DNA of 64,000 bases from positions 1 to 64,000 of the forward strand of contig CACWNW010000019.1 of NCBI GenBank assembly GCA_902762305.1, written 5' to 3'. Positions 1-64,000 of this stretch are shown one piece after another. Below the pieces are notes generated by a model, which was given only the letters and a program-made list of their open reading frames with translations, made no database searches and was not told the origin of the DNA. The DNA comes from Fibrobacter succinogenes. Its GTDB lineage: Bacteria; Fibrobacterota; Fibrobacteria; Fibrobacterales; Fibrobacteraceae. Position numbers and translations under genes: made by a program. How positions within the stretch are numbered: the first letter of the stretch is position 1; each line of letters starts with the position of its first letter.

Positions 1-63
1 GTCCCGTTCGAGGGTGACGCCAATGATAGAATTTTCGGGGAGAATGTCAAGGGTTTTTCTCAA
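1..63 (-). other. possible gene remnant running off the left edge
   Basis: Read on the minus strand, this short stretch encodes a protein-like segment containing DILPENSIIGVTLERD that continues past the left edge. Upstream of it the frame closes at a TGA within about three codons, no ATG is present, and only a TTG at 63 could start it. No ribosome site is visible; the upstream sequence is runs of A and T. It may be a 5'-truncated remnant, a gene with a TTG start, or chance. I do not recognise the family. Confidence 0.25.
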
Positions 64-175
64 AAAAATTCAACTTTTTTTCATTTTTTTTGAAAAAACC
101 GCCAAAACCCCGCTTCCCGCCACCATGTCAACATTCTATCAACACTCCGCCCCGACCGAGGCCCCTCCGCGGGCC

Positions 176-343
176 GGAAATTTTTTCCGCGAGGCACGAA
201 ATTTTTCCCGGAGGCGCGAAAATTTCTCCGTCAGGACCGGAAATTTCCTCGCGAAAGCAATTTTTTCTCCCCCGGAGACAATTTTTCTGCCCCCGCGGAG
301 GATCTTTTTATGCCGCGGGGGCGTTTTCCATTCGTCCCGAGGC
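176..343. repeat. eight tandem 21-bp phased A/T-tract repeats
   Basis: Eight degenerate units of exactly 21 bp start at 176, 197, 218, 239, 260, 281, 302 and 323. Each begins with an A/T tract of the type AAATTTTT, followed by a GC-rich block of the type CCCGGAGGC. The period equals two helical turns, so the tracts fall on one face of the helix, an arrangement known to bend DNA. Units have diverged but spacing has not changed by a single base. Translated, the array gives heptads such as RNFSRRR and ENFSVRT, which explains the spurious open frames. Confidence 0.8.
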
Positions 344-386
344 GTCCCGCGGCGGTTCTGCTGGCCGGCAGAGGCATTCCGCGCGC

Positions 387-441
387 CATATATGTACCCA
401 TATACGCGCTTATATATGCTTACGATGCGCCATAGATGCCG
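387..441. repeat. five 11-bp TpA-rich repeats
   Basis: Five consecutive 11-bp units (CATATATGTAC, CCATATACGCG, CTTATATATGC, TTACGATGCGC, CATAGATGCCG) carry TpA-rich flexible steps at about one helical turn. They lie 43 bp after the 21-bp array. The units are quite diverged, so this could be chance. Confidence 0.45.
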
Positions 442-705
442 TCGGGACGCCGCACCGGCGGCCTTCAGCGGCGGATTCATCGACAAGAGGCATGCTGGAA
501 GCGCTCCCAATATGCATTCTGGGCGGGTATTTTCGCGATGCGTCTAAAACAAAGTAACAAAGAATTTTCTACGGAACTTTTCTCAGCAACTCCAGTGTAA
601 AGGGCGCACGGATTCGCATACAACAGATTTAGAACAAAATAACAAACAATTTATAGGCTTAAGTCTTTCCGCATTTAGCGCAGAAGCGACATCCGCACCA
701 AGCAA

Positions 706-743
706 GGAGCCACCTGCAACACACCGGTGTTTTGTTCGGCTCC
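706..743. repeat. nested inverted repeat beyond the miaA stop
   Basis: GGAGCC (706-711) and GGCTCC (738-743) enclose a perfect palindrome ACACCGGTGT (721-730), just downstream of miaA on the minus strand. No T tract follows, so it is not a standard intrinsic terminator. It could stabilise the miaA 3' end. Confidence 0.4.
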
Positions 744-745
744 GG

Positions 746-1672
746 TTATGCCTTAACGGCACCGCGTGCAAAACCGTCAAGCGCATCTTCAACCCGTTCG
801 CATACGGTTGCGCTACTGCAACCGCTCATATCGACGCGGATCGTCTTCATCTGCCCGCGGAACCACGTGAGTTGGCGCTTCGCATAGTTGCGGGTCTTGC
901 GCTTGACATCATTTAGAACAAATTCAATTTCATTTTGAGTGTGAGCCGCATACAGTTCGCGATAGCCGAGACTCTGCCATGCAGGCGCATCGAACGGCAC
1001 CGATTCTGCAAGGCGGAGAACTTCTTGCATCCAGCCGTCGCTCATCATCTGGTCTACACGCGCATCGATACGCGCATAGAGTTCCTCGCGCGGGCGGTCT
1101 AGCCAGATTACAGGATGTTCGCCGATACCACCGACACGTTCCTTCTGCCAGTCCGAAAGCTTGCGGCCTGTCGCGCGATGCACTTCGAGAATGCGCACCA
1201 TGCGCTGCACATTGTGTTCATCGACATTCACCATCGCTTCGGGGTCTGTTTCCTGCGAAATTTTGAATAAACTATCAATACCTGCCGTACGGCCATAGTT
1301 CTCAATTTCGGTACGGACCTCTGGGGCGACCTTCGGAATTTCCGGAAGCCCCAGCATGAGCGACTGCATGTACAGTCCCGTACCGCCGACCGCGATAAAC
1401 TTGCGTTCGGGATGCGCCTCAAGCAATTCCCGCGTGCGTGCGCAAAAATCTCCCGCCGAGAAAACCTTTTCGGGTTCCAGAAAATCCACCATATGGTGTT
1501 TCACCTTTTCCATATCGGCACAGGACGGCTGCGCAGTTCCAATTGCAAACCCCTTATATACCTGGCGGGAATCGACACCGATAATTTCGGCTCCATAACG
1601 CGCGGCAAGTTCAACAGCCACGCTCGACTTCCCTGTTCCCGTAGCTCCTACGATGGCGAAAAGAATCGGCAT
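746..1672 (-). CDS. miaA: tRNA dimethylallyltransferase
   Basis: Transfers the dimethylallyl group from DMAPP to N6 of A37 in tRNAs reading UNN codons, in the cytoplasm. The N-terminus has the P-loop GATGTGKS at residues 9-16, then DSRQVYKG, the family's substrate-binding segment, and the protein ends with the usual basic region (KRKTRNYAKRQLTWFR). Length 308 residues is typical. An upstream TTG at 1681 is in frame, but ATG at 1672 places the P-loop at the usual distance. The gene is divergent from the next one, with 29 bp between the two ATGs, so the AT-rich spacer must hold both promoters. Family assignment is secure. Confidence 0.95.
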   Translation of the reverse strand: MPILFAIVGATGTGKSSVAVELAARYGAEIIGVDSRQVYKGFAIGTAQPSCADMEKVKHHMVDFLEPEKVFSAGDFCARTRELLEAHPERKFIAVGGTGLYMQSLMLGLPEIPKVAPEVRTEIENYGRTAGIDSLFKISQETDPEAMVNVDEHNVQRMVRILEVHRATGRKLSDWQKERVGGIGEHPVIWLDRPREELYARIDARVDQMMSDGWMQEVLRLAESVPFDAPAWQSLGYRELYAAHTQNEIEFVLNDVKRKTRNYAKRQLTWFRGQMKTIRVDMSGCSSATVCERVEDALDGFARGAVKA

Positions 1673-1681
1673 GAAACGCAA

Positions 1682-1687
1682 TATAAT
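1682..1687 (+). promoter_or_regulatory. candidate -10 box in the divergent spacer
   Basis: A perfect TATAAT lies 15 bp before the ATG at 1702; the surrounding ATATAATTATAT is nearly symmetric, so it may serve miaA on the other strand too. No good -35 hexamer is visible. If used, the leader of the plus-strand gene would be only a few bases, almost leaderless. Confidence 0.4.
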
Positions 1688-1701
1688 TATATTTGAAACC
1701 G

Positions 1702-2814
1702 ATGAACAAAACCAAGCACATCCTAGCCATATTTATCGTGCTCGCGGTAATCGCCGCGACGGCTTACCTGCTCCCGAAAATGGACCTAGGCGACCTGCTG
1801 CCCCAGAAAGACACGCAAGAGGCAACGCTCGCCGATTCAACTGCAGTACAGGATACGCTTCCCTTTATCGACCAAATGAAAGCGGAACTCGAAGTGATCC
1901 AGGCCCAATATTCAAAAAGGAAACAACGCGACGTATGGACTCTCGGAAGAGGCCGTACCATCATCTACTATCTGCTTCAGGCGCAAAAAATACTGGAAAA
2001 GAACGGCGGCAAGGTTCTCTTCATGGAAGAACTTTTCAACGACAACAACGCCTTCCAGTCGGCAAACCTCGACGCCATCGCACCGAACGGCGACACGCTT
2101 TTGCTGAACCTGCAAATATCCTCGAACGTCTTCCGCGACAACGCATCGTACCTTTCCATCGCATTCCAGGTCAGGACGCTCACCCCCGAAATTATCGTCG
2201 CGTTGAACTCCCTCGACTTCCCCTACGACCTGCTGGTAACGCCCTTCGGGCAACCCGAAAGTTTCTACCCCGACCTCGACAGGATTAAGAACAAGGAAGT
2301 CGTACTCTGGCTCGTGATGGAATCAGAACGCCTCGACAAGAGATTCACCAGGACGCGCCCCATCAGGAGCTACCATACCGAAGAACAGATTTCGGGAATC
2401 ATATCCGACGCCAAGACGCTGATTCCTTCGGCAAGCGGTATCGCCACGCGATTCGCGGAACACGCCGTCGATCACCGCCCCCTGCTGGAAGCCGTCCTCA
2501 ACGCGGCAAAGAAGAACAAGCTCTGGTTCGCCGACATGTCGCTCAACAACAAGTCGAAGGTCATGGAAATCTGCCCCAAGTTCAACATAAGCTGCAAGAT
2601 TCTCGCCCCGTACAACCCCGACAACAGTTCGCTTGACGACTACATCCACCAGAAGTTGCGCGGCGCGGCTAGGAACGGAATGGGAGCCATGATCCTCCCG
2701 CTTTCGCCGGAAAGCATAGCCAAGGTCAAGACAATGAAGGAAAAAACCGCGACCCAGGGCACTACGATAATAAATTTATCTACCTTTATGAACACCAACA
2801 AGGAGCTTCCATGA
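1702..2814 (+). CDS. divergent polysaccharide deacetylase-like protein (YibQ type)
   Basis: The protein has an N-terminal membrane anchor or signal (HILAIFIVLAVIAATAYLL, about residues 5-23), an acidic linker, and a C-terminal half that follows the divergent polysaccharide deacetylase fold. It shows SLDFPYDLLVTPFG, then SGIATRFAEHAVDHRPLLEAVL, LWFADMSLNNKSKVMEI and NGMGAMILPLSPESIAKV. In such proteins the region binds or cuts a cell-wall polysaccharide in the periplasm; the substrate is unknown. A TTG at 1693 is in frame but ATG at 1702 looks better. The stop overlaps the pdxJ ATG (ATGA), so the two are probably co-translated. 370 residues. Confidence 0.65.
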   Translation: MNKTKHILAIFIVLAVIAATAYLLPKMDLGDLLPQKDTQEATLADSTAVQDTLPFIDQMKAELEVIQAQYSKRKQRDVWTLGRGRTIIYYLLQAQKILEKNGGKVLFMEELFNDNNAFQSANLDAIAPNGDTLLLNLQISSNVFRDNASYLSIAFQVRTLTPEIIVALNSLDFPYDLLVTPFGQPESFYPDLDRIKNKEVVLWLVMESERLDKRFTRTRPIRSYHTEEQISGIISDAKTLIPSASGIATRFAEHAVDHRPLLEAVLNAAKKNKLWFADMSLNNKSKVMEICPKFNISCKILAPYNPDNSSLDDYIHQKLRGAARNGMGAMILPLSPESIAKVKTMKEKTATQGTTIINLSTFMNTNKELP

Positions 2815-3548
2815 CCGTAAAACTAGGTGTCAACATAGACCATATAGCCACCATACGCGAAGCACGCAAGATCCGTGAACCGGACCCGGTCGCCGCAGCC
2901 ATCATCGCGGAACTCGCCGGCTGCCACGGCATCGTGGCCCACCTGCGCGAAGACAAGCGCCACATCCAGGACCGCGACCTGAAGCTCCTCCGCGGTACCG
3001 TGGCCACCAAGCTCGACTTGCAGATTTCGACCAACCCCGAGATGGTGCAGTTCGCCATCAACGTGCAGCCCGACATGGTGACGCTCGTCCCCGAGAACAG
3101 CCAGGAGATTACGACCGAAGCAGGCATGAACGTTGCAGCAAAGATTGACGAAATTGCGAAAATCGTCATGACGCTCAAGAACAACGACATCGCCACGTGC
3201 GTATTCATCGACCCCGAAACCGAACAGGTCAAGGCGGCAAAGAAGGTCGGAGCCGACTTCGTCGAATTCAACACGGCACGCTACGCCACGGCATGCGACC
3301 TCGGCAGCATCCAGGAAGTGAACCGCGAGATCTCTTCTATCCAGGATATGACCGTGCTCGCCAAGAAGTACGGGCTGCGCATTATCGCCGGTCACGGGCT
3401 CAACTACAGGAACGTCGAACCCATCGCCGCCATCGAAGGCATCGAGGAACTCAATATCGGTCATAGCATTGTCGCAAGGGCTGCCCTCGTGGGTCTCGAG
3501 AAAGCCGTAAAGGAAATGCTCGACATCATCCGCCGCGCAACTCCCTAA
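2811..3548 (+). CDS. pdxJ: pyridoxine 5'-phosphate synthase
   Basis: Condenses 1-deoxy-D-xylulose 5-phosphate with 3-amino-2-oxopropyl phosphate to pyridoxine 5'-phosphate, the last ring-forming step of the DXP-dependent vitamin B6 route. The N-terminus LGVNIDHIATIREARK is the family signature; the phosphate-binding end GLNYRNVEPIAAIEGI followed by ELNIGHSIVARA is also present. 245 residues is normal. A ribosome site (AAGGAG) lies 7 bp before the ATG, inside the 3' end of the preceding gene, with ATGA overlap. A strong terminator follows at 3575. Confidence 0.97.
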   Translation: MTVKLGVNIDHIATIREARKIREPDPVAAAIIAELAGCHGIVAHLREDKRHIQDRDLKLLRGTVATKLDLQISTNPEMVQFAINVQPDMVTLVPENSQEITTEAGMNVAAKIDEIAKIVMTLKNNDIATCVFIDPETEQVKAAKKVGADFVEFNTARYATACDLGSIQEVNREISSIQDMTVLAKKYGLRIIAGHGLNYRNVEPIAAIEGIEELNIGHSIVARAALVGLEKAVKEMLDIIRRATP

Positions 3549-3574
3549 AAGGATTTTACATACAAGATAAAGTC

Positions 3575-3599
3575 AAACCGACCTCACCGGTCGGTTTTT
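3575..3599 (+). terminator. intrinsic terminator after pdxJ
   Basis: A perfect 9-bp stem AAACCGACC / GGTCGGTTT with loop TCACC ends in a T run. It separates pdxJ from the convergent truA and may work in both directions. Confidence 0.85.
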
Positions 3600-3624
3600 C
3601 CGTATATAACGCTTGGTAAAGCTT

Positions 3625-4377
3625 TTAGTAATCCGCGTATTCGACGTCTTGCAGCACGAGCCCCTGCGGAGGGGCCCAGGTCCTTTCGCCCTGGAACTGC
3701 TTCGAAAAGATCGAATTCACCGTACCGTTCGGGAAACGACCGCGCCCCACGTCGAACAGCGTGCCGACCATCGCGCGCACCTGGCGGTGCAAGAACCGGT
3801 TCCCGCGAATATGGAACATGCAGGTCCAGTCGTTCACGCGCTCGAGCCTGAACTCGGTCAGCGTGCAGAGCGTGGACTTGCCATCGTTGCGCGGGATGCA
3901 GAAATCGATAAAGTCGTGTTCGCCCAGGAACAATTCCGCCTCGCGCGCCATCGCCTCCAAATCGAGCGAGAGCGAACCGCATTCCCAACCGAAATCGCGC
4001 ATCAGCGCCACCGGGCGCGTGAATATGGTATACTGGTAGTAGCGGGATACGGCGTCGTAGCGGGCATGGAAATCGGGAGCACAGGGCTGGAGGTCGCGGA
4101 TCCGGATAAGGCGCTTGGTAAGGCCGTTTATCGAGCGCTCCGTCTTGAACGCATCCAATTCCCCGTCAAAATCAAAATGGGCACACTGTCCGCGGGCATG
4201 CACGCCGGTATCGGTACGGCCCGACCCCACAATACGGACCGGGGCGCGCAACGCCGTAGCAAACGCCCCCTCGAGTGTAGACTGGACGGTCACGAACTTG
4301 GTCTTTCCGCCCTCGTTCTGCTCTTGCCAGCCGTAGAACGCGCTTCCCAAGTACTCGCAGCGGAAACGGTAACGCAT
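3625..4377 (-). CDS. truA: tRNA pseudouridine(38-40) synthase
   Basis: Isomerises U38-U40 in the anticodon stem of many tRNAs. The catalytic motif SGRTDTGVHARGQ places the nucleophilic Asp at residue 56; RNRFLHRQVRAMVGTL, the conserved C-terminal segment, is also present. 250 residues, usual size. Start chosen at the ATG at 4377 (an in-frame TTG lies one codon upstream) because it gives a TGATG junction with the upstream gene, implying coupled translation. Confidence 0.95.
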   Translation of the reverse strand: MRYRFRCEYLGSAFYGWQEQNEGGKTKFVTVQSTLEGAFATALRAPVRIVGSGRTDTGVHARGQCAHFDFDGELDAFKTERSINGLTKRLIRIRDLQPCAPDFHARYDAVSRYYQYTIFTRPVALMRDFGWECGSLSLDLEAMAREAELFLGEHDFIDFCIPRNDGKSTLCTLTEFRLERVNDWTCMFHIRGNRFLHRQVRAMVGTLFDVGRGRFPNGTVNSIFSKQFQGERTWAPPQGLVLQDVEYADY

Positions 4378-5294
4378 CAAGCTCCCGAATCGAGAGAGGC
4401 CTTGATGACCGCTTCTACCTGTTCCTGCGGAATCTTCAACTGCGACGCAATAGCCGACGCAGGGAATCCGCGGCGCGACATCTGCATAATCTTCGTCTTC
4501 ACCGTCATTTCACGGTCGAAACGGCTCGTCTGCAAAGGAGATTTGGCCTGCAGGTTCGGATTGCCCGTGGAATTGTGGCTCTGGGCGCGCAACTTCATGG
4601 TTCGGTCGCGGGTAACTCCACGCGGGGAATGCAATACGTCTGAAAGCGACTGCATGGCCGATGTAATGCGTTCCTTCGCCGTAGGCCTGAGCTGCGGGTG
4701 CGGAGCATCGAGATCGGTCGTCATAATCTTGTTCTCGGGAACGCCAAGCTCGTTTTCGAAAGCCATCTTGGGCAGTTCCTGTTCCCTGGCCGCATTTTCG
4801 ACCTCGTCGATAATCGAGCGCTTCTGCGGGCGCGGGCGCGTAACAACCGTCGCATCGTCAAGCCCGCCCTTGGGTTCCTTGAACCGCTGTTCCTCCGCCT
4901 TGATAGCCTCCATCTTCATGGTCAGGACCTTCTTCCTGTGCGCGAGGAATGCAAGCAGGATAATGCAAAGTATGACGGCAAATACACCGCAGGCAATCCA
5001 GAGCATGGTCTCGTTGGACAGCCCAAACGGGTTGTTCGAGGGTGCAGGCGCGGGAATAGTGCGCATTTCGTTAAGCGACTCCCACGACTGTTCCAGTTCG
5101 CTACGGATCGCCAGCTGCTGGTCGGGATTCCCCTGCGCCTCGTACAGGGCCATCTGCAGGGAATCAATACGGCTCCGGGCTTCCAGGTAGGCGTCCGCGT
5201 CAAAAGACCCCGCCGCAGAAAAATCAAGCAACAGATAGGCACCAAGCCCTGCCGCCAAGACAAACAAGACGATGGGAGCGATAAACTTCTTCAT
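4377..5294 (-). CDS. membrane-anchored protein with C-terminal helix-turn-helix-like region
   Basis: Two hydrophobic segments are visible: residues about 5-22 (IAPIVLFVLAAGLGAYLLL) and about 110-132 (MLWIACGVFAVILCIILLA). Between them is a short charged, probably periplasmic helix; after them is a long low-complexity cytoplasmic tail. The last 40 residues (MSRRGFPASAIASQLKIPQ, then QVEAVIKASL) resemble a helix-turn-helix or a small regulatory helical motif. No enzyme signature is seen. 305 residues from the ATG at 5294; 17 further codons upstream are open but begin with TTG. It is coupled to truA by TGATG. Function unknown. Confidence 0.6.
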   Translation of the reverse strand: MKKFIAPIVLFVLAAGLGAYLLLDFSAAGSFDADAYLEARSRIDSLQMALYEAQGNPDQQLAIRSELEQSWESLNEMRTIPAPAPSNNPFGLSNETMLWIACGVFAVILCIILLAFLAHRKKVLTMKMEAIKAEEQRFKEPKGGLDDATVVTRPRPQKRSIIDEVENAAREQELPKMAFENELGVPENKIMTTDLDAPHPQLRPTAKERITSAMQSLSDVLHSPRGVTRDRTMKLRAQSHNSTGNPNLQAKSPLQTSRFDREMTVKTKIMQMSRRGFPASAIASQLKIPQEQVEAVIKASLDSGA

Positions 5295-5506
5295 ACAGGG
5301 GTAAATGTAGAAAAACACGGGGCCACAGGCCGGAGAAAGACGCATAAACAGGCTTTTTTCAAAAAACGGGAGAAATAGTTTCGATTATTCCGGGGTGATG
5401 AGAACATCTCTACACTTTATTCCCCTTTAGTCAAAAAAAGTATGCTTCCACCGATTTTTATAGGTATCTTTGTATTCAAGAACTCTTTGTTCTCCTCCTA
5501 ACCCCA

Positions 5507-5543
5507 AAAAAAACATCCCGGCCTCCAGCCAGGATGTTTTTTT
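5507..5543. terminator. bidirectional intrinsic terminator
   Basis: An outer stem AAACATCC / GGATGTTT, continued by A and T runs, surrounds an inner GGC / GCC. T runs follow in either direction. It lies 31 bp beyond the stop of the minus-strand GGDEF gene. Confidence 0.8.
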
Positions 5544-5573
5544 ATTATCGTCAAAAATTCGCGGAAAAAGCCA

Positions 5574-6941
5574 TTACCGGAGCGCATCGACAGATACGGC
5601 ACGGTTGCCGCCATTGTCCATAGCGAGCTGCAGGGCCATCTGGGCGCTGTAGATGAGGCCGCCCTCGTCCTGGGCATGGTCGGGCATCACCGAGACGCCG
5701 AGACTGAGCCTTGTCGAGAGAATGCCGTCACCGTAGGCAATCTGGAGCTGGGAAATCTCCCTGCGGATGCGTTCGGCCCTTTCGAGGGTAATCTTGCTGT
5801 CGGCGCCGGGAAGAATCACGCAGAGCACGTTGCCGTCGAATCGGCACGGAATGTCTTCGGTGCGGATGAACCCGGGCAGGCGCTGGCCCAGTTCCCACAG
5901 GAGCTGTTCCACCGCATGGCGGCCCTTCTCCTTGTTGATGCCGTCGATAGCGTCAGGATACATCATGATGATGCCGATAGGCGTGCCATGGCGGCGGGCG
6001 GCAGAAACTTCGCGACGGAGCGATTCTTCCATATAGCGCCTGTTGAACAGGCCCGTAAGCGGATCGCGGATGCTGTGCTGCTGGAACCTGAGATTCAGGT
6101 TCTGGTTTGCCACGTAGAGCCCGAAGGTCGCCGAAACGATGCTCACCTTCGCCTTCCAGAAATCGAGAGACTCGCCTTCGGGAATCTTGTCAATCTGTAT
6201 GCAGAGGATGCCGAAATGCTCTTCCAAGCCCTCAATCGGGGCACAGAACGAGATTCCCTGCGGGTGATGGTGCAAATGCGTACAACCGCCGGTGAATTCG
6301 CCCGTAGTAAAGTTCGTCACCACGATGTCGCCCGCATTGAAGCTCGCACATTCCGCCGGCATAATCGTGTCGTCACTGATAACGTAATCGCCAAAGGCAA
6401 GAATCTTGTGGAGTTCGGTCTGGACTCCGCCGTACATGTAGAGAATGCCGGCCGCCTTCGGGAAAAGTTCCGGAAGGGATTTCTCCAGGGCTTCCACCAC
6501 TTCGGGGAAAGGCCTGTTCTTGAGAATCTGCTTGCAGAAGGTATTCCAGGCTTCGAGAGGGAACACCTGCGGGACGTTCTTGGGCTGCCTCAGGGCCTCG
6601 GCAGCAGGAACTGCGCCCGGAGGGAGAATGCTGTCAAAGGGGCTCTTTTTCTGGGTCGGACGCTCGAAGGGCTGCATTTCGTCGCCAATGGATGGAACGA
6701 CAGGCACGTATTCCGTCTTCGGGGACCTGCTCTGCGTATTGAGCAATTCGGTATAGTTTTCCTCGGCTTCGCGCAACTTGCGGCAACACAGGGAATAAAA
6801 GATGAGTCCCATGACTGCACCCCAGGCACCTACGAGAACGAACTTCAGGTGCAAGGCGAGCGTATTATCGGGTACTACATATGCTGCAACAACTCCTGCG
6901 ACAAAGAGTATTACGCAAAAGATATAAGAAAAAAAACTCAT
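5574..6941 (-). CDS. membrane protein with GAF-like and degenerate GGDEF domains
   Basis: Two N-terminal membrane helices (about residues 3-20 and 30-50) lead into a linker, a GAF-like middle region (about 120-270) and a C-terminal GGDEF fold that starts with RDPLTGLFNRRYMEESL. Active diguanylate cyclases carry GG(D/E)EF in the turn. Here the aligned stretch is CRFDGNVLCVILPG (about residue 362), with neither GGDEF nor its acidic metal ligand, and the usual D-x-D-x-F-K before it is replaced by MYPDAIDGINKE. Cyclic-di-GMP synthesis is therefore unlikely; a role as c-di-GMP or GTP sensor or a signalling scaffold is inferred. 455 residues. Confidence 0.75.
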   Translation of the reverse strand: MSFFSYIFCVILFVAGVVAAYVVPDNTLALHLKFVLVGAWGAVMGLIFYSLCCRKLREAEENYTELLNTQSRSPKTEYVPVVPSIGDEMQPFERPTQKKSPFDSILPPGAVPAAEALRQPKNVPQVFPLEAWNTFCKQILKNRPFPEVVEALEKSLPELFPKAAGILYMYGGVQTELHKILAFGDYVISDDTIMPAECASFNAGDIVVTNFTTGEFTGGCTHLHHHPQGISFCAPIEGLEEHFGILCIQIDKIPEGESLDFWKAKVSIVSATFGLYVANQNLNLRFQQHSIRDPLTGLFNRRYMEESLRREVSAARRHGTPIGIIMMYPDAIDGINKEKGRHAVEQLLWELGQRLPGFIRTEDIPCRFDGNVLCVILPGADSKITLERAERIRREISQLQIAYGDGILSTRLSLGVSVMPDHAQDEGGLIYSAQMALQLAMDNGGNRAVSVDALR

Positions 6942-7131
6942 ACCATAAATTTATCAAAAGAAACGCAATTTGTACCCAAACGGATCCAAAATAGTTGAAA
7001 AAATGGCCCCAAAACCGCAATTTTCGACAGGAATCCCCATCCCAGGCCCAATTCCCGGGCCGACACCGCACCCACACGACGTTTCTGCGCAAACAGCCTG
7101 CGGAAGCGGCTATTTTGTTAAATTTGAAATA

Positions 7132-9711
7132 ATGACAATTCTTGAAAAAATCGCCCTTGCCTTACCTGCAGTCGAATCCCCCGCCCGTTACATGGGTGGC
7201 GAAGCCAACAGCGTGGTAAAGGACCACAGCCAGATGCTCGCCCGAATGGCGTTCGTGTTCCCGGACACCTACGAGATCGGCATGAGCAACAACGGCATCC
7301 GCATTTTGTACCACGTGATCAACCGCGAGCCGGACCTGCTGTGCGAAGTCTCGTTCGCGCCGTGGGACGACATGGCCCGCGAAATGGCGAAGTACGACAT
7401 CCCGCTGTACAGCTACGCGACCTACACGCCGGTGCGCGAGTTCGAGGTGGTGGGCATGACGCTCCAGACGGAGCTGAACTTCACGAATGTGCCCTACGTG
7501 CTGGACCTCGCCCGCATTCCCGTATGGCAGAAGGATAGGCAGGAAAGCGACCCCATCGTTGTCGCAGGCGGGCCCTCGATGGCGAACCCCGAGCCCGTCG
7601 CCGACTTCTTCGACGCGTTCATGATAGGCGACGGGGAGAAAGTCATGATTGACTTTCTGCGGTGCGTAGGCGAAGGCCGCAAGGCGGGCCTCAGTCGCGC
7701 CGAAATACTCGAGAACTTGTCCAAAGTTGACGGCGTGTACGTACCGAGCCTCCGCCCGGTAGTGACAAACAAATTCGGCGCGATTGTGCCGGCGGAACCT
7801 GCCACCGGCGCCTACGCCACCACGAACGGGGTTCGCCGCCTGTTCATCCCGAAAATGGACCCGAAGGACTACCCGGTCAAGAACCTCATCGCGAACATGC
7901 AGCTGGTGCACAACCGCTTCAGCGTGGAAGTCATGCGCGGCTGTGCGCAAGGTTGCCGTTTTTGCCAGGCGGGCATCTGGTACCGCCCGTGCCGCGAGCT
8001 CAACCCGGACGACGTATTGGACATCGCGAAAGCGGGCATCCGCGCCACCGGCGAACGCGAACTCGGGCTACTTTCGCTTTCTACCGCCGACTACAAGCCG
8101 GTGGAAGCCCTCACCGACTCCATCATTGACGACCCGTTCTTCGATACCGTCGACGTGAGCCTCCCGAGCATCCGCGTGAACAGTTTCGGGCAGACGCTCG
8201 CCGGCAAGATTGCCGCATTAAAGGGTGGCCGCAGCGCCACGTTCGCTCCCGAAACAGGTTCCGAGCGCATCCGCAAGATGATCAACAAGACCATCAGCGA
8301 CCAAGACATGTACGATGCCGCCGAGCACGCATTCAGCAGCGGGTTCAACAAGATTAAGTTATACACAATGATTGGGTTCCCGACCGAGAACGAGGCCGAC
8401 ATGCAGGCATTCTGCGACCTCATCTTCAATCTCGTGAAAATCGGGCGCAAGTACAACCGCGGCATCCAGATTGCAGTCAGCATCGGCATATTGATTCCGA
8501 AGTCCTTCACCGCGCTGCAGTGGGCGCCGTACATGGACAAGGAAACAGCCCTCAAACACATCCGCTACGTGCGCGAGAAGTTCTTCAAGCACCCGAACGT
8601 CAAAATCAACTGGGCCAGCTGGGAAACGAGTTTCCTCGAGGCCATCTACAGCCGTGGCGACAGGAGCCTCGGGCCCGTAATCTACGAAGCCTACAAGCAG
8701 GGAATCATCTTCGAGAGCGACGCCTACCGATTCGACTACAACAAGTGGCTTGCCGTATGGGAAAAATGCGGCTACGACACCAGCTGGGTGTACCGCGAAC
8801 GCGAGAAGGACGAAGTGTTCCCGTGGGACTTCATCCATGCAGGCACCACCAAGCAGTACCTGCGCCGCGAATGGGAAAAGGCGTTCGACCCGAATTCCGC
8901 GCCCGTGCCCAACTGCAAGTGGGGCGATTGCCAGAAATGCGGCATCCCCGGGTTCGGTGCCGAAATCAAGCTCGCCGACGACCCCGTGCGCCACAAGGCG
9001 CCGAGCCGCACTCCCGAAGAAATCAAGAAGCTCGTCGCGGAACGCCGCCCCAAGAAGACGGAAAGCTTCAGCTACAAGATTACCTTCAAGAAGACCGGAC
9101 TCAGCAGGTTCCTGCCCCACCAGAACATGCTCAGCTTCTTCGAGCGGACGTTCCTGTGCGCAGGCATTCCGGTAAAGTTCAGCGAAGGATTCAGCCCCAA
9201 GCCACGCATCTCGAACATGGGTGCGCTCCCCCTCGGGCTCGAGACGTACTGCGAAGTCATCAGCGTAGACCTGCTGCAGAAGCTCGATATTTCTCCCGAG
9301 AACCTGCCCGCACTCATGGAACAGTTGAGTTCACCGTTCCCGCGGGGCATGGAAATCGTGAATATCGAGCCGCTGAAGGAAAAGCTCAGCAAGCACTTCC
9401 CGAAGGCGATGGTGTACCGCCACACGCCCGAAAGCATCCCCGCCGACCTGTTGGAACGGTTCAACGCCAAGACGCTCCCCGTCGTGAAAAACCACCGCGG
9501 GCAGGAAATCGACCTGAACGAACAAGTGCTCGGCATCGAAATCGCAAACGGCACGATCTTCGTGAAGGTGAAGTGCAACGACCAGGGCTGCACGGCAAGC
9601 CCGTTCGTAATCTACGCGGGCCTCCTGGGCATGGAAATCGACCCCGCGAAGCTCGACGAGGCATCCAGACGCTTCCTTATCGCGAAAATCAGCATGGAAT
9701 GGCAGAATTAG
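7132..9711 (+). CDS. TIGR03960-type radical SAM protein fused to a DUF2344 domain
   Basis: A B12-binding-like N-terminal half (MARMAFVFPDTYEIGMSNNG and VVAGGPSMANPEPVADFFD) precedes a radical SAM core with the cluster motif CAQGCRFC (Cys271, 275, 278). A Cys-rich link (CKWGDCQKCG, about 593-602) and a C-terminal DUF2344 domain (about 642-855, SGLSRFLPHQNML-like start) follow. This fusion is found in many bacteria; its reaction is not established, though tRNA or cofactor modification has been suggested. Open frame extends upstream to a TTG at 6970, but that part is low-complexity proline-rich. ATG at 7132 was chosen although it lacks a clear ribosome site. 859 residues. Confidence 0.85.
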   Translation: MTILEKIALALPAVESPARYMGGEANSVVKDHSQMLARMAFVFPDTYEIGMSNNGIRILYHVINREPDLLCEVSFAPWDDMAREMAKYDIPLYSYATYTPVREFEVVGMTLQTELNFTNVPYVLDLARIPVWQKDRQESDPIVVAGGPSMANPEPVADFFDAFMIGDGEKVMIDFLRCVGEGRKAGLSRAEILENLSKVDGVYVPSLRPVVTNKFGAIVPAEPATGAYATTNGVRRLFIPKMDPKDYPVKNLIANMQLVHNRFSVEVMRGCAQGCRFCQAGIWYRPCRELNPDDVLDIAKAGIRATGERELGLLSLSTADYKPVEALTDSIIDDPFFDTVDVSLPSIRVNSFGQTLAGKIAALKGGRSATFAPETGSERIRKMINKTISDQDMYDAAEHAFSSGFNKIKLYTMIGFPTENEADMQAFCDLIFNLVKIGRKYNRGIQIAVSIGILIPKSFTALQWAPYMDKETALKHIRYVREKFFKHPNVKINWASWETSFLEAIYSRGDRSLGPVIYEAYKQGIIFESDAYRFDYNKWLAVWEKCGYDTSWVYREREKDEVFPWDFIHAGTTKQYLRREWEKAFDPNSAPVPNCKWGDCQKCGIPGFGAEIKLADDPVRHKAPSRTPEEIKKLVAERRPKKTESFSYKITFKKTGLSRFLPHQNMLSFFERTFLCAGIPVKFSEGFSPKPRISNMGALPLGLETYCEVISVDLLQKLDISPENLPALMEQLSSPFPRGMEIVNIEPLKEKLSKHFPKAMVYRHTPESIPADLLERFNAKTLPVVKNHRGQEIDLNEQVLGIEIANGTIFVKVKCNDQGCTASPFVIYAGLLGMEIDPAKLDEASRRFLIAKISMEWQN

Positions 9712-9806
9712 GCAAAAAGACGCTAGTTTTTTTTTACGAAAAATCGATAGACGGATAGCATGAGATAGGTTATTTTTTCATCATCTGATTATCAAGGAGT
9801 TAAAAA

Positions 9807-10505
9807 ATGAAAAAAATCTTTTTGACCGTGCTGGCTTCGCTTGCCCTCTGCAGCTACAGCTATGCCCAGGACGATGACGACGAATACGAAGACGACGATA
9901 CTCCGGCAGCCACCAGCGCTCCCGCTCCCCAGAGCAGCGCCCCCGCATCAAGCGCTTCTACAGGTTCCGAAAGTGCCGGCGGTGAAATGCTGGGATTCGG
10001 CGTCGACCTCCTCGGCGCTATCGACAACGAAGGCGCCCAGAAGTTCTATGTGACGTTCAAGCTCTTCCCCGATATGGAAATTTCCGCCATCCTGGCCCTG
10101 TACCATCACGGCGAGACAACCCGTGAATACAAGAGCCCCAAAGCCGAAGAAGATCGGGGTGACGACTACACCCAGATCCAGATCGGTGCCGGATTCGACT
10201 ATTTCATTGCGCAGATTCTCCTTCCGATTTCCGTCGGCGGCGAATTCCTCTTCAGCCACTGGGGTGAAGGCAACAACCAGGTCACATTCAATGCCTTCGC
10301 CGGCCTTCGTGTGAACCTGGTCTCGCACTTCTACCTGACGGGCAAGGTCGGACTCGGACTCGACTACATCTCCACGGAAGGAAACGAAGCCGCAGAACGT
10401 TGGGACGCCGGCGCGCTCGTGGGGCAGTCCAAGGGCGAATACGAAGCCTCCAGGGTCGATATCGGGTTCAAGACCGCGGTACAGCTGCACTGGTTCTTCA
10501 TGTAA
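9807..10505 (+). CDS. secreted barrel-like protein, unknown
   Basis: A signal peptide (MKKIFLTVLASLALCSYSYA, residues 1-20) is followed by an acidic run (QDDDDEYEDDD) and a Ser/Ala/Pro linker. The rest (residues 65-232) alternates short polar and hydrophobic strands ending in an aromatic residue (LHWFFM), as in outer-membrane beta-barrels. Strong ribosome site AAGGAG lies 8 bp before the ATG. No family recognised. It is flanked by a terminator at 10530 and appears to be monocistronic. Confidence 0.65.
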   Translation: MKKIFLTVLASLALCSYSYAQDDDDEYEDDDTPAATSAPAPQSSAPASSASTGSESAGGEMLGFGVDLLGAIDNEGAQKFYVTFKLFPDMEISAILALYHHGETTREYKSPKAEEDRGDDYTQIQIGAGFDYFIAQILLPISVGGEFLFSHWGEGNNQVTFNAFAGLRVNLVSHFYLTGKVGLGLDYISTEGNEAAERWDAGALVGQSKGEYEASRVDIGFKTAVQLHWFFM

Positions 10506-10529
10506 TCGGGACCTGAACAGAAACAATTC

Positions 10530-10559
10530 AAGCCGCTCCAATCGGGGCGGCTTCTTTTA
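10530..10559 (+). terminator. intrinsic terminator after the secreted protein gene
   Basis: Stem AAGCCGC / GCGGCTT with a 10-base loop, followed by TCTTTTA. Confidence 0.75.
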
Positions 10560-10562
10560 TAT

Positions 10563-10625
10563 GCGGGAGATGATTGCCAACACCACGTTTCACCCGTGGC
10601 AGGCTCCCTCCTGGCCTCGCGATGA
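10563..10625. repeat. dispersed repeat relic ending in CGCGATGACA
   Basis: This stretch begins GGGAGATGATTGCCA and ends CCTCGCGATGACA. It resembles the GGGGATGACA family seen at 14453-14549 and abuts the stop of the small minus-strand gene. Confidence 0.4.
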
Positions 10626-10630
10626 CACTG

Positions 10631-10843
10631 CTACTCTGCAGGCAATATGATTTCGATATGGCGCGTGCTCACGTTCAGGAAGTGCGTACGGAACAGGTCC
10701 TTGTCGTTCCTGTCGCTCACCTTCACCTGCGTTACCGCGATGAAATCCTTGTTTTCGCGAATATAGTCGGTAAGGCGTTCGTCACGCAACGTGTCGATTT
10801 CGCCCGTAATGATAAAGCTGTCTGTCCAGATTTTTACTAGCAT
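10631..10843 (-). CDS. small conserved-looking protein, unknown
   Basis: A 70-residue protein starting MLVKIWTDSFIITGEIDT, predicted to be mainly beta (alternating hydrophobic residues, IIEIILP-like end). It vaguely resembles small DUF6812-type proteins (a tDsf-I-G start, then RLTDYI and F-I-V-V) but I cannot confirm that. ATG at 10843 is preferred over an in-frame start at 10888, whose extra 15 residues come from AT-rich spacer. It is divergent from the LOG gene. Confidence 0.5.
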   Translation of the reverse strand: MLVKIWTDSFIITGEIDTLRDERLTDYIRENKDFIAVTQVKVSDRNDKDLFRTHFLNVSTRHIEIILPAE

Positions 10844-10965
10844 AAGATAAATATAAAGTTTTTTCGCACTAAAAACGTGATTTTTCAAAAAATTTTCTCA
10901 ATTTCACATTTTGCAACATATATTATAGGAAACTCAAGGAATTTATCTCACAAGGAAATGATCTC

Positions 10966-11790
10966 ATGACTAAGAAAAAGCAGCTTCATCCGGCCCCCGG
11001 CAAAATGGCATACCTGAACGAAGAATTCATGGAAAGCGACGCTGGCCGCCCGCTCCGTATCCTTTCTGAATTCTACGCACCCCAGCAAGTTTTCGAGCAG
11101 GAAGAAATCGACAACACCATCGTCTTTTTCGGTTCGGCACGCACGCTGCCGCCCGACGAAATCAAGAAGCGCCGCAAAGGCTGCAAGGACAAGAAGGAAC
11201 TCGCCCGACTCGCCAGGCTCGAGAAGGTGGCGGAATCGTACAACGCCGCCCGTGAACTCGGGCAGAAGCTCGGCAAGTGGGCCAACAAGCGCCATCAGGG
11301 CTACGCCATCATGACCGGCGGCGGCCCCGGCATCATGGAAGCGGGCAACCGCGGCGCGACCGACGTGGGAACGCCCTCCATCGGCCTCAACATCAAGCTT
11401 CCGTTCGAGCAGCACCCGAACCCCTACCTCGACGACGCGCTCAACCTGCAGTTCCGTTACTTCTTCATCCGCAAGTACTGGTTCCTGAAAAAGGCCCGTG
11501 CGCTCGTGGTGTTCCCCGGCGGTTTCGGCACGCTCGACGAGATGTTCGAGATGCTCACCCTCATCCAGACCGACAAGTACGCCCAGCAGCTTCCTGTCGT
11601 GATTTTCGATTCCAAATTCTGGAAGAAGGCCCTGAACTGGGAATTCTTCGCCGAGACCGGAATGATCAACAAGGAAGACCTGAAGTTGTTCAAGTTCTGC
11701 GACACCGTAGACGAAGCTTTCGATTTCATTACCAACACCCTGGAAAAGCAGGATAGCGAATCGACAGCCCTCGAATGGTACCGCAAATAG
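10966..11790 (+). CDS. LOG-family nucleotide-binding protein
   Basis: A Rossmann-type protein with FFGSART near residue 54, TGGGPGIMEAGNRGA at 117-131 and the family signature PGGFGTLDE at 184-192, which in LOG enzymes binds the nucleotide phosphate and supplies the catalytic Arg/Glu pair. LOG proteins hydrolyse cytokinin riboside or other nucleoside monophosphates to base plus ribose 5-phosphate; the true substrate here is unknown. The 274-residue length includes an N-terminal helical extension of about 50 residues. Ribosome site AAGGAA lies 8 bp before the ATG. Confidence 0.85.
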   Translation: MTKKKQLHPAPGKMAYLNEEFMESDAGRPLRILSEFYAPQQVFEQEEIDNTIVFFGSARTLPPDEIKKRRKGCKDKKELARLARLEKVAESYNAARELGQKLGKWANKRHQGYAIMTGGGPGIMEAGNRGATDVGTPSIGLNIKLPFEQHPNPYLDDALNLQFRYFFIRKYWFLKKARALVVFPGGFGTLDEMFEMLTLIQTDKYAQQLPVVIFDSKFWKKALNWEFFAETGMINKEDLKLFKFCDTVDEAFDFITNTLEKQDSESTALEWYRK

Positions 11791-11833
11791 CCGCATATTT
11801 TTATTTTTGAGCCCGTTCAACAACAAAGTATGA

Positions 11834-12937
11834 ATGATGCTTAGAAACCTACTTGCAGAATCACTAGACCGCATTTCGCGCGACCTCGCGTTGCGCCCGC
11901 ATTACACGAAAGAAGAATACCAGCGCTGGTTCGACCAGAACCCCGAATTCCTACACAACGGGGCGATGGAAAAAATCGAGCTGCTGGAACCGCTCACCCT
12001 CGAAGGGACGAACAACCTGTACAGGGCGAACTTCTGGATACAGCACTCGGGCGACAACCAGCATTACGGGGAACGCGAAATCGTCGTGAAGATCTGCAAG
12101 TACTGGGCGGCACCGGGCAAGAACCGCCTGCACAGGCTGAACATGCTCTTGAGCGCGTTCCAGGACGAGATCCGCATCAACAACCTCATCCGCGCGACGA
12201 ACATCGAAGGCGTGGTGCAGAGCCTCGGTGGCGGCATCGCGGGCAGGCACCCATACCTGAAGATGGAATTCATCAAGGGCTGCGCGCTCGACCGCCTCTT
12301 CAAGACGAACCTGACCGACGACGAGATGCTGAAACGCATCGCGCAGATTGCGTACCTCGCCAACACGATAAGCCAGTTGCACTACTACCAGGTCATCCAC
12401 AAGGACCTGAAGCCCAAGAACCTGCTCCTGTGCCAAAATCCCATGCATAGGAACAACCACAAGATTCTGATATGCGACTTCGGCTACGCGCAGGCGAAGC
12501 TCCGCGAGTCCGTCAACGAATACGGCGGGCAGCTCACTCCGTGCTACAGCGCGCCAGAGCAGGCCATCATGGGCGAAAACCTTTCCTCGTCGGTGGACTA
12601 CTTCAGCTTCGGAATCATCGTGCACGAATTCCTGACCGGCTACAAGCTGTTCCCGAAGGCAATGGACATTTTCATCGAAGACGGCCACAAGATTACCGAC
12701 CGCTATCTGGAATACCTGAAGACAGGCCGCGAGAACCACTTCAACGACAGCAGGTTCCCTGAACTTGCGGAATGGATAGACCGGCTCACGATTTTCGACA
12801 GCTTCGAACGCATGCAGAACTGTCCGAACCTTTTCGATATCGCGCACAAGCTGCGCGAACGGGTCAATGCCCAGGGGTACCGCGACGTGAATACGGACTT
12901 CCTCTGGAACCAGCTGGGCGAATACGGAAAACGCTAA
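11834..12937 (+). CDS. Ser/Thr protein kinase
   Basis: A eukaryotic-like kinase domain fills most of the 367 residues. The beta-3 lysine is K86 in EIVVKICKYW, the catalytic loop is VIHKDLKPKNLLL (HKD at 189-191 in place of HRD), the metal motif is DFG at 215-217, and APEQ lies at 240-243. All catalytic residues are kept, so activity is likely. There is no membrane segment or PASTA domain; the first 45 residues are a charged helical extension. It starts 43 bp after the LOG gene, and a rhomboid-like membrane protein begins 12 bp after its stop, suggesting a working pair. Confidence 0.85.
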   Translation: MMLRNLLAESLDRISRDLALRPHYTKEEYQRWFDQNPEFLHNGAMEKIELLEPLTLEGTNNLYRANFWIQHSGDNQHYGEREIVVKICKYWAAPGKNRLHRLNMLLSAFQDEIRINNLIRATNIEGVVQSLGGGIAGRHPYLKMEFIKGCALDRLFKTNLTDDEMLKRIAQIAYLANTISQLHYYQVIHKDLKPKNLLLCQNPMHRNNHKILICDFGYAQAKLRESVNEYGGQLTPCYSAPEQAIMGENLSSSVDYFSFGIIVHEFLTGYKLFPKAMDIFIEDGHKITDRYLEYLKTGRENHFNDSRFPELAEWIDRLTIFDSFERMQNCPNLFDIAHKLRERVNAQGYRDVNTDFLWNQLGEYGKR

Positions 12938-12949
12938 ACAACGGGGCAG

Positions 12950-14404
12950 ATGATGCACGGCATGAATAAATACACGAGACGCATCAAGGTCTACCACTAC
13001 ATTGCCTTTGCGGCAATACTCGCCATCGGCATTTTCAACGCCGTCACCGCGCTTGCCCCTGTAATGCAGCAGAGGGAACTCGAGAAGAACATCGCCCTCT
13101 CGTTCGAGAAATGGTGGCAAGAAGAAGGTGCACCGCGGTTCAAGGTGATCGGCCTTCCCGTCAACGATTCTGCAAGGGCTGTCGAATTCGAACAGTACCG
13201 CGAACGCGTACTCTCGTCGGGCAAATCCTTCGACGTGGAAGAACGCATCAAGGCCAAGCGGAAAGAATTCCGCGAATGGTGGGAAATTGGCGGTGGAAAG
13301 GAAGAATACATCGCCGAACACGGCACATACCCCAAGGAAGCGCACTTCGAACGGGAACTGTACAAGTTCCTCAAGGCCTACAAAGACCAGTTCCCGCGAT
13401 ACGCCATGGCATTCACCCCGAAGGACGGCGAATACGGAAGACTGCTTACTTGCTGGTTCCTTTTCCCGAGCTGGGCAAGCTTTATCCTGTTCGCCATTTT
13501 CTTCCTGTTCGCCTTTGCAAGGCTTAGCGACAGATGGGGCGTCATCATCACGCTCACATCGTTCTTCGCGCTCGCCCTGTTCGGCGGATGCGTCGTAGAC
13601 GTCCTCACATCAACAAGTTTCTTCAGCCCCTATGTGGCAGAACGCTACATGGGCGCAAGCATCGCGCTCGCCTTCCTGCTCGGCGCTACCGCGTTCGACA
13701 AGGAAAAAGGCAACATAACCGCACTCGTCCGCGGGACAGCAATTTTCGGACTCGTTCTCGACTTTGCCGTCAACTGGTTCGTGAACCTCGGCATATTCAG
13801 GGCCGTGGCCTTCGCATCACTCCTGTTCTTCGCGCTCGGCGCCGTCGCCGGCATCAAGATGCCCAAGCGCCGCAAGAGCCTTTCCGAGCAGCGTAACGAA
13901 GCATTGAAGACCCGCATGCAGCGCACCGCACAACGGAACATCACTGCGGAACGGCATGCGAAGACGCGCGAAAATATCGACGAAGGTTTCAGCGCAGCAC
14001 AAAAATCGCATTACGATGTCGCCAAGATTTGCCTCTGCCAGGCAATGACCGCTCTCCTGCAAGAACAGCCGCTCGATCACGAGACCCTGAAGAAAACGGC
14101 TGAACGCATCGTGAGCCCAAGCCTGTATATCGATGTCCCGAGCACGCAATGGATTGAATGGGGCGGAACGGCAAAATCCAGAGGGTGTGCCGAAGCCGCA
14201 CTCTTCCTACTGGAAAAAGGACTCGCCCTCGAAAAGGATCCGAAGATTGCACGCCGTGCGCTCTATACCATAGGCGAAATCCGAATCCGGTATGGAATCG
14301 AGCCCGAAGAGGGTAAGCAGCGCCTCGAAAAAGTCATCGAGCTAGATGACCGCGACCTCCTCGCCACGCAGGCGAAGAAACTGCTGGGAAAAGCCGGCGT
14401 CTAA
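12950..14404 (+). CDS. rhomboid-like membrane protein (probably inactive) with C-terminal TPR-like repeats
   Basis: An N-terminal helix (about 16-36), a soluble loop of 130 residues, a block of five or six helices (about 166-300), and a cytoplasmic helical tail with TPR-like units (about 345-484). The block resembles rhomboid proteases: RLLTCWFLFPSWASFILFAI matches the first core helices and YMGASIALAFLLGA the GxSG helix. Two key features are missing: the site reads GASI rather than GxSG, and the last helices lack the catalytic His. It is therefore probably a pseudoprotease; this is inference from pattern. Several ATGs (12950, 12953, 12962) could start it. It follows the kinase by 12 bp. Confidence 0.5.
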   Translation: MMHGMNKYTRRIKVYHYIAFAAILAIGIFNAVTALAPVMQQRELEKNIALSFEKWWQEEGAPRFKVIGLPVNDSARAVEFEQYRERVLSSGKSFDVEERIKAKRKEFREWWEIGGGKEEYIAEHGTYPKEAHFERELYKFLKAYKDQFPRYAMAFTPKDGEYGRLLTCWFLFPSWASFILFAIFFLFAFARLSDRWGVIITLTSFFALALFGGCVVDVLTSTSFFSPYVAERYMGASIALAFLLGATAFDKEKGNITALVRGTAIFGLVLDFAVNWFVNLGIFRAVAFASLLFFALGAVAGIKMPKRRKSLSEQRNEALKTRMQRTAQRNITAERHAKTRENIDEGFSAAQKSHYDVAKICLCQAMTALLQEQPLDHETLKKTAERIVSPSLYIDVPSTQWIEWGGTAKSRGCAEAALFLLEKGLALEKDPKIARRALYTIGEIRIRYGIEPEEGKQRLEKVIELDDRDLLATQAKKLLGKAGV

Positions 14405-14556
14405 AAAGGAGAACCCCGCTTCCTTCGACTATCGCTCAGGACAGGCTCCGGCGGGGATGACAATACTGGTTTAGCAGGGAGATCCCCGGCCAAGCCGGGG
14501 ATGACAACATAGGCATCGGGGATGACAATCTAAATTCGCGGGGATGACAAGAGAGC
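14405..14556. repeat. cluster of four GGGGATGACA repeats
   Basis: GGGGATGACA occurs at 14453, 14497, 14518 and 14540. The second copy is the right arm of an inverted repeat (ATCCCCGGCCAAGCCGGGGA). The block fills the space between two convergent genes and reaches to within 8 bp of the galE stop. Confidence 0.75.
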
Positions 14557-15534
14557 TTATTTCTCGTTGGCGAGGTAGGCCTTCCACGTCGTGGAAAGGA
14601 GCGTCTCGAGGTCGCTGTATTGCGCCTTCCAGCCGAGAACTTCGTAAGCCTTGCCGGGGTTTGCCACAAGCGTCGCGGGGTCACCCGGGCGGCGTTCCAC
14701 AATGCGGTACGGGCACTTGCGTCCGCTCACCTTCTCTGCCATGTGGATAACATCGAGCACGGAACTTCCCTGCTGCACACCGAGGTTCACGATGAGGCTC
14801 TTGTTGTTCTTCTGCAGGTAATCGAACGCCATCCCGTGACCAATCGCAAGGTCGTTCACATGGATGTAGTCACGCACGCCCGTGCCATCGGGCGTATCGT
14901 AGTCGTTACCGAAAACAAGCAGTTCCTTGCGCTTGCCGAGCAGCGCTTCCATCACTACCGGGATAAGGTTCGCCGGATTCTTCTCGAGCCCGTTGATGCG
15001 CCCCTTCACGTCGTAGCCCGCCGCGTTAAAATAGCGCAGCGCCGCAAACTTGATACCACGCAGCTGGTCGTACCACTTGAGGAATCCTTCGATAGCAAGC
15101 TTGGTGTAGCCGTAATAGTTCTCGGGATTTGTCGGGTGATTCTCGTCGACAGGCTGGTACTGCGGAGAGCCGTAGGTAGCCGCGGAGCTCGAGAACACGA
15201 AATACTTCACGCCGGCTGCGGACGCAGCATTCAGAATATTGATGGAGCCCGTTATGTTGTTCACACTATACTTTTCGGGATTGATCATCGATTCGCCGGC
15301 AGCCTTGAAGGCGGCCAGGTGCACAAGGCCCTCGGGCTTAAAATCATTCAGGAACGCGCCAATCTCATCGGAATTCAGGATATCTCCCTTCACGAAGCCC
15401 GCTTCAGGGAACAGGTTCTGTTCGAGCCCGCTCGAAAGATTGTCAAAGACGCAGACTTCGTGCCCGCGGTCGAGAAGTTCCCTTGTCGTATGCGAACCAA
15501 TATATCCGGCACCGCCGATAACTGCAATCCTCAT
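14557..15534 (-). CDS. galE: UDP-glucose 4-epimerase
   Basis: Interconverts UDP-glucose and UDP-galactose using tightly bound NAD, supplying galactose units for envelope polysaccharides. The NAD-binding GGAGYIG is at residues 7-13, the Ser/Thr stretch SSSAAT at 115-120, and the catalytic YxxxK at 141-145 (YGYTK). 325 residues is typical. Ribosome site AAGGAAAAG lies before the ATG, 26 bp after queA; it is probably last in a BON/WYL/queA/galE series. Confidence 0.95.
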   Translation of the reverse strand: MRIAVIGGAGYIGSHTTRELLDRGHEVCVFDNLSSGLEQNLFPEAGFVKGDILNSDEIGAFLNDFKPEGLVHLAAFKAAGESMINPEKYSVNNITGSINILNAASAAGVKYFVFSSSAATYGSPQYQPVDENHPTNPENYYGYTKLAIEGFLKWYDQLRGIKFAALRYFNAAGYDVKGRINGLEKNPANLIPVVMEALLGKRKELLVFGNDYDTPDGTGVRDYIHVNDLAIGHGMAFDYLQKNNKSLIVNLGVQQGSSVLDVIHMAEKVSGRKCPYRIVERRPGDPATLVANPGKAYEVLGWKAQYSDLETLLSTTWKAYLANEK

Positions 15535-15560
15535 GTCTTTTCCTTTTTATAGAATCTCGT

Positions 15561-16619
15561 TTATAAAATTAGCATCCCGTCGCCGTAGCTGAACAGCTTC
15601 ATCTTGTTTTCGACCGCCATCCTGTAGGCAGCGAGCGTGTTTTCGCGCCCGTAGAACGCGGACACGAGCAAGATGAGGGAACTCTTGGGCCAGTGGAAAT
15701 TCGTCAAGAGTCCGTCCACAATCTTGTAGCGGTAGCCCGGATAGAAGAACGCGTGTGTCACTCCCGTCTGCGCCTTCACGATTCCGTTGTCATCGGCAAT
15801 CGTTTCGACCACGCGGGTACTTGTCGTACCGACGGTCACGACGCGGCCACCCGCAGCCTTCGCCTTGTTGATGATGTCGGCATTCTCCTGCGTGAGTTCG
15901 TAATGCTCGCCGTGCATCTTATGCTGCGTAAAATCTTCGACCGAGATGTTCTGGAACGTACCCGGCCCGACATGCAGAGTCACTTCGGCAACGTACACGC
16001 CCTTCGCCTTCAAGTCCGCAAGCATCTGCTCGCTAAAGTGCAGGCTCGCCGTAGGTGCGGCCACCGCGCCCGAGTACTTCGCGAAAATCGTCTGGTAAGC
16101 CTTCTTGTCGTCCTCATCGTCGGGGCGGTTGATGTAGGGCGGGAGCGGCACGTGACCTTCGCGATTCATCACCGCCTCGAGTTCCACGGGCGTCACCGCA
16201 AAACGCAGGATACGGGCTCCGTCCTCCTTCACGTCCTCGACCACGGTCTTCACGCCCGCGATTTCGAGTTCGCGGCCAATCTTGAACGCCTTGCCCGGGC
16301 GGACCTGCGCCTCGTAGCGGGCGGAGCCGTCTTCTGCGGGAATGAGTGCCTGCACGAGGAGTGTCTCCACCTCGCCGCCGTGCAGCGTATGCCCGAAGAG
16401 GCGTGCGGGAATCACCTTCGTGTTGTTCACCACCAGGCAATCGCCGGGGCGGAACAATTCCACGATTTCAGGAGCCTTCATAATGCGACGCGGCCCGCCA
16501 TCCTTGGGGCAATGCAGAATGCGCGTCTTGCCCTTGCCTGCCGTACGGCTCGCAATCAGTTCCTTCGGGAATTCAAAAGTGTAGTCGGAAAGTCTGTGAT
16601 CTTCCTCGATATTTTCCAT
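15561..16619 (-). CDS. queA: S-adenosylmethionine:tRNA ribosyltransferase-isomerase
   Basis: Adds the ribosyl part of SAM to preQ1 at wobble position 34 of tRNA, forming epoxyqueuosine. Signatures include YTFEFPKELIAS, VVNNTKVIPARLFG, the long central APTASLHFSEQML and THAFFYPGYRYKIVDGLLTNFH. 352 residues is full length. It begins 14 bp downstream of the WYL regulator gene and 26 bp before galE. Confidence 0.96.
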   Translation of the reverse strand: MENIEEDHRLSDYTFEFPKELIASRTAGKGKTRILHCPKDGGPRRIMKAPEIVELFRPGDCLVVNNTKVIPARLFGHTLHGGEVETLLVQALIPAEDGSARYEAQVRPGKAFKIGRELEIAGVKTVVEDVKEDGARILRFAVTPVELEAVMNREGHVPLPPYINRPDDEDDKKAYQTIFAKYSGAVAAPTASLHFSEQMLADLKAKGVYVAEVTLHVGPGTFQNISVEDFTQHKMHGEHYELTQENADIINKAKAAGGRVVTVGTTSTRVVETIADDNGIVKAQTGVTHAFFYPGYRYKIVDGLLTNFHWPKSSLILLVSAFYGRENTLAAYRMAVENKMKLFSYGDGMLIL

Positions 16620-16633
16620 TTCTGCTAGCCTTC

Positions 16634-17614
16634 CTAGCCGTCCATTTCGGCCAAAGCCTTTTTCATCTTCTGCTTGATTCTTTCACGGAGCGAAGCCGGC
16701 TTCACAATGCGGATGTCAGAAGCGGCCCCCATGAGCCAGTTCTCGAAATCCGGCGTGACGCGGAGCTTCATGTCGACAATCATGTTCTTGCTGCGATCGT
16801 AGCGCCTCGAAATCTCCGGGTAGAAATGCGCGCGTTCGAACTGCGTCTGCAGCCATTTGCTCCTGATTTCGAGAGTAATATCTTCGGCCTTGCACGTTTC
16901 ATCCGTATATTTTCCGAAGGTGTATATGTAATGGGTGTGCGCATCGAAATTGAACCGGGGCGAAGAATGGTTCGTCTCCGACATGTTCTCGATATTTTCA
17001 AACAGGTAGTTCTTGAAAACTTCCTCGCCCTTCTCGTTGAATTCGCCAGCAACGAGGTACAGCGTGTCCATACGCAAGATAACCTTGACCGGGAAAATCT
17101 CGCACGACTTGAGCCCCTCCTCAGTCGTTGCCGCGCGGTAGCGGATCTTGAGGGCGAAGCCCTCGTGTATGGCCTTGAGGGCGCGATTCACCATGGCGTC
17201 TTGAATCTTGTCGTCGCAGAACGGGCCATAGTCCAGCACGTAATCCGGGTCGGTCGTAACCGCCTCGGGCTTGAACTCGTCCGGGTCGGTCGTCTGCAGC
17301 ACACCGATTACCTTGTCCAGGAGCTTCAAGGTCTTGATATCCGGTGCAGATGTCGCCGGCAAGTTCTTCTTGATTTTTTCGAGTTGCTTCACCACGCTTT
17401 GGTTGAAGTTCGCCTGCTCCTCGACCTGAATAACGTAACGTGTCTCGCCTTCACGCTTGATTTTGCGAAGCCCGCAGTTTTCCTGCTCTATAACCTCCAG
17501 ATGGCGGAACACCGTGCGCGGGCTGCACCCGAGCGCATCGGCAAGCATCGCGACCGACATCGGCGTTTTAAGTTTCGACTTAATCAGATTTATTTTTTCG
17601 TATCCAGTAGCCAT
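16634..17614 (-). CDS. WYL-domain transcriptional regulator
   Basis: An N-terminal winged helix (MSVAMLADALGCSPRTVFRHLEVI, cited in parts: VAMLADALGCSPRTVFRHL, about residues 22-40) is followed by a WYL region (about 150-240: LKIRYRAATTEEG, then RMDTLYLVAGEFNEKGE). The usual W-Y-L is here L-Y-L. WYL domains are thought to bind nucleic acid or nucleotide ligands and often regulate DNA-damage or phage-defence genes. ATG at 17614 has the good site AAGGAGAAGGT, so the 27 upstream codons are not used. The BON-domain gene ends 13 bp before it. Confidence 0.8.
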   Translation of the reverse strand: MATGYEKINLIKSKLKTPMSVAMLADALGCSPRTVFRHLEVIEQENCGLRKIKREGETRYVIQVEEQANFNQSVVKQLEKIKKNLPATSAPDIKTLKLLDKVIGVLQTTDPDEFKPEAVTTDPDYVLDYGPFCDDKIQDAMVNRALKAIHEGFALKIRYRAATTEEGLKSCEIFPVKVILRMDTLYLVAGEFNEKGEEVFKNYLFENIENMSETNHSSPRFNFDAHTHYIYTFGKYTDETCKAEDITLEIRSKWLQTQFERAHFYPEISRRYDRSKNMIVDMKLRVTPDFENWLMGAASDIRIVKPASLRERIKQKMKKALAEMDG

Positions 17615-17627
17615 ACCTTCTCCTTTT

Positions 17628-18836
17628 TTATCCCTCAACAACCCTAAGCCTGTTTTCGACCGAAGTGGAAAGAGACATCTTGACTGCATTGACAAAAGCC
17701 ATCTGCTTCTGCCATGCGGAATGCACTCGGCCTTCCAGCAAATACTTGTTCCCGACGTACGAGACCTTGATCTTCGCCCCTTGGAACCTTGAGTTCATCG
17801 AATAGCTGAGTTCCATTTCCAGGCACTCATCCCTATTCTCCATATCCTTCTCGGACATCGTGACCATCGAATAGGTCAGGTCCAAGACTCCCGGAATTTC
17901 TGCAATGCGGCTCTCCAGATCCCTCGGGGCGGAATCATCGAAGCAGCACACCGAAACAGAGACCCGGCCCTCACAGACTTTCACCCTGTAATCGAACACG
18001 TTGCGTCCAAAGGATTCGAGCAACGCGTATACACGATTTTCTATCAGGGAATCCGTGATTCCCGGTTCCGGAATTATTTTCGTAAAATCAACGCACCCGC
18101 GAATACGCGGCATGCTGTTCACGCATGCCCGAAGCGAGCGCTTGATGGAATAGTTTCTCACCAGCCCGTTCAGGTACACGATGCCCTGCCCGACGGTCAC
18201 CGAGATGCGGCCAGCATCTTCCACGAACAGCTGTTGCAACTTGTTCTGCACGACTTCGGATAGCTTGTCGTTCGGAATGTTCTGCGCCGTCTGCGGGAGC
18301 GTAATGAACAGCACCGAAGCATCTTCGAGCAGCACGGCAAGCTTGTCCTTGTCGCCATCCTTCACGAACCCGACCGCCACGCCGAACTGGTCGCGGATGG
18401 CATGGTACACGCAGTCACCCAAAAGCGTCTGCGCGCTCTGTGCCGGCAAAAGGCGGTAACCTTCCGCAGACCTTTCGTCGATATACGGGAGGCGATCCAG
18501 CTCGATTTTCTTATCGGGTCCGCCATCGTAACTGATGACGATGATTTCCTTGTCGTTCGTCTGGAAATAGCTCTTGACCATTCCCGGCTTGACCGAGCCC
18601 CTGAAGTAGAGCCAGTTGCCCGCGGCAATGCGGCTGTTGCCGTACACGCGGGTATAATCGCCGACATCGTCCGGGTGCGAGAAGGCGAACTCGTTCGAAA
18701 ACGCTATGAAGGCGGATTCGCACTTTTGGCAAACGCACAGGAGCGGGACATGCGATGTCATTCCACCGTATGTGGAATACGGTTCACGGGCATACAATCC
18801 GTGGACGGTGACCATACGGCACCGGCAGCAGAACAA
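17628..18836 (-). CDS. zinc-ribbon plus BON-domain protein, TTG start
   Basis: The N-terminus has two Cys pairs (CCRC at residues 3-6 and CVCQKC near 35-40) flanking HGLYAREPYSTYGGMTSH, suggesting a zinc ribbon. Further on are three BON-like folds: about 190-260 (ISVTVGQGIVYLNGLVRNYS), 265-325 and 345-402 (KIKVSYVGNKYLLEGRVHSA). BON domains bind membrane or phospholipid surfaces. There is no signal peptide or membrane helix. The only start that keeps the first Cys pair is TTG at 18836; an in-frame TGA lies three codons upstream, inside a dispersed repeat, and the first ATG (18815) would lose the pair. Confidence 0.6.
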   Translation of the reverse strand: MFCCRCRMVTVHGLYAREPYSTYGGMTSHVPLLCVCQKCESAFIAFSNEFAFSHPDDVGDYTRVYGNSRIAAGNWLYFRGSVKPGMVKSYFQTNDKEIIVISYDGGPDKKIELDRLPYIDERSAEGYRLLPAQSAQTLLGDCVYHAIRDQFGVAVGFVKDGDKDKLAVLLEDASVLFITLPQTAQNIPNDKLSEVVQNKLQQLFVEDAGRISVTVGQGIVYLNGLVRNYSIKRSLRACVNSMPRIRGCVDFTKIIPEPGITDSLIENRVYALLESFGRNVFDYRVKVCEGRVSVSVCCFDDSAPRDLESRIAEIPGVLDLTYSMVTMSEKDMENRDECLEMELSYSMNSRFQGAKIKVSYVGNKYLLEGRVHSAWQKQMAFVNAVKMSLSTSVENRLRVVEG

Positions 18837-18840
18837 CTGC

Positions 18841-18898
18841 TGTCATCTTGAGCGGACCCTGAAGCGCAAAGCGCGACAGGGGAAGTCGAAGAATCTAC
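18841..18898. repeat. dispersed repeat between gltX and the BON-domain gene
   Basis: On the plus strand it begins TGTCATCTTGAGCGGACC and ends GAAGTCGAAGAATCTAC, matching the widespread bacterial pattern of type TCATCCTGAGCG...GTCGAAGGATCT. Its right end contains the gltX stop codon (18895-18897); its left end begins 5 bp from the BON gene's TTG. Confidence 0.75.
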
Positions 18899-20364
18899 TT
18901 CATCAACGGCATCGCCACGTCGATGCGACGGAGCACTTCTTCCTTGCCAATGATTTCGAACATTTCCCAGAGGCCGGGGCCTGCGGTAACGCCGGAAACA
19001 GCGAGACGCGGAGCACCGACGAGTTCACCGACCTTGTGGCCGCAACGTTCGGCGAGGTCGTAGAACCCCTTCTCAATCACCGGAGTCTTGAAATCTTCGA
19101 TGGAAGCGAGCATGTCGCGCACGAGTGTCGCGACTTCCTTGGAACCTTCGCCGAAGTGCTTCTTGGCACCCTTTTCGTCGTAGGTGGTCGGGGCGACAAA
19201 GAAGTACACCGCCATGTCGGCCAAGTCCTGCACAAAGTGGGCACGCGGCTTCAATTGCTTCACGATTTCATCGAGGCGAGCTTCCGGTTCGTTGGAGAGG
19301 TCTATGCCCTTCGCGGCAAGGCCTTCCTTCATGATTCCCTTGAGGAACGCGTCATCGCACAGGTGAATGTGCTGGCCGTTCATCCACTGGAGTTTCTTTT
19401 CGTCGAAACTTGCGGACTTCGGGTTGATGCGTTCGAGCGTGAAGCAGTCCACCATTTCCTTGATGGTCATGACTTCGCGGTCGTCACCCGGATTCCAGCC
19501 GAGGAGTGCAAGGTAGTTCACGAGCGTTTCGGGCAGGTAGCCCAAGTCACGGAAGTCGCCCACGGAGGCGGCACCCTTGCGCTTGCTGAGCTTGCCACCG
19601 TTCTTGTCGAGAATCACCGGCAGGTGGCACCAAATAGGCGGCTGCCAGCCGAAGGCCTTGTACAGAAGTTCATGCTTGGGCGTAGAGCTAATCCATTCGT
19701 CACCGCGGAGCACATGGGACGTACCCATCAGGTGGTCGTCCACGACGCTTGCAAAATGGTAAGTCGGGTAGCCGTCGCGCTTGATAAGCACGAGGTCATC
19801 CAGGAGTTCGTTTTGGTAACAGATGTGGCCGCGGATCATGTCGTCGAACTCGGTCACGCCCGTCTCGGGCACCTTGAAGCGGATGACAGCCTTCTCGCCG
19901 GCGGCAATGCGGGCTTCAGCTTCTTCGCGACTGATATTACGGCAGTGGCGGTCGTAACCCGTGACCGGCACATGAGACTTTTCCTGTTCGGCACGGACTT
20001 CCTGCAGGCGTTCTTCGGTGCAGAAGCAGTAGTAGGCGTCGCCCGAGTCGAGCAGTTTCTTCACTTCGCGGTGGTAGATGTCCAGGCGTTCGCTCTGGAA
20101 GTACGGACCGCAATCGCCTTCGCAACCCGGACCTTCGTCCCACTGGAGTCCCAGCCACTTGAGGTCGCGCATCAGGTCATGGAGCGCCGTCTCGTTGTAA
20201 CGCTTGCGGTCGGTATCCTCGATACGCAGGTAGAACGTACCGCCCATGTGCTTGGCAAAAAAATAGTTGTAAATGGCGGTACGAGCACCGCCCACATGCA
20301 GGTAGCCAGTTGGGCTCGGGGCAAAACGCACACGAACAGGACGAGTAGCAGAATTTTCGCTCAT
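18895..20364 (-). CDS. gltX: glutamyl-tRNA synthetase
   Basis: Charges tRNA-Glu (and perhaps tRNA-Gln). Class I features are the HIGH-type motif in FAPSPTGYLHVGGART (residues 14-28), the zinc-binding-like CFCTEERL, and KLSKR at 258-262 in LDKNGGKLSKRKGAA. 489 residues, full length. Ribosome site AAGGGAAT precedes the ATG. The stop codon lies within a dispersed repeat. Confidence 0.96.
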   Translation of the reverse strand: MSENSATRPVRVRFAPSPTGYLHVGGARTAIYNYFFAKHMGGTFYLRIEDTDRKRYNETALHDLMRDLKWLGLQWDEGPGCEGDCGPYFQSERLDIYHREVKKLLDSGDAYYCFCTEERLQEVRAEQEKSHVPVTGYDRHCRNISREEAEARIAAGEKAVIRFKVPETGVTEFDDMIRGHICYQNELLDDLVLIKRDGYPTYHFASVVDDHLMGTSHVLRGDEWISSTPKHELLYKAFGWQPPIWCHLPVILDKNGGKLSKRKGAASVGDFRDLGYLPETLVNYLALLGWNPGDDREVMTIKEMVDCFTLERINPKSASFDEKKLQWMNGQHIHLCDDAFLKGIMKEGLAAKGIDLSNEPEARLDEIVKQLKPRAHFVQDLADMAVYFFVAPTTYDEKGAKKHFGEGSKEVATLVRDMLASIEDFKTPVIEKGFYDLAERCGHKVGELVGAPRLAVSGVTAGPGLWEMFEIIGKEEVLRRIDVAMPLMK

Positions 20365-20424
20365 GATATGATTCCCTTGTTATAATTTTCAGTCAAATTC
20401 CGTCATAAATATAGAAAAATGAAT

Positions 20425-20451
20425 AAACCCCGGTGTTCAACCGAGGTTTTT
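20425..20451. terminator. imperfect hairpin with T run
   Basis: AAACCCCGGT / ACCGAGGTTT pair with one C-A mismatch around loop GTTCA; TT follows on the plus strand and TTTATTCATTTTT on the minus. It may be a second barrier between the small minus-strand gene and gltX. Confidence 0.45.
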
Positions 20452-20472
20452 CCATTTAAAGAGAGAGAATTC

Positions 20473-20508
20473 AAAAAAAGCCAATGACGCAGATTATGCG
20501 TGCTTGGC
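20473..20508 (-). terminator. terminator overlapping the candidate peptide gene
   Basis: On the minus strand GCCAA and CGCA pair with TGCG and TTGGC around the loop TAATC that contains the stop codon; seven T residues follow. This is a strong intrinsic terminator shape. Confidence 0.7.
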
Positions 20509-20556
20509 GTATTTCCTGAAGCTCTTGACCAGAAGGGCGGCGAGAATGCAGTACAT
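20494..20556 (-). CDS. candidate 20-residue hydrophobic/basic peptide
   Basis: The frame encodes MYCILAALLVKSFRKYAKHA and stops. The first ten residues form a short hydrophobic helix; the rest is strongly basic, as in small membrane peptides and some type I toxins. AAAGGAC lies 6 bp before the ATG. The stop codon sits in the loop of a terminator, and AT-rich promoter-like sequence lies about 90 bp upstream. The combination of ribosome site, frame and terminator argues for a real transcript; the family is unknown. It could instead be an RNA gene with a chance frame. Confidence 0.5.
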   Translation of the reverse strand: MYCILAALLVKSFRKYAKHA

Positions 20557-20736
20557 GTTTGTCCTTTTATCCTTGATTTTTACCTTTTTATCACCATTTT
20601 CAAAACGGCGAGCCAATATTAACAATTTTTTACTAACGCTGCAAGGGTGAAAATTATATATATTTAAGATTTATGCCTTTTTTTCTTGGGCCAACAGCGA
20701 AAGATTCACGTCCAGGCGGTTGTTAACTTGGTCTTG

Positions 20737-20763
20737 CCGTTAAAAATTTGGTATTTTTGGCGG
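20737..20763 (+). promoter_or_regulatory. inverted repeat covering the batD ribosome site
   Basis: CCGTTAAAAAT and ATTTTTGGCGG pair (11 bp, two of them G-U) around TTGGT, ending one base before the batD ATG. The only Shine-Dalgarno-like bases, GGCGG, are in the 3' arm. Confidence 0.4.
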
Positions 20764-20764
20764 T

Positions 20765-22582
20765 ATGAAACGAATTCTTCTCATCTGTCTTGCCTTGACC
20801 TTCGGTGCCTTCGCACGTCCGTCCCTGCAACTGGACAAGGACAGAATCGAAGCCGGCAAGACCTTCGGACTCCAACTTGTATATCCACTTAATGAACTCC
20901 CCGAAAACAGGGACAATCTGACCATCGAGACACAGAACGGATTCACCTTCTTGGGCCTCGACAGTACCGACCAGGTCATACGCCCCGATATCGAAGACAT
21001 GTTCAATTCCTTCTTCGGGGGCGGCCGTAACCGCGGCGGCTACAAGGCACGTATATATACCTTCAAGCTGAGGGCACCCAAGAAGACGGGACGCATAGGC
21101 ATCGGCCAGTTATTCATCGATATCGACGGGCAAAAGCGCACCATCGCAAACGACATCCCCATCAACATCCAGCGCGCCTTTAGCGACGACGCCCTCGCCG
21201 CCTCGCTCACGGCCAGCAAGAAAACCGTCTACGAGGGCGAGCAGTTCTACGTGACGCTCGGGCTCCACACCTTCGAACACTTCGAGGGTGGCCTGCAGGC
21301 CACCGACATGAACACGGGCAACGACTTCATCGTCCACAGGAGCGACCTTTCGAACCTGAAATTCGAACCCGTAGAAGGCGCTCGGCGCGAAATGCAGGCG
21401 AGCGCCAAGTTCGCATGGCTCAGCCCCACCAAGAGCGGCAACCTGCAGATTCCGCCGTTCAAGTTCAAGTACACCAAGCGCGGCGAGCCGAAGATTGTCG
21501 AAGAGAACAAGCAGATGGGCGGCATGTCGTTCCACTCGCAGAGCATCCGCCAGGAATCCATCGAGGCCGAAGCGCAGTCCCCCGCCATCAACATCATGGT
21601 GAAGCCCCTGCCCGAAGAAGGCAAGCCCGCCAACTTCAGCGGCATGGTCGGCAGCTACAGCTTCGACGCCGATTTCGACCGCACGAACCTGAAGGTCGGC
21701 GAAGCGCTCACGCTCTCCGTCGAAATCAAGGGCGACGGGACGCCGGGCACACTGACCGACCCGAAGTTCCCCGACTTCAGCGACTTCCGCTCCGTACCGC
21801 CCGAAAACAACATCTCGAAAAAAATCGTAGGCAACAAGGTCATCACCTCCAAGAGCATCAAGGTGTTCCTCTATCCCAAAAAGAAGGGCGAATTCACCAT
21901 CCCCGAAATTTCGTACTCGTGGTTCAATCCGGCCAAGAAGAAATACGAAACTGCGAAGGCGGGCCCGTGGACCATCGTCGTCGAAAAAGGCGAAGCCGCA
22001 CCCGAAGCCATATTCCAGTCCCCCGCCGCTGTAGCCGGGCCTCCATCCGTACAGAAGAAAGAAATCGAATCGCTCGGTTCCGACATCCGCTTCATCCACC
22101 AGGTTTCGGGAACCGGCAATACGACACCCTATAAGAGCATCTGGTACTGGGTTGCGCTGCTCGGCGCCCTCCCCTTCTACTTCATCGTCACGTGGGCCAT
22201 ACGCAAGCGCCGCAAGCACAACAGCGATTCTGCGCTGGTCCGCAAGGGCAAAGCGAACAAGATGCTCAGGGAACGCTTTGCAAGCGCACGCGAGGCCCTG
22301 CACAAGGGCGACGCGAAGGCGCTCTACGCAGCACTCGAAAACGGCCTCATCGGCTATCTCAGCGACTGCACCAACCTGGAATTCAAGGGCATGACCCGCC
22401 CGCAAATGAAGGAAGAACTTGCGAAACTCGGCGTCAAGGAGGAAACGATAGCCTCCATCGACAGCTGGCTCGAGAAATGCGCATTCGCACGATTCGCTCC
22501 CGTAGACCCCTCCGCCGACGAACAGAAGAAGATGCTCGCCGACGTGGAAAAGCTCTGCGGCGAACTCGGAAAACTGAAATAG
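20765..22582 (+). CDS. batD: BatD-like protein
   Basis: A signal peptide (MKRILLICLALTFGAFA) precedes a long periplasmic beta-sandwich region with the family pattern (KTVYEGEQFYVTLGL near 155; KVGEALTLSVEIKGDGTPG near 312), then one membrane helix (about 459-480: YWVALLGALPFYFIVTWAI) and a cytoplasmic helical tail. BatD is one of the Bat proteins linked to aerotolerance or envelope stress, acting with MoxR ATPases and von Willebrand-domain BatA/BatB. Here only batD and batE occur; the genes upstream are unrelated. 605 residues. Confidence 0.85.
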   Translation: MKRILLICLALTFGAFARPSLQLDKDRIEAGKTFGLQLVYPLNELPENRDNLTIETQNGFTFLGLDSTDQVIRPDIEDMFNSFFGGGRNRGGYKARIYTFKLRAPKKTGRIGIGQLFIDIDGQKRTIANDIPINIQRAFSDDALAASLTASKKTVYEGEQFYVTLGLHTFEHFEGGLQATDMNTGNDFIVHRSDLSNLKFEPVEGARREMQASAKFAWLSPTKSGNLQIPPFKFKYTKRGEPKIVEENKQMGGMSFHSQSIRQESIEAEAQSPAINIMVKPLPEEGKPANFSGMVGSYSFDADFDRTNLKVGEALTLSVEIKGDGTPGTLTDPKFPDFSDFRSVPPENNISKKIVGNKVITSKSIKVFLYPKKKGEFTIPEISYSWFNPAKKKYETAKAGPWTIVVEKGEAAPEAIFQSPAAVAGPPSVQKKEIESLGSDIRFIHQVSGTGNTTPYKSIWYWVALLGALPFYFIVTWAIRKRRKHNSDSALVRKGKANKMLRERFASAREALHKGDAKALYAALENGLIGYLSDCTNLEFKGMTRPQMKEELAKLGVKEETIASIDSWLEKCAFARFAPVDPSADEQKKMLADVEKLCGELGKLK

Positions 22583-22604
22583 CGGCTAGCGAGAAGGATA
22601 GTAT

Positions 22605-23369
22605 ATGACTTTCTGGAAAAAGATTCTTTTGACGATTGCATCGGTCGCAACACTTGCGACGGCCGCCCCCGAATGTTCAGGCATAGAAGAAGGAACCAAG
22701 GCATACAACAACGGGGACTTCGAACGCGCCATCGACGAATGGCGTACCTGCGCCGACAACGGCACACCCGATGCCGACCTTTTCTACAACCTGGGGAATG
22801 CCTACTTCAGGAACGGCAAGATTGGTTTCGCCATCTTCTATTACCGTTCCGCCCTGAGGCTGCGCCCCAATGACGACGACATACAGCACAACCTCAAGTA
22901 CGCGCAGGCAATGACCCGCGACAAGGTGGAAGACGAGGGCGAAGAAAACCCGATCCTTTCCGGGCTCTTCAAGGCGCACCACGCACTTTCGCTCAAGGCC
23001 CAGCTCATCGCGCTGCTCGCGCTCTTCTGGGCAATCGCGCTCTTCGGCATTGCGGGGAGAATCGTTATCGGCGAAAGGGCGAAGAACATTTGCACGGGCG
23101 CCATTTTCGTGCTCACCGCAGTATTCTGCGTCATCGGCTCCAGCGCCGCCTACAAGATTTTCGTGCTCGAAAAGGAAATCTGCGGTGTCGTCACCGCCGC
23201 CGATGCCGACGTGACCAGCGCCCCGAGCGACAAATCCCAGACGCTCAATACGCTTTCCGAAGGCACCACCTTCGAAGTCATTTCCGAACAGGGCAATTTC
23301 GCGGAAATCCGCCTCGGCGAAAAAATCAAGGGCTTCGTGAAACTCTCCGAAGTAGGCATCGTGAAGTAA
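22605..23369 (+). CDS. batE: BatE-like TPR and SH3-like protein
   Basis: A signal peptide, one TPR block (AYNNGDFERAIDEWRTCA and FYNLGNAYFRNGKIGFAIFY, about residues 32-105), two membrane helices (about 132-152 and 164-186) and a C-terminal bacterial SH3-like domain (about 195-254: TLSEGTTFEVISEQGNFAEI). This order is that of BatE. It begins 22 bp after batD and is surely co-transcribed. 254 residues. Confidence 0.8.
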   Translation: MTFWKKILLTIASVATLATAAPECSGIEEGTKAYNNGDFERAIDEWRTCADNGTPDADLFYNLGNAYFRNGKIGFAIFYYRSALRLRPNDDDIQHNLKYAQAMTRDKVEDEGEENPILSGLFKAHHALSLKAQLIALLALFWAIALFGIAGRIVIGERAKNICTGAIFVLTAVFCVIGSSAAYKIFVLEKEICGVVTAADADVTSAPSDKSQTLNTLSEGTTFEVISEQGNFAEIRLGEKIKGFVKLSEVGIVK

Positions 23370-23410
23370 CCGAAACCGCCATCCCAAATCCGGGACATTC
23401 AAACAAGCAG

Positions 23411-23437
23411 CCCCTAGTCACACGACCAGGGGTTTAT
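23411..23437 (+). terminator. hairpin with T-rich tail after batE
   Basis: CCCCTAGTC / GACCAGGGG (one mismatch) around ACAC is followed by TTTATTTTTA. A decayed copy of the same 27 bp, 21 of 27 bases alike, is at 23461-23487, exactly 50 bp on. Confidence 0.6.
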
Positions 23438-23460
23438 TTTTAATGCTCCAGAACAATCAA

Positions 23461-23487
23461 TCTCTAGTCACGCAACCTGGGGTCTAT
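23461..23487. repeat. decayed second copy of the terminator hairpin
   Basis: TCTCTAGTCACGCAACCTGG and the next 7 bases match the copy at 23411 with six differences; the stem is mostly broken. Duplication of about 50 bp is the likely origin. Confidence 0.6.
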
Positions 23488-23526
23488 AATTAGCGCACCA
23501 AAGCAGGCACCCCCATACCCGCGACA

Positions 23527-23555
23527 CCATTGACTATTGACCAATAACCAACTAA
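23527..23555. repeat. dispersed TTGACTATTGACC-type repeat at the sprA stop
   Basis: CATTGACTATTGACC followed by AATAACCAACTAA includes the sprA stop (23552-23554). On the sprA strand it starts at the TAG and reads TAGTTGGTTATTGGTCAATA. A relative lies at the stop of the thioredoxin/TPR gene (55493). Confidence 0.65.
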
Positions 23556-26500
23556 TTGAACCGCAGCATCAGCGCAAGTTCGAACTGCAGAATCTGGCGC
23601 AGGTGCGGAGTCTCGTCATCCAGTTTCTCGTGAATCTGGCGGTATTCGATGTAGGCGCTCATGGAGGCCATCTTGTTGAACTGATAACCCGCACTCGGGC
23701 GGATGAACCATTCGTGCGTGCGCGAAGGCACCGTACGGGAAGTCAGAGTCAGTTCAGGATTGTACGCGGTATAGTCCTTCGCGTCGAAAGTCCACTGTCT
23801 GAACACGCCGTCAGTACCGCTTTCCTTGTTCCACATGTTGTAGTCGCTGCCGGCGGAAGGATTGTATTCCTTACGGATGTTCTTGTTGTAGTCGTAGCCC
23901 GCGGTCAGCTTAATGTCGACATTGTTCTCGAGTTTGAAGTACCATTTCCACAGCTGGAAACCGCGCTTAAGCTTGAGCGGATACGAAATCGTGAAGTCGT
24001 CGCCGACATTGATGGCAAAATCGTTGTACAGCGAGGTATGGATCCACGGTGTTTCCCAGAAGTAATCCGTCGTATCCTGGATGTTGCCCAGGGAATCCGG
24101 CCAGCAGGGCAGCCCGATGACTTCTTGCTTGGGGCGCCTGTCTGTCGTCTCGATTTTCAGGCGGACGGCATTCTCGATTTTCAAGTTCTTCTGCGTAAGG
24201 AAGGTAATGCGGACAAGCGGGTTGAAGTTGAGCTGGTAGGCCCAGGAATCTTCGGCACTCTGGAACGGTTTCACGGACGTCGTCTTCGTGAAATCAAACC
24301 TATGGGTCGTACTCACGCTCCTGAAACTATTCAAGAAGGAAATGCGCTGCGCAAAGTTCGGGACAGTGACACCGACACCAATCTTGGGCCACACCGTCGC
24401 CGTATCGACATAGAGGGGGTACTCGCGGGACTGCGAGAAATCTTCCTTCCACTGCAAATCGCCCGTAAGCGCGATATCCCAAATCGGGAGCGTGATGCCC
24501 GTACCGATCTGGAACTGGCGCGAAACAGCATGCCTGAAATTGCCCTGGTACACGAGCGTATCGACATCCCTGTTGCGGTACTGGGCGAACTGTTCGAAAT
24601 CACCGCGCGTAGTGAGCCCCATGTCGCCCGAGACGATATTCCAGATGCCGCGATTGCGGTAGCCGTTGCCGATACCGAGACCATACAGGTAATACTGCAG
24701 CGGAGTCACACCCTGCTGTTCGTACAGCTGGGCAAGCGTAAAGTTTTCACCCACGGTGTTGGAGCTCGCATTCCAGCTCATGCGGATTTCGCGCCACTTG
24801 AGTTTTTCGAAGATTTGCACCACCTTGGATTCGTTGCCGAACAGTTTCAGGAAGTCGATAATCTTGAGCGTCGGGCTGAATTCGAAGCGGTTCGTCTGCG
24901 ATATGGTCCAGTAATTTTTCTCGAGGTTATTCTGGTCCATGAAATCAAACGCATCGGGGATGGTCTTCTGCTGGTTGAAATCAGAAGTGTAGCTCGCGTT
25001 GAACGGCAGGAAAGGAATGAGGCGCGGATTGAACGTAAGCTTGAACTGCTGCGTACGTGCGCGTTCGTTGCGGAGGATACCATAGGCGCGTCCGTACTCG
25101 CGATGGCCCACGCTATCGACCTTGTAGAATACCGTACTGTCGTAACGGATTTCATAGGAATCCGGGTTCGACATGTCAATCGTCTGCGGCACGCCCGCTT
25201 CGTTCTTGCGCGCAATCGTATCGGTCGGGATAATCACAAGGCTGTCGCGGGAAACATAGACCTTCCTGTCGGTGTGGTCGTAATCGAACACATAGCCGCT
25301 CGCGAACATGCCGCCTTCGTCGGGCGTAAAGAAGTTTTCCTTCACGAACCCTTCACGGTCTCCACCGCCGAACATGTCACGCTTGATATTCAAGGAGTAG
25401 TTCGCCGAAAGGAACGAAAGGATATTCCAGCGCATATTCAACTTGTGGTTCAAATCTGCCGTATAGGTCACGACCTTGTCGACCTGCGGTTCCACGAAAT
25501 CGGGGTCACGAACCTGGTTCACGTAACGAACGTAGTTGAAGTCGAACAGCGTGACATCGAAAGTCTGCGGCCACGGTTCAAATTCCGTCTTGGCTAAAGC
25601 CTGCAAGAACGAATTTTCGGACTTGGCAAGCGATTCGAAGGGCTTGAACTTGAAGAGGCTGAAGGTACCCAGCTTGTATTCCAATACCGTGTGGTAAGAA
25701 TAGGTGGAATCCGCGGTCATCGTCGCGCGGCCTTCCGTCTGCCGGTACGAATAGCTAGCCGCCGGACGTTCCAGGAATATCTGCGAAAGCGCCTCGCCCA
25801 CCTTGGATTCAGAAGCCTTGTAGTTCTTGCTATAGCTGATGCTGAAGTTCTTTTCGCGCGTATAAGACTGGAAGCCCTTGGATTCCGTCTCGTCACGGAG
25901 CTCCTGTTCCTTCTTGTTCTCTGTCACCGCGAGTTCGTTCTGGAACATGTCCTTGGTGAGCTCAGAGAAACTGCTGCGTTCGAGCGTCAGGTCATCGGAA
26001 GGCTTCATGAAGGGGCGCTTCGTAGAGCTCCTGTATCCGAGACTCAACGGGATATGGAATCCGAGAGTATCGTTCAGGAACTTGTTCAGGCTGATGGACA
26101 CGTCGCCCGACACATCCAACTGCGATGCCGCCTGCGAGAGCTTCGGCTTCGGAGAACCGCCCGTCGTCTTGAGCGTGGCGAAGTTACCGTCCTGGTAACG
26201 CACCGCACCCGACACAGAAAGGAAGTCCGCGAAATTCACCTGCGCCGAAGTACGGGCCGCATAGCCCCATTCCGTATCCATGTCCGAAAGGCGCAGGTCA
26301 TCTATCCAGAATTCACCCTTGAGGTCAGAGGCTACAGCATCCGAATCCGCAATAATCACAAAGCGCATCCAGTCGATACTCGTCACGGAGGGATTCCCCA
26401 CCAGCTTGATCTTTTCTTCGCGATCGCCGCCCAGGTTCTTTTCCACGGCAGAAACGAACGGCGGGCGCCTTCCCTGCTTCAAGTCGGAGAAGTCGGAGAC

Positions 26501-29500
26501 GTTCATGGCAAAAGCGTTCGCAAGCCAGTTCTCTTCGTGGCAGTCCTGGTCACGCGGGCAAGACTTTTCAAGATTTACCGGGCGGAAACTCCATTCATAG
26601 TAATCCGAGGAACCGTCGAGGGAACCGGAACCGAACTGCAAGGCAAAGCGGATAGGAACCTTGGATGCCTTCGTTTCGTAATGGATTTCCATCTTCAGGG
26701 ACTTGTACGAAGAAAGGTCCTTCTTGTCGGTCTCGAATATGCGGGTCACGCCCACTTCTTGACCCGGCTGCATGTTCTGGTACTCGAGCTTGAGCGACGT
26801 CTCCTTCAGGGGGGCGTTCGTCTCGGAGTCGCGTTCCGTCTTGGTGTTCGGGCTCTTGAAATACGTATTCGCGTGTTCGCGGCTATTTATGGTCGAGACC
26901 TTCACGAAGGTCGTATCCGTAGAAGAAATCTTCTCCGACACCTGGGTCGGAACCCCGTTCACGCTCACCACCTGCGAATTCTCGGTAGAGCTCGTCTTGT
27001 AGAAATCAGCAACCGTAGTTTCTTCCCAGGCATTGCCGAGAACCCCGAGGCTCACCACCTGCACCTTCGCTTCGGCCACACCGGGATTCAGTTTACCAAT
27101 CCACATACGAGTAAACAGGGACTGCGCGAGGATGGCCTTGTAATCTGCACCCGTCGAAGAGACAATCGTGTCGTACTGGTTCAGCTGGATATGCCACCTG
27201 CGCCAACCGTTCTTGAGTTCGTCGAAATGCGTCTTGTCCGTATCCGAAAGGTCAATGCGGTAACGCACGAAGTTGATGTCGGTATCCAGCGAGCCGTTCT
27301 TGTTGATGTCTTCGGAATCGTAGGTACGTTCACCGGAGTTGTTCTCGGTACCGTTGATGGTTACCGGCGGGTCACTGTCGTCATCCAGATCTTCGTTGAA
27401 GTCATCAAGCGCGATATCGGTCGTGGCGCCGGACCTTGCCGAATTCCACAGCGTACTTTCGCAACCCGAAATACGGCAGTCCCACACAAGGCGATCCTCA
27501 TCGGAACCCGTCACCCCGTCGAGGCCCTTGTCGTGCAGCGCAGTCGTAGATCCCAGGTCATTTTCGCCATCGTACTGGCCGTTCGGTTCATGGCCATTTA
27601 TAGAAAGGTCTTCGCTCACCTGGCCCAGATCGATGAATATGGAACCCACGTTACCGCGGGCAACCACCTCGATGTATTTCATCTGGCTCAGGTCCTGATA
27701 GTAGGAACTGTTCGGGCGCATCACACCGCCCCAGGAATTGCCCGCCAGGTTATCGTTCGCACGGAGCGTCATCTTGAGCACGGTCAGGTGCTGGTTATCG
27801 ACATCGGAATTGCCGACGTTGTCGTAGATGTACTTGTACAGCTCCGTATTGTTGCTGTGCCAAATAAACTCGCCCTTATGCTTGTAGTCCTGCGTCTCGA
27901 TGTACGTGGAGGCATCGCTCGGCACGCCGCCCGGAGGCGAAGCATGGTACCACGAAAGTCTCGAAAGCGGGTACGTGAGGCCGTTCGAAGTCGCCTCGAA
28001 ATCTTCGACGAGCGCTTCGACATCGTCGCTCGTATTCGCATTGTGACGGCTACCGGCCACTTCGGCCTCGAACCTCCAGCTGGACTTGGCCTCCGTGTTG
28101 ATTCCCGGAATCTTGTTCACGAGGTCGGTCAACGCCTGCACCGTATCCTGCAAGCGCAGGTTCATGCCCCACAAGAAGCTGGAGAAGGGTTCGTTACCGA
28201 GCGTCGGGGTCTTCGCCGTCGTGCTCTGGCTCTTGTACAACGCTGTAATACCGAACACGGAACCCGCACCGAACCCGTAGCGTTCCAGCGGCAGTTCCGC
28301 ACGCGCACCCAGCAACAGCTTGTTGTCGATTTCGAAAAGCGGCTCGCATTCGAATGTCACCTTGATTTCCTTGTTCGGGTCAAGGGCACGTTCGCTCAAG
28401 AGTTCAATCTGGCCGAGTTCGTAGTTCACCTCGTAGTCGGTACCGCGCGAAAGCACGGTGGAACCCGCAGTGAGTTTTTCCGTTCCCGGAGAGATATCCA
28501 TACAGGCGCTTCCGCTCACGGAGTAGCTCGAGTTCGGGTCGCGCACACTGATGGTGGAACTGCGGCGCTTGCCCACGGATTCGAAATGGAACTGGCTCGT
28601 GAAACGGCTCAAGTTATACACCGGCAGGTCATAGAGCTGAGCCATGACGTTCGACGAATCCAGGTTGCGCAAAGGTTCCAAGCAGTTCGCACGCGCACGT
28701 TCCGTAGCGTTCGGGCCGGAATACTGCGAAATCGGCTTACAGGGCAGCCACATTTCGCCCGTGTAGTTACCGCTAGCATCCTTCTTGAAAATCGTAGCAT
28801 CGCTCACCAGCGGACTGCCTGTCGTAGTGTCCGCGACACCGATCGTCTTGAGGAACGAACCTGCGACACCAGACTTGTTCTTCATGCGCAAGACGAAGTT
28901 GGTCGCACTCGCATCGCTGATGCCGATAGCATACACATTGCGGAGCATGAGCTTGCCGATGTCCGTCAATTCCGCCAGTTCGGCATCCCACTGGATAAGA
29001 ACGATCTCTGCCCCGTGGCTCATTGTCGTACCGACACGGTTTGTGCCATCATTGCTCCAGAGTGCCGCCAAAAGCGTGGACCTCGTCACCCCGTTGACCT
29101 TGACAATACCCGTCTTGGGGTCGTAGGTGTATTCACTCGAAGGAATCTCCACCATGCGTTCGACTTTCTTCTTTATGGTATTGCCGTTCGGAGTCGTATA
29201 CAGGACCCAAATGTCTTCCCACACGTCCTTCGAATTGTTGAGCGCGCTTCTCTTGAAGAGCTTGAGGCCCGTCGCCGGGAAACTCGAGGTAGTACGTCCG
29301 GCGATGCCCGCATTGATGTAGGCGTTCCTCGCCTCATGGTTCAAGAAGTAGTAGCGGTACGACACGAACTGCTTGTCCAGCACCTGGAACTCGGTCGTCG
29401 TCTCGCTCGCATTGATGGTGTATTCTTCCTGGCTGCCGCCATCCTGGGAAGCGATTGTCGTAAGCCTCCAGTCGCCCAGCTTCCAGTCGGCCTTGATACC

Positions 29501-30412
29501 GAACAGGCCCTGGTGGTTTTCGGAATAACCCGTAAGTTCCGTACCGGTGAGCGAAAGCGATGTCGTACCCGCTTCCACGCGCTGCAGAATGTAGTCCTCG
29601 AATTCGCCCTTAAACGATTCCTCGTACACCACGCGTACCTGATTCTGCACGCCGAGCCCGCTTTCCACGTTGTTGACTTCGACCGTGATGTAGGGGCCAA
29701 TCTTTCCCTTCACCATGAAGCTCGGTTCGTAATCGAGAGAAGGCGAAGGCCAGAGGCTCGTCTTGGTGCTACCCTCGGCGTCGTCCAGTTCGCCGTACCC
29801 CTTGAGGCGGATGTTCATCGTACCCTGGAGCATCAGCTTGGGCTTGTCGAAACCGAAGGTCTTCATCCATGCGGGCATGTTCACCGGAATGGTGATGTCG
29901 AACATCGAGCCCGTCTCGGGCGCCTCGTAGCCGCCGTCGCGCTGTCCGATAAGGCCGTTCAGCCACAGGTTCTTGCGGCCCACTTCGTACATGTCGGCCA
30001 CGTAGTCGGTAAGTTCAGGGTAATGCGCCGTCCAGAGCGTCGCCGTATCCCTCGACACGGAGTTCACGCGCTTCTCGCTCACGTCGAGTTCACGTGTCGC
30101 CATGTTGATGTCGTGCTCGAACACCTGGCCCTTCGTCTCCTTCATCAGGCGGGGAGACGCACCCACGCCACCGAACGGGAGGAGGTTGTTCAGGGGAGTC
30201 GCCGAAGGCGGCATCGGGAAGTACTGGAGCGTGGGCTGCCATTCTGTCTCAGCCGGGTCCGCAGCGCTCACGGAATCCGCAGAATCCGCATCATCGGAAA
30301 CGCCCACGGACGAATCTCCCTGAGACCATGCGATGCCGAATGCCGTGAGGCACAAGGCAACAAACCCCGACCGGGTCCTATGTAAGAACCTTCTAAAAAG
30401 CAACAGACACAA
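23552..30412 (-). CDS. sprA: SprA-like type IX secretion outer-membrane translocon
   Basis: At 2,286 residues this has the size and pattern of SprA, the very large beta-barrel through which type IX cargo crosses the outer membrane. A signal-like start (FVALCLTAFGIAWSQ) is followed by many strand pairs, including FGIKADWKLGDWRLTTIASQ and GSQEEYTIN. The C-terminus ends as a barrel strand (FELALMLRFN). There is no ATG near the start: an in-frame TAA lies about 18 codons upstream and the first usable codon is TTG at 30412, with another TTG three codons later; no Shine-Dalgarno is visible. Long open frames on the other strand are shadows. Confidence 0.85.
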   Translation of the reverse strand: MCLLLFRRFLHRTRSGFVALCLTAFGIAWSQGDSSVGVSDDADSADSVSAADPAETEWQPTLQYFPMPPSATPLNNLLPFGGVGASPRLMKETKGQVFEHDINMATRELDVSEKRVNSVSRDTATLWTAHYPELTDYVADMYEVGRKNLWLNGLIGQRDGGYEAPETGSMFDITIPVNMPAWMKTFGFDKPKLMLQGTMNIRLKGYGELDDAEGSTKTSLWPSPSLDYEPSFMVKGKIGPYITVEVNNVESGLGVQNQVRVVYEESFKGEFEDYILQRVEAGTTSLSLTGTELTGYSENHQGLFGIKADWKLGDWRLTTIASQDGGSQEEYTINASETTTEFQVLDKQFVSYRYYFLNHEARNAYINAGIAGRTTSSFPATGLKLFKRSALNNSKDVWEDIWVLYTTPNGNTIKKKVERMVEIPSSEYTYDPKTGIVKVNGVTRSTLLAALWSNDGTNRVGTTMSHGAEIVLIQWDAELAELTDIGKLMLRNVYAIGISDASATNFVLRMKNKSGVAGSFLKTIGVADTTTGSPLVSDATIFKKDASGNYTGEMWLPCKPISQYSGPNATERARANCLEPLRNLDSSNVMAQLYDLPVYNLSRFTSQFHFESVGKRRSSTISVRDPNSSYSVSGSACMDISPGTEKLTAGSTVLSRGTDYEVNYELGQIELLSERALDPNKEIKVTFECEPLFEIDNKLLLGARAELPLERYGFGAGSVFGITALYKSQSTTAKTPTLGNEPFSSFLWGMNLRLQDTVQALTDLVNKIPGINTEAKSSWRFEAEVAGSRHNANTSDDVEALVEDFEATSNGLTYPLSRLSWYHASPPGGVPSDASTYIETQDYKHKGEFIWHSNNTELYKYIYDNVGNSDVDNQHLTVLKMTLRANDNLAGNSWGGVMRPNSSYYQDLSQMKYIEVVARGNVGSIFIDLGQVSEDLSINGHEPNGQYDGENDLGSTTALHDKGLDGVTGSDEDRLVWDCRISGCESTLWNSARSGATTDIALDDFNEDLDDDSDPPVTINGTENNSGERTYDSEDINKNGSLDTDINFVRYRIDLSDTDKTHFDELKNGWRRWHIQLNQYDTIVSSTGADYKAILAQSLFTRMWIGKLNPGVAEAKVQVVSLGVLGNAWEETTVADFYKTSSTENSQVVSVNGVPTQVSEKISSTDTTFVKVSTINSREHANTYFKSPNTKTERDSETNAPLKETSLKLEYQNMQPGQEVGVTRIFETDKKDLSSYKSLKMEIHYETKASKVPIRFALQFGSGSLDGSSDYYEWSFRPVNLEKSCPRDQDCHEENWLANAFAMNVSDFSDLKQGRRPPFVSAVEKNLGGDREEKIKLVGNPSVTSIDWMRFVIIADSDAVASDLKGEFWIDDLRLSDMDTEWGYAARTSAQVNFADFLSVSGAVRYQDGNFATLKTTGGSPKPKLSQAASQLDVSGDVSISLNKFLNDTLGFHIPLSLGYRSSTKRPFMKPSDDLTLERSSFSELTKDMFQNELAVTENKKEQELRDETESKGFQSYTREKNFSISYSKNYKASESKVGEALSQIFLERPAASYSYRQTEGRATMTADSTYSYHTVLEYKLGTFSLFKFKPFESLAKSENSFLQALAKTEFEPWPQTFDVTLFDFNYVRYVNQVRDPDFVEPQVDKVVTYTADLNHKLNMRWNILSFLSANYSLNIKRDMFGGGDREGFVKENFFTPDEGGMFASGYVFDYDHTDRKVYVSRDSLVIIPTDTIARKNEAGVPQTIDMSNPDSYEIRYDSTVFYKVDSVGHREYGRAYGILRNERARTQQFKLTFNPRLIPFLPFNASYTSDFNQQKTIPDAFDFMDQNNLEKNYWTISQTNRFEFSPTLKIIDFLKLFGNESKVVQIFEKLKWREIRMSWNASSNTVGENFTLAQLYEQQGVTPLQYYLYGLGIGNGYRNRGIWNIVSGDMGLTTRGDFEQFAQYRNRDVDTLVYQGNFRHAVSRQFQIGTGITLPIWDIALTGDLQWKEDFSQSREYPLYVDTATVWPKIGVGVTVPNFAQRISFLNSFRSVSTTHRFDFTKTTSVKPFQSAEDSWAYQLNFNPLVRITFLTQKNLKIENAVRLKIETTDRRPKQEVIGLPCWPDSLGNIQDTTDYFWETPWIHTSLYNDFAINVGDDFTISYPLKLKRGFQLWKWYFKLENNVDIKLTAGYDYNKNIRKEYNPSAGSDYNMWNKESGTDGVFRQWTFDAKDYTAYNPELTLTSRTVPSRTHEWFIRPSAGYQFNKMASMSAYIEYRQIHEKLDDETPHLRQILQFELALMLRFN

Positions 30413-30574
30413 AATACAGAATTCGGCGGTGCCAAATTCACCGGAAAGTTGAATTTCTGCGGGAAATTAGCAATTTTTTTGCTTACACAATGAATATTTT
30501 ATGAAAAATAATGCGCGATGAGCAAAAAAAACGATTACGGACAGCAAATGGCCGTTTTACGAACAAAGTGGGAA

Positions 30575-30603
30575 ATAAAAAAATGGTCCGCCGAAGCAGA
30601 CCA
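30575..30603 (-). terminator. intrinsic terminator after the AIPR gene
   Basis: On the minus strand TGGTCTGC pairs with GCGGACCA around a TTCG tetraloop, followed by ATTTTTTT. This is a very stable form and isolates the AIPR gene from sprA. Confidence 0.85.
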
Positions 30604-30634
30604 CTTTTTAAAATTTCCGAGAGGATGACCCGCT

Positions 30635-32527
30635 CTAGATGAAGAGCTCGATACCGCCACGGACCTTTTCCCAGGCGGGGTTCTTCTTGCACAGGAGATC
30701 CATCATCTTTTCGTAGGTCGCAGTGTTGGCAAAGCCCTTCCACAGGCGACGTTCCACCGACTCGCCGCTATCCTTGTCGATAGTAGTGATGGTGTCGTAG
30801 TATGCCGTATTGTCCTTGAACTCGTTGATGAGGATGCCCTTCAGATCTTCGGTGTAGATCCTGGAGGCATACTTGAGGATGGACTCGTTGAAGTTCAGTT
30901 CGTTCTCGACGAGCCATTCGAAATCCTGGATCGGGTCGCCGTAGATGAGCCAGTGCTTGAGCGCGAGAGCCACAACCAGGTCCTTCACGGCGCTGCGGAA
31001 GATGAACTTGTCTTCCAGGCGGCCATTCCAGGTAATCTTGGTCAGCGGATTGTCGTCGTTGGCCTCGATAGAGACACCCTTGCCCGGGGTCACCTTGCGG
31101 ATCTTGATCGGGAGGCGGCTAAGGAGCTGCCAAGCCTTCGTGAAGGCGATGGTCTTACGCACAAAGTCCTTTTCCTTATCCGGAGACACACGCACAAACG
31201 CGCCGAAGCAGCGCTGGTACAGCGTTTCCTTGTCGAAAATGCAGTCGCTGGAACGGCATTCGCTGAGCTTGCCGTCCATCATGAACAAAGTCTTGGCCAG
31301 TTCGGGGCGCATACGCACTTCGAGCTTGCGGGTACGGGCCTTGAGGCGCACGCCGTCCTTGTACACGTAGGTGAAGCCTTCTTCCTGGTAACGCTGCCAG
31401 ATGAAGAACTGCAGGTCGTCGGCTGCACGCAGGTGGTAGCTGAACACCGGGTTCTGGCGGTTGTTCGCCATGGTCACCTGGTTCAGGAAGTTGTCGGCAC
31501 CGGGGTACGGCACAACGACCTTCACGAGCACCTGCGGGTTCACGGGCTTCTTGCTCTTCTTCGCGTAGGTTTCGTACGTGAAGAGGGACTGGGCTCCGTT
31601 AATGATCTTCGGGCGTTCGATGACGAGCACCTTCTTGCCGTCGCGTTCCTTCGCGCGCAGGTCATCGCCCGTAAGGGTCATGCCATTGTGCAGGAACGGG
31701 AAATCGTCCACGTTCACGTTCTCGTCGTCGTTACGTTCCATGGTCTGGAAGGCATCGATGAGGGCCGCGTTCGTGTGGGTAAGGTTACCGAGGTAGGTAC
31801 GGATGTTGCTCGAGACAATAGCCATGTTGTGCTTGGTCTTGAGGCGCTTGCCGAGTGCCACGTGGTAATCGAAAATCGTGCGGATCGGGCAGAAACCGAG
31901 GAAGAGTTCGCCATGATCGCTGGTGAGGTGGAGCGGTTCGGACTCCATGACAATTTCAAGCTTGTCGTCGGCGCTACGCAAATCGCGGGTCAAGTCGTCG
32001 TGTTCGGCGACAATCTCGAGCTTCGCCTTGACTTCGTTCTTCCAGATGCCGAGCTTGCGGCGCATATCCTTGAGGGTGCGTTCCAGTTCGGAGTCGGTGA
32101 GGTCGCGACTCGCCTTGGTGCGGAGCACGGTAATCTGGAGCGTTTCCATGTAGGGGCGGCTTGCCGGAGTATCTTCGTCATCCTCTTCGTCGCCGTCAGA
32201 AATCTTTTTCACGTCCCACGGGTCCGCTTCTTCGCGGAGCGACAGGAAAAACGGGTTGGTGGGGTCGCTCGTGCGGAATACGGCAATCTGCAACTGCTTC
32301 AAGTCGGAATTCAGGTGCGCGACAACCTTTTCGAGCGGGGTATCTTCATCCAGGAAGATGAAGAATTCCATAAAGCCCTGGGAGTACTGGAAACCGTGGA
32401 AACAGGCGTTTTCATCCAGGTTTAGGTGCCGGAGTGCCTTTATTCGGTCGTTAGGATCGTTGGGGTTCAAACTCAAGAGGCTAGCAACGAATGCTAAGCG
32501 GCGTTCCTGCGATTTTGTTAGTTCCAT
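30635..32527 (-). CDS. AIPR-family protein (putative phage defence)
   Basis: The 630-residue protein carries the AIPR (abortive infection phage resistance) core: SSNIRTYLGNLTHTNAAL near 239, DDFPFLHNGMTLTGD near 275, PKIINGAQSLFTYETY near 309 and NQVTMANNRQNPVF near 345. AIPR proteins are found in abortive infection and other defence settings; their biochemical action is poorly known. It is alone: sprA lies downstream behind a terminator and a leucine-rich-repeat gene is divergent. Good site GAGG precedes the ATG, and TATAAT at 32541-32546 (minus) is a likely -10. The coding style matches the host, so recent transfer is not obvious. Confidence 0.75.
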   Translation of the reverse strand: MELTKSQERRLAFVASLLSLNPNDPNDRIKALRHLNLDENACFHGFQYSQGFMEFFIFLDEDTPLEKVVAHLNSDLKQLQIAVFRTSDPTNPFFLSLREEADPWDVKKISDGDEEDDEDTPASRPYMETLQITVLRTKASRDLTDSELERTLKDMRRKLGIWKNEVKAKLEIVAEHDDLTRDLRSADDKLEIVMESEPLHLTSDHGELFLGFCPIRTIFDYHVALGKRLKTKHNMAIVSSNIRTYLGNLTHTNAALIDAFQTMERNDDENVNVDDFPFLHNGMTLTGDDLRAKERDGKKVLVIERPKIINGAQSLFTYETYAKKSKKPVNPQVLVKVVVPYPGADNFLNQVTMANNRQNPVFSYHLRAADDLQFFIWQRYQEEGFTYVYKDGVRLKARTRKLEVRMRPELAKTLFMMDGKLSECRSSDCIFDKETLYQRCFGAFVRVSPDKEKDFVRKTIAFTKAWQLLSRLPIKIRKVTPGKGVSIEANDDNPLTKITWNGRLEDKFIFRSAVKDLVVALALKHWLIYGDPIQDFEWLVENELNFNESILKYASRIYTEDLKGILINEFKDNTAYYDTITTIDKDSGESVERRLWKGFANTATYEKMMDLLCKKNPAWEKVRGGIELFI

Positions 32528-32540
32528 TTTTTCCTCAATT

Positions 32541-32546
32541 ATTATA
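32541..32546 (-). promoter_or_regulatory. candidate -10 box for the AIPR gene
   Basis: A perfect TATAAT lies 14 bp before the ATG; the leader would be very short, with the ribosome site almost at its 5' end. No convincing -35. Confidence 0.4.
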
Positions 32547-32793
32547 CTCGCGACAACGCATATATATACATATATGTATGACGTGTGGCATTTCGCACAT
32601 TAAAAATAGTTTCAAAACACCGATTTGAGTAAAAAAATAACAAATCTTTTGTAAAAACACCATTATAAAAAGTAAAATATAGTGCACATTTGCACAAATT
32701 TTTCTTTTTTTCGTATTTTTTTACGTCCGTTTCCGCAAATTCGGGTAAAAATACTATGATTTATACAGTAAGTACATTGTCCAGGAGAGTTTT

Positions 32794-33546
32794 ATGAATC
32801 TGCTAGAAATCATCGCCAAGGCCAAGGCCGAAAAAGCCACTTCGCTCGACCTTTCCCAGAAGGAGCTCCGCCTCCTTCCGCCGGAGCTTTTTGAGATCGA
32901 AACCCTCGAAGAACTGAACCTGGACCGCAACAAGCTCGTCGAAATCCCGGACGAAATCGAGAAGCTCAAGAACCTGAAGAGCCTCTCCATCAGCGAAAAC
33001 GACCTGATGGAACTCCCCGAGACCATCGGCGAACTCAAGAAACTCGAGCACCTCTACCTGGGCTACAACAGCCTTTCGGAACTGCCCGCATCGGTAGGCA
33101 AGCTCACGCACCTGCGCACGGTGAACATCGCCAAAAACCAGATGCTCGATCTCCCGCAAGAAATTGGAAACTGGAAAAAAGTTGTAAAGCTCTCCCTGCA
33201 CGACAACATGCTTTCCGACATTCCCGCATCCATCGGCAAGATGGAAAGCCTCGTGAAGCTCTACCTCGACAACAACGAGCTTACCTCCATCCCCGGGACC
33301 CTGGGCCAGCTTTCGAACCTCGAAATCCTCATGGTGTCGGGCAACAGCCTCGGCGCGATTCCCTCCGAGCTCGGCAACCTCAAGAAGCTCCGCGAACTCG
33401 TGCTCGACGCGAACCAGCTTTCCACCCTCCCCGAGACACTTTCGCAGTGCGACAACCTCGAAACCATCTCCGTCGTGGAAAACCCGATGGAAGGCGGCGT
33501 GCCGCGCATACTGCTCGACAAGAAGGGCCTGAAGGTAGACCAGTAA
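32794..33546 (+). CDS. leucine-rich-repeat protein
   Basis: About nine 23-residue repeats of pattern L-x-x-L-P-x-x-I-x-x-L-x-x-L-x-x-L-x-L-x-x-N (for example LPETIGELKKLEHLYLGYN) fill the 250 residues. There is no signal peptide or extra domain, so it is a cytoplasmic protein-binding scaffold; the partner is unknown. AGGAG lies 8 bp before the ATG. A weak -10 (TACTAT at 32752) may lie in the AT-rich region shared with the divergent AIPR gene. Confidence 0.85.
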   Translation: MNLLEIIAKAKAEKATSLDLSQKELRLLPPELFEIETLEELNLDRNKLVEIPDEIEKLKNLKSLSISENDLMELPETIGELKKLEHLYLGYNSLSELPASVGKLTHLRTVNIAKNQMLDLPQEIGNWKKVVKLSLHDNMLSDIPASIGKMESLVKLYLDNNELTSIPGTLGQLSNLEILMVSGNSLGAIPSELGNLKKLRELVLDANQLSTLPETLSQCDNLETISVVENPMEGGVPRILLDKKGLKVDQ

Positions 33547-33551
33547 GCGCC

Positions 33552-33668
33552 AAAGGCGCAGTGCTGAATGTGGGGTACGAAGAATGTGAGGTGTGAAATG
33601 ACAAATGAAAAATCAATCATTACACGCAGTTCACTCCACATCCCACATTCCACATTCCACATTTTTTT
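33552..33668. repeat. GAATGTG / CACATTC repeat arms around a start codon
   Basis: Forward-type units (GAATGTGGGG, GAATGTGAGG) occur before the ATG at 33598 and reverse-type units (CACATCCCACATTCCACATT) after it, giving a loose inverted repeat. The right arm encodes LHIPHSTFHI, the start of the next protein's signal peptide. Confidence 0.55.
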
Positions 33669-34926
33669 CCTCCCGCTTGTGGCATTGCTTGCCGCCTGCA
33701 ATGATTTTTTTTCGCCGGTAGAAAGTACACCTGCGCCCGACGAATACGGCTACAACTACTGGCTTTTGCAGAGGACGTACCTGTACGGAGACGAGCTGCC
33801 GAACCTGCCCGAAGAAGGCGATTCCATACAGGACCTCTACAACGCGCTCTCCGACAGGTACACTCGCTATACCGAGCCCTCTAAAAGCGCCGCCGTAATA
33901 GAATCGAGGAACACGAGCGTCATCACCGGCGACATCGGGCTTGAATTCTGGTTCGATTCCAGCAAAGAGTATCCGCTTTCTATTCGCCATGTGTATCCCC
34001 AAAGCCCGGCAGACCGCGCGAAAGTCCCGAAAAACGGAACCTTAATCTCGATAAACGGAACCGCACTCACGGGAGATGACGCATACCAGAAATACAAGGC
34101 GGTGTTCGACAAGAACGAAAAAATCGACCTGGAGATTGCATTCCAGGATACGGTACGCACGTACGAGATGAAACGCGAAACGATCTACGCGCCGACAGTC
34201 TTCGTGGACACCCTCGGGGGGTACGAAGTCATCAACATCCGCGAATTCAAGCCGAACACTCTCGACCGCGAAAACGGTTCCTACGGGGAACTTGCCGCCC
34301 ACCTGGATTCCACCGCGGGTACAAAAGCAGTCCGCATTCTCGACCTCAGGAACAATCCGGGCGGGCATGTGGACCAGTGCATAAAGATGGCCGACCTGTT
34401 CGTGAAAGAGGGAACGCTCTCCTCAAGACACTGGTACGTCTTTTCGGCCGACGGGAAACGCACCAAGTACGAAACCAGCAACAAGGCGAAGCCGGGCGAC
34501 CCAGGAGAAGACGGCAAGTTCGTCTTGCTCGCAAACGCAGGAAGCGCCTCGTGCGCAGAAATATTCACCGCCGCCGTACGCGAACTTACGAACTTCCCGG
34601 TAGCAGGGGCCACCACGTACGGGAAGGGAATCGGGCAGTCGTCATGGAAAACCGTAGACGGGGGACTTGCCACCATCACGACACTCGAATTTATCACCCC
34701 CAAGGGGAATTCTTACCACGGGAAGGGAATCGAACCCGACTACCCTTGCACCAACGGCACTTCCATCCAATGTGCCATCGATGCAGCCCAAAAACATTTC
34801 GGCAAAAGCCTGAAAAAGACCTCTATCACGTCATCCACCACAGAAAAACACCCGATATCGAGGAATTATCCGCAAATTGAAGGTGTTTACGGTGGCGCGT
34901 ACGCAGATATTTTTCTATTTAAGTAA
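33598..34926 (+). CDS. S41-family peptidase, lipoprotein
   Basis: The start is ATG at 33598 (MTNEKSIITRSS); upstream codons have only TTG and repeat sequence. The signal peptide ends in the lipobox LLAAC. A PDZ-like part (about 125-175) is followed by the S41 catalytic region with Ser318 in NAGSASCAEI and Lys343 in TTYGKGIGQS, 25 residues apart as in C-terminal processing proteases. It probably cuts proteins with exposed C-termini at the periplasmic or outer membrane face. It is followed 29 bp on by a homologous S41 gene. Confidence 0.85.
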   Translation: MTNEKSIITRSSLHIPHSTFHIFFLPLVALLAACNDFFSPVESTPAPDEYGYNYWLLQRTYLYGDELPNLPEEGDSIQDLYNALSDRYTRYTEPSKSAAVIESRNTSVITGDIGLEFWFDSSKEYPLSIRHVYPQSPADRAKVPKNGTLISINGTALTGDDAYQKYKAVFDKNEKIDLEIAFQDTVRTYEMKRETIYAPTVFVDTLGGYEVINIREFKPNTLDRENGSYGELAAHLDSTAGTKAVRILDLRNNPGGHVDQCIKMADLFVKEGTLSSRHWYVFSADGKRTKYETSNKAKPGDPGEDGKFVLLANAGSASCAEIFTAAVRELTNFPVAGATTYGKGIGQSSWKTVDGGLATITTLEFITPKGNSYHGKGIEPDYPCTNGTSIQCAIDAAQKHFGKSLKKTSITSSTTEKHPISRNYPQIEGVYGGAYADIFLFK

Positions 34927-34955
34927 GAAAGTAAATAAGAAAGGAGTTTTTGCAC

Positions 34956-36395
34956 ATGAGAATTCTCAGTAAAACCATTCTGGAGCTTTCATGCGCTGCG
35001 CTGCTCTGCATGCAAGGCTGCACGGTAAAATCAAGCGATAAAAATATCAGCAGGCCCGATGACCCAGAAGACGAACTAAATTTCGAAGACCTCTCCGAAG
35101 ATGCGAAGGAACTCGCCTTCACAGGCATACTGCTTTCGGTTTATTACGTGAATGCCGACAAGGAGCTGAGGGATTTCGACTATTACTACCAGCAGGGCGA
35201 ACGCCACGGATTCTCCGCCAAGGAATACGAGTTCCCGGACGTATCGTACATGTACTCGACCCTGACCGACAACTACACAAACTACTTCAGCCCCTACCGC
35301 GCCGAATACATCCTGAGAATGCTCACGTATTCCCCGACTGCCGTAGGAATTGGCGCACAGGTAAAGGAGAGCTCCGTTTCGGCCTGCGAACAGCAGGAAG
35401 AAAGCTGCACGGACTCGACCACGGTACTCGAGTTTTCACAGGTCTATAAAGACGGCCCGGCAGAAGACGCCGGCATCAAGAAAGGCGATATCGTCGTCTC
35501 CGTCAACGGCACAACTCCGAAAAGCGCAGATGCATTCGACAAGCTGACCACCGGCACGGAAGGGGAAACAATCACCCTGGAGCTCGTCCGCAAAGGAGAC
35601 TCCCTCGAAGTCGAAATCGAGCTCGCGCCCTTCATCACGCCTACCGTATTTGTAGACATGCACGATTCCATCCCGGTTATCACCATTACCGAATTTACAG
35701 ATACGACAACGCTCCCCACGGGAACCTACGGTGAATTCATCGAAGCCCTAAAGGAAACGGATGGCGCGAAGTCGACCATCATCGACCTGCGCGGCAACCC
35801 CGGAGGAAGCGTGGACCAGTGCATGAGCATGACTGCGGAATTCCTTTCCAAAAATGACACGCTCGCATTCATGATATCGCACGATCTCGACACCATCATC
35901 GAAGACCGCGTCATCGACACCATCGCATGGATTGCCGAAGAAAACGGCCTCGCCAAAGACCGCTACCTGGTGTTCCTCGCCGACTCGGGAAGCGCAAGTT
36001 GCGCCGAACTCATGCTCGTTGGCACTGTCAGCAACACAAAATCCCCCATAGTGGGCCTCACCACATACGGCAAGGGCATCGGCCAGACATACATCGGAAC
36101 TTACGCTGGCGGCATTACGGGAATCACCAGCATGAGAATGTTCGACAAGAACAGGAAGATCTACCACAGGTACGGGATCGAACCGGACTACAAGGAAGGC
36201 GACCCGGACAAGGCGTTGGAAACCGCAATCAAGCTTGCAAAAGAACGGACCGCGGTACGTACAAAGGAATACGGCAGCAAGGACACAGGCCACTTCACGC
36301 TCGCAAAGACGAACGCGAACAGCAAGAAGGGCGAACGCGGCGGCGCATACAAGATTGTCCGCGACAAGCTGCAGATGCCGATTCCGTTCAAGTAA
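34956..36395 (+). CDS. second S41-family peptidase, lipoprotein
   Basis: Paralogue of the gene before it, 479 residues. The signal peptide ends at a Cys (CMQGC). A PDZ domain (about 150-225: DGPAEDAGIKKGDIVVSVNG) precedes the catalytic Ser348 in DSGSASCAEL and Lys373 in TTYGKGIGQT. A start at TTG 34950 is possible but AAGGAG at 34941 favours ATG 34956. The tail (about 420-479) is charged. Shared motifs with the first copy (GGSVDQCMSM and GGHVDQCIKM) indicate duplication. Confidence 0.87.
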   Translation: MRILSKTILELSCAALLCMQGCTVKSSDKNISRPDDPEDELNFEDLSEDAKELAFTGILLSVYYVNADKELRDFDYYYQQGERHGFSAKEYEFPDVSYMYSTLTDNYTNYFSPYRAEYILRMLTYSPTAVGIGAQVKESSVSACEQQEESCTDSTTVLEFSQVYKDGPAEDAGIKKGDIVVSVNGTTPKSADAFDKLTTGTEGETITLELVRKGDSLEVEIELAPFITPTVFVDMHDSIPVITITEFTDTTTLPTGTYGEFIEALKETDGAKSTIIDLRGNPGGSVDQCMSMTAEFLSKNDTLAFMISHDLDTIIEDRVIDTIAWIAEENGLAKDRYLVFLADSGSASCAELMLVGTVSNTKSPIVGLTTYGKGIGQTYIGTYAGGITGITSMRMFDKNRKIYHRYGIEPDYKEGDPDKALETAIKLAKERTAVRTKEYGSKDTGHFTLAKTNANSKKGERGGAYKIVRDKLQMPIPFK

Positions 36396-36416
36396 GGCGA
36401 CAAATCTGATACAACG

Positions 36417-36447
36417 AAAAATCCCCGCCATGAAGGCGGGGATTTTT
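36417..36447. terminator. bidirectional terminator between the S41 and FKBP genes
   Basis: ATCCCCGCC pairs with GGCGGGGAT around ATGAA, extended by A-T pairs to about 13 bp; T runs follow on both strands. It serves two convergent genes. Confidence 0.9.
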
Positions 36448-36467
36448 GCAATTCGATTTAACCGAAA

Positions 36468-37343
36468 TTAGTTCGCGGCAGCGGGTGCGGCTTCGGCTGC
36501 GGGGGCAGCTTCAGCAGGCTTAGCCTCGGCCTTCGGGGCGGGCTTTGCAGCGGGCTTCACGACCTTGACAGGCTTCTTAGCCGGTTCGGCTTCGGCGGCC
36601 GGAGCTTCCGGAGCATGCGTATCGATGAGTTCCATTTCGAAAATCAGCATGCTGTTGCCCGGAATCTGAGGAGGACGGCCAAACGGACCGTAAGCGAGGT
36701 CGCTCGGGATCCATGCGGTGACCTTCTCGCCCACCTTCATGAGCTTGAGCATTTCGGTCCAGCCCGGAATCACGGCGTTGATCGGGAATTCGAGCGGCTG
36801 GCCACGATCGACAGAGCTATCGAACTTGGTTCCGTCGAGGAGCGTGCCGGTGTAGTGAACCTTCACGATATCGGAATCACTCGGAGTGGCACCGGTACCT
36901 TCGGTAAGCACCTTGTACTGGAGTCCGCTTGCGGTCGTCACGACGCCTTCGGCAGTCTTGTTCTTTTCGAAGAAGGCGGAATTTTCGGCCTTGCGGGTTT
37001 CGTTCGCAATGCTATCCTTCATGCGCATTTCTTCCTGCTTCTTCTGTTGGATGTTCATCAAGGTAGCGAACACCATAGAATCGTTCAAGAGCAGTCTGCT
37101 GGAATCCTGGCTGAAGCGGTCCCTGAAAGCCTGAATGAACACTTCAACATCCAAATCAAGAGAATCGCGGGCGATCAGCTGCTGGTACACCTGGTTTGCA
37201 AAATGGGAACCAAATGCATAGCTGTTCGAGTCCTTCTCAGTGACAAGAGACTTCTTAGCCGGAGCTGCACCGGGGCACAGCTGGTCACAGCCGGTCATCA
37301 GCATAGCGAGCGCACCGGCGGCAACGATCAGTTTTGTTTTCAT
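36468..37343 (-). CDS. FKBP-type peptidyl-prolyl isomerase, lipoprotein
   Basis: The signal ends at lipobox LMTGC. A helical dimerisation region as in FklB/Mip (about 35-135) is followed by the FKBP fold (about 150-250: VKVHYTGTLLDGTKFDSS, INAVIPGWTEML, IPSDLAYGPFG, LIFEMELID). The last 40 residues are an Ala-Pro-Lys-Glu repeat tail. It presumably isomerises prolines of envelope proteins in the periplasm. ATG at 37343 is preferred over the TTG-led extension. 291 residues. Confidence 0.9.
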   Translation of the reverse strand: MKTKLIVAAGALAMLMTGCDQLCPGAAPAKKSLVTEKDSNSYAFGSHFANQVYQQLIARDSLDLDVEVFIQAFRDRFSQDSSRLLLNDSMVFATLMNIQQKKQEEMRMKDSIANETRKAENSAFFEKNKTAEGVVTTASGLQYKVLTEGTGATPSDSDIVKVHYTGTLLDGTKFDSSVDRGQPLEFPINAVIPGWTEMLKLMKVGEKVTAWIPSDLAYGPFGRPPQIPGNSMLIFEMELIDTHAPEAPAAEAEPAKKPVKVVKPAAKPAPKAEAKPAEAAPAAEAAPAAAN

Positions 37344-37522
37344 ATTATCTATCCCTCTTTTTGAGTTTAAAAGACTTCTGTAAAATAGCAAATCAAACGT
37401 GATTTTGCTCACATCCTAAATATTTTTTACGCTTTCTTTTGATATATTATGCAAAAAATAGCGTTTTCCGCAGAATCAGCTGTCGGGAACGTTTTTGGTA
37501 ATTTATCTAAAAGGAAAGCCCT

Positions 37523-39352
37523 ATGTGCGGTATTGTCGGTTACATTGGTCAAAACGAAGCGTTGCCCATCCTGGTCGGGGGCCTCAAGAAACTTGAATAC
37601 AGGGGCTACGACAGTTCGGGAATTGCAGTTATCGACAAAGACAAAATAAGCGTCGTCCGCGCATCCGGGAAAATCAGCGCGCTCGAGGACTGCCTGAAGG
37701 CGCAAACCATCCGCGGAAAAACCGGCATCGCGCATACCCGCTGGGCCACCCACGGCGCACCCACCGTCGAGAACGCGCACCCGCACACCAGCTTCGACGG
37801 CCGCATCTCGATTGTCCACAACGGCATCATCGAGAACTACGCGAACCTGAAGGCGAAACTCGTTTCCGAGGGCATCCAGTTCAAGTCCGAAACCGATACC
37901 GAAGTGGTCGCGCACCTCATCGCCCGCTACTACAAGGGCGACCTGAAGGCCGCGGTGCTGAAGGCCCTCGCCCTCGTCGAGGGCACTTTCGGCCTTGCAG
38001 TCATCTGCAAGGACGAGCCCAATACGCTTATCGGGGCGCGCCGCGGCAGCCCGCTCATCCTCGGCATCGGGAACGGTTCGGAATTCTTCCTCGCAAGCGA
38101 TGTATCGGCCATCATCAACCACACCCAGAAGGTCGTCTACCTGGACGACAACGACGTGGTGCAGATCAAGAACGGCGACTACTCCATCGTGAACATGAAC
38201 AGCCACGAGGTGCAGCGCGAAGTCAAGGACGTGGAATTCGATGCAGACGCCGTCGCGAAGGGCGGTTTCCCGCACTTCATGCTCAAGGAAATATTCGAAC
38301 AGCCCGAAGTGCTCCGCAACACCATGCGCGGCCGCCTGCTGGGCGCCGAAGGCAACGCGAAACTCGCGGGCCTCGACACGAACATCAGGGAACTGAGGAA
38401 CATCAACCGCATCATCATCACGGCATGCGGAACGAGCTACTACGCGGGCATGGTCGGCGAGTACATGATCGAAGACCTCGCCGGTGTCCCGGTGGAAGTC
38501 GAGTACGCCTCGGAATTCCGTTACAGGAACCCCATCATCAAGCCGGGGACGTTGGTCCTCGCCATCAGCCAGTCCGGCGAAACCGCCGACACGCTCGCGG
38601 CCCTCAAGGAAGCACAGCAGAAGGGCGCCACCGCACTCGCCATCTGTAACGGCGTGGGTTCCACCATCGCCCGCACAAGCGACGGCGGCGTGTACCTGCA
38701 CGCGGGACCCGAAATCGGTGTCGCGAGCACCAAGGCGTTCACAAGCCAGGTGACCGTCCTCGCCATGATTGCACTTTTGCTCGGGCGCCAGCGCAGGCTC
38801 AGTTTCGAAAGCGGCGCGGACATCGTGAAGGCGATGCAGGAACTCCCCAAGCTGGTGGAACAGACCCTCAAACTTTCGGACCAGATTGCGGGCATCGCGC
38901 ACCAGTACGTGAAGGCGAACAACTTCCTGTACCTGGGCCGCCACTACAACTACCCCGTGGCCATGGAAGGCGCCCTGAAGCTCAAGGAAATCAGCTACAT
39001 CCATGCCGAAGGCTACCCCGCCGCCGAAATGAAGCACGGGCCGATTGCCCTCATCGACGAGAACATGCCCGTGGTCGTAATCGCCCCGAAGGATGCTCTG
39101 TTCGACAAGGTCATCAGCAACGTCCGCGAAATCAAGGCCCGCGGCGGGCGCGTCATCGCGGTCACCACAGAAGACTGCCAGCCGCTCGACGAATTTGCCG
39201 ACCACCTCATCAAGGTGCCGAAGACCATCCCGATGCTCATGCCTATCGTGACATGCGTGCCGCTGCAGCTGCTCGCCTACCACATCGCCGTACTCCGCGG
39301 CAACGACGTGGACCAGCCGCGCAACCTCGCGAAGAGCGTGACCGTGGAATAG
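37523..39352 (+). CDS. glmS: glutamine-fructose-6-phosphate aminotransferase (isomerising)
   Basis: Makes glucosamine 6-phosphate for peptidoglycan and lipopolysaccharide. MCGIVGYIG exposes the catalytic Cys after Met removal; YRGYDSSGIA and HTRWATHG belong to the glutaminase half, and two SIS domains (about 285-420 and 455-600) end in LAKSVTVE. 609 residues, full length. A -10-like TATATTATG lies about 70 bp upstream; no glmS ribozyme core was recognised. Confidence 0.97.
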   Translation: MCGIVGYIGQNEALPILVGGLKKLEYRGYDSSGIAVIDKDKISVVRASGKISALEDCLKAQTIRGKTGIAHTRWATHGAPTVENAHPHTSFDGRISIVHNGIIENYANLKAKLVSEGIQFKSETDTEVVAHLIARYYKGDLKAAVLKALALVEGTFGLAVICKDEPNTLIGARRGSPLILGIGNGSEFFLASDVSAIINHTQKVVYLDDNDVVQIKNGDYSIVNMNSHEVQREVKDVEFDADAVAKGGFPHFMLKEIFEQPEVLRNTMRGRLLGAEGNAKLAGLDTNIRELRNINRIIITACGTSYYAGMVGEYMIEDLAGVPVEVEYASEFRYRNPIIKPGTLVLAISQSGETADTLAALKEAQQKGATALAICNGVGSTIARTSDGGVYLHAGPEIGVASTKAFTSQVTVLAMIALLLGRQRRLSFESGADIVKAMQELPKLVEQTLKLSDQIAGIAHQYVKANNFLYLGRHYNYPVAMEGALKLKEISYIHAEGYPAAEMKHGPIALIDENMPVVVIAPKDALFDKVISNVREIKARGGRVIAVTTEDCQPLDEFADHLIKVPKTIPMLMPIVTCVPLQLLAYHIAVLRGNDVDQPRNLAKSVTVE

Positions 39353-39405
39353 CCTGCAAGCACACGCCATACCTGCAAAATCGCCCAAAAGTGCAAAATC
39401 CGTCC

Positions 39406-39422
39406 GTTGTCCTATGGACAAC
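39406..39422. promoter_or_regulatory. perfect palindrome GTTGTCC-TAT-GGACAAC
   Basis: A 7-bp perfect inverted repeat with a 3-bp centre between glmS and the pectate lyase gene. It could be an operator for the pectin genes. Confidence 0.35.
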
Positions 39423-39431
39423 ATGTAAATG

Positions 39432-39458
39432 AAAAAAACGCCTTGCGGCGGCTTTTCT
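39432..39458 (+). terminator. weak terminator after glmS
   Basis: AAAAAAACGCC, loop TTGC, GGCGGCTTTTCT: a 4-bp GC stem flanked by A and T runs. Confidence 0.4.
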
Positions 39459-39517
39459 GACATATATTAAGTTAGATTAACGGAGTATGGAATCGTTGTC
39501 TTGACGAAGAGGATGGA

Positions 39518-41272
39518 ATGGGAAATCGTCGGTTTGGAGTATCCGTAACACTAGCCCTGTTTTCTGGGGCATCTATCGCATGGGCGGCAGACTACGTTCC
39601 GCCATCCACCGCCGTATCGAAAATCAACAGCTACCGCGGCTATTCCGAACTCACCGATGCAGCGAAGGGCATGGATATCGACCAGTACACCTACAACATG
39701 ACCACGTGGCAGATTGGCAACGGCGGTTTTTACAAGGCGATGGCCGACAAGTACAAGAGCGCATACTCCAGCGGGCAAAAGTCGGAATGGCGCGCCAAGG
39801 ACGGCGGCGACCTCGGCACCATCGACAACAATGCGACCATCCAGGAAATGCGCCTGCTGGCGGTGCGCTACAAGGAAACGACAAACAGCAATTACAAGAG
39901 CGCGTTCAAATCGAGTTTCAACAAGGCCCTGAACTTTATCCTCACCATGCAGCGTTCCACGGGCGGCCTCCCGCAGGTGTGGCCCAAGCGCGGCAACTAC
40001 AGCGACCACGTGACGCTCAACGACAATGCGATGGTGCGCGCGATGGTCACGATGATGGATATCGCGAATTCCACCTCGCCTTTTGATTCGGACATTATCG
40101 ACGATGCGACCCGCAACAAGATGGGCGGCGCGCTCGACAAGGCAATAGACTTCTTGCTCAAGTCACAAATCGTGAACGACGGCAAGCTTACGGTATGGTG
40201 CGCCCAGCACGACACGAACTCGTATGCTCCCGTAGGGGCTCGCGCCTACGAACTCCCGAGTAAGTCGGGCAGCGAATCGGCGGGTGCGGTATGGTTCCTG
40301 ATGAACTGGCCGGACCAGACTCCGGAAATCCAGAACGCAATCAAGGGTGCCATCGCCTGGTACAAGAAAACCCGCGTGACGGGACTCTACTTCAACAAGA
40401 GGGATGGAAAATTCGAACAGCGCGACGGGAACGTGCTGTGGTACCGTTTCTACGAAGTGGACAGCGACGAATACTTCTTCTGCGACCGCGACGGCGCAAG
40501 CACCAAGACGCAGGACTTCACCAAGATTAGCGAGGAACGCCGCACGGGCTACCAGTGGGCGGGCGACTACGGCACCGCGCTCCTGAACACGGAAGCGGCA
40601 TACCTGACCGCGCTCGAAAAGATGCAGGGTACCTACGTGGAACCTCCCCCGCCGGCAGTGATGTGCGGGAGCGATACCTGCAAAGTGTTTATCGACGGAG
40701 TGGACTTTGTCGACATCAAGGGCGTGAAGGAAGCGACCAACACCGGGTTCGTGGGCGAAGGCTACGCGAACGTGGATAACGAGAAGGGAAGCTACGTGAC
40801 CTACGGCGTGACTGCCGAGAAGGAAGGCAAGTACACGCTCTACATCAGTTTCGCGAACGGCGGCAGTTCTGCACGCGGGTACAGCGTCACGGCAGGCGGC
40901 AAGACGCTCATCGCAGACGGGAGCATGGAATCTACCGCATCATGGACCACCTACAAGACGCAGAAGGTGGAAGTGGAACTGCCAGCGGGCTACAGCGAAC
41001 TCAAGTTCGAAAGCCTTTCGGGCGACGGCATGGCGAACATCGATTACATCGGCTGGATGGATACCGCCCTGCACGCAGGCAAGGTGGACTTGAATTCCAT
41101 CGGCATACACAACCTGCGGCGCGCCCCGGCCAGCGTACCGGCAGACCGCTACTATGTAGATTTCGGAAGCCGCGACAACAGCGCGGGCGTGTACTTGAAT
41201 CGGAACGCCAGGGTGTTCCGCGTAAACGGAACATCCAGAGGTCACTCTGAGCAGAGCGAAGGAGCCAAGTAA
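39518..41272 (+). CDS. pectate lyase (PL10-like) with CBM35-like module
   Basis: A signal peptide (GVSVTLALFSGASIAWA) leads to an alpha-barrel lyase like family PL10 (about residues 25-375: WQIGNGGFYKAMADKY, IDNNATIQEMRLLA, RSTGGLPQVWPKRGNYSDH, NDNAMVRAM), which cleaves polygalacturonate by beta-elimination. A jelly-roll carbohydrate-binding module (about 395-515) follows. The tail ends in RVFRVNGTSRGHSEQSEGAK, whose last 11 residues come from a dispersed repeat. Unlike the next gene there is no type IX sorting domain. The two genes are 4 bp apart. Confidence 0.8.
   Translation: MGNRRFGVSVTLALFSGASIAWAADYVPPSTAVSKINSYRGYSELTDAAKGMDIDQYTYNMTTWQIGNGGFYKAMADKYKSAYSSGQKSEWRAKDGGDLGTIDNNATIQEMRLLAVRYKETTNSNYKSAFKSSFNKALNFILTMQRSTGGLPQVWPKRGNYSDHVTLNDNAMVRAMVTMMDIANSTSPFDSDIIDDATRNKMGGALDKAIDFLLKSQIVNDGKLTVWCAQHDTNSYAPVGARAYELPSKSGSESAGAVWFLMNWPDQTPEIQNAIKGAIAWYKKTRVTGLYFNKRDGKFEQRDGNVLWYRFYEVDSDEYFFCDRDGASTKTQDFTKISEERRTGYQWAGDYGTALLNTEAAYLTALEKMQGTYVEPPPPAVMCGSDTCKVFIDGVDFVDIKGVKEATNTGFVGEGYANVDNEKGSYVTYGVTAEKEGKYTLYISFANGGSSARGYSVTAGGKTLIADGSMESTASWTTYKTQKVEVELPAGYSELKFESLSGDGMANIDYIGWMDTALHAGKVDLNSIGIHNLRRAPASVPADRYYVDFGSRDNSAGVYLNRNARVFRVNGTSRGHSEQSEGAK
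41240..41269. repeat. dispersed repeat inside the pectate lyase 3' end
   Basis: GGTCACTCTGAGCAGAGCGA and the next 10 bases match the TCATCCTGAGC..GCGAAG family; the same family appears in variant form at 18841. It codes for the last residues and is followed at once by TAA. Confidence 0.65.
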
Positions 41273-41276
41273 GATT

Positions 41277-43340
41277 ATGAAACACGTGTCCAAAATATTT
41301 CTCTGCGCGGCTTTGGGATTGGCCGTAAGCGCATCCGCGGTCGACAAGAAGAAAATCGACTTCGTGCTCGGTGTCGACGGCGACTTCAAGGCGGCAGTTT
41401 CGAAGGCCGGCAGTTCGGGCGCATCGGCAAGCAACCGCTTCGTCATCTTCGTGCCCGACGGAGAGTACGAAATAACGAAACTCACTGGCGACGAGCATGG
41501 CAAATCGACTTTTTCCGCGTCGAACACCTCTATCGTCGGGCAATCGGTCAGCAAGACGATTATTTGGAATACAACTGACACCGAGGGCATCGGCACCACG
41601 GCAACGCTTTACTTCCCCAAGAACAACAACATGTATATGCAGGACATCACCCTGCAGAACAGGAGTTCCGTCAGTTCGGGAAATGCGGCACGCCAGGTGG
41701 CCCTGCAACAGAACGAAGGCGATAAGTACATCTACAAGAACGTGAGGCTTTTGAGCGGGCAGGACACCTACTACACCAAGAAGGGCCGCGCCTACTGGGA
41801 AGGCGGCGAAATCGACGGCACGGTGGACTTCATCTGCGGTGGCGGCGACGTGTTCTTCGAGGGTACCAAGATTGTAATGACGCGCAAAGGCGGATACATC
41901 ACAGCCGCCCAGAACAGCCCGGACTGGGGCTACGTTTTCAATAACGCAACCATAGAAGTAAGCGACAACAGCTTCAACGGGACATTCTATCTCGGGCGCT
42001 CCTGGAACAATGCGAAGACAGTCTTCTTGAACACCAAGATGGTGGCCCAACCCGCGCCGGAAGGCTGGTTCCAAAAAAGCATAAATACACCGCCGGTCGT
42101 CTTCGGTGAATACAACAGCAAGGACAAGAACGGGAACGCCGTCGACGTAAGCCGACGCCGCACCAGCTTTGACAACTCGACCACGCTCAAGACGGTATGG
42201 GACGCAAGCGATGCCGCGAAGTACACGCTCGCAAACGTACTCAAGGGCAGCGACAACTGGGACCCGACCAAGTTGACTGCGCAAGTGAGCGCCCCGAAAA
42301 TTGCACAGGAAGGCGCCGAAATCACATGGAACGACGACGAAAGCGCACGCTGCTGGGTGATATTCGTGAACGGCAAGTACAAGGCGAACGTGATTACGCC
42401 GAGCTTCTCGCTCGAAGGTGTCGCGACCGGCTCGAAAATTACGGTCCGTGCCGCGAACAGCATGGGCGGCCTCGGGGCTAGTTCCAACGAGGTGACGACC
42501 CTGGACGCCACAGCCACCTACTACAAGGTGACGATTGGCGAGGCCATCGGCGGCACGGTCACGACAAACCTCAGCGGCGACAAGGTCATGGAAGGCAAGG
42601 ACGCGGTGTTTACCGCGAAGCCGCTCAGCGGCTGGAAGTTCGCAGGCTGGAGCGGAGCAAGTGCCGCGGGCATCAATGCGGACAAATCTCCGGCGACCAT
42701 CAAGGCAACGGGCGACATCGAGCTTGCGGCAAACTTTGTCGGTGACGGCAGCAACAAATTCCAGGCCGAAGAAGGCGTTATCGAAAATGCCATCAACGAG
42801 AGCACCAACGCAGGTTTCGCGGGCACGGGCTATGTGAACTTCGGTACGGGCACGTCGTCCGTGAAGGTGCCGGTGTATGCCGACGCAGAAGGCGAATACA
42901 AGCTCACCCTGACATACGCGAACGGAAGCAACGCGACCCGTAGCCTCTCCATCAAGACGGAACAAGGCGACGCACAGGAAGTCGAATTCGCGACGACCGG
43001 CAACTGGACCACCTACGTGACGAAAGAAGCCGACATCAAGCTACCGCAGGGCGCAAGCACCATCACGTTCGCGACCGTTGGGGGCAACGACGGCCCGAAC
43101 CTCGACCAGGTGAAGCTCACCCTCGTCAAGGCCGACTCGACCATCGGTATCCGCAAGCAGGCAGACCCCCGCCTAGAGATTACACCCATGACACGCATGC
43201 GGCTTTTCAGTTCGACAGGAAAACTGCTGCGCGAAAGCGCCGGAAACGCCGTCAGCATGAAAGGGCTTCCACGCGGCATCTACATCCTGCAAATCAACGA
43301 GGGATCTCGCACCATGCAGAAAGCCATCAGCGTGAAATAA
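41277..43340 (+). CDS. pectinesterase (CE8-like) with CBM and type IX-like sorting tail
   Basis: A signal peptide, then a right-handed beta-helix methylesterase (about 25-340) with the conserved SGQDTYY (Asp163), GTVDFICGGG (Asp184) and FYLGRSW (Arg241), removing methyl groups from pectin. A repeat-like module (about 420-490: YYKVTIGEAIGGTV, GWKFAGWSG), a CBM35-like module (about 495-625) and a 60-residue C-terminal domain (RMRLFSSTGKLLRESAG, GLPRGIYILQINEG) follow. That last pattern matches the type IX secretion A-type sorting domain, fitting the SprA gene in this window. 687 residues. Confidence 0.85.
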   Translation: MKHVSKIFLCAALGLAVSASAVDKKKIDFVLGVDGDFKAAVSKAGSSGASASNRFVIFVPDGEYEITKLTGDEHGKSTFSASNTSIVGQSVSKTIIWNTTDTEGIGTTATLYFPKNNNMYMQDITLQNRSSVSSGNAARQVALQQNEGDKYIYKNVRLLSGQDTYYTKKGRAYWEGGEIDGTVDFICGGGDVFFEGTKIVMTRKGGYITAAQNSPDWGYVFNNATIEVSDNSFNGTFYLGRSWNNAKTVFLNTKMVAQPAPEGWFQKSINTPPVVFGEYNSKDKNGNAVDVSRRRTSFDNSTTLKTVWDASDAAKYTLANVLKGSDNWDPTKLTAQVSAPKIAQEGAEITWNDDESARCWVIFVNGKYKANVITPSFSLEGVATGSKITVRAANSMGGLGASSNEVTTLDATATYYKVTIGEAIGGTVTTNLSGDKVMEGKDAVFTAKPLSGWKFAGWSGASAAGINADKSPATIKATGDIELAANFVGDGSNKFQAEEGVIENAINESTNAGFAGTGYVNFGTGTSSVKVPVYADAEGEYKLTLTYANGSNATRSLSIKTEQGDAQEVEFATTGNWTTYVTKEADIKLPQGASTITFATVGGNDGPNLDQVKLTLVKADSTIGIRKQADPRLEITPMTRMRLFSSTGKLLRESAGNAVSMKGLPRGIYILQINEGSRTMQKAISVK

Positions 43341-43366
43341 GCCCGCACGGCTTGACACATACAATG

Positions 43367-43403
43367 CGCACGTCAAACACAAGTAAGACGTGCGCGTTTT
43401 TTA
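43367..43403 (+). terminator. intrinsic terminator after the pectinesterase gene
   Basis: Perfect 9-bp stem GCGCACGTC / GACGTGCGC with 12-base loop and a following GTTTTTT. Confidence 0.85.
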
Positions 43404-43435
43404 ATATGTGAAAAGTGCGCAGTTTAATGCGCAAA

Positions 43436-44296
43436 CTAGTGCACTATTTCCCCGAAAAAGAAAAACATATACCAGTCAAACAGTGTCTCGCCCCACAGGT
43501 ACATGAAGGGCGCCGCCACCGCAAGGAACGGCCCGAACGGGATTTGTCCCGAACCGTCGTCGCTCTTGCGCAGCCTGCCGTAGGGGACCATCACGATAAT
43601 CCCGAGCAGGGCGGCGACGATGAGCGTCTCGACTGCGCCGGTCACCCCCATCAGGGCGCCGTAACCCGCAAGGAGTTTCACGTCGCCGAACCCCATGGCA
43701 TCTTTCTTGAGGATTTTCGTCGCGGTCCAGCCCACCAGGTAGAGGCCGCCACCCGCGACAACCGCCCCGAGCAGGCTCTGGAGCGGCGTAATACCGCCGG
43801 GAACAATCGAAATCAAGAGGCCCGCGACAATCCCGCCCACCGAGATGGAATCGGGAATCAGCTTGTACTTGCAGTCCACCGCGCACACCGGGTACGCCCC
43901 GAGCAAAAGCCAGAACATCGCAAACGCCGACGCCCAAACCGCAGGTTCCATCACCGGCGCGCTAAATAGCCCCGCCGAAACCGAGCCCGCGTTCACCGCC
44001 ACGGCAGAGAACAGGGCGAGTACGCCTAGGAGCCCGCACAAGGCCTCCCCTATGGGGTAAATCACGCTGATGGGCTGGTGGCAGCAGGCGCTCTTCCCGC
44101 GGAGCCATAGCCAGCCTACGATAGGCAGGTTGTAGCGGATAGGGATATGCTTCTTGCACAGGGGGCAGTGGCTCGGCGGGTTGATGAGCGAAATTCCGCG
44201 CGGCATGCGGTACACAATCACGTTGTAGAAGCTCCCGACACACGCGCCAAGGGCAAAAAACACCAAAAGCCAGTACCAGAGGGGGATTTCTTCCAT
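43436..44296 (-). CDS. prepilin peptidase (A24 family)
   Basis: Cleaves and may N-methylate type IV prepilins and pseudopilins at the inner membrane. Features are FFALGACVGSFYNVIVYRMP, a zinc-type motif CPLCKKHIP whose second pair is reduced to ACCHQ, about eight hydrophobic segments, and the two catalytic Asp motifs VDCKYKLIPD and GFGDVKLLAG. ATG at 44296 is used; a TTG lies 4 codons upstream. 286 residues. No pilin gene is nearby. Confidence 0.92.
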   Translation of the reverse strand: MEEIPLWYWLLVFFALGACVGSFYNVIVYRMPRGISLINPPSHCPLCKKHIPIRYNLPIVGWLWLRGKSACCHQPISVIYPIGEALCGLLGVLALFSAVAVNAGSVSAGLFSAPVMEPAVWASAFAMFWLLLGAYPVCAVDCKYKLIPDSISVGGIVAGLLISIVPGGITPLQSLLGAVVAGGGLYLVGWTATKILKKDAMGFGDVKLLAGYGALMGVTGAVETLIVAALLGIIVMVPYGRLRKSDDGSGQIPFGPFLAVAAPFMYLWGETLFDWYMFFFFGEIVH

Positions 44297-44444
44297 AAAA
44301 AACCTCAAAAACGGTCCATACTACAACAAGGAATATATAAAGTGCAACTAAATATTTCGCTTTTTCCTTTTAAAAAGATAAATTTAATTTCAAAGGACGC
44401 CCCCGGAAGGCGCCCCGTTGTTACGTGTTTAAAAAGGATTCTTT

Positions 44445-47400
44445 ATGCGAATAAGAACCTCGTGTCTGATTATTTCTGGAATAGCGTGCCTCATCGCGCT
44501 GTTCGCCTGCTCCAGGGAATCGTCCATCGTGGAGAACGCCCTGCTGAGAAACAACCATTCCATCGTTTTCGCGTACACGCATCCGTTCGAAAACCCCGAG
44601 GCGTTCGCCGACTCCATCTCGACACACGATCTGCCGGCCGACTCCATCTCCGACACCATTACCGTGACCGTGGGCGACTCCATCTACTTCATGGGGTTCC
44701 TGCCGCTCTACGCCGAGAAGATCTACCGCTTCGAGTGGATTCTCGAGAAGACCGACGAAAAGACCCGCAAGAAGGTCGAAAAAGACAAGAAGGCATCCGC
44801 CGATACCGTCATCACCAGCGGCAACACGACCGTGCAGAGCTGGGCGTACGAAAAAGAAGGCATCTACTTCCCGATATTCCGTGCAGTCGACGGCAACAAC
44901 GCCATCGATACGGCAGGCATCCACCGCCGCCCGCTGTACATCCGCGTCATCGACACGCCTCCCGTACTCTACGTTCCGCGCGACACCGTCAAGGCGCGCC
45001 ACAAGAAGGCGGCTACGTTCGGCATTCTCGCACTGGACACCTGCGGTTCCATAAAGAAGGTGACCGTCGACCTGGACGCCGATGGCAAGGATACCGCCAA
45101 GGTATGGGAAACGAAGAAAATCGAGGATTCCGACAGCCTTTCCCTCACCATCCCCTACGACGAGGACTATATCGATTCCCTGGGCAACCAGACCATCTAC
45201 GTCTCTGTCATCGATGACGACGGCAACGAGACGCCCGACACCGTGTACCTGCACTTCAACCAGCTGCCCACAATCGAGATGCTGCAGCCGGTCGACAACG
45301 CATCGCTCAACAGCCAAAAGCGCCAGGCGCTCTACTACCGCGCCGAAGACAAAGACAATCCGGGTTCTCTGCGCTACTTCATCCGCATGGCGAAGAGCCC
45401 CGACGGTCGTAACCCGCCTATCTTCACCGACCCCGAAGAAAACCTCATCGCATCGAACATCATCGAGAAGAGTTTCGAAATCATCACGATAATGCCCGAT
45501 TCCACGCTCAAGAACATCACCGGCCTCGCGGGCATCCTCTACTGGGACGTGTGGGTGACCGACGGCTACGATACCGTCTACGCGAAGCACGTGAAGGAAA
45601 ACGGCAAGGAAAGGCCGTGGAAATTCTACCTCGGCAGCGGCAGCGGCCAGAGCCTCGAAGAACTCGAAGGCAACTTCTGGGGCTACGCGAAGTACCAGGG
45701 CTGGACAGGCCGCCACAACACCATCCGCATCACCGTAGAAGACTCCCTCGGCAACAGGTTCTACACGCACACCAACGAAAAGGGCATGTACGACATCAAC
45801 CTCAAGCCGGGCATCTACACCATCACGGCGACGGACACTTCCATCTACAAGTTCGCGTCGGCCACGCTCAAGAACCGCCAGATGTTCCCCGACGACACGC
45901 TGTTCCTCGACACGATGATCCTCAAGGACACGCAGAAGCCCGTCATCACCTTCGATAAGATCGATACGCTGAACACGCGCGACTTCCAGTTCAACTTCAA
46001 GCTCTACGACTTCGGTTCTCAGGTGGCCAGCGCAACGGCATGGCTCGACGGCGAAGAAGTGGAAGCCTCCTATTTCACGACCAACAGCTGGAGCAGGAAC
46101 CATACCGGGCTCCTCGATGGCGAACACGTGTTCAAGCTGGTCGTCAGGGATAGCGCGGGGCTCGTCTCCGACACCGCCAAGCAGGAATTCTTCGTACAGG
46201 CGTCGAAGATAGTGCTTACCATCGACGGCAAGACATCGAAGATGGTCAATTCTTCGCAGTCGCTCACGTTCACCGCGAAGGTCGAGAACGCCATCCCGAT
46301 GCCGGACACCCTGACCTGGGAGACGAACATCGAAGGCGCCCAAAGCTTCATTTCCGAAGTGAACCCGGTCGACAGCACGGCGACACTCACAATCGACAAG
46401 AGCAGGCTGCCTGATGTCACCAAGACGGGCACGTTCTACGAAATGCTCGCCAAGACGAAGGACAACATCGTAACGAACAAGGTGCGTTTCGGATTCTTCG
46501 ACGACGGGCCGATTGTCTACTTCGAATCGCCGACAAACGACACCACCATTTCTATCAACGACACCATCGCCTACAGCATCTTCGCCGACGGCAACAACAG
46601 CGACCCGACCGACAAGACCTTCACGCTCAGCTGGGATTGCAACGGCGGCTACCCGTGCCCGACCGGCAACAATCTGAATGGCGAAATTTTCTGGGGCGAC
46701 GCAGGCACCAAGAAATTCATCGTGACCATCGCCAACTCCGCAAACGTAAAGCGCAAGGATACGCTCCTCGTGAACGTGATTAGCGACCCGCCGACCATCC
46801 AGGTGACATCCGAATCCATCGACAACCGCCACAAAATCAATTCTTCCGTGACCCTGCGCGTGAGCGCGAGCGACAAGTTCGGCACCATCAAGAGAATCGA
46901 CTGGGGCTGCACCAACGGCTCCATGGTCTCCTTCGACAACAATACCGTATTTGACCCGCCGAAGAAGAGCATCTCGAACGAGCCCATCACCGTCCTCATG
47001 CCGGGAACCGCCACCGAAAACTACAAGTGCATCGTGAAGGCGACCGACGATGACGGCGAATCCGCTAACGACACCATATCGTTCAAGGTGCTGCAGGACC
47101 TCCCCTACATCTCCCTCAACATCGCAAGCCAGACACTCACCATCAAGGACCAGGTAAGGCTCGGCTACATAGCGATTGACACGCTGGGTGAACTTGTCGG
47201 CTACGAACTCGCCTGCGACAGCATCAAGAGCAACCTGAAGAACAACTGGACGAGCTTCGCCAACGGCACGACCCCGACAGTCACGATGCCGCCCGAAGCC
47301 TGCACTTGGTATTGCGCCATCCGCGTCACCGACGACGACAACAACACTTCGGCCGATACCGCCACGTTCACCGTACTGCAAGACCCGCCGACCGTACAGG

Positions 47401-49772
47401 TCCTCGGGAACTACACCGTCACCCCGAAGGATACCCTCAGGCTCGACGCCATCGCGAACGACCGCTACGGCCAAATCGTGCTGTACGAATGGGGCTGCGG
47501 TTCCGCGGGAGCTCAGAACATCGGCTTCACCTACTCGAACGCGAATACCCCCAACTACTCCGTGGTCATGCCCGCGACCGCGCAGAACGGGTACCGCTGC
47601 ATCATCCGCGTCACCGATGACGACGGCAACACCGCACGCGACACGACCATCATCGACATTATCCAGGCGCCGCCCACCGTCATAGTCAACACGGAATCCG
47701 TGATCGTCCGCGAAGGCTACAACATCGTGCTGAATGCGACCGCCTACGACTACCCCGACTTCCCCGGCTACATCGCCAAGCGCGAATGGAGCTGCGGAGC
47801 ACCTTCCGAAATCGACAGGAACTGGAAGACCGTCTCGCAGTTCGATACCGTATGGAAGGCACCGCCCGCCATGGCGACATTCTATTGCGTCGCCCGAGTC
47901 ACCGACGACGACGACAACACGGCGATGGACACGATGAATGTCATATTCTCGACCGAAATCCCGTCCATCCAGGTGAAGGACGAAGTCATCTACATTACCG
48001 CAGGCACCCCCTTCGAACTCAACGCCACCGTCAACAACGTATGGCAGGGAATCAGCTGGTTCTCGTGGGAATGTTTCGATTCGAAGACTAAGAAGTCGCT
48101 CGAAGAAAGCGTCCCCAAATACGACTACTACAAGAACAACTCCAGCTTCTACGACTTCCGCGACGGCGAATTCACGATGAGCGGCAAGGACATGTACTGC
48201 GTAGTCTCCGCCGAAGAGGCCAGCACGAAGGCCGTATTCAAGGATACGACCACCATCCACATCATCAGCCAGGCGCCCGTTGGCGTGATTACCGCGGCCG
48301 ACACGGTGTACATGTGGAGCGGCGACGAATCCTTCGACAACGGCGAGGCCTACTACTTCTACGACACCAGCTGGGGCGGCAAGCACTCCACGCTCGGCAC
48401 CATCGGCGACAAGAACAACCAAGACTTCTGGTGGAGCTTCAGCAACGTCGACGACAACTACTACCAGGGCAACCACGACGGATCCCTCGATACGAGCATC
48501 GCCGAATTCAACTCGGCGTTCATCCGCAGTTCGAGGGAAAGCTCCATGGAAATCTGCCTCGACTACCGCGATAGCACCTCCGCGCACCCGACGCAGGCAT
48601 TCTACTCCAGGCACCGCGCCGAAGAAGTCTGCCGCAGGGTATACTTCCGCAAGGCATGGAGGAACCTCGCCACAACCGATACCGTACTCGAGTTGACCAA
48701 GATGACGACCCCGCCGGTGCTCGCCACCGTAGGCAACAAGCCCGTCATATCGTACCTGAAGGACAGCTTGACCGTCAAGACGTCGTACCTGGACGGCTCA
48801 TGGAAATCGCTCAGCGCGACGGCGATAACGGCATCGGATTCCATCACCTCGCTCAAGACGGCGACTGATGGTACGAACCTCTTCCTCGCCGTGCTTACGC
48901 GCTCGGGCAAGCTGAACGTCTACAAGTCGGCAAGCGGGACATCGGCATGGGCACGCCTCGGCAGCGCGGCCGTCTCCGAAAACGCGACGAGCATCAGCCT
49001 CACCTGCAAGCCCGGCACGGCCGACCGACCGGCAGTCAGCTACATCCAGGCTTCGAACAAGCAGCCCAAGTTCAGCCACTGGAACGGAAGCAAATGGACC
49101 GAAGTGAGCATCCCGACCAACGGTTCCGTCAAGGTGCGCGAACTGCAAGTCGCCTTCACCACGAACGGGTCCCTGTCGGCCATCTACGTCGACACCACCA
49201 CCAGCTACAGGGCTTACTACGTGCTGTTTGACAGCGGCTTCGGCGTGAAGAAGAAGGATTCCGAAATCTCGAGCAACGTAAACGGCGTGAACCTCGCCGC
49301 CGACGGCAACACGCTCTACATGGGATTCCTGAACCGCGATACCGAAAAGTACGGCCCCTACGTGTACAAGGGCTCCGTCGGATCTTCCAGCATCACCTGG
49401 ACAAAGAGCGGGGCATTCGGCAAGTCCATCCACGAAGGTATCCTGGCCTACCATATCAGCCTCGCCGCATACGACAACAAGCTGTACGCCATCGTCGACG
49501 ACAAGGGCAAGGTATCGCTCGCGCAGAGCCACGTGTTCCAGCTGGACGGCAACGAATGGAAACTCCTCGGTGAAAACGAGCTGCCGTACTTCAAGGCCGT
49601 GTTCTACAACAGCAAGCGCTACTACCTACGCGGCGCGCTCCCGAGCATCGCTGTCGGATCGAACGGAAAAATCTACATTTCCATGCTCGCCTGGGAAAAC
49701 GCAGGCGGTAGAGGCAAAAACTTCGGCCCCATCGTAATGAAATACGTGGCCGACACATGGACGGTTCATTAA
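44445..49772 (+). CDS. giant lipoprotein with Ig-like repeats and propeller-like end
   Basis: The signal ends at lipobox LFAC. About 300 residues in, beta-rich Ig-like units begin; a carboxypeptidase-regulatory-like unit lies about 405-470 (GNFWGYAKYQG, KGMYDINLKPGIYTITATDT). Four tandem Ig-like repeats with period 95-96 residues follow (about 780-1175), each ending in (K/R)-x-T-D-D-D and each with a Cys pair (WGC...YKC, YEWGC...YRC). The last 300 residues look like a beta-propeller (PVISYLKDS, RPAVSYIQAS, LPSIAVGSNGKIYISML). Probably a surface adhesion or binding protein; it may belong to a Fibrobacter paralogous lipoprotein family. 1,775 residues. Confidence 0.75.
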   Translation: MRIRTSCLIISGIACLIALFACSRESSIVENALLRNNHSIVFAYTHPFENPEAFADSISTHDLPADSISDTITVTVGDSIYFMGFLPLYAEKIYRFEWILEKTDEKTRKKVEKDKKASADTVITSGNTTVQSWAYEKEGIYFPIFRAVDGNNAIDTAGIHRRPLYIRVIDTPPVLYVPRDTVKARHKKAATFGILALDTCGSIKKVTVDLDADGKDTAKVWETKKIEDSDSLSLTIPYDEDYIDSLGNQTIYVSVIDDDGNETPDTVYLHFNQLPTIEMLQPVDNASLNSQKRQALYYRAEDKDNPGSLRYFIRMAKSPDGRNPPIFTDPEENLIASNIIEKSFEIITIMPDSTLKNITGLAGILYWDVWVTDGYDTVYAKHVKENGKERPWKFYLGSGSGQSLEELEGNFWGYAKYQGWTGRHNTIRITVEDSLGNRFYTHTNEKGMYDINLKPGIYTITATDTSIYKFASATLKNRQMFPDDTLFLDTMILKDTQKPVITFDKIDTLNTRDFQFNFKLYDFGSQVASATAWLDGEEVEASYFTTNSWSRNHTGLLDGEHVFKLVVRDSAGLVSDTAKQEFFVQASKIVLTIDGKTSKMVNSSQSLTFTAKVENAIPMPDTLTWETNIEGAQSFISEVNPVDSTATLTIDKSRLPDVTKTGTFYEMLAKTKDNIVTNKVRFGFFDDGPIVYFESPTNDTTISINDTIAYSIFADGNNSDPTDKTFTLSWDCNGGYPCPTGNNLNGEIFWGDAGTKKFIVTIANSANVKRKDTLLVNVISDPPTIQVTSESIDNRHKINSSVTLRVSASDKFGTIKRIDWGCTNGSMVSFDNNTVFDPPKKSISNEPITVLMPGTATENYKCIVKATDDDGESANDTISFKVLQDLPYISLNIASQTLTIKDQVRLGYIAIDTLGELVGYELACDSIKSNLKNNWTSFANGTTPTVTMPPEACTWYCAIRVTDDDNNTSADTATFTVLQDPPTVQVLGNYTVTPKDTLRLDAIANDRYGQIVLYEWGCGSAGAQNIGFTYSNANTPNYSVVMPATAQNGYRCIIRVTDDDGNTARDTTIIDIIQAPPTVIVNTESVIVREGYNIVLNATAYDYPDFPGYIAKREWSCGAPSEIDRNWKTVSQFDTVWKAPPAMATFYCVARVTDDDDNTAMDTMNVIFSTEIPSIQVKDEVIYITAGTPFELNATVNNVWQGISWFSWECFDSKTKKSLEESVPKYDYYKNNSSFYDFRDGEFTMSGKDMYCVVSAEEASTKAVFKDTTTIHIISQAPVGVITAADTVYMWSGDESFDNGEAYYFYDTSWGGKHSTLGTIGDKNNQDFWWSFSNVDDNYYQGNHDGSLDTSIAEFNSAFIRSSRESSMEICLDYRDSTSAHPTQAFYSRHRAEEVCRRVYFRKAWRNLATTDTVLELTKMTTPPVLATVGNKPVISYLKDSLTVKTSYLDGSWKSLSATAITASDSITSLKTATDGTNLFLAVLTRSGKLNVYKSASGTSAWARLGSAAVSENATSISLTCKPGTADRPAVSYIQASNKQPKFSHWNGSKWTEVSIPTNGSVKVRELQVAFTTNGSLSAIYVDTTTSYRAYYVLFDSGFGVKKKDSEISSNVNGVNLAADGNTLYMGFLNRDTEKYGPYVYKGSVGSSSITWTKSGAFGKSIHEGILAYHISLAAYDNKLYAIVDDKGKVSLAQSHVFQLDGNEWKLLGENELPYFKAVFYNSKRYYLRGALPSIAVGSNGKIYISMLAWENAGGRGKNFGPIVMKYVADTWTVH

Positions 49773-50221
49773 TGAATATTGAAATTGCAGCAATTTGTGA
49801 CGCAGCGACAGCAAACGGAGTAGCCGGCAGGCTTAACATTCTCGGAGCTTTTGACAGGGTATTCCCGCCGCAGTTCCCCTTTATCATACCGCAGTGCGCA
49901 GCCGCGTTCCGCATCCGCTACCTCAGGTCGGAATCCGGGACGCACAAGCTCGCGCTTTCCATCGAGGATGTCTGCGGCCACCCGATTGTTCCCGTGATGG
50001 AATCTTCCATCCCGTTCGAACCCGTGACCACCGGACTCGATACCGCGGCGATAAACCTAGTGCTGAACATGCAGCGCCTGCAGATTGCCCGCCCCGACAA
50101 GTACATCGTGCGCCTGATCATCGACGACGAAGAAATCGCGACGCTCCCGCTGTACATTCTCGAGGACCCGCGCGCAAAGCAGGCCAACCCGCCGGCAAAC
50201 AACGGCGAGATAAGGAACTAG
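49772..50221 (+). CDS. DUF6941-type protein
   Basis: 149 residues with the pattern ICDAATANGVAGRLNILGAFDRVF, as in the DUF6941 family of unknown function. No signal peptide. The ATG overlaps the preceding stop (TAATG), so it is translated with the giant lipoprotein; another ATG 5 codons upstream is also in frame. Mainly beta strands are expected. (Motif given in parts: ICDAATANGVAG, then RLNILGAFDRVF.). Confidence 0.55.
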   Translation: MNIEIAAICDAATANGVAGRLNILGAFDRVFPPQFPFIIPQCAAAFRIRYLRSESGTHKLALSIEDVCGHPIVPVMESSIPFEPVTTGLDTAAINLVLNMQRLQIARPDKYIVRLIIDDEEIATLPLYILEDPRAKQANPPANNGEIRN

Positions 50222-50228
50222 CAGGGCC

Positions 50229-50732
50229 ATGCACCCGTACCGCATTCCTGCCGCCGTGGCACTGTCGCTCGGGCTTATCGCCTGCAGCGGCATCAACGAC
50301 AGTTGGGAAGTGAAGGGCGGAGGCTACATCAAGTACAAGATCAATGGCGGGGAGAGCCACACCATCGAGCTCGATGCGGACGACGTCGAAATCCCGTTCA
50401 TCCACAACAGCCACCATTACCTGTACCTGAAGACGCGCCCCGAGGAAAGCAGCCGCGGCGACCAGTTCTCGATCATGGTGAACAGGCCCACCCTGGGCAA
50501 TAACGCCCCCGTACAGGGGCAGTATTCCTGGGTTGTCGTCGAAAATACGGAAAGGACCCAGATTTTCGCCGACAGCAGTACCATCCACTTCGACCAGAAG
50601 GACGATTCCACCTGGACGGCGGACCTTTCCCTGCACGCGCTGGACTGCAGGAGCGGATACTGCAAGGAATCGCTCCCCCGGCTGCACATCACGGGCCGGC
50701 TACGGTACTGGATCCCAGCCGAAGACCGCTAA
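50229..50732 (+). CDS. small lipoprotein, unknown
   Basis: A signal peptide ends at LIAC; the 167-residue product is a short beta-rich domain with two Cys (CRSGYC). It begins 7 bp after the preceding gene and belongs to the same operon. No family recognised. Confidence 0.65.
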   Translation: MHPYRIPAAVALSLGLIACSGINDSWEVKGGGYIKYKINGGESHTIELDADDVEIPFIHNSHHYLYLKTRPEESSRGDQFSIMVNRPTLGNNAPVQGQYSWVVVENTERTQIFADSSTIHFDQKDDSTWTADLSLHALDCRSGYCKESLPRLHITGRLRYWIPAEDR

Positions 50733-50757
50733 CGCCCCAAAAAAACGCAGTTTCCCC

Positions 50758-50786
50758 TTGACAAAACCCGCCCAAGTTTCTACTAT
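50758..50786 (+). promoter_or_regulatory. promoter of tRNA-Val
   Basis: TTGACA (50758-50763), a 17-bp spacer, then TACTAT (50781-50786); transcription would begin a few bases before the tRNA at 50801. This is the clearest sigma-70-type promoter in the window. Confidence 0.85.
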
Positions 50787-50800
50787 TGGGCTACCTAAAT

Positions 50801-50874
50801 GGTCGATTAGCTCAGTTGGTTAGAGCGCCACCTTGACATGGTGGAGGTCACAGATTCGAGTTCTGTATCGACCA
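50801..50874 (+). tRNA. tRNA-Val (anticodon GAC)
   Basis: The full cloverleaf is present: acceptor GGTCGAT / ATCGACC, D-loop AGCTCAGTTGGTTAGAGC, anticodon stem CCACC / GGTGG around TTGACAT with GAC at 50835-50837, T-arm ATTCGAG, discriminator A. The CCA end is not encoded. A strong terminator follows. Confidence 0.96.
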
Positions 50875-50877
50875 CTG

Positions 50878-50908
50878 AAAAAGACCCTGCGATGCAGGGT
50901 CTTTTTTT
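50878..50908 (+). terminator. intrinsic terminator after tRNA-Val
   Basis: AAAAAGACCCTGC / GCAGGGTCTTTTT around GAT; the stem is perfect and a T run follows. Confidence 0.9.
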
Positions 50909-50923
50909 GCAATAAAGCCATAT

Positions 50924-50951
50924 AAAAAAGAAAACCGCTCCGAAGAGCGGT
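50924..50951 (-). terminator. intrinsic terminator after the HU gene
   Basis: On the minus strand ACCGCTC / GAGCGGT with a TTCG loop, followed by TTTCTTTTTT. Confidence 0.85.
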
Positions 50952-50976
50952 CCTCTGAATTACACAGAAGTAAAAA

Positions 50977-51291
50977 TTACTTCTTGCCCTTCTTGGCAGC
51001 GGCCTTCTTGGAAGCGACAGAAGCCTTGAGAGCAGCACCGGCCTTGAAGCCGACGGTCTTGGAGGCCTTGATCTTGATCTTTTCGCCGGTGAGCGGATTG
51101 CGACCGTCACGGGCAGCGCGTTCCTTGACAGCGAAGGTACCGAAACCGATGAGCTGAACGTTACCGTCCTTCTTGACACCGGCAGCAATGCCGTCGAGCA
51201 CTGCGTCAACAGCGCGAGCAGCAGCAGCCTTAGATTCAATACCAGCTTCCTTGTTGGCGAGGATGGCGTCGATGAGTTCTTGTTTGTTCAT
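50977..51291 (-). CDS. HU-family DNA-binding protein
   Basis: A nucleoid protein of 104 residues: MNKQELIDAILANKEAG, IGFGTFAVKERAARDGRNPL with the beta-arm tip RNPLTG, then a basic Ala/Lys tail (KASVASKKAAAKKGKK) of about 15 residues beyond the usual HU. It binds and bends DNA. AAGGAG lies 7 bp before the ATG and TATAAT at 51333-51338 (minus) is a likely -10. High expression is suggested by uniform codon choice. Confidence 0.95.
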   Translation of the reverse strand: MNKQELIDAILANKEAGIESKAAAARAVDAVLDGIAAGVKKDGNVQLIGFGTFAVKERAARDGRNPLTGEKIKIKASKTVGFKAGAALKASVASKKAAAKKGKK

Positions 51292-51332
51292 TTTTTAACT
51301 CCTTGAGTTGTTGAGATTAATTGTATGGTGAT

Positions 51333-51338
51333 ATTATA
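51333..51338 (-). promoter_or_regulatory. -10 box of the HU gene
   Basis: TATAAT with 41 bp of leader to the ATG; no good -35 match is visible. Confidence 0.6.
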
Positions 51339-51398
51339 CCTTTTTTTTTCTCATGTGGAAGATATTTTTTGAAAAAAAACGTTTCAAAGCCCATAAAA

Positions 51399-52523
51399 TC
51401 AAGCCTCGGGGGCCGGTTCGACTTTTTCTTCAGAAGCGTCTGTTCTCTCGTGGAACTTCTTCACATACACAAGACACAAGCACGTAAACGGGATTGCAAC
51501 GAGTAAACCTAAGAAGCCCAACAACTTACCCCACACAGAAAGCGAGAGCAGGATACCGACCGGAGGCAAGTCCATCGACTTTCCGACAATGCGCGGCACC
51601 AAAAAGAAATCTTCGATGACCTGCACTACCAAGTAAATGGCGCCAATGATGATGGCGACTTCCCAGAACGGAAGCCCGGTGTTGAGGGCGTAGACGACCG
51701 CCAGTAGCAGTGCAAGCGGAATCGTAGTGAGCTGCATGTACGGAATCATGTTGAGCGCGCCGGAGAAAAGTCCAAAGGCGACTCCCATAGGCAGTCCCAT
51801 CACGCCGAAGCCGATAGCATAAAGGATTCCGACAATCAGGGCGACCAGCGCCTGAGCACGGAAGTAATTGCCCATGAACTTGTCTGTCTCTTTTGCAAAC
51901 AAACTAGCATCCTTGCGCATGCGCTTGGGGAACATGCTGAGAGCGCCGGAACGCAGCTTGTGCATGTCGAGCATGATGAACACGAGGTACATGAAGATGA
52001 CGGCCGCACTGGAGAACCACACGACAACAGTCCCCGTATAAGAAAGTACGCCCCAGGCTCCGGGCAGCACCTTCGATGCGATGTTCTGGACTTCGCTCCA
52101 GAAGTCGAGCCGCTGCATGGCGCCTGCAAGTTTGTCCCAAGAAATCATCGAGCGCACGGAATCGAGCAGGTTGGCCGGCAGGATTTCGTTCAGGCGCGAC
52201 AGCCATTCCGAGTCCGTGAACAGGCGGGTTATCAATACGCCCAGCGTCTGCACTTCGCGAACAATCTGCGGAATGAAGAACTTCCCGAACCCGAACAAAA
52301 TAAGCAGCACGGCAAAGAGCACGATAATGACGGCAACGACACGGTGCTTCACCTTCTTCTGCAGCCAGTTCACAATCGGGTCGACGATGTAGGCCAAGAG
52401 GAATGCGGCGAAGAACGGGAACAGCACCCCGCGCAGGTAATACACCAAGAAAACAGAGAGCCCGATTCCGAGCCCCCAAAGTACAAACCGCATCACGCGG
52501 TCAAGATTCCAGTATCTATACAT
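51399..52523 (-). CDS. AI-2E-family transporter (PerM-like)
   Basis: 374 residues with about eight membrane helices, starting with RVMRFVLWGLGIGLSVFLVY and including FPFFAAFLLAYIVDPIVNWL, a central soluble loop (about 105-175), and the family end (VVQVIEDFFLVPRIVGKSMD and LPPVGILLSLSVWGKLLG). The family exports or exchanges small molecules or ions; the substrate is unknown here. Its start overlaps the preceding gene by 8 bp; last of a four-gene operon. Confidence 0.85.
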   Translation of the reverse strand: MYRYWNLDRVMRFVLWGLGIGLSVFLVYYLRGVLFPFFAAFLLAYIVDPIVNWLQKKVKHRVVAVIIVLFAVLLILFGFGKFFIPQIVREVQTLGVLITRLFTDSEWLSRLNEILPANLLDSVRSMISWDKLAGAMQRLDFWSEVQNIASKVLPGAWGVLSYTGTVVVWFSSAAVIFMYLVFIMLDMHKLRSGALSMFPKRMRKDASLFAKETDKFMGNYFRAQALVALIVGILYAIGFGVMGLPMGVAFGLFSGALNMIPYMQLTTIPLALLLAVVYALNTGLPFWEVAIIIGAIYLVVQVIEDFFLVPRIVGKSMDLPPVGILLSLSVWGKLLGFLGLLVAIPFTCLCLVYVKKFHERTDASEEKVEPAPEA

Positions 52524-53286
52524 GTTGTCCCTTGTTTTTCGGAGGCTCGCTCACCGTCTTCTTGAGCGTTACCGTCTCGAGAATCACGAACGTCACCACC
52601 ATTACAATCAAAATAGCATACATCACGTTCTCGAAATCGCGGTTCACGCCCCAGGCGCGCATGCTCTTGATGCTGATTTCGTCGGAAATTCCGCGCATGA
52701 TACCATCGCCGTTCGCGATTTCAAGAGCGACGCTCCTGTGCAGGTGCGTAAGGCCATCATCTTCTTCCAAACCCATAGCGGCAAGCCACCACATGGCGGT
52801 CTTGAATTCCGTCAAGGGAATCTTTACGGATTCAAACGAGCGCGATGCCGGCACGTTGTACACAACAGGACGGAACGATTCACGGACGCCTTTCTTGGTA
52901 TAAGCAGGATCGTCGGTAAGGATACGAACAGAAACAGAGGACATGCGCCTTGTCGCCAATTCGATTTCCAGCGTATCGTACGTCGAGAAATCGAAATGTT
53001 CCACAGGGCGGTTATTCACGGACTTCAGGTTGAACCCAACGCCGACCGACGGATACGCGACCCCCGATCGAACATTGACTTCCACCGAAAGCAGGGAATC
53101 CGAAATGTCCATCGACGCCGTAGAGAGGCCACCACGGGCGGCATCCGTCAGTTCGTACAGTTCGAACGGACTCGTCGGGAAGAACTCGCACGAAATCGCC
53201 CTGAACGAAACAAAACACCAGGCCCAGACAAACAACAGAACGAAAAAGACGAACCCTACGGCATATTTAATTCTTGTCTTCGTCAT
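52516..53286 (-). CDS. membrane-anchored beta-sandwich-like protein, copy 2
   Basis: 256 residues: helix at about 6-26, an extracytoplasmic domain (about 30-220) with beta pattern and the motif GLSTASMDISDSLLSVEV, then a second helix (about 222-243: VMYAILIVMVVTFVILETV). The domain resembles carbohydrate-binding jelly-rolls such as CBM11/CIA30-like folds. Paralogue of the next upstream gene, with which it overlaps by 20 bp. No enzyme residues recognised. Confidence 0.6.
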   Translation of the reverse strand: MTKTRIKYAVGFVFFVLLFVWAWCFVSFRAISCEFFPTSPFELYELTDAARGGLSTASMDISDSLLSVEVNVRSGVAYPSVGVGFNLKSVNNRPVEHFDFSTYDTLEIELATRRMSSVSVRILTDDPAYTKKGVRESFRPVVYNVPASRSFESVKIPLTEFKTAMWWLAAMGLEEDDGLTHLHRSVALEIANGDGIMRGISDEISIKSMRAWGVNRDFENVMYAILIVMVVTFVILETVTLKKTVSEPPKNKGQHV

Positions 53287-53998
53287 TATGAACCTTGTGG
53301 CTGCGGCCCACTGCGATAATGGTGATGATCAGGAAAGCGAAAAGCACTACACCGAAATAGAAATTGCTCACACCGTTTGCAGAAATCGAGTGTACTTTCA
53401 CGGAGAAGGCCTTGCCGCGCGGCTGGTTCCAGCCCGGGGTAATCTCAAAGCGGGCGACAGACTCCTGGTGACGCTTGTTGTACTTCTGGTCAACTCCCGC
53501 ATTCTCGTACCAGAATTCCGGCGTGTACAGTTGCTCCATCGGGATGGCGATACGCTGGCGCCCCGCCTTCAAGGGAATCTCCTTCAGCAGGAGCTTGAAG
53601 GTCTGCACCTTCTCAATGTCCGTCACGTCGGGATCGTACGTCCATACCTTGACCAGGATTTCGTCCGTCCCCTTCGCGTCGATATCGAACACGAGCGAAT
53701 CCACGAACATCCAGTTCCTGTAATTCTTTTCACCCTGCGGGTCGAAATTCCAGAGCAGCCCGCACCATGCGAAGACGGCGGTATCGGTCCCGAGCGTACA
53801 CGAAAAATCGGCGGAAGAATCGCGCAAATCCATGGACGCTTCCGAGGACCCCCCGTCAAGGCGGTCGTCGTACTTGTCCAAAGTTACACCTTCCGAAAGC
53901 GGGAACACGACTTCGGAAAAAGACCTGTCCGGAAGTAGAGCGTAAGCAACGAGAATCGCAGCAGCGACAATCGCGAGCACGGCATATGTTTTTTTCAT
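53267..53998 (-). CDS. membrane-anchored beta-sandwich-like protein, copy 1
   Basis: 243 residues of the same plan as the following gene: helix (about 4-24), extracytoplasmic domain with GGSSEASMDLRDSSADFSC, second helix near 213-232 (FYFGVVLFAFLIITIIAV) and short charged tail. It begins 1 bp after the zinc-ribbon gene stop (TAA-A-ATG). Function unknown; the pair probably forms a complex with the permease. Confidence 0.6.
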   Translation of the reverse strand: MKKTYAVLAIVAAAILVAYALLPDRSFSEVVFPLSEGVTLDKYDDRLDGGSSEASMDLRDSSADFSCTLGTDTAVFAWCGLLWNFDPQGEKNYRNWMFVDSLVFDIDAKGTDEILVKVWTYDPDVTDIEKVQTFKLLLKEIPLKAGRQRIAIPMEQLYTPEFWYENAGVDQKYNKRHQESVARFEITPGWNQPRGKAFSVKVHSISANGVSNFYFGVVLFAFLIITIIAVGRSHKVHNDEDKN

Positions 53999-53999
53999 G

Positions 54000-54506
54000 T
54001 TACTCGAATATCTTCTTTAAGTGGAGATTGTACTGTATTTCGTCCAGAGGGTCGACCTCAGGCATTTTTTCCCCAAACCACTTGTTCACAAGAGCGTCGA
54101 TTGCACGAATAAAAAAGAAATGGTGTTTCGTCGAAGCAGACGCCGGCTTCTGGAACGGCGAATCCAGCGTACGCTTCAAGATGGCAAGCATCTGCGACGG
54201 CGGCAGGTGGAACATCTTGCAGCATGTCGTCACCTTGCCGGGCATTCCGTAATCGGGAATGTTGCCGTCTACCAAAGGTTCTCCGTGATCGATGCAGCAG
54301 GCACCCGTCATATCAGGATCGGGCACGTTCTTCGCCTTGAGGGCGTTGTACCACATTTCGCGCGAACGATCAGGAACGTCACCGCGCAGGGCCATCGTCT
54401 GGTCGCACGGGAAAAAAGTCGAAAAGCACTTGGGGCAAATGCGCAGGTCCAGATGGCCTATTTTCTTCTGGACGACTTCCGATTTGCAGAATGGACATAT
54501 ACTCAT
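54000..54506 (-). CDS. zinc-ribbon protein
   Basis: 168 residues starting MSICPFCKSEVVQ with a second pair CPKC at 24-27, a TFIIB-like zinc-ribbon, followed by Cys-rich ACCID and TTCCKMFHLP. The rest is helical. It leads the operon. The role may be regulation or scaffold; there is no DNA-binding domain beyond the ribbon. Confidence 0.65.
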   Translation of the reverse strand: MSICPFCKSEVVQKKIGHLDLRICPKCFSTFFPCDQTMALRGDVPDRSREMWYNALKAKNVPDPDMTGACCIDHGEPLVDGNIPDYGMPGKVTTCCKMFHLPPSQMLAILKRTLDSPFQKPASASTKHHFFFIRAIDALVNKWFGEKMPEVDPLDEIQYNLHLKKIFE

Positions 54507-54670
54507 GTTATTGAATATAGTTATTTAATTATTACAAGCACTACTCCACCAAATCGAAATCAGCGGTTCTGAGTTGCCCGAATTCCCCAAAAAAAGCCAA
54601 ATAACCAGAATTCACCAACCGGGAACGGCACCCGAAGCCCCCCGGAAACTATTAAACTAAATTTAGGCGC

Positions 54671-55495
54671 ATGGCAAAAGTTGTACAGATTACCGCTGAA
54701 AATTTTGAGACCGAGGTCATCCAGGCCTCCGAGACCCGCGCCGTCGCGGTGCTTTTTTCCTCCGCTGAATACCCCGACTGCGGGCCCTACTCCCAGCTGA
54801 TGGGCCAGCTTTCGACCAGCATGGACTTCACCCTCGGCGTAGTGAGCTGCGACGAGCGCGAGAACATGCGGCTCATCCAGGCGTTCCGCGTGCAGTCCGT
54901 ACCCGAAGTGCACGTGGTGGACAAAGGCCAGATTGCAGACGTCATCGCGGGCGTGTTGCCTGAAGCCGACCTGAAGAAGCGACTCGAGAAGTTCTTCGTG
55001 AGCGACGAGGCCCGGTTCCAGATGGCGCTCGAAGATGCGATTGCCCAAAAGAACTTTGACCAGGCACTCCCGATGCTCGACGAGGCCCTCGCGAAGACCC
55101 CCGACGACAAAAAGCTGCAGCTCCTTTGGGCGAAGGCTAGCCTCGGGCTCGGCGATACCGAGAAGGCGAAGGAAGTGCTCTCCAAGTTCAACGAGGCCGA
55201 CGACCAGTACCGCGAGGCGAAATCCCTGCTGGAACTCCTGGACTTCCATGCCGAAGCCGCCAAAAAGGACGTACAGGGCAAGGAAGCCATCGTGTACCAC
55301 GAGGCCTGCAAGCTCGCCTGTGCCGAAGATTTCGAAAGCGCACTCCAGGCGTTCCTTAACTTGTTCGTAGAAGCGCCCGAATGGAACGACGGAGCCGCCA
55401 AGAAGGCCATGCTCACCTTGTTCGGGGTGCTCGGACCCAAGCACGAACTCACGTGGAAATACCGCGCCAAGCTCAACACGATGATGTTCATTTAG
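54671..55495 (+). CDS. thioredoxin-like/TPR protein (CnoX-like)
   Basis: An N-terminal thioredoxin fold (about 1-105) with FSSAEYPDCGPYSQL: the usual WCGPC is YPDCGPY, keeping only one Cys. The cis-Pro loop is SVPEVHVV. Helical TPR-like repeats follow (about 118-235: FDQALPMLDEALAKTPDDKK). This order is like CnoX/YbbN, chaperone-redox proteins. A single Cys excludes a normal disulfide exchange. 274 residues. Confidence 0.8.
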   Translation: MAKVVQITAENFETEVIQASETRAVAVLFSSAEYPDCGPYSQLMGQLSTSMDFTLGVVSCDERENMRLIQAFRVQSVPEVHVVDKGQIADVIAGVLPEADLKKRLEKFFVSDEARFQMALEDAIAQKNFDQALPMLDEALAKTPDDKKLQLLWAKASLGLGDTEKAKEVLSKFNEADDQYREAKSLLELLDFHAEAAKKDVQGKEAIVYHEACKLACAEDFESALQAFLNLFVEAPEWNDGAAKKAMLTLFGVLGPKHELTWKYRAKLNTMMFI

Positions 55496-55550
55496 TGGTC
55501 AGTGGTCATTGGTTGTTAGTTGCTGGTTATTTGTTGCTTGGTTTGGGGCA
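55493..55550. repeat. dispersed TAGTGGTCAGTGGTCA repeat at a stop codon
   Basis: TAGTGGTCAGTGGTCATTGG starts at the stop codon of the thioredoxin/TPR gene and is followed by degenerate GTTGTTAG, GTTGCTGG, GTTATTTG and GTTGCTTG units. It is related to the repeat at the sprA stop. Confidence 0.6.
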
Positions 55551-55603
55551 TTTTTTGTAGTTTATTTTTGATGATTGCCTGAAACCGAGGGATGGGAGGA
55601 GCA

Positions 55604-57475
55604 ATGGGTAAATTCAGGATAGCGAAATTTCTCGCAGCGGTACTGCCACTTGCAGGTATCGGGAACGTATTCGCAGAAGCAAGCCTTCATTGCATGTTCA
55701 ACGCGAAGGAGTGCGAAGACTACGCGGATTCCTCCACCATATATCAGGTTCCCGATTCCATCAACACGACCCTGCAGGTGGAACTCGACCGGGATACCTC
55801 CTTCGTGTTCTTCGGCTCCATCAAGAAATTCGACATCGAGGCATACCTGAGCCCATATCACCAGCACGAGCCATTCCTGTTGGAGCGCGAATCGAAAAGC
55901 AGACAGGCGCAGACTGGGCAACCCCCGGATGCCAAATACGGCAACACCGCCTTCGGCGACAACATCAGCGAAGAAGACAAGGAGCGCTTTGTCGCGTGGG
56001 CCATGCCGCATATCGACACCATAAACGCAAGGCTCGAATCCGTGCCGAAAGACCTGCAGACCACCTTCCGTGCGGTAGCCCCGGACATCGACTACGCCTT
56101 GCTGAAGTTCACCTACGACGTGAAGAAGGTCTACGACCGAAGTACAAGAAAGTGGGTCGTACCGGCAGATAGCCAGAAGGCGTACACCCGGCAGATTCTT
56201 GTCCGGAGGGGCGCATTCGTGGTAACCGACCCGATTGGCCTACGGGCGAACAGGTCTGCCATCCGGACAAATTCGCAGTACGACAGAATCTACACGAGCA
56301 ACGGAAACTCCACGATTGTTGACGAGAAAAAACTCGATTCCCTCGACGCGTTTGCAAGCAGGCACGGGACATTCGTGCCGCAGGCATTCGAAGTCGAAGT
56401 CATCAAGAACATGTCGCAAATCTACATGAACCGCATACAGATTGCGCTCGCGGAAGGCAACAAGGATGTCCTCCGGAAAACCGTCGACCTGCTCGATTCC
56501 TTCTCCGTCAGGGCGGAAGGAGCGTTCGTCATCGGCCCGGTACTGAATCTCAGCTGCCAGACACGCCAATTCATGAACTTTTACCTGGGCACATACGACG
56601 ACAACCTGCACAATGACCTGAATTGCCTAAGCACCTCCCTTGACCGCAGGTCGAACGACGGGCAGATATTCGTGATGCTGCGGGATTCCGTCATGGCAAT
56701 GCAGCAATCGGGCGAACTCGAGAAGAACCTCGCCAACCTTCCCTCCGGCGACAGGGCGTTCTGGCGAATCATCACGGCAGCTCTTTCCACAAGCGACCAG
56801 AACAAACTGAACGAATTGATAAAGGCGAACGCCGACAGCATCAAGAAAATCAATCAAAGGGATTTCGTCATCGAGAAATACTACAAGGAGCCCACCCTAG
56901 GCAACCTGACTGCGCAAGTCGGCATGGGTGTCGGGCCCAGTTTCTCGCTCGGCGATGCACACAACTACTTCCCCATCGACGTGACTCCCTACTTATGGCT
57001 CGAATTCACATACAGGGGATTCGATTTCGGGTACGCCCTGCACAGCATGCCCAGCGACAACCTGACCGACTCTACGTTCGCAAACGCCATGTTCATGGAT
57101 TTTCTCTTCGGATACAGGACTTTCAGGACCTCGCATTTCGAGCACCGCATTATGGCAGGCCCCTCCGTCATCTTTACCGATATCAGGCTGAGGGACCCTC
57201 CCAATTCAAAAGATGGCGAACTCGAAGAAGAGACTCTCTTGAGGTACAACGTTTCGACATCCCTGGACTTCTACTTTAGCGGCATCAAGGTCGATGACCC
57301 AAACGACGAGCGTACCATGAGAAAGGGACACGGTCGCTTAGGCCTCCGCCTGCTGGTCGGCTACACAGGTTACGCGACGGAACTTCTCAAGAATTCGGAC
57401 GGCGGAAACTTCTATGCTACCCTGAGCCTTGTATTCCAGGGCTACGGAAGCAGGCTCAAGAAATACGGGGAGTAA
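55604..57475 (+). CDS. secreted barrel-like protein, paralogue A
   Basis: Signal peptide (FRIAKFLAAVLPLAGIGNVFA), about 290 residues of charged soluble region, a middle part with LEKNLANLPSGDRAFWRIITA, then a C-terminal barrel-like part (about 450-623: GPSFSLGDAHNYFP, YLWLEFTYRGFDFGYAL). The ATG at 55604 follows GGGAGGAGC and is preferred over 55592. The 85-residue middle and following strands are alike in the next gene. 623 residues; no family recognised. Confidence 0.6.
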   Translation: MGKFRIAKFLAAVLPLAGIGNVFAEASLHCMFNAKECEDYADSSTIYQVPDSINTTLQVELDRDTSFVFFGSIKKFDIEAYLSPYHQHEPFLLERESKSRQAQTGQPPDAKYGNTAFGDNISEEDKERFVAWAMPHIDTINARLESVPKDLQTTFRAVAPDIDYALLKFTYDVKKVYDRSTRKWVVPADSQKAYTRQILVRRGAFVVTDPIGLRANRSAIRTNSQYDRIYTSNGNSTIVDEKKLDSLDAFASRHGTFVPQAFEVEVIKNMSQIYMNRIQIALAEGNKDVLRKTVDLLDSFSVRAEGAFVIGPVLNLSCQTRQFMNFYLGTYDDNLHNDLNCLSTSLDRRSNDGQIFVMLRDSVMAMQQSGELEKNLANLPSGDRAFWRIITAALSTSDQNKLNELIKANADSIKKINQRDFVIEKYYKEPTLGNLTAQVGMGVGPSFSLGDAHNYFPIDVTPYLWLEFTYRGFDFGYALHSMPSDNLTDSTFANAMFMDFLFGYRTFRTSHFEHRIMAGPSVIFTDIRLRDPPNSKDGELEEETLLRYNVSTSLDFYFSGIKVDDPNDERTMRKGHGRLGLRLLVGYTGYATELLKNSDGGNFYATLSLVFQGYGSRLKKYGE

Positions 57476-57482
57476 AACGACG

Positions 57483-58568
57483 ATGCGATTCATTCCCTTT
57501 CTAATCCTCACGCTAGCAATCACGCACGCCCTTGCACTGGATGCCGCAGGCGAAGAAAACTGGGGCTGGGGCGGCGAGGATATTTTGGCAACCCCGCTGA
57601 GCATGCCCGCAGCAAACTCCCCAAGAGTCCCGCTATTCGACGAGGTTATCGGGAAGCGCCTGCTCGACAAGGACTTCAAGTTTATCGCGAATGCCGACTC
57701 CGTAAGGGAATACGCAACCAAGTCCACAACGGCATACAACAATGCCTACCGCCGGTGGGGTGCAGAACAAAATGAACTATACAACAATGTGTTTGCCTAC
57801 CTCGATAGCGATGCCTGGGAAGAAGACCTGGAAAAGCTCCCCGCCGGGGATGCCGCATTCGTGAGGATTGTCGTCTACGACGTTTTCTTCCACAAAGTGG
57901 ACAAGCGCTACGTACAAATTCAGCTTTCCAAAATCGAGAACGAAGGGCAGCGCAACTATCTGGAACAGAAATACCACGTAAAATCCGAAACGGAAGAACT
58001 CCATAAAAACCGCTGGATGATGAGCGTCGGTTTTGGCGCGAACTTTTTCAGCAACGGTGCAGACGACGTCCTCAAGAACACACCCGCAATCGACATGGGT
58101 GCAGGCTACTGCCTTTTCGGGAGGTACTGCGCCGACTTCCACATCGGGGGCATTTTCCAGAGGGGCCTCAAGGAAGACGTCATGCAAGAAGGCTTCACCT
58201 ACTCCAAGAACGATGTCTCGTACACCGCTGTCGAGGCTCTTTTCCGGGTCAACGCGCTCACCTCTTACGATTACGAACTTTCGGTCTATGGCGGGCTCAG
58301 GCTCCACGCCCTCGAAAACGACACCAAGCAGGACGACAAGTACCTCGAAAAATACGGGCGTAAAATGGACGATTTCTATTCATTCGGGTACACCACGGGA
58401 ATTATCGGCGCCTGGTACTTCGGCGGCGACGGCTCCACGCCGAAAATCTTCGGCATCAGCACACGCATAGGTGTCGCCACCTTCGGAGATACGGAACTTC
58501 ACATCACCGGCTACAACTGGTACGCCACCCTAAATTTCCTCTTGAGAGGCGGAGTCTCAAACAAATAG
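57483..58568 (+). CDS. secreted barrel-like protein, paralogue B
   Basis: Signal peptide (MRFIPFLILTLAITHALA); then a 110-residue helical part, the block LEKLPAGDAAFVRIVVYD shared with the preceding gene, and barrel-like strands (about 185-361: FGRYCADFHIGGIF, YGGLRLHAL). The start is ATG 57483, 7 bp after the previous stop; the earlier open frame start (57429) overlaps it and is out of context. 361 residues. Lacks the long N-terminal domain of A. Confidence 0.6.
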   Translation: MRFIPFLILTLAITHALALDAAGEENWGWGGEDILATPLSMPAANSPRVPLFDEVIGKRLLDKDFKFIANADSVREYATKSTTAYNNAYRRWGAEQNELYNNVFAYLDSDAWEEDLEKLPAGDAAFVRIVVYDVFFHKVDKRYVQIQLSKIENEGQRNYLEQKYHVKSETEELHKNRWMMSVGFGANFFSNGADDVLKNTPAIDMGAGYCLFGRYCADFHIGGIFQRGLKEDVMQEGFTYSKNDVSYTAVEALFRVNALTSYDYELSVYGGLRLHALENDTKQDDKYLEKYGRKMDDFYSFGYTTGIIGAWYFGGDGSTPKIFGISTRIGVATFGDTELHITGYNWYATLNFLLRGGVSNK

Positions 58569-58573
58569 ATTTA

Positions 58574-58597
58574 CGGGCAATTAGCCCCATTTTTTTA
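58574..58597 (+). terminator. weak terminator after paralogue B
   Basis: GGGC / GCCC stem around AATTA, followed by CATTTTTTTA. Confidence 0.45.
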
Positions 58598-58691
58598 CCT
58601 CTAACCGCTAGTCGGCATCCCCCTTTTTCTATCTTTAGCCCCGTATTTTATTGTACAGTAAAACAAGGGATTTATCCCACAAGGAAACACT

Positions 58692-60266
58692 ATGAAAAAG
58701 ATCAAGTTCCAGGACACCTCGTTCCGCGATGGTTTCCAGTCTATTTTCGGTGCCCGTGTCTTCGCGAAGGACTTCATGCCCGCCGTCGAAGCTGCCTGCA
58801 AGGCCGGCATCACCCACTTTGAAGCTGGTGGTGGCGCCCGTTTCCAGGCCCTGTACCAGAACTGCGGCGAAGACGCATTCGACATGATGGACGAATTCCG
58901 TCGCGTCGTGGGCCCGAACGTCCGCCTGCAGACCCTCGCCCGCGGTATCAACGTGGTGGCCCTCGCCCCGCAGCCGCGCGACATGATCAAGCTCCATGCC
59001 GACATGTTCAAGAAGCACGGCATGACCCGCATCCGTAACTTTGACGCACTCAACGACGTGAACAACCTCATCTACTCCGGCAAGTGCATCACCGACGCCG
59101 GTCTGGAACACGAAGTCGTGGTGACCATGATGGAACTGCCTCCGGGATGCGACCTCAACGCCGCCCACAACCCGGAATTCTACGAACGCATCCTCCGCAA
59201 CATCCTGGACGCGGGCGTTCCGTTCGCTTCCGTCTGCTTCAAGGACGCTTCCGGTACGACGAACCCGACCAAGGTTTACGAGACCTTCAAGCGCGCTCGT
59301 AAGCTCCTCGGCGACAACGTCGAACTCCGCATCCACAGCCATGACACCTGCGGTACCGGTGTGGCCCAGTACAAGGCCGCTATCGAAGGTGGCGCCGATG
59401 GTGTTGACCTCGGCCGCAAGCCGCTCTCTGGCGGTACGGCTCAGCCCGACCTGTTCTCCATGTTCCACGCCCTCAAGGGCACGGAATACAAGCTCGCCCT
59501 CGGTGAAGACAGCATCGTCGACGATCACATTCCGGAACTCATGGAAGCGAACAACGTCGCCGTTGAATGCCTCAAGGACTACAACTTCCCGCCTGAAGCA
59601 CGCCAGATTACGACCGACGTGATCTTCAGCCCCATGCCGGGTGGCGCTCTTACCGCCAATACCCTCATGATGCGCGAAACCAAGACCTTCCACCTGTTCC
59701 CGAAGGTTATCGAGAACATGAGTGAATGCGTCCGCCGCGGTGGCTTTGCTTCTTCCGTGACGCCGGTTTCCCAGTTCTACTTCCAGCAGGCCTACATGAA
59801 CACCCTGAACCAGGCCGCGGGCCGCGGTACGTGGTTCAAGATGACGGAAGGCTACGGCAAGATGCTCCTCGGTTACCAGGGCAAGACCCCGTGCGAACCG
59901 GATCCGGAGCTCGTGAAGATCGCTGCCGACCAGTTCAACATGAAGCCGTTCAAGGAAGCCTACCCGGGCATCCAGTGCGCCGAAGAAATCCTTCCGCCGG
60001 GCATCCCGGCTGCGAAGAAGCTCCTCGAAGAAAATGGCCTGCCGGTTACCGACGAGACCATCTTCATCACGGGCTGCCTCCAGACGAAGGCTGGCAACAA
60101 GGGTATCGAGTTCCTCAAGGGCAACCGCCACATCGGCGTGCCGAAGAAGGACCCGAACGCCGCTCCGGCTGTCGACACCAAGAACATGAAGGCCGGTGCA
60201 ACGAGCACCTACCGCATTGCCCTTGGCAACCAGAGCTGGGACGTGCAGGTCAGCACCCTCAAGTAA
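58692..60266 (+). CDS. carboxyltransferase subunit, oxaloacetate decarboxylase / pyruvate carboxylase B type
   Basis: A TIM-barrel carboxyltransferase: FQDTSFRDGFQS (metal Asp8), CFKDASGTT with the carbamylated-lysine position K184, and IHSHDTCGTG with the metal His pair at 215 and 217. These enzymes move CO2 between biotin and a 2-oxoacid. The C-terminus stops at TSTYRIALGNQSWDVQVS, about the start of a biotinyl domain, and has no A-M-K-M motif. The carrier must be separate. 524 residues. Ribosome site AAGGAAAC precedes the ATG. In succinate producers, carboxylation of pyruvate or decarboxylation of oxaloacetate are both possible. Confidence 0.82.
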   Translation: MKKIKFQDTSFRDGFQSIFGARVFAKDFMPAVEAACKAGITHFEAGGGARFQALYQNCGEDAFDMMDEFRRVVGPNVRLQTLARGINVVALAPQPRDMIKLHADMFKKHGMTRIRNFDALNDVNNLIYSGKCITDAGLEHEVVVTMMELPPGCDLNAAHNPEFYERILRNILDAGVPFASVCFKDASGTTNPTKVYETFKRARKLLGDNVELRIHSHDTCGTGVAQYKAAIEGGADGVDLGRKPLSGGTAQPDLFSMFHALKGTEYKLALGEDSIVDDHIPELMEANNVAVECLKDYNFPPEARQITTDVIFSPMPGGALTANTLMMRETKTFHLFPKVIENMSECVRRGGFASSVTPVSQFYFQQAYMNTLNQAAGRGTWFKMTEGYGKMLLGYQGKTPCEPDPELVKIAADQFNMKPFKEAYPGIQCAEEILPPGIPAAKKLLEENGLPVTDETIFITGCLQTKAGNKGIEFLKGNRHIGVPKKDPNAAPAVDTKNMKAGATSTYRIALGNQSWDVQVSTLK

Positions 60267-60330
60267 TTTGCTTCTGCGCAAGAACTGCTCGAATTTCGAG
60301 CAAGTTCAGCGCAGGTCACAAACAAATTAA

Positions 60331-60364
60331 AAGAAGTTCCGCAAACGCGGGACTTCTTTTTTAT
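60331..60364 (+). terminator. intrinsic terminator after the carboxyltransferase gene
   Basis: AAGAAGTTCCGC / GCGGGACTTCTT around AAAC with one T-G pair; a T run follows. Confidence 0.85.
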
Positions 60365-60700
60365 CAAATAACGGTTAAATTCCCCTTTTCCCACTCTTCA
60401 AGAGTGATTTTTGCAGATACGGCCAGTAGACTATTCGGGACTTCACCTAGTGCAGACAAAACTTTTTCAGCCTCGTCATTGGAAATTGCAAGATAATGCG
60501 TTGCGGCCCAGAGCCTTGTGCCCATAGATGGCGACGAAAGCAATTCATGAAACCTTGTACTCAACAAGGCTCCCTGCTTTTTGATTTGCCGATAAGCTTC
60601 CATCAATTTAATGGTTGCCCGCTTCAATAGCATCGCCATACAACTTCGTTAGTTCGGCATATTCACTTATCCATTTCTCGGCATTATCACTCATAATCAT
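60364..60700 (-). pseudogene. frameshifted small gene (DUF2019-like)
   Basis: The first part, from ATG 60694 or 60700, reads MSDNAEKWISEYAELTKLYG and DAIEAGNH then a stop. The second, in another frame, reads KLMEAYRQIKKQGALLSTRF and continues to WEKGNLTVI. Deleting one T from CATTAAA near 60612 joins them as GNHKLMEAY. The joined product resembles the small DUF2019 family. The 91-codon open frame starting at 60639 is the second half only. Pseudogene or a base error are both possible. Confidence 0.6.
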
Positions 60701-60709
60701 CGATTCCGG

Positions 60710-61105
60710 TTATTTACAAAGATTACGCTCCGAAAGATCTGGGTCGACAACAATACAACCACCGGAAATGTCCGTATCAAAAATAATCTTTTCTCCCGCA
60801 CGATAGTGCGGCAATCCCTTAAGCGGGGAATCAAATTCTATCCAATCATAAAAATTCAAGCGATTGCCATAGTACCTTTTTCCTCTCGGGACATATTTCC
60901 AGGTGCCCCGATTCGAATCCAAGCCATTGCCGTCCGCATAGACCTGCAAAAATGTAGAATCTGGGTAAAGCGTCACCGATTCAAAGCCATGTTCATGCGT
61001 TCGCTTATACGTTCCAACAAAATCTTCATCTTGGAAGCACTGGAATAATACAAAAATAACCAAAAGCGCCCCAAGGGAAATTTTTATGAATGCAGGCTTT
61101 TTCAT
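60710..61105 (-). CDS. small membrane/lipoprotein-like protein, MKxxxFIKI family
   Basis: 131 residues. The N-terminus MKKPAFIKISLGALLVIFVL is a signal-anchor almost the same as in two other genes in this cluster. A Cys follows (QCFQDED). The rest is beta-rich (FVGTYKRTHEHGFESVTLY). GAGG lies before the ATG; it starts 11 bp after the gene upstream. Function unknown. Confidence 0.6.
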   Translation of the reverse strand: MKKPAFIKISLGALLVIFVLFQCFQDEDFVGTYKRTHEHGFESVTLYPDSTFLQVYADGNGLDSNRGTWKYVPRGKRYYGNRLNFYDWIEFDSPLKGLPHYRAGEKIIFDTDISGGCIVVDPDLSERNLCK

Positions 61106-61116
61106 TTTTTCCTCAG

Positions 61117-61764
61117 CTATTCAGCCATGGCAATGTACTCGTCTAAATTCGGGATGTTGCTTATGATTTCTGAATCATCATGACAAACTTTAACAAAACC
61201 ATTCGACATTTCATAGCCGACAAAGTCGCCATCGCCAATATCAAACAAACAATAAACACACCGACCATCCAAATTCACTTGACAAATTTCACTTTTGTTG
61301 ATTTGAGGATATTTCTCGAGAATACTCTGGATTTCTTTCCAAAAGTCCTCAGGTAATTTTTGTATTTGCAAAACCTTCTGCACATTCTCTACGTTGACCT
61401 GTAAGTTTGTAAGGTCGATTTTTTCTTTCGTCGAAAGAGAAAATCCAGCAAACAGCCCTCTTGCAAAACAAATAGAGAATTCGATATTTGACGTGTTTGT
61501 ATTGCTAAGGACAATTCCTTTCAAATTAAAATAAGGTTCAGAACGCCGCTCATATTTTTCGCTCACTGATGTATCAAAGAAAACGTTATAACGGCATGGG
61601 ACCGAATGCAAGTCCGGTATAATTCGCCCGATAATTCCGGCATTCAATTCTTCTCTATATACCGAATACTCATCTGGCATTTTTTCGAGAACCATCAGGC
61701 AAAGTTTTTTTGCCCATTCCTCTAGTCTTTCTTTCTTTAACCAAGAAAACAATTTGCTAAACAT
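61117..61764 (-). CDS. cytoplasmic protein, unknown
   Basis: 215 residues, no signal. The end (DGDFVGYEMSNGFVKVCHDD) faintly resembles the end of SMI1/KNR4 (SUKH) immunity proteins, but the match is too weak to name. AAGGAG precedes the ATG, 29 bp after the gene upstream. Confidence 0.45.
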   Translation of the reverse strand: MFSKLFSWLKKERLEEWAKKLCLMVLEKMPDEYSVYREELNAGIIGRIIPDLHSVPCRYNVFFDTSVSEKYERRSEPYFNLKGIVLSNTNTSNIEFSICFARGLFAGFSLSTKEKIDLTNLQVNVENVQKVLQIQKLPEDFWKEIQSILEKYPQINKSEICQVNLDGRCVYCLFDIGDGDFVGYEMSNGFVKVCHDDSEIISNIPNLDEYIAMAE

Positions 61765-61793
61765 CGTGATTCACTCCTTCTGTCTACTAAAAT

Positions 61794-62132
61794 TCAACCA
61801 TGATAATATGGGAGTACGTAAAACATTCTTGCCAGCGTGACAACAATCCAAAACATATACACGATTTTAGTCGCCATTTTCTTGGAGATGCCAATTTTCG
61901 CGAATTTCAAACTTATCAAAGAAACGCCCAATAGGAATGTACTTAAAAAACATGACACAAAAATAAAGCAGGCACAATCGTCATCAGTCTGCAAAGAGAG
62001 ACCGTCAGGAGGGCCCCAGTCATACGGGCGCAGCGGAATAAGCAGCGCAAGAAACGTGAGTACAAGAGAACCCAAAAAGGAAACCGCCGCAAGGGCGCCG
62101 AGAAAAATCTTTATGAATGTAGACCTTTTCAT
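61794..62132 (-). CDS. small membrane protein, MKxxxFIKI family
   Basis: 112 residues with three hydrophobic segments. It begins MKRSTFIKIFLGALAAVSFL. GGAGTG precedes the ATG at 62132; the 11 codons upstream are not used. The next gene upstream has nearly the same 5' end. Confidence 0.6.
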   Translation of the reverse strand: MKRSTFIKIFLGALAAVSFLGSLVLTFLALLIPLRPYDWGPPDGLSLQTDDDCACFIFVSCFLSTFLLGVSLISLKFAKIGISKKMATKIVYMFWIVVTLARMFYVLPYYHG

Positions 62133-62135
62133 CTT
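62087..62135. repeat. conserved 5'-end cassette, copy 1
   Basis: 49 bp covering the start codon and first 15 codons; 45 of 49 bases are as at 63186-63234. A more diverged relative lies near 61067-61110. Confidence 0.75.
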
Positions 62136-62175
62136 GACACTCCGCAATTCCAGTCCATCCGTCATTCACACCCTG

Positions 62176-63231
62176 TTAGAATGGCTCGCACAATGGAATC
62201 CTTGCATTACATTTTTTGCCTTCTGCGTAATTATAACGGACTTGATTGTATTCGCCTTTCACCTTTAAGCAACTGTTGCTGTCAACAACCTGTATATTTA
62301 AAGTTCCATTGGGTGTAAGTTCAAAAAAGCTACTGTCTTGGAAAGATACTCTAATAGCTGATGAGGAAATACTTTTTTGTGGATTTGGAAGCCTCCAAAT
62401 CATACTGTCGCTACAAGTTTCAAATATATCTAAGGCCATGTGATAGTGAATTACTCTTTTGAATGTTCGTCTAGACAACGATAATTCATAAATACCATCA
62501 TCATCAACAATAAATAATTCCCCCGCAAAGCGATTCATTATAGGATCTACAATCATTCCATAATCAATCATTTTTCTAAGCCGGTCTCCGTCGTCCATTT
62601 TTTTCAAATCCGTTTCTGATTGATATTCCATTATGTCTTCATACATTTTTTTCAATACATCTCGTCTGTTTTTTTTCAAATCCGTTTCTGATTGATATAC
62701 CGTAAAGTCTTCATAGAAATCTACAATGCTATCGACTTCATACAAACCGGAATCCGACATTTTAACAAAGAACACCACATCCGGATAATTCGAACGATAT
62801 AGAAGCGCATGCTCATTGTCCATACGTTCCGCATAAATAACGGTCGAGTCTTTTGCCTTTAAGTTTCTGTATTTAACTTGAAATACAATTTCGTTCGTAT
62901 CAATTCCACACCACGTGTCAACATTAACTTTATCGAATCCTATACATTTTTCCGCCGCACTCCTTGAAAACACAATGTAAGGCAGCGAATCGTATCCAAG
63001 AAAGAAGTAATAATTTGAATCATCCTGCGCATAAATCCACCAGTCGCCAGAGCCGTTGTTCATTTGGTTCACTTCAAACCTGCACAAACTGGATTCGTTC
63101 GGAATTATATATACCGGATCAATCTTTGTCATATAGTAGTTGCCCACACAATTGAATCGAACAATCAAGAGAACGAACAATAGCACCGCAAGGGCGCCAA
63201 GGGAAATTTTTATGAATGTAGACCTTTTCAT
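62176..63231 (-). CDS. membrane-anchored protein with internal 72-bp duplication, MKxxxFIKI family
   Basis: 351 residues starting MKRSTFIKISLGALAVLLFV, then a soluble beta-rich domain. Residues about 171-219 hold a 24-residue tandem duplication (YEDFTVYQSETDLKK... / YEDIMEYQSETDLKK...). The ATG at 63231 overlaps the TGA of the gene upstream (ATGA). Function unknown. Confidence 0.6.
   Translation of the reverse strand: MKRSTFIKISLGALAVLLFVLLIVRFNCVGNYYMTKIDPVYIIPNESSLCRFEVNQMNNGSGDWWIYAQDDSNYYFFLGYDSLPYIVFSRSAAEKCIGFDKVNVDTWCGIDTNEIVFQVKYRNLKAKDSTVIYAERMDNEHALLYRSNYPDVVFFVKMSDSGLYEVDSIVDFYEDFTVYQSETDLKKNRRDVLKKMYEDIMEYQSETDLKKMDDGDRLRKMIDYGMIVDPIMNRFAGELFIVDDDGIYELSLSRRTFKRVIHYHMALDIFETCSDSMIWRLPNPQKSISSSAIRVSFQDSSFFELTPNGTLNIQVVDSNSCLKVKGEYNQVRYNYAEGKKCNARIPLCEPF
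62597..62740. repeat. 72-bp tandem duplication inside a gene
   Basis: TTTTTTTTCAAATCCGTTTC and the following GATTGATAT occur twice, 70-72 bp apart; the rest of the unit has diverged more. The unit is in frame. Confidence 0.7.
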
Positions 63232-63234
63232 CTT
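63186..63234. repeat. conserved 5'-end cassette, copy 2
   Basis: See copy 1 at 62087; CCGCAAGGGCGCC and TTTATGAATGTAGACCTTTT are shared. Confidence 0.75.
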
Positions 63235-63476
63235 CTTGTAATATACTTTATAAAGAAAACAAGTGCGAATATCACCGAACAAAAAGCAACATTTCCAACA
63301 AACCAAGACGCAAAAACAGTCGCTAAATCTAAATAATAAATTTCACCCGATTCTAAATTAATAAACTGTTCTTGAGCATTGAGTTTTAAAGCTATATACA
63401 CCATAAAACATCCAACGGCAATAGATTGAATGAGGGTATAAAGTCCCGCAATGAACATGAACTCTTTTTTCATCAT
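63228..63476 (-). CDS. small two-helix membrane protein
   Basis: 82 residues with helices about 8-30 and 55-77. Its stop overlaps the next gene's ATG (ATGA) and its start overlaps the gene upstream by 4 bp. Unknown. Confidence 0.55.
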   Translation of the reverse strand: MMKKEFMFIAGLYTLIQSIAVGCFMVYIALKLNAQEQFINLESGEIYYLDLATVFASWFVGNVAFCSVIFALVFFIKYITRR

Positions 63477-63871
63477 GATTCGCCTTCCCCGTTTTTCTCA
63501 GTTTCTTTTCTGCTGGCATGGAAAGAGTTTGTCAATATTTGCGTATTTCTCAATATATAGGGAACAATAATGCATAGATATGCTATAAGATTCATCTCGA
63601 CTGAGCGCAACGGATGCGACGATGAGAAAAAAATCCAAAAACTGACTGTTTGAAAAATAAGGGCACTGTAAAAAGCAATCGACATCGGGTACAATAAGCT
63701 ATATACGCCAATGATTCCGCAAAAAACGATAAAATGATATTTGACTGTTATCCCCCAAGACAAGTCGGGTTTCGACAGTGGGAACAAGTTGCCAAGCCAC
63801 ATCTGGACTACAGCAAATGTCAGCAACAATATTTCAAAGAAAATAATTTTTCGAACAATAATCTTCATCAT
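63473..63871 (-). CDS. small four-helix membrane protein
   Basis: 132 residues, four hydrophobic segments (about 9-27, 44-62, 66-84, 92-110) and a charged tail (SRKETEKNGEGES). Two ATGs in a row (63871, 63868) start it. Unknown; in a coupled pair with the following gene. Confidence 0.55.
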   Translation of the reverse strand: MMKIIVRKIIFFEILLLTFAVVQMWLGNLFPLSKPDLSWGITVKYHFIVFCGIIGVYSLLYPMSIAFYSALIFQTVSFWIFFSSSHPLRSVEMNLIAYLCIIVPYILRNTQILTNSFHASRKETEKNGEGES

Positions 63872-63885
63872 TTGTTAAACATTGT

Positions 63886-63999
63886 TCATAAATATAACCT
63901 ATTCCGCGGAAAATCGACCGACGAGGCCGCGGATTTCAAAAGAACAATAACACACGCCACGAAACTAGCAATCCACGTCAAGAACCAAGCGAGAAACAT
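63886..63999 (-). CDS. partial or very small hydrophobic protein at the right edge
   Basis: An open frame ending at 63886 encodes MFLAWFLTWIASFVACVIVL and 17 more residues. ATG at 63999 may be its start, or it may continue past the edge. It precedes the four-helix gene by 14 bp, in the same direction. Confidence 0.35.
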   Translation of the reverse strand: MFLAWFLTWIASFVACVIVLLKSAASSVDFPRNRLYL

Positions 64000-64000
64000 T

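Follow-up and report, generated by a model that had tools for sequence, protein, structure and literature searches.

The window (the whole 64,000-nucleotide stretch of Fibrobacter succinogenes DNA analysed here) contains a 63-bp open reading frame of 20 codons on the minus strand, with batD diverging from it upstream and gltX lying downstream. Minus-strand positions 20556-20494 read ATGTACTGCATTCTCGCCGCCCTTCTGGTCAAGAGCTTCAGGAAATACGCCAAGCACGCATAA and encode the peptide MYCILAALLVKSFRKYAKHA, with ATG at 20556-20554 and TAA at 20496-20494. This frame, together with its promoter, ribosome site and terminator, makes up what we refer to as the unit, which occurs as a single copy in the window's own genome. 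The features of the locus, in the direction of transcription of the unit, are as follows.

20765..22582 (+): batD, divergent upstream neighbour (Pfam BatD, 6.7e-25)
20639..20644 (-): -35 element TTGCAG, conserved in relatives
20616..20621 (-): -10 element TAATAT, with a 17-bp spacer from the -35 element
20562..20566 (-): Shine-Dalgarno sequence AAGGA (AAGGA or AAGGAG in 65/67 distinct units)
20494..20556 (-): coding sequence of the microprotein (frame kept genus-wide, pN/pS 0.145)
20473..20508 (-): first terminator-like hairpin with a T7 tail, overlapping the stop codon (similar hairpin in just 12/67 distinct units)
20461..20468 (-): TCTCTCTC element in the 3' untranslated region (CT-repeat element in 37/67 distinct units)
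20419..20455 (-): second intrinsic terminator, conserved in position (computed -16.8 kcal/mol; downstream terminator in 64/67 distinct units)
18895..20364 (-): gltX, downstream neighbour in the window's lineage (Pfam tRNA-synt_1c, 2.9e-106)

The promoter is of the type TTGNNN-17-TAATAT, which is conserved upstream of the ORF in relatives. An A/T-rich block lies just upstream of the -35 element, for which relatives mostly have TTGACG or TTGAAA. The -10 element is TAATAT in 40/82 units and TATCAT in 24/82, and a G/C-rich stretch lies 3' of it (TTGGCTCGCC in the window, TTGGCGCC in many relatives). Judging from the position of the promoter, transcription would start near 20609, giving an inferred leader of ∼53 bases in the window, 20–102 bases across the set, and 20–26 bases in the clade with tandem copies. 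The original prediction had suggested that the leader could be 80–90 bases, long enough for regulation, and this part of it is not supported. The ribosome site it had proposed, AAAGGAC, is indeed present at 20567-20561, 4 bases 5' of the ATG, with AAGGA or AAGGAG kept in nearly all units.

Selection on the reading frame and distribution of the unit

Among 57 distinct 20-codon sequences, mean pS was 0.47 and mean pN was 0.07 (ratio 0.145). The two shifted sense frames gave pN/pS values of about 1.7. That one antisense frame gave 0.25 is no surprise, its third positions being for the most part the same variable bases. The pairs behind these ratios are not independent, and hence no P value is attached to them; the contrast between frames is nevertheless large. 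Coding sequences are 57, 63, 66 or 69 nt long (63 nt in 62/67 units) and thus differ by whole codons. Promoter-to-ATG distances represent all three phases, and in 34/67 units the leader contains an in-frame stop, which is evidence that translation begins at the ATG. Codons 1–7 (20536-20556 in the window, minus strand) are nearly constant even at silent sites, the later codons being freer, and codon 5 is CTC in 56/57 distinct sequences.

Two features expected of a conserved microprotein gene are found at this locus: an excess of synonymous change with the frame kept, and a promoter and Shine-Dalgarno sequence belonging to the ORF itself. A translated peptide of 20 residues had been predicted, with a frame conserved through synonymous changes in Fibrobacter genomes named as the check, and the comparison, in which that check is passed, strongly supports the prediction. 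By these data, the 20-codon ORF is almost certainly a genuine translated gene, and strong purifying selection acts on its protein in nearly all Fibrobacter genomes.

We searched for the unit in several ways. A degenerate pattern for the start of the gene was found in 70/80 genomes of the genus, including 37/40 near-complete ones, and in 0/88 other Fibrobacterota genomes; 15 genomes carry two copies, in tandem. A longer start pattern, run against the genomes of 84,980 bacterial and archaeal species, hit 47 stretches, every one in a Fibrobacter or Fibrobacterales record, in a listing from which records close to the window's own genome may be missing. When DNA was compared directly with 60 relatives and the own genome, 34/61 matched, all but one short match lying within the window's genus. 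The better of these matches take in the promoter and reach the 3' region, and the ORF is retained in the matches (consensus MYCILAALLVKSFKKYAKRA). Finally, a search with the -10-region motif gave a place in 73 of 80 genus genomes, with a control pattern almost empty, although some one-mismatch matches lie off the usual locus and resemble ordinary promoters. Of the loci fetched, 82/82 distinct places with a related promoter motif lead to a Met-Tyr-Cys peptide. These include two diverged clades, which retain the plan of MYC, a hydrophobic stretch and a basic end (MYCLLAYLIVKQLKSGKALI and MYCLIAALVIMNQKKRFRKSRA). Every unit examined has Tyr2 and Cys3; some units came from search patterns requiring both residues, but the promoter-motif search did not require them.

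Pfam, NCBIfam and PADLOC gave no match for the peptide, which is weak evidence of absence, as profile libraries are weak at 20 residues. There was likewise no match for it in the PDB or among 50,697 phage records, no known RNA family at the locus in Rfam, and nothing on this gene in the literature searched.

Neighbouring genes and transcript ends

Across relatives, batD is divergent upstream of 79/82 units. The downstream gene depends on the clade: it is gltX in the window's lineage, but in most relatives another gene takes that position, either malQ (4-alpha-glucanotransferase) or a convergent radical SAM gene. The convergent gene we take, by its sequence, to be MqnC-like. A variable downstream gene combined with a constant batD upstream points to a free-standing gene rather than a leader peptide.

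The unit is absent from one subclade with near-complete genomes, which indicates that the gene is dispensable. In G115, G035 and G128, and at one batD copy of G125, batD directly faces an apparent radical SAM gene with no unit between them. In the batD tree, which is unrooted, these loci group with G011 in a single supported subclade, and we infer that loss in that subclade is likelier than gain everywhere else. We also considered whether the peptide might be an obligate partner of BatD, which is unlikely, as genomes that lack the unit still have batD.

Two other arrangements around batD were seen. G125 has two batD copies (L112, L121), both without the peptide unit, and the ORF facing one of them resembles, by eye, a type II/IV pseudopilin. 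On a contig from a viral collection (L170:2900-14300), a phage-like element encoding a tyrosine integrase (Pfam, 8.9e-19) separates batD from two peptide units in tandem. It is flanked by TTTACCAATTT (2925) and TTTACCAAATTT (13951), which suggests a putative attachment site just upstream of batD.

The 3' end of the unit is more variable. In the window, the first hairpin, GCCAAgcACGCA-TAATC-TGCGTcaTTGGC, lies at 20508-20480 with the stop TAA in its loop (computed -12.3 kcal/mol), and its T7 tail occupies 20479-20473. The stop in a terminator loop had been described correctly for this DNA. It is not conserved, however: the 12/67 units with such a hairpin belong mostly to a wider group around the window's lineage, and we rejected the arrangement as a general feature. 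The second terminator (20455-20419) is the stronger of the two, and its position, not that of the first, is kept in relatives, ∼20–50 bases 3' of the stop; the sequences of the downstream terminators differ between clades. With the overlapping hairpin in 12/67 units and a terminator after the stop in 64/67, the conserved design is, on this comparison, promoter, ribosome site, 20 codons and terminator.

These observations bear on the idea that the peptide is a leader or attenuator of the next gene, in which translation of the stop codon would melt the terminator. The window alone might suggest this, its ORF ending in a terminator loop with gltX downstream on the same strand. The change of downstream gene between clades and the second terminator between the unit and gltX led us to reject a leader peptide of gltX. 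The overlapping hairpin is confined to a minority of units, moreover, and none of the codons of the peptide specifies glutamate. We therefore regard a leader peptide as extremely improbable.

Ahead of the downstream terminator is the CT-repeat element TCTCTCTC, which is absent from several clades and from second tandem copies; the 3' region is otherwise not conserved. We asked whether the element is a general 3' module before terminators and found no support for the idea, as 0/30 other sites in the own genome had a terminator after them. One further case was nevertheless seen in the same genome, where a sigma-factor-like gene (L180; G000:C37:12423-12467) has a 3' end much like this one, with TTTTTCTCTCTCC and then a terminator of the CCGG type.

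The element raises the question of a dual-function RNA, in which a regulatory small RNA would act via TCTCTCTC and the peptide would be a second product. Transcript size, the terminator at the 3' end and the presence of the CT repeat in over half of the units fit such an RNA, and the near-invariance of codons 2–7 at silent sites, CTC at codon 5 included, may reflect constraint at the RNA level. The patchy retention of the element, the lack of conservation around it and the empty Rfam search speak against it, and selection on the protein alone explains most of the conservation. On balance, a dual-function RNA seems quite unlikely. In a more elaborate scheme, these 20-residue peptides would be a new family of membrane microproteins restricted to the genus and marked by an invariant N-terminal Met-Tyr-Cys, and in some lineages the stop would sit inside a terminator, translation choosing between two transcript ends (one short, one longer and carrying the CT-repeat element). 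Taken jointly, these propositions are a long shot.

A putative membrane-associated microprotein

Residues 2–10 of the peptide are hydrophobic (∼9 consecutive residues) and are followed by a tail of charge +4/+5; net charge across units is +3 to +6. Residues 8–20 are amphipathic in the main clade (hydrophobic moment 0.65, permutation P = 0.03), but this property is weak or lacking in the two diverged clades. A hydrophobic stretch of nine residues is too short for a single bilayer-spanning helix, and the more natural arrangement would be a helix at the membrane interface or one inserted next to a partner protein. According to the positive-inside rule, a basic tail is expected to stay in the cytoplasm.

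The best explanation, to which we give a probability of roughly 0.6, is a free-standing and so far unannotated gene, restricted to Fibrobacter, for a cationic, membrane-associated modulator microprotein. Membrane association is the better founded part and is predicted with good confidence, whereas for a modulatory, non-toxic role we see about even odds. The comparison of sequences directly supports a gene of sigma-70-type promoter, Shine-Dalgarno sequence, 20-codon frame and terminator that is inherited beside batD, with a tandem duplication in one clade and absence from another. The peptide would be made at a substantial level and would form a short amphipathic helix attached to the inner membrane or embedded in it, with its basic tail in the cytoplasm; there, in an accessory capacity, it may modulate a function of the membrane or of a membrane protein.

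A hydrophobic helix with a basic tail had been likened to both small membrane peptides and type I toxins. The first likeness is plausible from the composition of the peptide; the second is not upheld. As a type I toxin, the small hydrophobic peptide would depolarise the inner membrane once an RNA antitoxin was removed. Type I toxins commonly have <60 residues and a basic C-terminus, and IbsC, with 19 residues, can be cut to 15 with 10 hydrophobic (PMC8309996). The small size, hydrophobicity and often basic C-terminus common to these toxins mean that our peptide, with its hydrophobic N-terminal half, could act similarly, and tandem copies in some genomes and absence from some relatives are in line with this. 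Our search for an antitoxin covered antisense sigma-70-like promoters and complementary loci in the own genome. Antisense sigma-70-like sites were found in 1/67 units versus 220/1,340 shuffled sequences (about 16%), fewer than in the shuffles. Beyond short chance-level matches, no other place in the own genome is similar or complementary to the transcript. Twelve folded transcripts (leaders of 20–60 bases; 20–26 in one clade) share no common fold over the Shine-Dalgarno sequence. PADLOC, Pfam and NCBIfam hold no match to the putative toxin, the hydrophobic stretch at residues 2–10 is short for a helix that would span the membrane, and both the site beside batD and the slowly evolving protein sequence are stable across the genus. 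We consider a type I toxin unlikely and do not claim membership of this class for the peptide.

In its small hydrophobic character, its own promoter, its occurrence in more than one copy in some genomes and, as in many of these toxins, its basic C-terminus, the peptide is like IbsC, TisB, AapA1 and Fst (PMC8309996, and general background). It differs from them in that no antisense RNA promoter, conserved sequestration of the ribosome site or sequence match was found, and in having only ∼9 consecutive hydrophobic residues, a fixed site and strong purifying selection.

The positive net charge and the amphipathic C-terminal half in the main clade would also fit a cationic peptide that is exported, for instance as a leaderless bacteriocin or a signal. 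The genes beside the unit include no recurrent one for export or immunity, however, and the strong constancy of the sequence is unlike that of bacteriocins; an exported peptide appears very unlikely.

The gene has several points of interest. Fibrobacter is a major rumen cellulose degrader, and a 20-codon gene present in nearly every sampled species was missed by every family library searched. The unit is compact and testable (promoter, 63-bp ORF, terminator), and the two-copy clade, the clade without the gene and the diverged versions offer natural controls. Its shortness also makes it a useful case for the minimum size of a conserved, probably membrane-associated protein.

Small, non-toxic bacterial membrane proteins include KdpF, CydX, AcrZ and MgtS, and SpoVM is a small protein that senses curvature. 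These are short, single-helix proteins that annotation often misses, conserved within clades and often modulators of membrane complexes, and in these respects the Fibrobacter peptide would resemble them. Unlike them, it has just 20 residues and is thus shorter, has no partner gene in an operon and shows no sequence relation in the libraries searched. Genus-specific families of small ORFs are common in metagenomic catalogues such as GMSC (PMC11364881). For the unit described here, a promoter, ribosome site, terminator and neighbourhood, as well as selection on the frame, have been established in addition, and by this comparison it is an unusually well-supported addition to such families.
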